DNA of 29,667 nucleotides, taken from positions 1 to 29,667 of the IMG/VR virus record IMGVR_UViG_3300033553_000030. One strand, given 5' to 3'. Positions 1-29,667 of this stretch are shown one piece after another. The position numbers and the translations under genes were made by a program. Source of the DNA: a virus. Numbering within the stretch: position 1 is the first letter of the stretch; the number at the start of each line of letters is the position of its first letter. The notes under the pieces are model-generated. The model worked only from the letters and a program-made list of their open reading frames with translations, had not been told where the DNA came from and searched no databases.

Positions 1-141
1 CCTACTGTCCCCCCGACAAAAACAGCGGCTTCGTTGGCTGCGCCAACTCTTCCGCCAAATCCCTGTGTCTGGGTAGTGAGCACAGCAGTAGTGCTGGACG
101 TTCCCGCCTTTAGCGCTGCTCCTGTAACTGCGGCAGCAAAG
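1..141. repeat. Terminal direct repeat, left copy (circular overlap)
   Basis: Bases 1-141 are identical to 29527-29667. The repeat falls inside a gene and the reading frame continues across it without interruption. A 141-base exact overlap is what a de Bruijn assembler using k = 141 leaves on a circular or concatemeric molecule. It is therefore best read as an assembly overlap, not as a biological terminal repeat. The unique genome is about 29,526 bp. Confidence 0.93.
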
Positions 142-1928
142 GACACCGTAGTGTCTGCATCACCGGCAGCGGCTTCAACCGCACTCCCAGAGGAAGTCAG
201 GCTGAATGTGCTGGCAGCAGTTACTGGTCCCCCAGTTTCCTTTAGTCCGGTAGCGACTCCTGTGAAGGCCGTAGAGGCGTCCACAAGGCCAGCACGCTGT
301 CCTGCACCTGTAGTGCTAGGGCTGAAGGCTCCTGTCGCTGAGACAAGGCCGTCACGCTGTCCTGCACCCGTAATGCTTGGGCTGAACGTTCCTGTCTCTG
401 ACACAAAGCCAGACAGTCCCACAGAGCCAGTTGTGCTCTGAGTGAACGCAACGCTTGTGGTCGCTGTCCCGTTGAGAGGGATAACTGCCACACCAGTGCT
501 TGACAAGCTGAACGCAACGCTTGCGCTGGCTGTGCCATTAATGCCTGACACCAGCGTGTTGCGGGCCGTCCAAATGTCTTCAACGTTCGCGTCGGTAATT
601 ACGCCGTCCCATGCAAATCCGGGGGACACAACAATATCGCTGTGCAGGTTCCACACTGAATCCGTAATCGAGTACTGAGCCCCGACGCCAAAGGGACCTG
701 CCCCATTCCAATAGAGAGAGCCTGCTGCTCCGTCGGAATTGCTGAGGACGTTCTCAATTGTTCCGTTCTTCACAATGTCAAGCTTCGTGTTCGGACTGCC
801 AGCCCCAGTGTCGGCGTCACGACGAATCATGACCAAGAACCACTCGCCAGCAACGACAGACGATGAGGCAGTAATTGCATGACGGGTTCCGTCAAGGCGC
901 CACGAAAGCTCAAAATCTCCGGCAGCGCCAAGCTTCAGCGCAAAGCCCTCATTGGTAAGGTTAAAGGCAGACACATTCCCCAAGATTTGCCTACCGGAAG
1001 TCCACGTGTCTACCTTGACCCACATACCAAACGAGAAGTCCGTAATGCTGTTGTCAAAGAAGTACAGTGGCATGTCCGAAGAGCCATTGTCTTGGAAGCG
1101 GTCATCAACCCCATCAAGCGCATAGCTGTGGGAGATTGCAGTACCCGGAGTGTCAGCGGTACCCTTTGTTGCACCAACATTCGTGTAGCCCCAAGAGCTA
1201 GTTCCGGGCTTGGAAGTCAGCGTGTCCGGGTCAATGTCGTGAAACAGGGTTGCCGCAGGGGCCTCAATGGCTTCCTGATATGTCCCAGCAAACGGTGGCC
1301 CCTCCCCAGTGACAACTGTCGTGAACGCGACAGTCGTGGTGGCTGTACCACTTTTTACTGGGGGGGGTTCAACCCTTACGCCAGTGCTCGACAGGCTGAA
1401 CGCAACGCTTGTTGTAGCAGTACCACTGAGGGCCGGTGGGCCAGCGGTGGTATACGTCCCCTCAACCCAAATGTCGTAGACCTTGAAGAAGTTGCCGTCA
1501 GGAGACTGGAGCTTTACGTTGGTGAAGTCAACAACAATCTGGGCGTCGTCCCATACTGTCTTGGTGTTCGTGGCTGGCATTGCACCAGTGAACGTGTAGG
1601 TGGCAGCCGCCGTTCCTGAGACTACCTGTGTTGCTGGGATGGTATGCAGCGTGACCCCTGACGAATCCGTCAGGTGCAGGTTGGCAGTCCAAGTGTCGTT
1701 ACCTGTGGCAGACAGGGAAGCACGTACCTTCATGGTGAAGGTGTCCATGCTGACGAAGTCAGCAGGCGTGTCGGCTAGGGAGTAGCGCCACAGGCCGTTG
1801 AGGTTGTTACCCACGTTGGAGCGAACAAACGTAGTGTCGCTCGCGTCGTTGACGTTGCCTACGGCAGTAGTGGTTACTTCAGTGCCCGTGACATATGTAG
1901 CTGGGCGTAGGATTGGGAGCGTTGCCAT
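1..1928 (-). CDS. N-terminal 642 residues of a 1049-aa neck-fibre/tail-terminator fusion (continues at 29526)
   Basis: I read this frame triplet by triplet from the ATG at 1928 down to base 1 and found no stop. It is in phase with the frame ending at 28305, giving 3150 nt and 1049 residues in total. A GGGAGGG Shine-Dalgarno site precedes the ATG. Residues 1-165 look like a beta jelly-roll (carbohydrate-binding-like). About 166-215 holds two of the GTATTSVAF-type repeats. About 215-460 resembles a LamG/concanavalin-like lectin domain (FSFGMWVKVDTW, WFLVMIRRDADTG). From about 460 on there are tandem 21-residue Thr/Ser/Ala/Gly-rich repeats. The protein is probably a surface adhesin or fibre. The gene sits between the neck genes and the major tail protein gene, and its C-terminus is a terminator domain, so a neck or collar location is inferred. 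It is partial here only because the circle was cut inside it. Confidence 0.85.
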   Translation of the reverse strand, partial: MATLPILRPATYVTGTEVTTTAVGNVNDASDTTFVRSNVGNNLNGLWRYSLADTPADFVSMDTFTMKVRASLSATGNDTWTANLHLTDSSGVTLHTIPATQVVSGTAAATYTFTGAMPATNTKTVWDDAQIVVDFTNVKLQSPDGNFFKVYDIWVEGTYTTAGPPALSGTATTSVAFSLSSTGVRVEPPPVKSGTATTTVAFTTVVTGEGPPFAGTYQEAIEAPAATLFHDIDPDTLTSKPGTSSWGYTNVGATKGTADTPGTAISHSYALDGVDDRFQDNGSSDMPLYFFDNSITDFSFGMWVKVDTWTSGRQILGNVSAFNLTNEGFALKLGAAGDFELSWRLDGTRHAITASSSVVAGEWFLVMIRRDADTGAGSPNTKLDIVKNGTIENVLSNSDGAAGSLYWNGAGPFGVGAQYSITDSVWNLHSDIVVSPGFAWDGVITDANVEDIWTARNTLVSGINGTASASVAFSLSSTGVAVIPLNGTATTSVAFTQSTTGSVGLSGFVSETGTFSPSITGAGQRDGLVSATGAFSPSTTGAGQRAGLVDASTAFTGVATGLKETGGPVTAASTFSLTSSGSAVEAAAGDADTTVSFAAAVTGAALKAGTSSTTAVLTTQTQGFGGRVGAANEAAVFVGGTV

Positions 1929-1948
1929 TGATTAACCCTCCCGCTTGT

Positions 1949-2314
1949 TTAGCTGTTGGTCCACTGCCATTCCAGCGTGCAAGGCAGGTCACTTGTATTG
2001 TCGTGAGTGCAGTAGTGCCAGTCCATGGTTGACTGCACTTCACTCAATGGGTCAGGGTCGTCAGGCTTTAGCCATGCCGTCACCGCTTGCAGTGTTGCAA
2101 TGGTGTCGGTTGCTAGGTCTTCCCTGTCTTCAGGCCAAAAGACGTCACACTTGAAGGTTTCGCCATCTGCCCCTGAGAAGGACAATTCCTGCTCAGGGGT
2201 TCCTGCCTTCAGGTGAAAGGCCATGCCCATGCGCACAGCCATCTGGTCAGTACACCACTGTGCCATCCCCGACCCTGCACTAAAGTGCAGGGTTGCGCGG
2301 AAGCGGATAGCCAT
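1949..2314 (-). CDS. Hypothetical virion-region protein, 121 aa
   Basis: The ATG at 2314 follows the stop of the preceding gene by only a few bases, with a weak CAGGTAG ribosome site, so translation is probably coupled. The protein is soluble and acidic, with no membrane segment or signal peptide. Its N-terminus has a beta pattern (MAIRFRATLHFSAG) and the C-terminus is rich in Trp, Cys and Asp (DWHYCTHDN, CTLEWQWTNS). I do not recognise a family. Its place between two virion-type genes and the fibre/terminator gene suggests a virion protein or a fibre-assembly factor. Confidence 0.75.
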   Translation of the reverse strand: MAIRFRATLHFSAGSGMAQWCTDQMAVRMGMAFHLKAGTPEQELSFSGADGETFKCDVFWPEDREDLATDTIATLQAVTAWLKPDDPDPLSEVQSTMDWHYCTHDNTSDLPCTLEWQWTNS

Positions 2315-2316
2315 GA

Positions 2317-2661
2317 TTAGCTACCTGAAATGTCAGCGTCAGTCAACGTGTAGGTACCATCAGCACCAAACGTTTCAGAAGCGGACAGGGCACCGTAGGC
2401 CATCACGGTCGTACCAAGTCCGTCCCAGACGGCCCAGTGAGTGACAGTGGTAGCACCCGGCACGTCAAAGACGGGCTGGTTCAAGCTGTCGAGGTTGGAT
2501 GCTGAGGCAGCGTTCCACGTGATGGCCTGACGGGCATAAGTTCCCCCGGCCACTTCGTTTGAGCCTGTGGCAGTAGGGTCAGCGGTGTGCAGGGATGCAT
2601 TACCGATTTCTACTCCCAGTGCGTCGAGCATAAGGTTAATTCCTGGGGCTGTAACTGGCAT
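2317..2661 (-). CDS. Small minor tail/fibre-type protein, 114 aa
   Basis: The start at 2661 has a clear AAGGAG site. The sequence has the layout of a small phage protein family usually annotated as tail or minor tail: an N-terminal helix, SLHTADPTATGSNEV, YARQAITW, PVFDVPGATTVTHWAVWDG and a C-terminal ETFGADGTYTLTDADI. These are beta-rich, probably trimeric knob-like proteins of unknown role. It is odd to find one between neck genes and the tail terminator, because such genes usually lie after the tape measure. A neck or decoration role is inferred. Confidence 0.72.
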   Translation of the reverse strand: MPVTAPGINLMLDALGVEIGNASLHTADPTATGSNEVAGGTYARQAITWNAASASNLDSLNQPVFDVPGATTVTHWAVWDGLGTTVMAYGALSASETFGADGTYTLTDADISGS

Positions 2662-2923
2662 GGTCTATTCTCCTTGGCCGTAAGGCCTGTGTTTGTTCAT
2701 TGCTATGTGGGGGTATCTGTCCCCCCGGTAAAAGTTGGGTAGTGCTAGGGCATTAGCTTCCTCAGTAAGGCTCCTGTGTGCCCGTCTAAGCAGCGCTAAT
2801 TAATTACTGGTACGTGCGTATACCCCGCTCAGTGGATTTGTCACAGGAGCACTGAGAGCGTTGTAGCTGGTGGGGGTGGCGTAGCCACCCCTGCGTGGTG
2901 CTTCGCACCACGCCCATGTTTGC
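2662..2923 (-). other. Intergenic region with paired GC hairpins and one G-tract motif
   Basis: These 262 bases contain no credible gene. Immediately after the upstream stop, two hairpins stand side by side on the minus strand: GCGTGGTGC-GAA-GCACCACGC and GGGGTGGC-TAC-GCCACCCC (about 2873-2912). Further on, 2709-2726 forms GGGGG/CCCCC around a 7-nt loop, and its C-tract is part of the genome-wide motif (2721-2733). None of the hairpins is followed by a U-run on the minus strand, so they look like mRNA-stabilising or processing structures rather than standard terminators. Confidence 0.6.
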
Positions 2924-3355
2924 CTACACGACTCCGTGGGAAATGACCCCGCTAGTGGACCAGACCACGGTAAAGTCTCCGTCGTTTGTTTCTTTGTCCA
3001 CGCTGAAGTCCAAGTAGCCAATGAGATTGCTCGTGGCCGGTGTCCCTGTGTCCTTGTAGACAACTGCGTAGCGAGCGGCAAGGGTGGTATTGACCCACAC
3101 AATGTCGTCCGCGTCCAGCTTGAGGGTGTTGGTTGCTGCTGTATAGCTGACGCTCTTGTTTGCCAGCGCCCGTCCACCAGCCGTGTAGCCAGTGCCAGAC
3201 GCTTCATTCACTATTACTTCACTGAAGTAGGCGTCATTGTCTTGGTCCGGTGTATAGGCATTGTCTACCAGTGCTACTCGGATTGTGTCGTTGAGGTAAT
3301 CTATTCCCCCCGACCAAAGTTGCTGTACTACGCTGCCATACATTGAGCCAGCCAT
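2924..3355 (-). CDS. Conserved phage virion protein of unknown function, 143 aa
   Basis: The ATG at 3355 is preceded by AAGGAG. The order of elements matches a widespread small phage protein: MAGSMYGSVVQQLWSGG, an IRVALVDNAYTPDQ stretch, YFSEVIVNE, GTGYTAGGRALANKSVSYT, LKLDADDIVW, ARYAVVYKDTG, LIGYLDF and a beta-strand C-terminus. I know this pattern from phage structural regions, but its exact role is not established. An N-terminal helix followed by beta domains suggests an oligomeric surface protein. An internal G-tract motif lies at 3306-3318 within the codons for WSGG. Confidence 0.75.
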   Translation of the reverse strand: MAGSMYGSVVQQLWSGGIDYLNDTIRVALVDNAYTPDQDNDAYFSEVIVNEASGTGYTAGGRALANKSVSYTAATNTLKLDADDIVWVNTTLAARYAVVYKDTGTPATSNLIGYLDFSVDKETNDGDFTVVWSTSGVISHGVV

Positions 3356-3396
3356 GTCCTACTCCTTGTGGTTCGTTTGTTGTTTTTGCTGGGGGG

Positions 3397-3711
3397 TCAG
3401 GTATTCTTTGTCCGCTTGACTACGCGGGCCATACCCCTACGCAATGGTGCGTATGCTGGGTTGTTGACACTGCCGAACTCGACAAGGTGCCAGAAGTGGT
3501 CGTTGCTGCCCACGCGGGCCTTCCAGCCTTCACTGGTCAGTTCCACTCCCACCACGATGGAGCGCCTGTAGTGGCCTGTGCGACGTGGAGCAACTGCCTG
3601 CACTGAACGTTCCACTGCACGGCTTACGTTGCCCATGTACGCCTTGGCGGAAGCGCTCTTGGCTACTTCTGTCTCTGCTGCCTTGTTGTAGGTGAACTTC
3701 TTCTTCGCCAT
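3397..3711 (-). CDS. HK97 gp10-like neck/tail completion protein, 104 aa
   Basis: This small basic protein has the usual HK97-gp10 signature: a Lys-rich N-terminal helix followed by PRRTGHYRRSI and a beta-rich core ending in a basic tail. Such proteins sit at the head-tail joining region. The only ribosome site before the ATG is the G6 tract of the TTTATCGGGGGGAA motif, 5-6 nt upstream, so the motif itself appears to act as the Shine-Dalgarno. The stop codon is followed directly by an inverse motif copy (3386-3397). Confidence 0.8.
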   Translation of the reverse strand: MAKKKFTYNKAAETEVAKSASAKAYMGNVSRAVERSVQAVAPRRTGHYRRSIVVGVELTSEGWKARVGSNDHFWHLVEFGSVNNPAYAPLRRGMARVVKRTKNT

Positions 3712-3741
3712 TTGTTCCCCCCGATAAATTTGTGCTGTTGC

Positions 3742-4074
3742 TTAGCTGATGAACGTGAGCCTTACCTCTACGTGATGCGGTCCACGATACGTGCGCTTCA
3801 CGTCAGGCCTGCCTACCACCTTGTAGCGGGCACCCTCAACCTCAATTTCGTCACGGCCTGTGACTACTGCGGCTGGGTCTGTGAGCACCAATAGCCAGTC
3901 TGACACCTGCGTGTCCTGACCAATGGTTACTTCAGTGGCAGTTGTTTGTTCCAGCCAACCCAAATACATTCCTGTGGGAGTGGCAGTAACTCCACTTACC
4001 TTGTTGCCGTACTCGTCAGTGGTTATTTCGTGCGAGTAAATGTCTGCCTCTTGTAGAGCGAATCCCCTGAGCAT
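3742..4074 (-). CDS. Head-tail stopper/head closure protein, 110 aa
   Basis: I chose the ATG at 4074 because TAAGGAGG lies just upstream. The longer frame to 4119 would overlap the previous gene and has no such site. The fold pattern is that of small head-closure proteins, beta-barrel rich (GMYLGWLEQ, DWLLVLTDPAAVVTGRDEIEVEGARYKVVGRPD). Order and length fit a stopper between the connector (4085-4510) and the gp10-like protein. Confidence 0.78.
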   Translation of the reverse strand: MLRGFALQEADIYSHEITTDEYGNKVSGVTATPTGMYLGWLEQTTATEVTIGQDTQVSDWLLVLTDPAAVVTGRDEIEVEGARYKVVGRPDVKRTYRGPHHVEVRLTFIS

Positions 4075-4084
4075 GTCAGCCTCC

Positions 4085-4510
4085 TTAGACCCAGCGGTCG
4101 TCGTACCAGTATGAGCCAATGTCGTAGGTCAGCCCTCTGCTCGTTGTGAACAGCGTGGACAGCCCGGAGTTGCCGCTTGCGATTGGCATGACTACTGAGA
4201 GCAAGTCCTTCAGCCCTGAGTCAAGGGTGAGCGCAGCTTCTACAGTGCTGAAGCCGTCCACCCGATACGAGTATTCACCAATTGCTTCCTGCTTTGAGGT
4301 GCCTAGACTTTCCCCCACGGAAATAATCCTGTGGGCCATGACTAGGTTGGCTACTCGTACGCCATTTGGTGCGGTGGCAGGAATTGTTCCATCACCAGCA
4401 CTGACATATGCGTCAATTACTGTGCTGGCCAAAGCCAGTGCTCCGTCAGCACGTACAGTGCTAATGTCAGGCACAAGGATTTGCAGGTCTGCTGCGGTTG
4501 CATAGGCCAT
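4085..4510 (-). CDS. Head-tail connector (gp6-like adaptor), 141 aa
   Basis: This is the first gene after the major capsid protein. It starts with MAYATAADLQILVPD, typical of connector proteins that open with an ATxxDL helix, and is mostly alpha-helical with a Trp/Tyr-rich C-terminus (SYWYDDRWV). An AGGAGA ribosome site precedes the ATG. It would bind the portal and extend the channel. Its stop lies 10 bases before the downstream stopper start, suggesting coupled translation. Confidence 0.78.
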   Translation of the reverse strand: MAYATAADLQILVPDISTVRADGALALASTVIDAYVSAGDGTIPATAPNGVRVANLVMAHRIISVGESLGTSKQEAIGEYSYRVDGFSTVEAALTLDSGLKDLLSVVMPIASGNSGLSTLFTTSRGLTYDIGSYWYDDRWV

Positions 4511-4537
4511 GAATGTTCTCCTGCGAGTGTGCGGGTA

Positions 4538-4564
4538 GGGGGGAGTGCGGTAGGCACTCCCCCC
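4538..4564 (-). other. Perfect 11-bp hairpin between capsid and connector genes
   Basis: GGGGGGAGTGC (4538-4548) pairs with GCACTCCCCCC (4554-4564) around a 5-nt loop. It sits between the capsid stop (4593) and the connector start (4510). No U-run follows on the minus strand. A partial terminator, or a structure that stabilises the abundant capsid mRNA, is likely. Confidence 0.65.
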
Positions 4565-4592
4565 GCCCCTAGTTAGTTATGTTGTTGCTGGA

Positions 4593-5456
4593 TTACGCAG
4601 CGTTAGTCACTTCAACGCTGGCGAACGGAACGCTCCCGTCAACAGTGCTGGCAACGGCCACGCCGACACGCATGTACGCCTTGTAGAGCGTCACGTTGTC
4701 TTCGAACGCGGAGTAGGTAACTACGCCAGCGCCGTCAGTCAGCACGCCAGAGTCAGACTTGACAATGCGGATATCGTTGCGGATACCCAAGAGCAGGTGA
4801 CTGAAGTCACCAACAATGCCGTCTGCAACCGGGTCAGCGGCCCAGTTGGCCACCTTGGTCACGTCAACACCGAATGCTTCTGAAGGGTCAACCATCGCGC
4901 CATCAATTGAGGCGTAACGACGGAGAGCACCAGTCAGGCGAGCACCAGCAAGAACGTCAGTTGGGAAGACACCTGCGGCTTCAACCTGCGCAAAGGCGTC
5001 TGACATGGCTTCGGCAATGTTGCCAGCAGCAGCAGGCTGCAACGGAGTTCCCGCGCGGGCCAGCAAGCTTGCACCAAACGATGCAGGGGCACCAGTTCCG
5101 AAGAGCACGGCAGCGTCAATGGCACGGACAATCGCCGTAACCAGAGCGTCTTCAATTTCGCCGTCAATGTCGAAGTCACTGTCTTCAACGAACAGGTGAG
5201 GAACGGGCACGACTAGTGCAACTTCCTCGGGAACCAGAAGCTCACGGTCCCATTCCAGCGTGGCGGTAGGCTTACGTCCACCGACACCTGCTACGAATGA
5301 AGCAGTAGGCTGCACTGAACGAACAGGCAGCGAAGTCTGGCCAGCAGCCATACGACGGACGTTTGCCGCGCGCATAACCGCAGAGTCCTCACGGACCCGA
5401 TTGATTACTGTGTCTGCCACGTTTGTAGGCAGAAGATTTGAGTATGTAGTGGGCAT
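4593..5456 (-). CDS. Major capsid protein (HK97 fold), 287 aa
   Basis: The ATG at 5456 has a textbook AAGGAGG site. The N-terminus (MPTTYSNLLPTNVADTVINRVREDSAVMRAANVRRM) and the following SLPVRSVQPTASFVAG and LEWDRELLVPEEVALVVPVP stretches are typical of HK97-fold capsid proteins of this size class (N-arm, spine helix and E-loop). The C-terminus carries the usual P-domain beta strands (GVVTYSAFEDNVTLYKAYMRVGVAV). It follows the scaffold gene and precedes the connector. No maturation protease gene is visible. Confidence 0.9.
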   Translation of the reverse strand: MPTTYSNLLPTNVADTVINRVREDSAVMRAANVRRMAAGQTSLPVRSVQPTASFVAGVGGRKPTATLEWDRELLVPEEVALVVPVPHLFVEDSDFDIDGEIEDALVTAIVRAIDAAVLFGTGAPASFGASLLARAGTPLQPAAAGNIAEAMSDAFAQVEAAGVFPTDVLAGARLTGALRRYASIDGAMVDPSEAFGVDVTKVANWAADPVADGIVGDFSHLLLGIRNDIRIVKSDSGVLTDGAGVVTYSAFEDNVTLYKAYMRVGVAVASTVDGSVPFASVEVTNAA

Positions 5457-5479
5457 GATTGCCTCCTTAATGTGTCCCG

Positions 5480-5557
5480 TTAGTTCACGGGTTCCCCTTT
5501 CTTCGGGGTTTTGTCTGTGAGTAGGGCCACGTCAAGCGGCTCAGTCTTGTTGCTCAT
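5480..5557 (-). CDS. Possible 25-aa small protein before the capsid gene
   Basis: An ATG at 5557 opens a 25-residue frame (MSNKTEPLDVALLTDKTPKK..., ending TAA). It fills most of the scaffold-capsid gap. The ribosome site is weak (GGTGG). Its coding bases also form the CCCCGAAGAAAGGGG and CCCGTGAACTAACGGG hairpins, so the conserved feature may be RNA structure rather than a peptide. Confidence 0.25.
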   Translation of the reverse strand: MSNKTEPLDVALLTDKTPKKGEPVN

Positions 5558-5626
5558 GCATGTGCCACCGGGGCACTCTGCGTGCTTGTTTCTTGATTGC
5601 TTGGGCTAGGCGATTTGCTAACTGCG

Positions 5627-6208
5627 TCAGCCGATTTCCCTTGCCCATGAACTCTTGTTGCCTGTGTCAGCCTGCGCACCACGAGGTGTGGGCGTAATCG
5701 TTGACTTGGCAAGGTCAGGGCGGGACTCTACGAGCCCCTTAATGTTGTTACTGATGGCCACAGGGTCGTCAGCGTCCACGTCGTCCCAGTCCAGCAACTT
5801 GAGTGCGTCACTGGGGTGCTTCAACGCAGCGGCAGCGGCAGCTTCAACGCGGGCCTTAAGCAAATCCTGCTTGACCTTGACGCTTGTTGCCTCGTTGTCT
5901 GCCAAAGCTTGTGCTCGGGCATCCTCTGCTTCCTTTACCTTGGTGTTCAGCTGCTCAACCGACTGCTCAACTTCTCTAAGCTGAGTGCGGTACTTGGCTG
6001 CATCGCCTCTGTTGGCCTGCAAGGACTTAATCAGCCCCTTGGCTTCATCAGGCAGTTGTGCCCAGATTTCGTCAGGCAGCTTGCCTGCTTCAGGTTCTGC
6101 TTCTTGCTCTGTCTGCTCTTGGTCGGTGCCTGCGGCACCGTCTTTTGCTTGTTCGTTGGTCTGTTCCTGTTCAGCGACACTCCCGGTGTCTGCGTCTGTG
6201 GTTGACAT
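5627..6208 (-). CDS. Scaffold (capsid assembly) protein, 193 aa
   Basis: I use the ATG at 6208 (MSTTDADTGSVAEQEQT) because AAGGAG lies 6 nt upstream. The longer frame only reads through the intergenic motif. Composition is typical of scaffolds: an acidic Glu/Gln-rich N-terminus, a central coiled coil (about residues 60-110, YRTQLREVEQSVEQLNTKVKEAE broken across heptads) and a short basic C-terminal segment ending SSWAREIG that may bind the capsid. It lies directly before the capsid gene. The G-tract motif is at 6226-6238, between the MuF-like stop and this start. Confidence 0.85.
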   Translation of the reverse strand: MSTTDADTGSVAEQEQTNEQAKDGAAGTDQEQTEQEAEPEAGKLPDEIWAQLPDEAKGLIKSLQANRGDAAKYRTQLREVEQSVEQLNTKVKEAEDARAQALADNEATSVKVKQDLLKARVEAAAAAALKHPSDALKLLDWDDVDADDPVAISNNIKGLVESRPDLAKSTITPTPRGAQADTGNKSSWAREIG

Positions 6209-6266
6209 GAATAGCTCCTTATGTTCCCCCCGAATAAATTTGGCTGCGTCTAGCAACTCTGGGGGG

Positions 6267-6794
6267 TTACTTGTTGATGTAGCCCCAGCCACAGCGGCAT
6301 GAGGCATGAACACTTACTTCGTTGATGTTGTTGTACACACGTGTGGCGATTGTCCTACAGAAGTCACACGCGGACGGATTTGGTGTCCGTACCTTTGCAA
6401 GGTCTGGTCTGGACGCATCAAGCGTTTCACCAGCTATCCACTGCAAGTCACGGCTGTGCTGACCGCCAAGCCAGCTACCAAGTCCCTGTGCGTCTTCACG
6501 GGTGTGTGTGGCCATAATGTTCAGCCCCGCGCGAAAACGGTCCAAGTCAATTCCTGTCTGAGCAATCGACCCTGTTTCTGCCTGTGCATAACCTCTTGTG
6601 AGGCTTACTGTGGCATCCCCAATTGTTTCCAGTGCGGGAACGCCTACCGTGTACCAATAGTCCAGCGGGTCAACGGTTGTGAAGGCTTGGTTCCATCGCT
6701 TTGGCACCATGTACTCAGTGCGGGCAATCAGATTGCGCAAGCGCCTGCTGTATACCTGCTGTACTCGTGTGCTTTGCTCTTCGATAACGGCCAC
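6267..6794 (-). CDS. MuF-like head morphogenesis protein, 175 aa
   Basis: It is placed between portal and scaffold, as MuF proteins are. The C-terminus has the zinc-type pattern common in MuF domains: ACDFCRT, then RVYNN, then HASCRCGWGYI (CxxC ... CxC). I prefer the GTG at 6794 because AGGAGG lies exactly 6 nt upstream (6801-6806). The longer frame to 6887 starts with an unsupported GTG. That choice leaves a 155-base gap after the portal gene with a GGGTAG/CTACCC hairpin at 6827-6843. The protein is shorter than many MuF proteins and has no fused toxin domain. Confidence 0.75.
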   Translation of the reverse strand: MAVIEEQSTRVQQVYSRRLRNLIARTEYMVPKRWNQAFTTVDPLDYWYTVGVPALETIGDATVSLTRGYAQAETGSIAQTGIDLDRFRAGLNIMATHTREDAQGLGSWLGGQHSRDLQWIAGETLDASRPDLAKVRTPNPSACDFCRTIATRVYNNINEVSVHASCRCGWGYINK

Positions 6795-6949
6795 GTGAGC
6801 CCTCCTAATCAATTCGTGCAGGCTGGGGGTAGTCTGGCTACCCGCTGTATTTACACTCCCCGGAGAAGCGACTGTGTGCCCTCCCACGGGGGTGTGGGGA
6901 ATTGACCACTGGGCAACGCCTGCTCATTGCTCAGCGGTCAAACTGTGTG

Positions 6950-8404
6950 CTACTCGACTCCACCGTTACGCAACTGGGCAACGAGGTCAGCGAATATCAT
7001 GCTGTCCAGAATCGTTGGCTGGTTGGTCACGATTTGTAGAGCGGCAGCGATGGCAGGGTCTGAAGGTCCGTCGTCGTTCAACAACGTCTGCGCCATGCGC
7101 TGGTTGTTGAACTGCTCAATGACTTCTTCGTCCACTCCAACTTGACGCATCATCCACTCAATCGGGATGTTCTCGTCAACTGAAGCCCACTTGGTCATGG
7201 CGTCTGCCTGCTGTGCAAGGCTGTCTGTGCTCAGTGGTGACCACATAACCTGCACGTCCAGTTCATTGGCGTTGGCGACACCCGAAAAGGCAGCGGCAAC
7301 ACGAACAATCTTCTGGTACACGTCAGTGTTGGCTTCCTGAACCTCAGATAGCTTGGCAATCAGTGGGCCTTCTTGCCCCTTGATTGAGCCCTCACTAGGC
7401 GGGTTGGCAAGCGACACGCTCAACAGGTACTGGCTTGGCACACGGCTTAGCGCTGCCAAGTTGGCAATCTCTGCGTCAATCAACGTCACGTACTGCTTGG
7501 TGTCCACCGACTCAAAGTTGCCAAACTTCGTGTCGTGGTCGTCAGACATGAACACGCCGTCAATTGCCTGCTTCCATGGGTTTGGGTCGTTGGGGTCAGC
7601 CTTGACACCAGCAACCCAGCGCTGTGGGTAGGCAGCCACGTGGGCGGCCAAGTGCATTTCCATGGTGATGCGGTCAACTGAGCGCAGCGCAGGAATCAGG
7701 TCAATCAGTTCAGAGCGCCCTTCTGGGTGCCTCAGGGTTGGCCTGTACGGCATGGCCACAACGGGCATCATGCCTGCCTTGTTTTCTTCCTCAGAAACCA
7801 GCACCCACTGGTCATTCTCAGTCTTGCGTTCCTTGATTTCGTAGACGCTCCAAGCCTGAGCGGTCCACACGTCAAGACGTGGCTTACCGAATTCCTCGGA
7901 CAGCTTGGCGGCCATGTATGGCCTGCCATTAACGTCCTTGAGTAGGCTCATCTGCTTGGCGCTCTCAACAGTGGCTATGGGCTGGTCATTGGCATCTGGC
8001 CAGACAAGGAAGTACACAAGCCCAGCTGCTACCTGCTCACGGTGAGCAATGCCCTGAGAGGCACGCATGTGGGAGCGCTTCCAGAAGGCATCAACGTCAA
8101 ATCCCTGCGCCTCAGAGGTCACCTTGACCTTGGACACGTCCAGACGCTCTGAGAGGGCGTCAACAATCAATCGCCCCCATGGACGCCTACTCAGGTTCTT
8201 GTACATGTGGTAGACACGTGAAGCCTCTGGAGACACCTCAGGCAGTGGGTAGGTCCCTTCGTAGTAGGACAAGGGCTCGTCTATGGCACCAATCTGCCCA
8301 GACATGTTGCCCAGTAGACCCAGAACGTCTGCTTCGCCGTCCAGCTTTGCCAACTGGTCAACCAGAATGCCTCCATCCTTGTCGCGCCACTTAATTGCAC
8401 CCAT
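6950..8404 (-). CDS. Portal protein, 484 aa
   Basis: The ATG at 8404 (MGAIKWRDKDGG) has GGAG 8 nt upstream; the longer frame to 8485 runs into the terminase gene. Length and features fit an SPP1-gp6-like portal: N-terminal PLPEVSPEASRVYHMYKNLSRRPWGRLIVDAL, a central barrel region, and a long C-terminal stem with SVSLANPPSEGSIKG and PIEWMMRQVGVDEEVIEQF helices. It would form the dodecameric DNA channel and dock the terminase encoded just upstream. Confidence 0.88.
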   Translation of the reverse strand: MGAIKWRDKDGGILVDQLAKLDGEADVLGLLGNMSGQIGAIDEPLSYYEGTYPLPEVSPEASRVYHMYKNLSRRPWGRLIVDALSERLDVSKVKVTSEAQGFDVDAFWKRSHMRASQGIAHREQVAAGLVYFLVWPDANDQPIATVESAKQMSLLKDVNGRPYMAAKLSEEFGKPRLDVWTAQAWSVYEIKERKTENDQWVLVSEEENKAGMMPVVAMPYRPTLRHPEGRSELIDLIPALRSVDRITMEMHLAAHVAAYPQRWVAGVKADPNDPNPWKQAIDGVFMSDDHDTKFGNFESVDTKQYVTLIDAEIANLAALSRVPSQYLLSVSLANPPSEGSIKGQEGPLIAKLSEVQEANTDVYQKIVRVAAAFSGVANANELDVQVMWSPLSTDSLAQQADAMTKWASVDENIPIEWMMRQVGVDEEVIEQFNNQRMAQTLLNDDGPSDPAIAAALQIVTNQPTILDSMIFADLVAQLRNGGVE

Positions 8405-8465
8405 TGTGTTTACTCCATGGGCGCGTGGCCCGCTATTCGTGTAAGCCTTTATTCGTTGGTACGTG

Positions 8466-9950
8466 CTAGAAGTAGGACCCAACAATCAACTTGCCCGGTT
8501 CCTTGGTCTTTGACTTGCCGGACGCCTTCTTTTGGTCAGCCCATGCTTCGTGGCAAACAACAGCAGCCACGCAAGCGTCAATCTTCTTGGGCGAGTTCTT
8601 GTGTTCCTTGTACAAGGCCAGTCCGTGCCCGCCTCGTCCGGCTGACACCTTCTGTGTGTTGGCCACGTGACTGCGCAGGTCGCCATTGGCATGCACAATC
8701 AGGTCATCCTGTCGCACACTTTCCTCAAAGCGTTCAATTGCAGCAGTCATCTGGGTTGTACGTGAGTTCTCCCAAGCGATAACCACGTCGTGGCCGTAGG
8801 ATTCTTGCCAACGGACCAGTTCGTTTCTCCAATATGGAGGGTCTACGTACATACGCTTAACTTCGTGCCCCTCAAAAAGTTGTGACACGCGGGTGTCAAC
8901 TTTTTCGCGGGGGACATACCAGTCAGTCAAGTGAGAAGGCTTCTCCCACAGGCCATACAGCTTGAGTACGCCTGATTCAAGGCCTTGCACCACAAGTGCT
9001 GTGCTGTCTTCGCGCTCAGCACCGTCAAAGCCTGCTACTACAGGCTCACCGGGAATGAGGTCCCCAGTTGTCAGCTTGTCCCATACGCGCACGTCAATGA
9101 ACTTGTGTTCGGGAATGACGCGCTCGTTGAAGTGGTCCTGACGGAAGCGTGTGTTGTTGCGACCTGAGGCAGCCTTGGCCACCATGGCGTCAATAGGCAC
9201 CCAGTGTGAGCCGCCATAGACGGCCTTGAGTGCCCTGCGTACCTTGTGTTCGTCCTTGAGTTCTTCTTCTTCCACCTTTAGTGCGTCTGGTACTGAGGGC
9301 CAGCTAATATAGACCCCCGACTGATTTTCTGTGCCCTCCATCCATGTACGCTCGGCTACAGAGTCCTCACCGGGAACAAAGGCGTTGGTGGTTTCCAAGT
9401 ACCAGCCACCAGTCTTTGTCAGGTTGGCTGTCACCTCGTCCCACAGGTCGTGTCCCTGTGAGCCCTGCCAGATTGATACTTCGTCAAGCACTGCAAAGGT
9501 CACGCGGGCACCACGACGGGTCTTTGATGAAGCCGTCACGGGCTCCAGCTTGATTGGGCCGTCGAGAATGCGCGTCTTGGCGCTGTCGATACCGGCAAAG
9601 CCCTTGGCACCGTTGGCAGGGTCCACCATGCCCCGTAGGGCGTCCCACGTGTTGCCAGCGGCAGCCTGTGAGAATGCCACAACTTGAATGTTGGGCATTG
9701 CTGGTGCGGGTGGTCCCCATGCTTCAGCAGCGCAGAACGCGCCAGCGTATGGCGACTTGCCCATGCCCTTTGGCCACGTCATTTGTGCGCCGTAGTACAC
9801 GCGGTTGCCCCATGCGTCCAACTCATAGACGTGGAACAGCACCTCAGCCATTTCGTCAGTCAGGCGGAAGGGTGTGTGGGGCTTGTCGTGTACTACAAGG
9901 TGTTGTTCCATCCAAGCACCAGTAGCTTTTGCTAGTCGGTACTTGTCCAT
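8466..9950 (-). CDS. terL: Terminase large subunit, 494 aa
   Basis: The packaging motor ATPase and nuclease. From the ATG at 9950, a Walker A-like loop (WPKGMGKSPYAG, about residues 59-70) and Walker B (FAVLDEVSIW, about 152-161) are clear. The C-terminal nuclease half has an acidic residue after a beta strand (VAGFDGAEREDSTAL) and MYVDPPYW. I place the start at 9950 because the longer frame to 10022 overlaps the small terminase. The bases just before this ATG are a hairpin whose 3' arm, GGGGGAC, can serve as ribosome site. A G-tract-like sequence in the opposite orientation occurs at 8896-8909. Confidence 0.93.
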   Translation of the reverse strand: MDKYRLAKATGAWMEQHLVVHDKPHTPFRLTDEMAEVLFHVYELDAWGNRVYYGAQMTWPKGMGKSPYAGAFCAAEAWGPPAPAMPNIQVVAFSQAAAGNTWDALRGMVDPANGAKGFAGIDSAKTRILDGPIKLEPVTASSKTRRGARVTFAVLDEVSIWQGSQGHDLWDEVTANLTKTGGWYLETTNAFVPGEDSVAERTWMEGTENQSGVYISWPSVPDALKVEEEELKDEHKVRRALKAVYGGSHWVPIDAMVAKAASGRNNTRFRQDHFNERVIPEHKFIDVRVWDKLTTGDLIPGEPVVAGFDGAEREDSTALVVQGLESGVLKLYGLWEKPSHLTDWYVPREKVDTRVSQLFEGHEVKRMYVDPPYWRNELVRWQESYGHDVVIAWENSRTTQMTAAIERFEESVRQDDLIVHANGDLRSHVANTQKVSAGRGGHGLALYKEHKNSPKKIDACVAAVVCHEAWADQKKASGKSKTKEPGKLIVGSYF

Positions 9951-9953
9951 ACG

Positions 9954-9977
9954 TCCCCCGACTTTTTTTGCGGGGGA
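9954..9977 (-). other. Hairpin with A-rich loop at the terminase start
   Basis: On the minus strand TCCCCCG (9977-9971) pairs with CGGGGGA (9960-9954) around a loop containing seven A. It occupies most of the 38-base gap between the small-subunit stop and the large-subunit start, and its 3' arm overlaps the likely ribosome site. The hairpin could therefore modulate terminase translation. Confidence 0.55.
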
Positions 9978-9988
9978 GTCTATTGCCC

Positions 9989-10453
9989 CTAGTTGTTGAA
10001 CCTGTTCGCTAGATTGTCCCATCGTGCGTCGTCTGTGTTTACTACTGCCTCGCTGCGCTCGTCAGCGACTTCCTGTTCCGTCAATTCCCAGCGCCTGTCA
10101 CGTAGGCCGTCTGGGGTAAGCGCAAGGAAGCGCAGCAACTGGGAGAACTTCGTGTCTACCCAGCCTGCTCGGTTGGGAGCGCCAGTGTCCGGGTCGCCCT
10201 CGTCACGGCCAATCGTGTCGGCAAGCATTATCAGCCGCACAACCTCCATGCGGTCAACGCTGGTCCATTTGTTGGCCACGGGATTGAGCCATACCAAGTC
10301 CCACCACTGCTCTGCGTAGTCGCAAAGGCCAGCAGGCTTGGGTGGCTTTGGACCTGTGTACAGTTCGTTCGGCACGTCCTGCCATTCGCCAGCAGCCTTC
10401 TTGTTCCTGTTGATGCGCTCTTCCTGTCTCTTCGGCGCTGGTCCCGTAGGCAT
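9989..10453 (-). CDS. terS: Terminase small subunit, 154 aa
   Basis: It lies directly before the large subunit, with an AAAGGAG ribosome site. The N-terminus is basic and proline-rich (MPTGPAPKRQEERINRNKK). The rest is helical, with the common LCDYAEQWWDLVWLNPVA...WTSVDRMEVVRLIMLAD pattern of actinophage small terminases and KFSQLLRFLALTPDGLRDRRWEL near the end. It would recognise the packaging site. Confidence 0.83.
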   Translation of the reverse strand: MPTGPAPKRQEERINRNKKAAGEWQDVPNELYTGPKPPKPAGLCDYAEQWWDLVWLNPVANKWTSVDRMEVVRLIMLADTIGRDEGDPDTGAPNRAGWVDTKFSQLLRFLALTPDGLRDRRWELTEQEVADERSEAVVNTDDARWDNLANRFNN

Positions 10454-10681
10454 GTTGGCTCCTTTGCTTTGCGTTTTGTGTTCAACTTGTACAACGCACC
10501 CGACCTATATGCGCCCTAAGGGGCAGACTTCAACGGTTCTTGGCGTCCCTTGTTGGGGGACCCCTGCCACCCCTCGCATAACGGGGGGACGTGCTATCCC
10601 GTACACAAGCTTTCGTGGAGACTTCAACGTATACACCAGCAATGTCTGTTGGGCGATTTGTTTTGTTCTCGTTGCGCTCAG
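10454..10681. other. Intergenic region between HNH and small terminase; candidate cos region
   Basis: These 228 bases have no credible ORF. They contain two direct copies of GACTTCAACG on the plus strand (10527-10536 and 10620-10629) and GC hairpins (CCCC/GGGG around 10574-10586). A weak minus-strand promoter-like pair, TTGAAG and TATAGG with an 18-nt spacer, lies before the small terminase. In cos phages the packaging site often lies beside the terminase and an HNH gene. No terminus is visible here, so this is an inference from position. Confidence 0.35.
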
Positions 10682-11101
10682 TTAATTGCGCGACGTTCGT
10701 CTGCGTGTGTGTGCGCTGCGTGTGCGTGCGTGCGTACGCGCCCTGCCGCGTGCAGCCTCTGCCTTGGTCTTGGTTACGTGACAAGGGGTGGAGTGAATGG
10801 GGGCTAGGTTGGCGGGGGTGTCTTCTAGGTCCGGGCGTTCAGCCACAGGTTTGATGTGGTCAATCTCCATGCGGGACCGGGGGCCGGGGCGGTGGCAGAC
10901 GTGGCACCTGTATAGTGGGTTGCCTTGTGCGTCTGTTCCTTGTTGGTGTTGTGCGTACACCTTGTTGTTTCTCTTTGTTAGGGCGGTACCTTTTGTTCTT
11001 ACCCCCCCGGTATAACTGTTTGCCCATGGGGCGGGCTTGTGTTCTGGGCAGCGGCTTTCTTCTGTGATGGTAGGGCAATTTACTTCAGCACAAACCCTCA
11101 T
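10682..11101 (-). CDS. HNH endonuclease beside the terminase, 139 aa
   Basis: The core is YRCHVCHRPG, then MEIDHIKPVAERPDLEDTPANLAPIHSTPCH, a complete HNH signature with the DH pair and a following Asn. The N-terminus carries a separate CAEVNC...C..H module (C4, C9, C18, H21) related to the zinc modules of three other genes. The C-terminus is an Arg/His/Thr-rich tail, probably nucleic-acid binding. HNH proteins next to terminases are known to assist cos cleavage, which fits this position. The G8 tract of the motif lies just before the ATG. Confidence 0.87.
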   Translation of the reverse strand: MRVCAEVNCPTITEESRCPEHKPAPWANSYTGGVRTKGTALTKRNNKVYAQHQQGTDAQGNPLYRCHVCHRPGPRSRMEIDHIKPVAERPDLEDTPANLAPIHSTPCHVTKTKAEAARGRARTHARTRSAHTRRRTSRN

Positions 11102-11135
11102 CACTCCCCCCCGGTAAATTTATCCTGCGTAGTTG

Positions 11136-11918
11136 TTACGGGGCATACTTCGCGGCCACGACCGCAGCTGTAATTACCGCTGCCATCTGGGCGTCAGTAA
11201 GGGTGTCACCCTTGGCTGCACGCTCGGCTAGTGCTCGGGCGATTGCTGCATCGCGTTCTGCGTTGACGAGCACTTCAGCAAGACTGCGGCGGTTGTCGCC
11301 ACGTCCTACCTTTGCGCCCCAAATCTCTTCTACTGTAGGCATATCTTCTTCCTCCGTTGTGGTTGATTGCGCAATTGACAGGAAGCGGTCCCATGGGAAG
11401 TCGGCTCCGGGGTCAGTGCGACGGGTTGGGTCAAGCTCTCTGTGTCCGACAAAGCCTCCCATTGATGGGTTGCCAGCAGCAATGGCCTTGTCGAGTTGCG
11501 TCTTGGTAATCTTGCGTACGGGAATGCCGTTCTCTCTGGCAATCTTTCCCATGTGCTTTGCTGCTCGGGTAAGCGTTTCAGTTACCCAGCGGTCAGGCAT
11601 GCTTGACCACACCATGTGGCGCTTGGAGATTTCATGCCCATACGTTGAACTGTTGTATCCACGGCAGTGCCATCCTGTGTAGGACGCTGGCAGCAGTTCA
11701 ATTGTAGAGTCAGAGTCGTTCCCTGAGTGCCATGAGACTGCGCGCGAAGTGGTTGCCGCATACCTTGCAGTGTTTTCTGCGCTGTGGTCGGTACCGATAA
11801 AGTCGAGGTCTTCCAAGCCAGCGGTGCAATGCACCACCACGCCTACAAGTGCCTTGTTCCGTGAGGTATAGAACATGTCACGGTTGGGGTTTCTGTTGTC
11901 TAGTAGGTAATAGCCCAT
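11136..11918 (-). CDS. Endolysin, N-acetylmuramoyl-L-alanine amidase, 260 aa
   Basis: The ATG at 11918 has GGGAG 7 nt upstream. The N-terminal 180 residues form an amidase_2/PGRP domain: VVVHCTAG (zinc ligand H30), NSSTYGHEI, then VGHRELDPTRRTDPG with H159 and D169 as the other AmpD-type ligands. It would cut the amide between muramic acid and the stem peptide. After an acidic linker (TTTEEEDMP) the C-terminus is helical (about 200-260), possibly a wall-binding or oligomerisation part that I do not recognise. No signal peptide is seen, so it needs a holin. It lies on the far side of the accessory block from the holin candidates. Confidence 0.9.
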   Translation of the reverse strand: MGYYLLDNRNPNRDMFYTSRNKALVGVVVHCTAGLEDLDFIGTDHSAENTARYAATTSRAVSWHSGNDSDSTIELLPASYTGWHCRGYNSSTYGHEISKRHMVWSSMPDRWVTETLTRAAKHMGKIARENGIPVRKITKTQLDKAIAAGNPSMGGFVGHRELDPTRRTDPGADFPWDRFLSIAQSTTTEEEDMPTVEEIWGAKVGRGDNRRSLAEVLVNAERDAAIARALAERAAKGDTLTDAQMAAVITAAVVAAKYAP

Positions 11919-11936
11919 CTGTTGTCTCCCTGTATG

Positions 11937-11956
11937 TGCGTGGGCTACGCCCACGC
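11937..11956 (-). other. 8-bp hairpin before the endolysin gene
   Basis: GCGTGGGC-GTA-GCCCACGC (minus strand) lies between an inverse G-tract motif (about 11970-11985) and the endolysin ribosome site. It belongs to the same style of triloop hairpin seen at 2873-2912 and 17280-17315. Confidence 0.55.
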
Positions 11957-11984
11957 CGTGTCCTCTTCATTTATTTCTGGGGGG

Positions 11985-12197
11985 CTAGTCAATCCAGTTG
12001 ACTGCCTCGCACCGTACGCACCTGAACCCTATCTGTTGCGACACGTTGTTGTGCTTGCCACAAGCGACACATACGTGCGTTGTCATCTGGTGGCTTGGGG
12101 TCACTGTGCGGGTGCAAGCGATGCACTCAAAGGCAGAAGCCCCGAAGGCCACTGTGTTAGTTGCTCCACAGAATGGACAGGTGTTTGTCGTATACAT
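11985..12197 (-). CDS. Small double zinc-ribbon protein, 70 aa
   Basis: Four evenly placed CxxC knuckles (CPFC, CIAC, CVAC, CVRC) make two zinc ribbons in 70 residues, with little else in the protein. Such proteins usually bind nucleic acid or another protein; no specific function can be read. The ATG at 12197 is preceded by TTATTCGGGGGGAAG, so the G-tract motif again occupies the ribosome-site position. The stop is followed at once by an inverse motif copy. Confidence 0.75.
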   Translation of the reverse strand: MYTTNTCPFCGATNTVAFGASAFECIACTRTVTPSHQMTTHVCVACGKHNNVSQQIGFRCVRCEAVNWID

Positions 12198-12466
12198 CGA
12201 CTATCTTCCCCCCGAATAAAATTCCTGTCTGGGTAGCACAGTAAAGAATGGCCCCCGGCAGGAGCAGTAACAGTCCCACACCACATGAGGATGAATACTG
12301 CCGGGGGCACTTAGCAGCGTAAGTGTGCCTAGAGTTGGCACAGTCGCTGCAATCTTTGGAGCTGCCTATGGCAACAGCGGCAGGGGGACCGTCGTCCCCC
12401 TGCCATATTTCAGTACCTTAACTTTGTGCCGTACTATCATAGTACAGTATGGCCACGAATCTATCG
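12198..12466 (-). other. Structured noncoding region with four stem-loops and a dyad
   Basis: No ORF is credible in these 269 bases. The visible structures are: an 11-bp stem GCCCCCGGCAG/CTGCCGGGGGC (12251-12261 with 12298-12308) around a 36-nt loop; CACTTA/TAAGTG; GTGCC/GGCAC; a perfect 11-bp hairpin GGCAGGGGGAC/GTCCCCCTGCC with a 4-nt loop (12379-12404); and the dyad GTACTAT-C-ATAGTAC (12431-12445). The G-tract motif lies at 12208-12219. It could be an untranslated regulatory RNA segment between the 235-aa gene and the zinc-ribbon gene. Confidence 0.55.
12431..12445. promoter_or_regulatory. Operator-like dyad GTACTAT-C-ATAGTAC
   Basis: A perfect 7-bp inverted repeat with a one-base centre lies in AT-rich sequence just after the stop of the 235-aa gene. 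A TATGAT box overlaps it on the minus strand, but no good -35 is visible. Size and symmetry fit a dimeric repressor site; the binding protein is unknown. Confidence 0.35.
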
Positions 12467-13174
12467 TTACACATGCCCACCTAGCGCCCTCATTGTTACT
12501 GGTCGAGTGGGCTGGCACTGACGATTACGCTTGCGGTATGCACGCATGTAGTCTCTACGGTAATGGCGCTCGCACTTATCCTTGGCATACACGTCATCGT
12601 CACACGTTTCTTTCTTGCACAACTTGCTATGTTCAAGGCACAACCCACGCTTCACGGGAACCGCTCTGCATTCCTCTTCCTCACACTGGGCTACGTCGAA
12701 CGTCTGCCCATCAAGGTAGTATCTGCCCATTCGTTTGATGGCCTTGTTTGCCTCAGACAATTCGTCATACGCATTGCTCGTGGCTATGGTGGCGTACTCG
12801 TGCTCTGGCTGGGCATTGACCCAAGTGACCAGCAGATTGCTAAGCCACTGAATGTCCCCAACCAGTAGCCCGACGTACGTTGTGAATGCCGGGTGGTAGT
12901 ACGACTTCGGCTGTCTCATGGGCAGTTCGCCCTCATCCATCAATTCTCTGTTGAGCACTGGGGTCGTCAGGTCTGCTCTCACCTGCATGAGGCCCTTGGT
13001 GAAGTTGTGCATCACAGACTCTGACGCAAGAACCAAGGCCTCTGGATTGTCCGACAGGGTGTGGTTTATGGGTGCGCCACGCCTTCCCTCTTTCACGTCC
13101 AGTGCATATGACTGAAGCTGGTCAAGCGTTGATACGAGCGTTGCGTGCATCGCTCCGGGGCTCTGGCTGGACAT
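12467..13174 (-). CDS. Unknown protein with two C-terminal Cx4Cx9Cx2H zinc modules, 235 aa
   Basis: The ATG at 13174 has AAGGAG 6 nt upstream and overlaps the previous gene by 53 bases. Residues 1-150 are mainly helical and unlike any family I recognise. The C-terminus has two zinc modules with identical spacing: C164, C169, C179, H182 and C186, C191, C201, H204. A strongly basic helix follows (RRDYMRAYRKRNR). The layout suggests a DNA- or RNA-binding regulator or a replication accessory protein. It is one of the few candidates for the missing control functions. Confidence 0.75.
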   Translation of the reverse strand: MSSQSPGAMHATLVSTLDQLQSYALDVKEGRRGAPINHTLSDNPEALVLASESVMHNFTKGLMQVRADLTTPVLNRELMDEGELPMRQPKSYYHPAFTTYVGLLVGDIQWLSNLLVTWVNAQPEHEYATIATSNAYDELSEANKAIKRMGRYYLDGQTFDVAQCEEEECRAVPVKRGLCLEHSKLCKKETCDDDVYAKDKCERHYRRDYMRAYRKRNRQCQPTRPVTMRALGGHV

Positions 13175-13379
13175 GGGCTGCTCCTTGTGGTCCTTTCTTT
13201 GTGGTGGTGGGGGGTGCCCAAAGGCTTTCCCAGATTTGGGCGTTCTTCCTCTGGATTCGTTCCTTGCGCAGGGCCTTAAGCTCCTGCTTGATTTGGTAGC
13301 GCTCGTAGGCTTCGATTAGCAGGCCAGTAAGTATGTACCCAACGTATACGTATAGGGCTATTACAGCAAACATACCCAT
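13122..13379 (-). CDS. Small membrane protein with basic tail, 85 aa
   Basis: The ATG at 13379 overlaps the preceding stop as TGATG, so translation is coupled. Residues 2-22 form one hydrophobic segment (FAVIALYVYVGYILTGLLI). A charged helical stretch (YERYQIKQELKALRKERIQRK) and a Pro/Arg-rich tail follow. It is probably a single-span inner-membrane protein with its tail in the cytoplasm. Function is unknown; a superinfection or lysis-control role is conceivable. Confidence 0.62.
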   Translation of the reverse strand: MGMFAVIALYVYVGYILTGLLIEAYERYQIKQELKALRKERIQRKNAQIWESLWAPPTTTKKGPQGAAHVQPEPRSDARNARINA

Positions 13380-13999
13380 CACTCATCCCCCCTTGCGTAC
13401 ACTGGTTCTTCGTCACTGGGCCATACTGTGGAATCAATTACGGCGTCATCTTCGTCGCTTGGAGTCTCCAGAGTCCACGGAGCCATCCAGCCGTCACGGG
13501 CAACTCCCTTGGCTAGTCTTCCAACCACTACTTCGCCCATATTCTGGCTAAGCTGCCAGAACAATACGCGGGGGAAGATGATGGCCATGGGAGTGAAGTG
13601 GCCTGTGTGAGGGCCTGTCATGATTAGCAGTTCGGCAAGGATTACGTCTAGCCCATCCTCGCTGTGTGGTGTAGGCCAGTTGTGGTTAATCACGTGGGCC
13701 TTCACTGCGATTAGCTCTCCCTCAACCTTGGCCCACTTTGGAGTTGTTGGCTCTGGTGCGGTGTGGCTCTTCGTTGTTGCAGTATGGGCTGCCGGGGTTG
13801 CGTAGCCTTCCTTGTCTAGTGTGTTATCCTTAACTACTGCCCCCCGGAAAAACTTGTCGCTCTTGCCCGTTTCCATGAATTCGATTACGTCGTCAATGTT
13901 TGGGTCTGTGGCCTTGGCTGCCTGCTCTGCCTTGGCTTCCTTCGTGCGCTGGTGCTCGTTGATTAGTGTGAGTGCTTGCATGAGTGGTGTGGGATTCAT
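13379..13999 (-). CDS. Possible ssDNA-binding/OB-fold protein, 206 aa
   Basis: The ATG at 13999 (MNPTPLMQALTLINEHQ) follows AAGGA; the longer frame to 14194 overlaps the previous gene by about 110 bases and is unlikely. A disordered charged N-terminal third is followed by a beta-rich domain: WAKVEGELIAVKAHV, GLDVILAELLIMTGPHTG, AIIFPRVLFWQL, GEVVVGRLAKGV, WTLE. An acidic C-terminal tail (DEEPVYARGDE) ends the protein. This order resembles phage single-strand binding proteins, but I have no decisive motif. A motif copy at 13840 lies within codons KFFRGA. Confidence 0.6.
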   Translation of the reverse strand: MNPTPLMQALTLINEHQRTKEAKAEQAAKATDPNIDDVIEFMETGKSDKFFRGAVVKDNTLDKEGYATPAAHTATTKSHTAPEPTTPKWAKVEGELIAVKAHVINHNWPTPHSEDGLDVILAELLIMTGPHTGHFTPMAIIFPRVLFWQLSQNMGEVVVGRLAKGVARDGWMAPWTLETPSDEDDAVIDSTVWPSDEEPVYARGDE

Positions 14000-14081
14000 A
14001 GTCGCTTGTCCTTGCGGCTCGTTGCCGCTGGGGTTTATTTGTTGTTGCTCCTTTGTTTGTCTTGCTGGTGGGTGTTTCTCT

Positions 14082-14510
14082 TTACTGGTTGTAGCACCTG
14101 TTGGCGATTGGTTCATCTGCACGGACTGAGCCAGTCGTAACAACTCGCTCGTTGTGTGCCCGGCAGAGTCCATTGGCGTACTGAAGCCTGTCACAAGTGC
14201 TTACGCTGCATTCTTCTGTGGTCCGGTTGTTGATGCTGCTGCCACCTTCGGGGTCCCCGTAAGTGCGGTTGCGCTGCCAGTGGCCTTGGCACCAACCCTT
14301 GGCGTAGTGGAGGAAGTCACAGCCTTCGATACTGCACTTGGTGTCACCCGACTTCCTGCGACGGATTGGCACGTCTGCTTGCACGTCACCAAACTTGTCG
14401 AACCGAATGTTGTGTGCAGAGCAGAGTTGCTTGTACTGCACATGGACTGGGCGGTTGCAGTCGCCTGCGATTTCGCTAGTTACCCGACATGTCTTCTGTT
14501 CCTTGTCCAT
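14082..14510 (-). CDS. Triple zinc-module protein, 142 aa
   Basis: The protein is almost entirely three tandem modules. The second and third have exact Cx4Cx9Cx2H spacing (C59, C64, C74, H77; C101, C106, C116, H119). The first is longer (C8, C18, C30, H33). Each is followed by an R-rich stretch and GD or GS then a PI or similar turn, as in treble-clef modules found in HNH-type phage proteins. No HNH catalytic residues are visible, so DNA binding without cleavage is inferred. An AAGGAGG site precedes the ATG. A promoter candidate lies at 14641-14668. Confidence 0.75.
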   Translation of the reverse strand: MDKEQKTCRVTSEIAGDCNRPVHVQYKQLCSAHNIRFDKFGDVQADVPIRRRKSGDTKCSIEGCDFLHYAKGWCQGHWQRNRTYGDPEGGSSINNRTTEECSVSTCDRLQYANGLCRAHNERVVTTGSVRADEPIANRCYNQ

Positions 14511-14834
14511 TGTCCTGCCTCCTTGGTGGTGCTTTCCTTCCTATTTTGTGGTGTGCTCTTCCTTGCTACTCACCATTGTACTGAGTGCGCCTTTATGAAG
14601 CAAACGCCTACATCCTGTAGGCTTTGGGGCCAATAGAGCACATCTAGTTTGTGCCTATTTGTTGTCAACTGGGGGTGGCACTGGCTTCGCCAGCGCCCAT
14701 GCTTATTCCTTACACAGTCTGGGGTACTCGTGCAGGCAGAAGGCTCTGTGTGGCCGTAATCAAATCGCAGGGCTTGGGGTATAGCGGCACACCAGTATTT
14801 AATTAGCGCCTCGCACGCGGACACACAGGGCCTC
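14511..14834 (-). other. Gene-free region between integrase and triple-module gene
   Basis: These 324 bases hold a hairpin next to the integrase stop (GGCCTAGGAGGCC-like), an imperfect hairpin GGCgCTGGC-GAA-GCCAGtGCC near 14674-14694, a promoter candidate (14641-14668) and a stem-loop GCCTAC/GTAGGC (14608-14624) in the leader of the next gene. I see no coding sequence. Confidence 0.55.
14641..14668 (-). promoter_or_regulatory. Candidate promoter for the accessory operon
   Basis: On the minus strand a perfect -35 box TTGACA (14668-14663) is followed after 17 nt by TAGATG (14646-14641), a weak -10. Transcription would run into the triple zinc-module gene and the accessory genes after it. The -10 match is poor, so activator control is possible. 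Confidence 0.4.
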
Positions 14835-15929
14835 CTAGGCCATCATGCGGTCCATGGCATCAGCAAAGGGCCGCGAGGATTCGGTCAGAACATGCGCGTA
14901 CACCTTCATCAGTGTCTGGGGCGTGCATCCCACAACTTGACTGACTTGCTCGGCGGTGAAGCCAGCCTTAATGGCAAGGGATACGTAGGTGTGCCTGAGC
15001 ACATGGCTGGACACGTGGGGTAGGTCATTCTGCTCGGCTGCTTCACGTAGGGCGTTGTTGTAGGTAGGCAGGTTGGGTGGTCTGCCCGATTCAGTCTGCA
15101 CCAGCCATAGGCCGTCATACTGTGTGCCGTCTACTTCTTTGTCGTTAAGGGAGGGGAGCTTCTTTACTTCCCCCCTCAGAATTTTCAGGCGGTTGGCTAC
15201 TGCCTTCGCTGCGCTCGGCAGCGCAACTTTCCTTAGTCGATGGTTCTTGGTGGCACGCACCGTGTAGTCACTCGCGGACCAACGCCTACGAACAACCACG
15301 GTCCCCTGTGACACGTCGTGGGGAGTCAGCCCAGCTATTTCCCCATAGCGGGCACCAGTGAACGCCTGCAATGTGGCTGTGTCTGCTTGCCATGACTCTT
15401 CCCCCCAGTTTTTTCTGAGGGAGGCAAGTAGAACCTTCAACTCCCCCGCTTCCAGAGCCACCTTCGGTTCAGCCTGCCTGCGTGGCTTGTGTCGCTTGGA
15501 ACGCACAGGGGACTTCAACACCACGTCGTCTGCCTCCATGGAACTGAACAAGGCACTGGCAGTGCGGTACACGCTGTCAGCCTTGGCCACACTCACCCGC
15601 TCCCCCACGTCGTCAAGCATGGCTGCTACGTCAGACGGCTTGACCGTGCTGGCCTTCCAGTCTCCCAGCGCGGGAACCAGATACAGCCGACAGTTGGTTT
15701 CGTGGAACTTCAACGTGGCAGCGGGGCCTGACTCGTAGCCAGCAAGCCACTGGGGGACGTAGGAGGCCACTGTGAGCGCGCTGGGCAGCCCAGTCACCCG
15801 TTGCCTAGCCCTCAGGTCTTCCTCCCACTCACGAGCCTCTGAGCGGCCTTCAAAGGTTGCGCTGTGGCTCCTTCCGTCAAGCATCACGCGGGCTTGGTAC
15901 TTGCCACTGCTCGTTCTGCGAATCGACAC
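14835..15929 (-). CDS. int: Tyrosine integrase, 364 aa
   Basis: The full domain set is present: an N-terminal arm-binding domain (VSIRRTSSGKYQARVMLDG), a SAM-like core-binding domain (about 55-140) and the catalytic domain. Active-site residues are the first Arg in FTGARYGEIAGL (about R194), HVLRHT (H309, R312) and the nucleophile in MKVYAHV (about Y344). I choose GTG at 15929 because GGAG lies 6 nt upstream; the longer frame begins with TTG at 15941. The start lies 15 bases from a pair of direct repeats that look like its own arm-type sites. It makes the phage probably temperate. Confidence 0.93.
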   Translation of the reverse strand: MSIRRTSSGKYQARVMLDGRSHSATFEGRSEAREWEEDLRARQRVTGLPSALTVASYVPQWLAGYESGPAATLKFHETNCRLYLVPALGDWKASTVKPSDVAAMLDDVGERVSVAKADSVYRTASALFSSMEADDVVLKSPVRSKRHKPRRQAEPKVALEAGELKVLLASLRKNWGEESWQADTATLQAFTGARYGEIAGLTPHDVSQGTVVVRRRWSASDYTVRATKNHRLRKVALPSAAKAVANRLKILRGEVKKLPSLNDKEVDGTQYDGLWLVQTESGRPPNLPTYNNALREAAEQNDLPHVSSHVLRHTYVSLAIKAGFTAEQVSQVVGCTPQTLMKVYAHVLTESSRPFADAMDRMMA

Positions 15930-15943
15930 GGTGCGCTCCAAGT

Positions 15944-15970
15944 CATTTGGCTGGGATTTGGCTGGCCCAG
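15944..15970. repeat. attP arm-type direct repeat pair, integrase side
   Basis: Two tandem copies of ATTTGGCTGG (CATTTGGCTGGG then ATTTGGCTGG) are followed by CCCAGTG. Nearly the same 28-base arrangement recurs at 16172-16200 on the other side of the tRNA. Paired direct repeats flanking a tRNA core beside an integrase gene are the classic form of arm-type integrase sites. Confidence 0.7.
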
Positions 15971-15997
15971 TGACCTAGGCAGAATCACCGTACACAG

Positions 15998-16035
15998 AAA
16001 AAGCCCCCACAAGCCTGTTTAGGGCCTGTAGGGGC
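15998..16035 (-). terminator. Intrinsic terminator after the tRNA-like gene
   Basis: On the minus strand GCCCCTACAGGCC pairs with its near complement in GGCTTGTGGGGGC (two mismatches, small loop), and a TTTTT run follows (16002-15998). It lies between the tRNA-like gene and the integrase. Host tRNA genes are often followed by such a terminator, so it may have come with the tRNA segment. Confidence 0.75.
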
Positions 16036-16048
16036 GTGTTTCCGTGCG

Positions 16049-16143
16049 AGGCGGGGACGGGAATCGAACCCGTGAATAGAGGATTTGCAGGCCACTCCGT
16101 GGCGTAAACCCCCTGCCTAAGTACCAAATTCGGCTATTCCGCC
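16049..16143 (-). tRNA. tRNA-Cys(GCA)-like gene with an 18-nt anticodon-loop insertion; probable attP core
   Basis: The 3' half is a normal tRNA-Cys. The anticodon-loop remnant is TGCAAA, the 3' anticodon stem is TCCTC, a 5-nt variable region follows, and the T-arm is ACGGG-TTCGATT-CCCGT. The 3' acceptor strand is CCCCGCC with discriminator U, a Cys identity base, and no encoded CCA. The 5' half has a plausible D-arm (GCC...GGC with GG in the loop) and a GGGGG anticodon strand. Two acceptor pairs are mismatched (A6, A7). The anticodon loop is 25 nt instead of 7; the extra bases include GCCAC-GGA-GTGGC, itself a hairpin. I infer that the 3' half restores a host tRNA-Cys after integration and that the phage copy is not functional. 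Confidence 0.65.
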
Positions 16144-16171
16144 AGCGGTGCGAGAGGTGAGAGCAGCGAAG

Positions 16172-16200
16172 CATTTGGCTAGGATTTGGCTAGGTCCCAG
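16172..16200. repeat. attP arm-type direct repeat pair, distal side
   Basis: Two tandem copies of ATTTGGCTAGG followed by TCCCAGTG. It matches 15944-15972 except for G/A changes in each unit and one extra base. Together the two pairs bracket the tRNA-like core over about 260 bp. Confidence 0.7.
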
Positions 16201-16222
16201 TGTGCAGTCAGCGCACAGAACG

Positions 16223-16249
16223 GCCCCCCGGCTTTTTTTACCGGGGGGC
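16223..16249 (-). terminator. 9-bp hairpin after the zinc-module gene
   Basis: GCCCCCCGG and CCGGGGGGC pair around a 9-nt loop rich in A on the minus strand. It follows the stop at 16255 directly and separates that gene from attP. It lacks a U-run downstream, so termination would be partial or factor-assisted. Confidence 0.5.
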
Positions 16250-16254
16250 ACGTA

Positions 16255-17034
16255 CTAGCCAACCTTGTGGACACCAGTGCTGGGGTTGCGCAGTTCAGGC
16301 TGCATGATTCCCCATGCACGCAAGCGCTTGGCGTCAATCACGGCGTGGGCTTCTGCATCAGCCTTGACCTTGGCGACTAGTGCATCTACTGGCAGCAGCA
16401 CTTCGTTGGCGTACTGCTCACCTTCGGCAGTCAGCTTCAGGCCAAGCCTGTCTGCGACCTTGACCAGTCGTGACCGCATTGACAGCACAACCTCTGTTGA
16501 GGCCAGACGCATATTCACGGACTCCACGCTTGCTGCGTAGGCTTCAAGGCTTTCACGGGTCAGGGAACCAGTGGTGTCCACCCAGCCCAGTTCCTTGTAC
16601 ATGCTTGCGTAACTGGCCATGGCCACCACGTAGTCAACCTGAAAGTCGTCAAACAGCGGGCCACGGGTCATGTTCCATGTACGCTTGCAGACCTTGCCAA
16701 ACCGCATGTGTTCCTTGTCGTGTTCGTTGACAAGGGCAAGCATGAACTGCTCATCCAGAGATGGCATACGTGCCCCGTGCTGCATCAGGTACATGGAGTG
16801 AGACAGGTCCAACGGGGCGTACGCAGAGGTTGCCACGTTCAGCAACTTGGAGCCTTCCACCTTGGCAGGAGGCGTAACAGCGGGCACCGCCACCCTCTTG
16901 TAGGTCTTGATTGGCTTGGCCAGCGCGCTGTCACCGTAGGCACGGTGGTTGGAGTAGTGCGCAGAGCACATGTCCTTTGCGTGTACTGGGCGGTCGCATA
17001 CTGGGCTAATGCAGTTGTTCGTTGAGTTGGTCAT
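16255..17034 (-). CDS. Unknown protein with N-terminal Cx4Cx9Cx2H zinc module, 259 aa
   Basis: The N-terminus (C8, C13, C23, H26, then AYGD and KPI) is the same treble-clef-like module as in the 142-aa and 235-aa proteins. A basic linker (KTYKRVAVP) leads to a mostly helical domain of about 190 residues that I do not recognise (FMLALVNEHDKEHMRFGKVCKRTWN, YVVAMASYASMYKELGW, EVVLSMRSRLVKVADRLGL). It lies alone between the RNA-like region and attP, where many temperate phages keep regulators. An AAGGAAAGGA site precedes the ATG. A regulatory or replication-linked DNA-binding role is inferred only from position and domain layout. Confidence 0.75.
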   Translation of the reverse strand: MTNSTNNCISPVCDRPVHAKDMCSAHYSNHRAYGDSALAKPIKTYKRVAVPAVTPPAKVEGSKLLNVATSAYAPLDLSHSMYLMQHGARMPSLDEQFMLALVNEHDKEHMRFGKVCKRTWNMTRGPLFDDFQVDYVVAMASYASMYKELGWVDTTGSLTRESLEAYAASVESVNMRLASTEVVLSMRSRLVKVADRLGLKLTAEGEQYANEVLLPVDALVAKVKADAEAHAVIDAKRLRAWGIMQPELRNPSTGVHKVG

Positions 17035-17444
17035 GTCCTTTCCTTGTATATACGGATGCCCCCCAGCAAAAACTGGGGGGCGTTGGGGTAATGGGCTACT
17101 GTGTTTCGCTAACGCTCACACAGCGTGTTCTTTTCTTTTGTCCTGTTGGGCAGTCTTCACCTTCTGAATTGGGGGAAGTCTACGTACACAGCTAGCAATA
17201 GGTGCAAGCGGTTAGTACCAACTAGGACAGTGCAATCAGGTTCCCCAAGTGCCCTTGGTTGAGAGTTGACAGAACATGGCGTGGCGAAGCCACGCGGGCT
17301 GCGAAGCAGCCCTACCCTCCGTCGTTGGCTCTTGCGAGGTCGGGACCCTGCACCCACCCTCCCGCCAACTCCATCGGGCACATTAATTTTCCCCCCCTGT
17401 GGCTAAGAAGAGAGACACAGTGAAGTGCCCCTCTTCCTAAACAC
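17035..17444 (-). other. Gene-free leader region before the 259-aa gene
   Basis: No solid gene is seen. Two side-by-side hairpins with 7-bp stems and TTC loops stand at about 17278-17314 (GGGCTGC/GCAGCCC and GCGTGGC/GCCACGC, minus strand). A 9-bp hairpin GCCCCCCAG/CTGGGGGGC lies at 17058-17081 about 24 nt before the ATG. A 23-residue frame (17383-17312, MCPMELAGG...) has a G7 tract as possible ribosome site and may be a leader peptide, but support is weak. The region is downstream of the RNA terminator, so the 259-aa gene needs its own promoter, which I could not identify. Confidence 0.5.
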
Positions 17445-17472
17445 AAAAAGGACCGGCACTGGGCCAGTCCTT
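17445..17472 (-). terminator. Strong intrinsic terminator of the RNA unit
   Basis: On the minus strand AAGGACTGGC pairs with GCCGGTCCTT as a 10-bp stem (one G-U pair) with loop CCAGT, followed by a run ending TTTTTG. It is the best classical terminator in the window. Confidence 0.88.
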
Positions 17473-17911
17473 ATCAACTCGGTATGTTCTCTTCTTAGAG
17501 CGCGTGCTTCGTTTGCGGGGAATGAGTAGTGCCACTGCTGCGTCACGTGGCTCCCCTAGGTCCGTGGCTTACCCACGTGATTCTTCGTACTAGACTATGT
17601 GCGCTATGCGCTGTGTCGGGTGACACACAGTAGGGCTAACGGTGAAGAACCGGGAGAGAATTCGTGTGCTTGCGCACTCTGAACTTACGAAGCGCCCTGT
17701 ACAGGGGCATAGCTCAGTTCCCTACTGACTCGCTGTGTTCGGTACCTTTACAGTACCGGGGCTAACAACTTCCCCTCTCTACCTAGTCCCTCCCTGAGTC
17801 AGGGGCTTGAGCGTTCCTTTCTCTCGCTCTGCGGTGCAGGCTCTGAGTGACCAGTTCCTGCGCAGTCAACTGTCATTGACCTCGTACTACTAGGTGAGCC
17901 CTTTCGGGTTC
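17445..17911 (-). ncRNA. Candidate large structured noncoding RNA, about 467 nt
   Basis: A strong promoter (17918-17947) and a strong intrinsic terminator (17445-17472) bracket about 467 bases without a credible ORF. The transcript would carry many hairpins in order: ACCC-GAAA-GGG near the 5' end; CUGCG+CAGG paired with CCUG+CGCAG; GAGCG/CGCUC; CCCUG/CAGGG; GGGG/CCCC; CGGUAC/GUACCG; UCAGU/ACUGA; GCCC/GGGC; GUGC-GCAA-GCAC inside UUCGU/ACGAA; CGGU/ACCG; UGUGUC/GACACA; UCACGUGG/CCACGUGA; and CUCU/AGAG. Two loops are GNRA tetraloops, common in compact RNAs. Long ornate RNAs such as GOLLD and ROOL are known from phages and often lie near tRNAs, as here. I cannot match this one to any family, and it is shorter than typical GOLLD. 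Confidence 0.65.
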
Positions 17912-17917
17912 CTTACC

Positions 17918-17947
17918 AGTATATACTACCCGACCCCCTTTTGTCAA
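17918..17947 (-). promoter_or_regulatory. Strong sigma70-type promoter for the RNA unit
   Basis: TTGACA (17947-17942) and TATACT (17923-17918) on the minus strand are separated by 18 nt, a perfect -35 and a 5/6 -10. The expected start is about 17911. No other site I examined in the window matches as well. Confidence 0.8.
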
Positions 17948-18006
17948 ATGGCTAGGTCGCGCAGGACTCAATGGCTCTGTTGGAAAGTGCCCGAAATAGG
18001 GCAATA

Positions 18007-18022
18007 CCACTACATGTAGTGG
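18007..18022. promoter_or_regulatory. 16-bp perfect palindrome, operator-like
   Basis: CCACTACATGTAGTGG is a perfect palindrome, with ATA before and near-symmetric GTAT after it. It lies 60 bases upstream of the -35 box of the RNA promoter, in a gene-free AT-rich stretch. It could be a repressor or activator site for that promoter. Confidence 0.5.
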
Positions 18023-18129
18023 GTATATGGGCTGTGCCCACACAACTCGACCAAAAGATAGCCCAAAAGGACTAGTCACGGCTAGTCAATGGCTACTTCA
18101 GCAAGTAGAACAAATAGGGCAATGCAGCA

Positions 18130-18157
18130 GCCCCCGCAACCAAAATGGCGCGGGGGC
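18130..18157 (-). terminator. Hairpin after the lysis-region genes
   Basis: GCCCCCGC and GCGGGGGC pair (8 bp) around a 12-nt loop containing AAAA/TTTT, immediately after the stop at 18162. No clear U-run follows. It probably marks the end of the late transcript. Between it and the RNA promoter are repeats of CTAGTCA (near 18073 and 18083) and the palindrome. Confidence 0.55.
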
Positions 18158-18161
18158 ATAA

Positions 18162-18554
18162 TTACTGCATGTCTGGGTCGTTGTCCTGTCTGTCCTTGGT
18201 CCCCCGTCCTTCCTTGGGGTACTTGTAGTTCAGGAACTCTTCCTTTTCGTCCCAGTACTTGTTACGGAACTCGTCACGCTCGTCGCGGACCCTTTCCAAG
18301 TCGTCAGTCAACTCTTGCCGGGTATTCTTCTCCCAGTCGCTGCGAGTTTCTGTTCGGCTCATCCACTTCTCTACGGCCTTTACCCCTGCCCCACCAAAAA
18401 GTGCCCCGCCCAAGGCGAGCCAGACTGACGTGTCAATTCCGGCTTGCTGTTGGGCAAGGACAATTAGTTGGGGGGAAGCATATGGGAGGTCAGACACGTA
18501 GGAAGCGAATTGCCACAACTTGTCCAGTACCACAAGTGCTGCATGGCTAGTCAC
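18162..18554 (-). CDS. Membrane-anchored coiled-coil protein of the lysis region, 130 aa
   Basis: I favour the GTG at 18554, which overlaps the previous stop as GTGACTAG; a TTG at 18584 would give ten more residues. One membrane segment (about residues 43-62, VWLALGGALFGGAGVKAV) is followed by a long charged coiled coil (WEKNTRQELTDDLERVRDER then FRNKYWDEKEEFLNYKY). Proteins of this build sit next to holins in actinophages and are probably holin partners or second holins. It is the last gene of the late operon. Confidence 0.7.
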   Translation of the reverse strand: MTSHAALVVLDKLWQFASYVSDLPYASPQLIVLAQQQAGIDTSVWLALGGALFGGAGVKAVEKWMSRTETRSDWEKNTRQELTDDLERVRDERDEFRNKYWDEKEEFLNYKYPKEGRGTKDRQDNDPDMQ

Positions 18555-18981
18555 GGAGCACCGGAGTACGAACGCCCCGGTCAAACCCGTGTTCTCGGGC
18601 CTTCGTGTTTAGGTAGGTGATGCCTTGGACTGCCGCAAAGGCAAAGTACACAACGTATGCGGGTCCTTGCAAGGATTGGCCCATCCAGAGCGTGATAGCC
18701 AAGAACAACCACAGCAGCAATGCTGCCATGTCTGCCTTAGCTCGCCACTTGAGGTTGTCGAATATCATCGTCACTTGCCCAAAGACTGCCGTGATGAGCA
18801 TGGGTATCCCAATCAGCCCACTCAACTGAAGAAAGCCTTCAGCGGTCACGGACTGGTATACCTCTGCGTAGGCAATCAGCCACCAGCCATGATAGGCCAT
18901 CAGCAGAAAGGCAACAAGGTCGTACGGCTCAAACCTGCTGTACAGGATGGAGCGCACCATCTGTGCTCGTAGTGTGTTCAT
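18547..18981 (-). CDS. Four-span membrane protein, holin candidate, 144 aa
   Basis: From the ATG at 18981 (MNTLRAQMV; GGGGGA 7 nt upstream) there are about four hydrophobic segments: LVAFLLMAYHGWWLIAYA, FLQLSGLIGIPMLITAVF, MAALLLWLFLAITLWMG and AYVVYFAFAAVQGITYL. The C-terminus is short and basic. It follows the last tail gene and precedes the coiled-coil membrane protein, a common place for holin genes. Holin function is inferred from topology and position. Confidence 0.68.
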   Translation of the reverse strand: MNTLRAQMVRSILYSRFEPYDLVAFLLMAYHGWWLIAYAEVYQSVTAEGFLQLSGLIGIPMLITAVFGQVTMIFDNLKWRAKADMAALLLWLFLAITLWMGQSLQGPAYVVYFAFAAVQGITYLNTKAREHGFDRGVRTPVLRD

Positions 18982-19021
18982 TGCATATTCCCCCAAGTGT
19001 ATTCTTTCGGTAGTTTTTTGT

Positions 19022-19042
19022 GGGGGGTAGATTATTCCCCCC
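19022..19042 (-). other. G6/C6 hairpin joined to the G-tract motif (copy A)
   Basis: GGGGGG, nine bases TAGATTATT, then CCCCCC and GATAAATA. An almost identical element is at 20036-20056. Both lie just after a tail gene stop and before the next ribosome site. Confidence 0.6.
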
Positions 19043-19062
19043 GATAAATAAGGGCGTTACTC

Positions 19063-19995
19063 CTAGGTAGTGTGGAAGACAACACCGTCAAGGCTGAAGA
19101 ACCCGTTGGACGGGTTGGAGATGTGGGGAACAACTTGGCCATTTGACGAAATGTCCAAGCGTCCAGCCTGAAGTGCCCCACCACCCACGTTGACTACGAC
19201 AGCGAACAGTCCACTGCTTGTCGGCCTGTATCCGGCAGGAAGAGTGAACATTGGGTTGCCAATGGTCCCGTAACGAAGAAGGCCACGTAGGTGGACTACG
19301 CCGTTCGCATCCCTGCGGTACCCCGCCGTGGAGTACACGCTTCCGTAGTTGACCCAGCTGTTGGCCAAGGTAGGGACAACCCATCCGTCCGATAGCACAG
19401 CGCTGTCTACGTATGCCTTGTTGGCTGCGTCAGTAGCGTTGGTTGGTGTCCCTAGGTCAACAACCTTAAAGCCCCCGAGGGAAATTTGTCGTCCCACGTT
19501 GGCAATCAGGTCAGTATTCAGTGCGCCCTGAACGCGCTCGTCAGTGATTTCACCAGCGCCAACAGCAGCAACACCGGCAGCCACATCAACGGTGGCAAGA
19601 AGCATTGCGCGGTCAGGCAGTGCGGGAGCGACAGGGGTTGGTGCAGCGACACCCTCAACAACCTCTACGGTCCACGTGTCAGTGTCGCCCGTGTATGTGC
19701 TGTCGTGTACCTGAGCAACCACAAGGTCAATGCGGCCGTTCACTGAGTCAGACCCAGTGAGGGTCAGCGTGACAGCGGAGTCACTGCTGAAGTGATAGAC
19801 GCCCTGACCGGCAACTTCCTGAGTCCAGCCAGCACCGGCTGCAACACTGAGGTCCATGCCGCCACCGGGAGTGACTGCAAAGGAACCGGCATCCCGCGTA
19901 CCACCAGACTGTGCTAGCAGAGTGGTGAGCGCTTGGCGGTCTGACAGGGCACTGTGAGTGCCTGCCTGTAGGTAGGATGGATTAATTTCTGGCAT
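19063..19995 (-). CDS. Minor tail/receptor-binding candidate, 310 aa
   Basis: The ATG at 19995 has AAGGAG upstream. The N-terminal 170 residues are like tail-adaptor domains that open with INPSYLQAGTHSALSDRQALTTLL and have beta strands (IDLVVAQVHDSTYTGDTDTW). A joint follows, KVVDLGTPTNATDAANKAYVDSAV, the common (T)NATDAANKAYVD motif of fibre stalks. A C-terminal beta domain (GVVHLRGLLRYG, FTLPAGYRPTSS, GFFSLDGVVFHTT) resembles fibre tips. It is the best receptor-binding candidate among the tail-tip genes. Confidence 0.78.
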   Translation of the reverse strand: MPEINPSYLQAGTHSALSDRQALTTLLAQSGGTRDAGSFAVTPGGGMDLSVAAGAGWTQEVAGQGVYHFSSDSAVTLTLTGSDSVNGRIDLVVAQVHDSTYTGDTDTWTVEVVEGVAAPTPVAPALPDRAMLLATVDVAAGVAAVGAGEITDERVQGALNTDLIANVGRQISLGGFKVVDLGTPTNATDAANKAYVDSAVLSDGWVVPTLANSWVNYGSVYSTAGYRRDANGVVHLRGLLRYGTIGNPMFTLPAGYRPTSSGLFAVVVNVGGGALQAGRLDISSNGQVVPHISNPSNGFFSLDGVVFHTT

Positions 19996-20035
19996 GGCTT
20001 ACTCCTTGAAGGGATTGCTGTTTGTGTTTTTCTGC

Positions 20036-20056
20036 GGGGGGTAAATTATTCCCCCC
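20036..20056 (-). other. G6/C6 hairpin joined to the G-tract motif (copy B)
   Basis: GGGGGG, TAAATTATT, CCCCCC then GATAAATTTAG. It differs from copy A at only one or two loop bases, while the genes on either side are unrelated. This points to selection or copying of the element itself. Confidence 0.6.
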
Positions 20057-20069
20057 GATAAATTTAGCC

Positions 20070-20429
20070 TTACTCTAGTGCTGTAACCCTTGCCTCAAGG
20101 GCTTGCACTTGCTGGTTCAGTTGCTGGCCACGTGTCTTGAGCAATTCATTGTCGGCTTCAAGGGCAACAATGCGGTCACGTGCCGTCTTCATCAACTGCC
20201 TAAGACGCTGAGGGCTTGGGTACTTGTCCCTGTCAGTGACTGTTGCCGTGTAGGTGTCCCCAACCACTGGAGGCTCACCCTCAACTACATCTACAAGGTT
20301 GGGGTGTGCTTCTAGGCTGCCCATGTGCCACTTGGCAGCGTGCTGGCCATCCAGTTGCACATCTTCCACGTTCTGCTCCACGTGCAGGATTTCGTTGTCG
20401 CTAGGTCGGTAGATAACAAGTGCTGCCAT
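20070..20429 (-). CDS. Tail-region protein with C-terminal coiled coil, 119 aa
   Basis: The ATG at 20429 (MAALVIYRPSDNEILHVEQ) follows AAGGAGG. The N-terminal 75 residues form a small beta domain; residues about 80-119 form a clear heptad coiled coil (LRQLMKTARDRIVALEADNE, then LNQQVQALEARVTALE). It is probably an oligomeric fibre chaperone or linker. It lies between two fibre genes and may cap or connect them. Confidence 0.7.
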   Translation of the reverse strand: MAALVIYRPSDNEILHVEQNVEDVQLDGQHAAKWHMGSLEAHPNLVDVVEGEPPVVGDTYTATVTDRDKYPSPQRLRQLMKTARDRIVALEADNELLKTRGQQLNQQVQALEARVTALE

Positions 20430-20456
20430 AAGGCCCTCCTTAGTGTTCAATAGTGT

Positions 20457-22400
20457 TTAGCTATGCGTGATTTCCAGAATGACCGAGGTGTTCATGGGCA
20501 TGTACGGCGTACCAGAAGATGAGTAGATGGCTATGCCCTTGGCCGTGTTGTCACGCAAGGCGTTGCCGTGGCTGACGGGCAATTCAGCCCACTTTGTCTG
20601 TCCCCAAGCCCATGTCACCCCCGGCACGTTTGAGTTGGATAGTGCGGGAGCGCTGGCGCTCCCGCTTGCAGGCTGACTGGACAAGTTGTGAGTCCAAAAA
20701 GCCAGCGCCCCACCTGCGGAAGAACCACCAGAAGCCTGACGTGTCATCCTGATGCGCACACGGTCAACCGTGCGCCCAGAGAGCGCGGTGCGAATAGCGG
20801 CATCATCAAAGCCAACGAGTCCACGGTGGTTGCCGTAGCCACCCCACTCACCCTGAATAAGACGGGTGTCGTCGCGATAGTGGTTGAACGACGTACGCCA
20901 CGAGCGAGTCCAGTTGCCTCCCCATGTCGAGGTCTTGACAGGACCCGGAGGTGGGGACGATGTGCCAGTGTTCACGGTCAGCGTCGTGGAGCGCCCTCCC
21001 CAAGTCGTGACAATGTTGCTCGTCGTGCCCCCCGGCTGGCTGGTGACGCCGTACATGGTCGAGGCGACGTTGTAGACGCCATAGCGGTCACCCAGCCCCG
21101 TGCAGGCGTCGATGACGCACTGGGCATTCTTCCACAGGTGGATGGCGTCATAGTTCGTCCCGTAAATGTCCACCAGACGGAGGTGCCCCTTGGCCCCGTC
21201 AGCGAGCCGAACGCCGTGGGAGATGGTGTTGTTGCCGTAGATAACGCAGTCGTTCATCCACAGGAACGTCCCCGACCCCTCCACGTTGACGCACGCTTCC
21301 GCCGTCCCCGCGTTCATGAGGAACTGGTTCATGTAGACCGTGAAGCCGCTATTGTTGAGCAGATGGAAGGTCACGCCGTCCATAATCGGGGTGTTGCTGG
21401 TGCCGTAGGGGACGAAGCGGAGCGTCCCATTGGACCTGCCCCCGAGGATAATGTGGCCGGTCGGGTTGGTGACAGCGTTGCGCAGGTAGATGGTGTGGTC
21501 GAGGCCGCCAAGGTCATCAGGAATGTCCTGCACGGCGCGGGACACTGACTCGTATGGGGACGCCTCCGTGCCTAGCCCGGTGTTGTCGTTGCCTGCCGTG
21601 CCGTGGACGTAGATGTTGATGCCCCCGGTGGCGCGGCGGGCCACAGTAGGGCTTGTAAAGTCGCCAACGTAGAAGCGGCTCGCCCCGAAGCCGCCCTCCT
21701 GCTGGTCCAGCTCAAAGAGCGTTTCAATGCCGTCCGCGTCAAGCACATGCATGTTGCCTAGAGCGTTGCTGGAACCTCCGAGAGCCAACGTCCCACCTTG
21801 GCTCTTTGCCCATGACACGCTATTGTCCACCAGTGCAGCACCAGTGATGCTTCCTTCGTGGATAACCAGTCCTGTGTTGGACAGGCTGAAGCCGGTTTCA
21901 GCTACGTCGTCGTAGTTGGCTGACCTTAGTGCTCCCCCGGACAAAATAATGTCCCCGGAAGTGACCGTGAAGTCACTCCCGTTGATGTTTACCGCAGCAC
22001 CGTCGAAGTTAACTGTTCCCCCTGTCAGCGACATGGACCCAGTGTTGAGGTTGAGTGCGCCGCCGTTGACCTGAACAGAGCCAGCGTCGTTTACGATGAT
22101 GTTGCCGCCTTCGTCCACGGTCAGGTTATTGCCTGACACTTCTAGAGTGGCGTTGACGAATACTCCTGCTGGCCCCCCAGAAAAAAGCACGCCACCAAAG
22201 CTGTCGTAAATGGTCAGGTCGCCACCTTCGATAATCAGGTCGCCACCGTTAGCGATGGTGATGGTTCCTCCACGTACCGACAGGTCGCCTTGGCTGATTG
22301 AGGAATTGCCAAGGTTGGCTGACCGCTCTACCCCGGCAAGCCTGCGCTCCATGGCTTCCAGACGGTCAGCGGTAGTGTTTGGCTTTCTGCGTGTGCTCAT
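20457..22400 (-). CDS. Tail fibre with beta-helix, 647 aa
   Basis: The N-terminus has a short coiled coil (TADRLEAMERRLAGVERSA). Residues about 35-170 are Gly/Asn/Asp-rich short strands (GDLSVRGGTITIANGGDLII and similar), a repetitive triple-strand fibre. Residues about 255-480 have a right-handed beta-helix look (INIYVHGTAGNDNTGLGTEA, YESVSRAVQDIP, TIYLRNAVTN, NDCVIYGNNTISHGV), as in pectin-lyase-like phage fibres. The C-terminal 150 residues resemble a carbohydrate-binding or collagen-binding-like beta domain (VDRVRIRMTRQASGG, MNTSVILEITHS). It may be a depolymerase or adhesin; no catalytic residues can be assigned. Confidence 0.8.
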   Translation of the reverse strand: MSTRRKPNTTADRLEAMERRLAGVERSANLGNSSISQGDLSVRGGTITIANGGDLIIEGGDLTIYDSFGGVLFSGGPAGVFVNATLEVSGNNLTVDEGGNIIVNDAGSVQVNGGALNLNTGSMSLTGGTVNFDGAAVNINGSDFTVTSGDIILSGGALRSANYDDVAETGFSLSNTGLVIHEGSITGAALVDNSVSWAKSQGGTLALGGSSNALGNMHVLDADGIETLFELDQQEGGFGASRFYVGDFTSPTVARRATGGINIYVHGTAGNDNTGLGTEASPYESVSRAVQDIPDDLGGLDHTIYLRNAVTNPTGHIILGGRSNGTLRFVPYGTSNTPIMDGVTFHLLNNSGFTVYMNQFLMNAGTAEACVNVEGSGTFLWMNDCVIYGNNTISHGVRLADGAKGHLRLVDIYGTNYDAIHLWKNAQCVIDACTGLGDRYGVYNVASTMYGVTSQPGGTTSNIVTTWGGRSTTLTVNTGTSSPPPGPVKTSTWGGNWTRSWRTSFNHYRDDTRLIQGEWGGYGNHRGLVGFDDAAIRTALSGRTVDRVRIRMTRQASGGSSAGGALAFWTHNLSSQPASGSASAPALSNSNVPGVTWAWGQTKWAELPVSHGNALRDNTAKGIAIYSSSGTPYMPMNTSVILEITHS

Positions 22401-22420
22401 TGATTGCTCCTTGGGGGCTG

Positions 22421-23446
22421 TTATTCGTTGGTCACGTCAAACTGAATCGACTCGTTGCCGGTGCTGTCGTAGGCGTGACGCCACCCGATGATGCGGGCAC
22501 GTCCGTTGTAGTTCAGCCAGCCGTCATTGAGCTTGACCTGCACCCAGTCACCAGCCCTCCACTGTCCCGGTACGGGGTCTTGGGGGTTGGTCAGTGCCAG
22601 TGTGGGCACGTTGTAGGGTTCTTCGTACAGGTCAACGTCAGCAGCAGCGTGTTCTTGCAGCGTCGTTGCGTTAACCACGGTCTTGTAGTTGGTCGTCTTG
22701 TCCAGTTGTGGTCTGCCGTTGAGTGGCCTTGAGGCGCTTTGTACGAGCATTGTCTCTTCTTCCCCGGCACCAACTGAGTTGACGTGGTTGGCCATGTCTA
22801 GGCCGTCAATGTCTTGCCCGTAGTTGGACAAAGTGACTTCACTGGCTAGGACAATATCGGTGTCCCTGCCTAGGGAATCTCCTACGATTGCCTTTCGTGG
22901 GTAGCCCTCGTCTTGCGAGCCAACAATGAACTCAATGTCTGGCCCCCCGATTACGTCTGTCAGGTCTTCAAGTACGGAACCAACTGTCTGGAACTCATAG
23001 CCGTAGTAGGTACGGTCCCGGTTCTTGTTTTCTGTGAGCACCTGCACGTCCACGTTGATGCCGCTGGGTGCTGCGTAGGTGTCAATCAACTGCTTCACGA
23101 TTTGTGTCTGGGGCACGTTTATGTAGGTAGCTGTGGGGGTGATGACGCGCTTGTGCAAGTAGTGGTGCATGGACTTTGCCCCAATGCGCACAGAGCCCGT
23201 GTCTCCTTGCCCGCCTACCACGATGCCGTCACCAACAACAATGCCGTTGCGCTCCACGTATACGACTGTTCGCCAAATGTCTGCTTCTGTTAGTCCACAG
23301 TCGTACAGGCCAAAGTTAAGGGTCATGGAACCCGCGCGGTTGAGTTCGTGGGTCCATGTGGCGCTCAGTGGGCTGAGTTCTTCACGGACTACACCAGTGA
23401 TTAGGTCTACTGCAAGGAACCTCCACGTTGTCTGTGTGTTTGGCAT
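22421..23446 (-). CDS. Minor tail protein (ReqiPepy6 gp37-like), 341 aa
   Basis: It opens with WRFLAVDLITGVVREELSPL and continues with WTHELNRAGSMTLNF, the pattern of the gp37-like baseplate-hub family found after the distal tail protein in actinophages and firmicute phages. VPQTQIVKQLIDTYA and GDWVQVKLNDGWLNYNGRARIIG further support this. It would form part of the tail-tip hub. An AAGGAGG site precedes the ATG and the G-tract motif lies just upstream (23466-23478). Confidence 0.82.
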   Translation of the reverse strand: MPNTQTTWRFLAVDLITGVVREELSPLSATWTHELNRAGSMTLNFGLYDCGLTEADIWRTVVYVERNGIVVGDGIVVGGQGDTGSVRIGAKSMHHYLHKRVITPTATYINVPQTQIVKQLIDTYAAPSGINVDVQVLTENKNRDRTYYGYEFQTVGSVLEDLTDVIGGPDIEFIVGSQDEGYPRKAIVGDSLGRDTDIVLASEVTLSNYGQDIDGLDMANHVNSVGAGEEETMLVQSASRPLNGRPQLDKTTNYKTVVNATTLQEHAAADVDLYEEPYNVPTLALTNPQDPVPGQWRAGDWVQVKLNDGWLNYNGRARIIGWRHAYDSTGNESIQFDVTNE

Positions 23447-23465
23447 TGGTGGTTCCTCCTTAGTT

Positions 23466-23564
23466 CCCCCCGCAAAAAACCTGCACTGGTCAGGCTGGGG
23501 CGGGCTGTTCTATTCTGCACTCCGGGCTACGCCCTACGTGCAGCACGTATTTTTTGTCGGGGGG
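23466..23564 (-). other. Intergenic element bounded by inverted G-tract motifs
   Basis: CCCCCCGCAAAAAAC at 23466 and its near inverse TTTTTTGTCGGGGGG ending at 23564 bound about 70 bases. Inside are hairpins GGGC-GTA-GCCC and TACGTGC/GCACGTA. The two motifs could pair into one long stem of about 14 bp with the rest as loop. Confidence 0.55.
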
Positions 23565-24470
23565 CTACGTAATGGATGCTGTCCAACTAACTACAGCGTC
23601 CCCCGTGTCAGAAGGAAGCCCAGACAGACGCAACTCGTTGAAGCCTGCCTCCATCCCAAAGTTCACGAAGTCTCCCGTGGCAAGGTGATAGCGGTTGGCC
23701 CCACTCAGTTGAACCGTCCTAGCGCCTAGGTCCATGATTACTGTCTTGTTGGCTGGCACAGTGCCGTTGTAGCCAACAGTCTGTCCAGTCGTCACGTTCT
23801 GTAGTTGTGGGGTGGTCAATGGTCCACGCAACGTAATTGTTGGGCGCACAAAGTCTGAGCCGTCAACAAGCACTTCAGTGCCAGCAACGCCAGCAGCCCC
23901 ATACGTGTAGTCGTAGGTCTTGTCGTAGGTGCGTCCCCCGTCAAAGGTGGTCAACCCAACCGTCTTGTTACGTACAGCCATGCCCACGGCGTTTCCGTCT
24001 ACGTCAGTGTCCACTAGATAAAGCCTGTGGTCCACAGCGTCAAAGCGCAGCATCAGCGACACCAGTCCACTACGGGACTCTGAGTAGTCCACATTGGCAA
24101 GACGTGGCCTGCCAATCATGGCGTACGGACCTGTGCCGTTGATGGTCACGTAGGCCACGGTGTCTTCTTGTCGCCTACGCCATGCCTGCTTGATTTCCTG
24201 CACACGGCCAGTCACCTCAGCAGCGCCAATGTCGCCCTGTGCTGTTGCTGCACTGGTAGCCATCACACGAACCTCTGGCAAGGTCACAATGCGTGGCCCG
24301 TACCAGTCGTTGAAGTGCGTTACCCCATCCATACGTGGGTAAGACACGTCACCTGTCTCCAACTGAGGCATGCCCAGTCCGTCAGGCTCCTGAAGAATGT
24401 GCCCTGCGTATGTGTTGTCTGTGGACAGCTCTACACCGTCCAACACGAACTTCCAGCGTGCTCCTGCCAT
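23565..24470 (-). CDS. Distal tail protein (Dit-like), 301 aa
   Basis: The ATG at 24470 (MAGARWKFVLDGVELSTD) follows AGGGAGG. N-terminal Dit-like features are visible: YAGHILQEPDGLGMPQLETGDVSYPRMDGV, then FNDWYGPRIVTLPEVRV, the usual order for siphophage tail-tip proteins right after the tape measure. A beta-rich C-terminal galectin-like domain follows (TITLRGPLTTPQLQNVTTG). It would form the ring at the tail end that receives the hub and fibres. Confidence 0.82.
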   Translation of the reverse strand: MAGARWKFVLDGVELSTDNTYAGHILQEPDGLGMPQLETGDVSYPRMDGVTHFNDWYGPRIVTLPEVRVMATSAATAQGDIGAAEVTGRVQEIKQAWRRRQEDTVAYVTINGTGPYAMIGRPRLANVDYSESRSGLVSLMLRFDAVDHRLYLVDTDVDGNAVGMAVRNKTVGLTTFDGGRTYDKTYDYTYGAAGVAGTEVLVDGSDFVRPTITLRGPLTTPQLQNVTTGQTVGYNGTVPANKTVIMDLGARTVQLSGANRYHLATGDFVNFGMEAGFNELRLSGLPSDTGDAVVSWTASIT

Positions 24471-24591
24471 TGTGTCCTCCCTGTGGGCTCTGTGTGCCCG
24501 CCTAAGCCGTTTGTTTATTGTGTGGGTGGGATGGGGTACCCCACCCACAGGGTTTGTTACACGGCCTTGTGTGGCCTTAAGCCTGCGTACC

Positions 24592-26916
24592 CTAGACCAT
24601 TGTTGCCTGAATTACTCCGTAGCGAAGCATCCACTCCAACTCCCGGTATGTCTTGTGGGAGTCAACTGGTCCGTTGAAGTTCATGTTCACTTCTGTGGAC
24701 GACTTGCCTGTGGTTAGGGTCGTGCCTTGGTCCTTGGCGTTGTCCAAGGCCCGCTTTGTTTCGGGGGCAGGAATAATCGTCCCCGCTGAACGAGGCACGA
24801 AGAACTCGGGTCCTTCTTCACCAACTAGCGCTAGCTCGCCCTTGTCAAGTGGTCCACCATCGGCCTTCTCAGTGAATCGTCCACCCGGCCCGCCACCACT
24901 AGTGCGTCTTGACACCATAGTGCCATAGCGCTCGTTGTAGGTCAGCGTTATTGAGCGGTTCTGGATGTTTGAGTACGAATTCTTGAAGTCACGTAGCTTG
25001 GTCATTGCGGTGGCAGTGTTTAGGTCGAGGCGCGTCTTCGCCACAGACGGCACATTCCTAACTTCCGCGTTGGCGTCTTCGTAGGATTCGCGAATGTCAT
25101 CGGCCTGTTGCTCGGTCAATTTACCCGTGCGGACCCACTCATCAAGCTTTGCGTCAAAGTCTTCCGTGGAGGCAGCAGCCGCGATGCCTGCGTCTTCCAC
25201 GTCCAAGTTGGCTGCCGCCAAGTCAAGGGAGGCTGCCTTTGCCTCGTCTGATTCCACGCCGTACTTATCGACAGCCGTTGTGTAGGCTTCCTGCGCTGTC
25301 GTCTGCCTGTCTGTCGCTCGGATAAACGCGAAGGCTGGGTCAATTGCTGCGCGCCTGTCGGCGGCAAGAGTGCGCTCCTTGTCAATTACGCCCTGTACAG
25401 AACTGGCCACGTTTGTGTAGGCAATATTCAGCCCACGGTTCTTTTCGTCCAGCCCCCCGGTGGCGTCAGCCAAGCCCTTACGTACAGGCTTTCCGTCAAC
25501 CATCTTGTCTTGCAGTAGGCTCTCGGTCGCCACTAGTGTCTGGTCAATGCTTGCCAGACGCTCGGATTCAGTCGTAGCCTTCTTGATTTCTTCAGTGCCG
25601 CCATAGTACGCATCCGTAACTTGGTCCAAGTCGCGGGCCTTGTTGACGTAATCCATCCCGCCGTTTTCTTCTGTGTCGTAGAGTGCTGCCAGTGCGGTTT
25701 CCTCCGCCGCAATCTTTGTCTCTACTATGTCCCTTGCGTTACCCTCACCAAGGATAGCGTCAGTCAGCAAATCCTTACTGATGCCGATTTTGTTGGCGGC
25801 ATCAATTGCACCATCCCCGGCAAGGTCATTCTCGACCCACGCCCTCGTGTTGTCGGTAAGTTCGGAAGTTTGCCCGTTGATGGTTTCAGACAGTTCACCC
25901 ACACGTTGCTCTGCGTTGTTGTTCTCTAGGGCGAGGTAGCCAATCACGGCTACGGCACCAGCAATCGCAATGCCCCACGGACCAGAGGCAAGCACTGCGG
26001 TACGCATGGCCCCAAAGGCCTTGACCACGTTGCCCGATACGGTCAGCAAGGGACCAAGGGCAGCAGCCAGACCGCCAACTCCGATGATGGCCTTCTGTGT
26101 GCCTTCTGGCATTGACGAGAAGGTGTCTACAAGGCCACTGGCCGCTTCTAGGACAAAGCCAGCGGCGGGAAGTAGCTTCTCCCCGAATTCAGCGCCCAAG
26201 TCCTTTACCTGCGCCCTCAGGATTTGTGAGGCACCAGCAGCAGTGCCAGCTTCACGTGCAAATGCACCCTGAGCACTTGCTGTCTGTTCAGTCAGCAAGG
26301 ACAGGGTTGCCTGAGATTCGGCATTCTTCTTGGCAGCGGCAGTTGATGTGTCCAACCCAAGTGCAGCAATACGGCTGTTCACGTCCACCTGCTTGATGGA
26401 CACACCGTACTTCTCGATTGGGTCACGCTCCCCCCTCATCAAAGAGGACAGAGCAGCCACAGCGTCTGACGTTGAGCCACCAAACTGCGCGGCAAGGTCA
26501 GCACCTGTGGAAATCAATCCCTCTGTGAGTACAGCAGACTCCTGAGCGCTGTAGCCCAGTGACTGCAATTGCGCACCCACAACGGAAGCGAACTCGTTGA
26601 ACTCTGCCTCTGACAGGCCAAGGGCTTCTGCTGCGCCCTCAGCAATTCCCTTCACTGTTTCAGCGGCTGAGCCAAATACAGCGTCAACAGCCCCAATGGA
26701 CTGTTCTAGGTCGCTGGCAGACTTGATGGCCAGCCCAAACCCTGCCGCGATTGGCAGGGTAAGGTTGCGGGTCAGCTTGCCCCCAAGGTCAATGGCCTTC
26801 TCGGCAACCTTTGATGCCTTGCTGGCTGCGGAATTGACTTCCTTCTCTACCTTCTGGGCGAACCCGTCGAAGTCGGGTTCAATCCCTACGTAGCCCCGGC
26901 CAAATTCCGTACTCAT
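24592..26916 (-). CDS. Tape measure protein, 774 aa
   Basis: It is the largest gene wholly inside the linear window and follows the chaperone pair. The N-terminus (VGIEPDFDGFAQKVEKEVNSAASKASK) and the domain with LSEAEFNEFASVVGAQLQSL, STGADLAAQFGGSTSDAVAALSS and RGERDPIEKYGVSI are standard for phage tape measures. Hydrophobic segments (AIIGVGGLAAALGPLLTV, WGIAIAGAVAVIGYLAL) are in the middle; coiled coil and helix fill the rest. At about 0.15 nm per residue the tail would be near 115 nm. No peptidase domain is seen. GGGGAGAG precedes the ATG. Confidence 0.9.
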   Translation of the reverse strand: MSTEFGRGYVGIEPDFDGFAQKVEKEVNSAASKASKVAEKAIDLGGKLTRNLTLPIAAGFGLAIKSASDLEQSIGAVDAVFGSAAETVKGIAEGAAEALGLSEAEFNEFASVVGAQLQSLGYSAQESAVLTEGLISTGADLAAQFGGSTSDAVAALSSLMRGERDPIEKYGVSIKQVDVNSRIAALGLDTSTAAAKKNAESQATLSLLTEQTASAQGAFAREAGTAAGASQILRAQVKDLGAEFGEKLLPAAGFVLEAASGLVDTFSSMPEGTQKAIIGVGGLAAALGPLLTVSGNVVKAFGAMRTAVLASGPWGIAIAGAVAVIGYLALENNNAEQRVGELSETINGQTSELTDNTRAWVENDLAGDGAIDAANKIGISKDLLTDAILGEGNARDIVETKIAAEETALAALYDTEENGGMDYVNKARDLDQVTDAYYGGTEEIKKATTESERLASIDQTLVATESLLQDKMVDGKPVRKGLADATGGLDEKNRGLNIAYTNVASSVQGVIDKERTLAADRRAAIDPAFAFIRATDRQTTAQEAYTTAVDKYGVESDEAKAASLDLAAANLDVEDAGIAAAASTEDFDAKLDEWVRTGKLTEQQADDIRESYEDANAEVRNVPSVAKTRLDLNTATAMTKLRDFKNSYSNIQNRSITLTYNERYGTMVSRRTSGGGPGGRFTEKADGGPLDKGELALVGEEGPEFFVPRSAGTIIPAPETKRALDNAKDQGTTLTTGKSSTEVNMNFNGPVDSHKTYRELEWMLRYGVIQATMV

Positions 26917-26954
26917 TGTCTACTCTCCCCGCGTCCGAACTCGGTCGCCATGAT

Positions 26955-27269
26955 TTACTCCTTGGGTGTATCCCCTTCTTCTGTTGGTGTATGTGTTACT
27001 GCCCCCCCGAAAAAGTTCAGCATGTCTACTTCACTGGCCTGCTTGCGCTTTGGCCCGTTCGGGGAGTTCTTGATTGCCTTGATTACGGCCTGTGTGTAGC
27101 TAGAGTCATGGGGAAGACCCTCAACAAGAGCAGCCACCCTGCGGACACTCAACGTGCCCCTGTACAGGTCTAGTAGGTCAATGCTGTAGTAGCGCAGCAA
27201 GTCCGCTTCTAGGTATGGGTGATACCACTCAAGCGTCCACCACAGGCGGGTTATTTTGCTTTGCTGTCT
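26955..27269 (-). CDS. Tail assembly chaperone, frameshift extension (-1 frame)
   Basis: In the -1 frame relative to the first chaperone gene this stays open from just after an in-frame TGA (about 27286-27284) to the stop at 26955. It encodes RLWWTLEWYHPYLEADLLRY and then YSIDLLDLYRGTLSVRRVAALVEGLP, typical of the second chaperone part in actinophages. The slip must occur between about 27283 and 27251. The AAA codons at 27271-27269 and 27256-27254, each preceded by A, are the best sites. No canonical XXXYYYZ heptamer in the right phase is seen. The coordinates assume the first AAA. Confidence 0.8.
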   Translation of the reverse strand, partial: RQQSKITRLWWTLEWYHPYLEADLLRYYSIDLLDLYRGTLSVRRVAALVEGLPHDSSYTQAVIKAIKNSPNGPKRKQASEVDMLNFFGGAVTHTPTEEGDTPKE

Positions 27270-27547
27270 TTTTCTTCGCCGTCACCCTTGAGGCCCCATG
27301 TTTCAAGCATGTGGTCAAGCAGTGCGTTCACGTCTTCGGTACTTGCGTCTTCGGTAATCTGTGCCCAGTTGTCCTTGCCAAGCACCTCTGCCATGCACTC
27401 GTCAGTCTTGTTGCGGACAAGTGCCTTCCATGCCTTCCACGGAATTTCCGGGGGGATGGAGTATGTCTCACCCTCAAAGGTGAAGGTGTTCTCTTCTTTG
27501 GTTGCTTCCGTTCGTGCTGCGCGTGCAGCGTCTAGGTCGAAGTTCAT
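27251..27547 (-). CDS. Tail assembly chaperone, short form, 98 aa
   Basis: A small acidic/basic protein (MNFDLDAARAARTEATKEENTFTFEGETYSIPPEIPWKA split by domain, then ALLDHMLETWGLKGDGEEKD) placed between the major tail protein and the tape measure. The combination FEGETYSIPPEIPW is characteristic of gpG-like chaperones. It would bind the tape measure with its frameshifted longer form. The last codons, GAA GAA AAA GAC AGC AAA GCA AAA TAA, are the slip zone. AAGGAG precedes the ATG. Confidence 0.85.
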   Translation of the reverse strand: MNFDLDAARAARTEATKEENTFTFEGETYSIPPEIPWKAWKALVRNKTDECMAEVLGKDNWAQITEDASTEDVNALLDHMLETWGLKGDGEEKDSKAK

Positions 27548-27581
27548 TCGCAGGCTCCTTGGGGGCTATGTCTGTTGTTTA

Positions 27582-27610
27582 GTGCCCCCGGCCAAAAATG
27601 CCGGGGGCAC
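27582..27610 (-). other. Perfect 11-bp hairpin after the major tail protein gene
   Basis: GTGCCCCCGGC pairs with GCCGGGGGCAC around a 7-nt loop with five A/T. It lies directly after the major tail protein stop and before the chaperone ribosome site. It probably protects the abundant upstream mRNA and lowers expression of the chaperones; there is no U-run. Confidence 0.65.
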
Positions 27611-27620
27611 CATGTGTTTG

Positions 27621-28175
27621 TTACGCGATGAAGGCCGCGTCATTGGTCAGAAGCGAGAACACCGGATTGGTGCCATCGCTTGCTGCCGCGAATGTGATGG
27701 GCAACTCAGAGTTGTCCGAGCGGGTCAGGGAGGTTTCTACGCCCTCCTGCACCATGCCCTTGGGAATCACCAAGCGGTAGATGCGGGTGCCGTCCTGCCA
27801 TTCAAGAACAAGCATGCGCTCGTCAAGAACTTCAGGGCTAGGTGGCACGTATGTAGCCACAGTAAGGTCGTCAGTGACCGTTCCACCACCGAAGGCAAGC
27901 TTCAGCGTGTCAGCGTTCCACTGGCTCAGGGCAAAGGACACGGAAAATCCACGTCCAGTCACCACCGTGCGGGCAGGGTAGAAGTCCTGCCAAATACCGA
28001 TTGGGCTGGTTTCCACTGAGTTGTTCAGTGAAGCGCCTTCTTCGTTTACTGCACCGAGGTCGATGAATGCAACGTCCAGTGCGGTGCTTACGTCAGTAGG
28101 TGCCGTTGACCCGAGAGGGGCAACGAAGACGGAGCCATTGGCCCCAACTAGAATTTCACTTGAGTTTGTCGCCAT
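27621..28175 (-). CDS. Major tail protein, 184 aa
   Basis: The ATG at 28175 (MATNSSEILVGANGSVFVAPLGST) follows AAGGAG. The longer frame to 28247 has no site. The sequence is typical: ILVGANGSVFVAPLGSTAPTD, AFIDLGAVNEEGASLNNSVE, TSPIGIWQDFYPARTVVTG, GFSVSFALSQWNADTLKLAFGGG and a C-terminal VIPKGMVQEG. It forms the tail tube and precedes the chaperones. Three small hairpins fill the leader (28176-28304), including ATGCAC/GTGCAT. Confidence 0.88.
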   Translation of the reverse strand: MATNSSEILVGANGSVFVAPLGSTAPTDVSTALDVAFIDLGAVNEEGASLNNSVETSPIGIWQDFYPARTVVTGRGFSVSFALSQWNADTLKLAFGGGTVTDDLTVATYVPPSPEVLDERMLVLEWQDGTRIYRLVIPKGMVQEGVETSLTRSDNSELPITFAAASDGTNPVFSLLTNDAAFIA

Positions 28176-28304
28176 GTGTATTGTCTCCTTGGGCATTTGT
28201 GCCCGATTGTTACCCCTTTCGTCTGGGGTGAGTTTTTTTGCATGCACTTGCTGTGCATTTGTGTTTCTGTACAGGTCCTACCCAGTGACCACGCAAGTAT
28301 CGTA

Positions 28305-28718
28305 CTAGGCGTTACGCACGTAAAGGTCGTGGTCTAGGACATAGCGGGGTTGCTTTGTCTCTGGGTCGGGTAGGTATAGCATTCCTGAAACTGGGTCAGT
28401 TGTAGTGATTGTCATTCCCAATCCCCTCCAACCGGCTGCACCAGCAAGAGCAGCAATCACCTTCCGGCTAAGCTCATTTGCTTCGTACTGACTATTGCCG
28501 TAGCACTCAATCTGTAGTGTTGCCCTGTCAAGCGTTGCGTCCGCTCGCACGGTTCCGCCCACCCTCACCAAGCTCACTAGTGGGTACGTAGGATTGGCTG
28601 GGACGCTTGTGTAAACCCGTCCGTTGACCATCAGGGCCACTGCCATGACTGAACGCAGATACTTGACTGATGCCAATTCTGTGTCCGGCAGTGCTGCGTA
28701 GGTCGTCTGTACTGCCAT
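28305..28718 (-). CDS. Tail terminator, possible separate product from an internal start
   Basis: Within the long fusion gene, an in-frame ATG at 28718 is preceded by GGAGG (28731-28727) with an 8-nt spacer. This is as good a ribosome site as those of the other structural genes. The product would be 137 residues, a normal length for a siphophage tail terminator, which forms a hexameric ring at the top of the tail. The next gene is the major tail protein, the usual partner. I infer two products, a rare long fibre-bearing form and a short terminator. The family call rests on context, length and general fold pattern, not on a diagnostic motif. Confidence 0.6.
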   Translation of the reverse strand: MAVQTTYAALPDTELASVKYLRSVMAVALMVNGRVYTSVPANPTYPLVSLVRVGGTVRADATLDRATLQIECYGNSQYEANELSRKVIAALAGAAGWRGLGMTITTTDPVSGMLYLPDPETKQPRYVLDHDLYVRNA

Positions 28719-29667
28719 GGGCAAGACCTCCATAAGGCTTGTGGTGGTGAATCCACCTGTTACCGTTACGCCACCAGCAGACAAGAGCCGTGTGGTTGTG
28801 CTGAATTCCTCGGCTAGGATTGTCACGCTTGTCTCGCCACTACCAACCGAACTAGTCGTGTAGGTCACTACCGTGTTTGCCGTACCGAAGTACGCGCTTT
28901 CCCCTTGGCTACTTACGTCAAGGGTTACGGCAGCAGCTACTGTGCTTGACTTGGCTCCTGTGCCTGCTGTTTGGGTGACAAATCCCACCGTGGCAGAGGC
29001 AATACCTGTTGCTTCTTCTAGGCCGATTGCGCCTGAGGCAGTAGTGACAAACGACACACTGGCAGTTGTGCTGCCTGCTTTTTCTGGGGTGCCGGGTAGT
29101 TGGCTTGTAGTAAACACAGAGCTTGTAGCTGCTGTGCCTTCCTTTGAGCCTTCACCAGTAACCCCAGCGACAAATGCACTCGTCTGAGTGACTGTGCCTG
29201 CCTTGGCTGCTGTGCCCTGTACCGTTGCGGCAAAGGAAACACTGGCAGAAGCGCTACCGGAAGCCTGCGTTTCACCGGCACCAGTAGTGGCCGTAGTGAA
29301 CGTGGCACCCGCTGTAGCAGTGCCCTGTCGTGCAGTGCTTCCCGTGTTAGAGGTAGCAAAGGCAACTGCTGTATCTGCGTCCCCCGACAAATTCTGCGTC
29401 TGGAAGCCTGTGCTGGCAACGACAAAGGAAGCACTGACGGCTGTAGTGCCGCTCTTGGTTCCTGAGCCTGAAGCAAGGGTCGTATGGCTTGCTGCTGTAG
29501 TAGCAGTGCCTTGTCCCTGTTTGTTGCCTACTGTCCCCCCGACAAAAACAGCGGCTTCGTTGGCTGCGCCAACTCTTCCGCCAAATCCCTGTGTCTGGGT
29601 AGTGAGCACAGCAGTAGTGCTGGACGTTCCCGCCTTTAGCGCTGCTCCTGTAACTGCGGCAGCAAAG
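28305..29667 (-). CDS. C-terminal part of the fibre/tail-terminator fusion (bases 29527-29667 duplicate 1-141)
   Basis: This continues the frame from base 1. The first part encodes further tandem repeats of about 21 residues (GTATAGATFTTATTG, GTVTQTSAFVAGVTG, GSTTASVSFVTTASG and similar) down to about residue 890. The last 137 residues change character completely. They are compact, with a region typical of small siphophage tail-terminator proteins (charged helix ELSRKVIAALAG after a beta-rich core). The gene lies directly upstream of the major tail protein, where a tail terminator is expected. A fibre fused to a terminator would be attached at the head-tail joint. See the separate entry for the internal start at 28718. 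Confidence 0.82.
   Translation of the reverse strand, partial: FAAAVTGAALKAGTSSTTAVLTTQTQGFGGRVGAANEAAVFVGGTVGNKQGQGTATTAASHTTLASGSGTKSGTTAVSASFVVASTGFQTQNLSGDADTAVAFATSNTGSTARQGTATAGATFTTATTGAGETQASGSASASVSFAATVQGTAAKAGTVTQTSAFVAGVTGEGSKEGTAATSSVFTTSQLPGTPEKAGSTTASVSFVTTASGAIGLEEATGIASATVGFVTQTAGTGAKSSTVAAAVTLDVSSQGESAYFGTANTVVTYTTSSVGSGETSVTILAEEFSTTTRLLSAGGVTVTGGFTTTSLMEVLPMAVQTTYAALPDTELASVKYLRSVMAVALMVNGRVYTSVPANPTYPLVSLVRVGGTVRADATLDRATLQIECYGNSQYEANELSRKVIAALAGAAGWRGLGMTITTTDPVSGMLYLPDPETKQPRYVLDHDLYVRNA
29527..29667. repeat. Terminal direct repeat, right copy
   Basis: This is the second copy of bases 1-141. Removing it closes the circle and makes the fibre/terminator gene continuous (position 29526 joins position 1). 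Confidence 0.93.

Follow-up and report, generated by a model that had tools for sequence, protein, structure and literature searches.

A predicted untranslated RNA of about 467 nt between a near-consensus promoter and an intrinsic terminator in an orphan actinophage-like genome

The window analysed here is the whole 29,667 bp of IMG/VR virus record IMGVR_UViG_3300033553_000030. Nearly all of its genes lie on the minus strand, and among them we recognised those for terminase, portal, scaffold, capsid, tail, an amidase endolysin and a tyrosine integrase. Actinobacterial phages have the closest terminases and portals, with identities of about 25-35%, and judged by TerL and portal the present phage is actinophage-like. 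By sequence it is also an orphan, all searches having returned distant terminase relatives only, every one of them at 35% identity or less. At the contig end, a minus-strand ORF of 434 aa (28305-29609) matches the tail terminator family phrog_123 over its last ~130 residues, whereas its N-terminal ~300 residues, with low-complexity sequence at the start, are without a match.

A noncoding gap of more than 1 kb separates gene 16255-17034, on the minus strand like the integrase, from the genes at 18162-18996. For the latter there was no Pfam match, and the best match was a PHROG of unknown function. A preliminary description of the locus had placed a lysis region beside the gap, a label that appears doubtful given these genes and the recognisable endolysin at 11136-11954. 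The gap contains the following features:

17035-18161: intergenic gap of more than 1 kb, holding a minus-strand promoter and terminator
17968-18123, minus strand: bipartite repeat of 38 nt in two copies (ATTGCCCTATTT...AGCCATTGA), upstream of the promoter; candidate regulator or operator sites
17918-17947, minus strand: sigma-70-type promoter, TTGACA-18-TATACT, 11/12 match
17898-17912, minus strand: 5'-terminal stem-loop with a GAAA loop, GAACCCGAAAGGGCTC, read from the sequence and paired in the computed fold
17445-17911, minus strand: predicted untranslated RNA of ~467 nt, presumed to be transcribed, with a promoter upstream, a terminator at the 3' end and no coding signal
17448-17472, minus strand: intrinsic terminator with a perfect 10-bp stem, a 5-nt loop and a T tract

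The promoter is the sole site matching at 10/12 or better in the whole genome, and an 11/12 site occurred anywhere in 4 of 60 dinucleotide-shuffled genomes. The terminator lies 446 nt downstream, in the matching orientation. The preliminary description had named this the best promoter in the window, paired it with a 10-bp intrinsic terminator and reported no ORF in the roughly 467 bases concerned, and all three statements were borne out. Within the unit, ORFs beginning with ATG, GTG or TTG reach 28 codons at most, and the codon log-odds of overlapping and neighbouring ORFs were about zero to negative, compared with +0.15 to +0.51 bits per codon for genes of the phage; we rejected a hidden small gene on these codon statistics. 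Near the 5' end there is a single ATG; the ORF that it opens has 25 codons, a poorly spaced Shine-Dalgarno sequence and a codon score of +0.08.

Between the upstream repeats and the promoter, a third half-site (AGCCATT, at 17953) runs into the -35 hexamer. No copy of ATTGCCCTATTT with up to two mismatches was found elsewhere in the genome, and the phage proteins scanned included no recognisable repressor. At the expected distance from the promoter, the transcript would open with GAACCCGAAAGGGCTC, which would form a hairpin with a GAAA loop and a single A.C mismatch. A scan of IMG/VR found a promoter followed by CCCGAAAGGG in 14 contigs, where it heads phage gene leaders; about 10 of these contigs are distinct, and in the distinct ones CCCGAAAGGG follows within 4-14 nt. 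In the printed stretches of the 14 contigs that were inspected, a ribosome-binding site and start codon usually came soon after. This arrangement suggests a common 5' end cap, possibly a shared stabilising hairpin, of phage mRNAs, and its recurrence supports the predicted start near 17911 rather than an ornate fold.

The preliminary description had likened the unit to giant phage RNAs of the GOLLD and ROOL type. We ran the suggested Rfam check on 15900-18200 with permissive filters, and there was no GOLLD, ROOL, HEARO, OLE or other relevant match at E ≤ 10, so this kinship is not upheld. Genome-wide, there was no GOLLD match at E ≤ 5, and the ROOL, OLE and HEARO models were likewise unmatched; permissive thresholds gave chance miRNA-type hits only. 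Searches for relatives by sequence were also negative. Using blastn, 17040-18160 matched none of 50,697 phage records (cluster A/CA RNAs included), and no homologue of the noncoding region was found in plasmids. Seven protein- or alignment-based viral scans, covering flanking, terminase, integrase, capsid and tail proteins, returned no related noncoding region, although the single-protein scans require exact 8-residue matches and may miss moderately diverged relatives. Searching a genome collection with the terminase gave the same result, and 90 fetched viral loci searched with the noncoding DNA held no homologue. By these comparisons the unit is an orphan in sequence.

We then considered folding. 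The transcript had been credited with more than a dozen hairpins, two of them with GNRA loops. For stems closing loops of 3-8 nt, with dinucleotide shuffles as the expectation, the counts in 17911-17445 were 28 at 4 bp or more (31.6 expected), 6 at 5 bp or more (4.5 expected) and 3 at 6 bp or more (1.4 expected). There was one GNRA-closed stem of at least 4 bp, versus 0.2 expected (P = 0.14). The number of hairpins is therefore that of shuffled sequence, and the GNRA stems come down to one. The minimum free energy of the whole unit gave z values of -2.4, -2.7 and about -3.0 (the last with 40 shuffles), and its folding energy was lower than in 100 of 100 shuffles. However, 467-nt minus-strand windows of the genome average a z of about -1.3, with a standard deviation of about 1.4 over both strands (six shuffles per window, pooled standard deviation), and the unit lies only about one such standard deviation below other stretches. 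On its plus strand the unit folds about as well (-177 versus -163 in shuffles), as expected for generic hairpins, and local z values in 100-nt windows averaged -0.3 to -1.2 depending on phase, compared with about -0.6 for the genome. With hairpins at chance level and a modest z, an unusually structured RNA is unsupported beyond a mild whole-unit signal. The proposal of a large structured RNA unit, bracketed by a promoter and a terminator of its own, thus survives in part: a noncoding unit is the most likely reading, but the large structure is not sustained.

The noncoding stretch near the unit that folds most strongly lies outside it, at 17035-17444. These 410 nt have a z of -5.6 on the minus strand versus about -1.9 on the plus strand, and their stems of 6 bp or longer number nine, where 2.7 were expected. 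Three features stand out:

17398-17445, minus strand: hairpin of ~20 bp directly behind the terminator T tract (computed fold; local z about -4)
17279-17312, minus strand: two tandem 7-bp hairpins, GGGCTGC-TTC-GCAGCCC and GCGTGGC-TTC-GCCACGC (computed fold)
17058-17081, minus strand: strong G/C hairpin, a short distance upstream of gene 16255-17034 (fold; local z -4.3)

On the plus strand, the loops of the tandem hairpins read GGCGAAGCC and TGCGAAGCA. The stretch has the appearance of clustered hairpins of the terminator type, and may act as a termination or insulation zone or as the leader of gene 16255-17034. Taken together with the unit, i.e., as 877 nt from 17911 to 17035, it folds with a z of -6.8, and an 11-nt perfect complement (17498-17488 with 17413-17403) brackets the terminator.

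Proximity to a tRNA had also been offered as an argument for a giant phage RNA. The sequence concerned belongs to the following element:

15945-16191 (to 16195), minus strand: probable attP, with a tRNA-Cys-like core (16143-16049) between two AGCCAAAT repeat pairs

The core scored 31.1 bits as a tRNA (16049-16143), with ~16-18 extra bases by the anticodon. ARAGORN found no tRNA, rejecting 16049-16143 even when introns were allowed. The AGCCAAAT arm-type repeats lie at 16191/16180 and 15963/15952, 11 bp apart in each pair, and the element is directly upstream of the tyrosine integrase. This arrangement is probably that of an attP with integrase arm sites. None of 84,980 species genomes contained an exact match to the 40-nt 3' part of the core. 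A tRNA array or island was rejected, this one interrupted tRNA-Cys-like element being the only candidate. The argument from a nearby tRNA accordingly fails, because the tRNA-like stretch is part of the attP anatomy; the noncoding RNA would lie ~1.3 kb from attP and outside any tRNA island.

Our preferred explanation, which we hold with a little better than even confidence, is that the unit is the start of the principal minus-strand transcript of the phage, either early or on the lysogeny side, and that it yields an untranslated RNA of ~467 nt. RNA polymerase would start at about 17911 from the near-consensus sigma-70 promoter, copy ~467 untranslated nt with the GAAA hairpin as a 5' cap, and mostly stop at the terminator (17472-17448). 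The product would be a short, hairpin-ended and probably stable RNA, and we infer its transcription, abundance and stability from this arrangement. A minority of polymerases may pass the terminator toward the downstream gene 16255-17034 and the integrase, or may instead halt at the hairpins in 17445-17058. In the cell, the RNA might serve as the abundant untranslated early RNAs of actinophages do, i.e., in regulation or host takeover, a role not established even for those. Counting against the explanation, there is one such unit in one genome, and no homologue of the region was found.

The main rival is a long 5' leader or attenuator of gene 16255-17034 and the integrase, in which the terminator would be conditional and the relevant product would be a read-through leader of ~880 nt. 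The common minus-strand orientation of the unit and both genes fits this model, as do the folding of the 877-nt leader (z -6.8) and of its distal 410 nt (z -5.6), and the genome has no second promoter of 10/12 or better to drive the two genes. The 11-nt complement around the terminator might also seem to favour it, but it encloses the terminator rather than disrupting it and so provides no antiterminator. Read-through polymerases would meet several more hairpins downstream, and the sole ATG near the 5' end is that of the poorly spaced 25-codon ORF described above. We regard the leader as possible but distinctly less probable than a terminated RNA. Alternatively, the same 877 nt might constitute a single large structured RNA that belongs to a new class and in which the "terminator" would be one of the internal helices; the z of -6.8 is compatible with this, and we give it little probability.

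The locus might also produce no functional RNA, and consist of DNA-level control (a promoter with some other target, operator repeats and insulating terminators) or of drifting intergenic sequence. The chance-level hairpins in the body of the unit and the lack of homologues are in keeping with this, the upstream 38-nt repeats resemble operator sites, and the tandem hairpins downstream resemble insulation. Nevertheless, a near-consensus promoter followed by a perfect terminator, both within one gap of more than 1 kb, is a combination unlikely to be inert, and we consider this reading unlikely. A GOLLD/ROOL-like or other new, ornately structured RNA would agree with the location in a phage and with a folding energy below all 100 shuffles. 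It is very improbable given the absence of Rfam matches at E ≤ 10, hairpins at chance number, a z akin to those of other stretches of the genome, and the lack of a tRNA island or relatives. We attach the least weight of all to an antisense immunity RNA like that of phage P4. The absence of a recognised repressor among the proteins scanned is consistent with it, as is an antisense match of up to 14 nt to another minus-strand transcript, but 3 of 60 shuffles attained the same length. Antisense regulation of another phage transcript was rejected as not clearly above chance. In addition, the CI RNA of P4 is far shorter than ~467 nt.

Among known systems, Cutibacterium phage PA6 (PMC3652107) is likewise an actinophage of ~29.7 kb with one noncoding region of more than 1 kb. 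However, its 1.4-kb region is an AT-rich repeat array between divergent genes, with no near-consensus promoter/terminator pair, and we rejected it as an unrelated sequence rather than a homologue. With GOLLD and ROOL the unit shares the property of being a large phage-encoded noncoding RNA, here a predicted one, but it differs in having no covariance-model match, no tRNA island, no excess of helices and a length of 467 nt, many GOLLD members exceeding 800 nt (PMC12286853). Even if transcribed, it would add nothing to what is known of GOLLD and ROOL. In Rhodococcus phage WC1, three gaps are strongly transcribed; one of these, nc_2, is the 549-bp intergenic gap between integrase and excise and ranks with the most highly transcribed loci of that phage (PMC10986025). 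The unit resembles this strongly transcribed gap of ~550 bp in being noncoding and lying beside an integrase, although that of WC1 is a serine integrase, whereas the one here is a tyrosine integrase. We found no consensus-type promoter in the nc_2 gap and no sequence match to the unit.

The mycobacteriophages L5, D29 and StarStuff make a ~500-nt RNA from Pleft that has no ORF of more than ~30 codons and is the most abundant transcript (PMC5712189). About 90% of these transcripts end inside the leader, the Pleft region is toxic, and in L5 and D29 loss of its distal part was not tolerated (PMC5712189). As at Pleft in these phages, a strong sigma-70 promoter is followed here by ~500 nt without an ORF of more than ~30 codons (28 in this case). 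There are differences: Pleft heads a leftward operon at the genome end and the present unit is near the integrase, the stoperator sites of the Pleft repressor are replaced by a different repeat, and blastn against the phage collection revealed no sequence similarity to Pleft RNA. The Pleft transcript has its 3' end mostly within the leader, and in the present unit an intrinsic terminator is predicted at 17472-17448. The scan that found this terminator detected none in the D29 comparison region, so the resemblance to Pleft is one of layout and not of mechanism. In one comparison, the folding z values were -3.5 for D29, -3.3 for the minus strand of WC1 nc_2 and -2.7 for the unit. With a Pleft- and nc_2-like layout and a similar z, and with no similarity in sequence, the unit is probably a new instance, by layout, of this loose kind, i.e., an untranslated RNA from the main promoter that is terminated or attenuated. 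If it is transcribed, an orphan lineage of small temperate actinophages would join the few phages known to have an abundant untranslated RNA from the main promoter; such units recur among actinophages.
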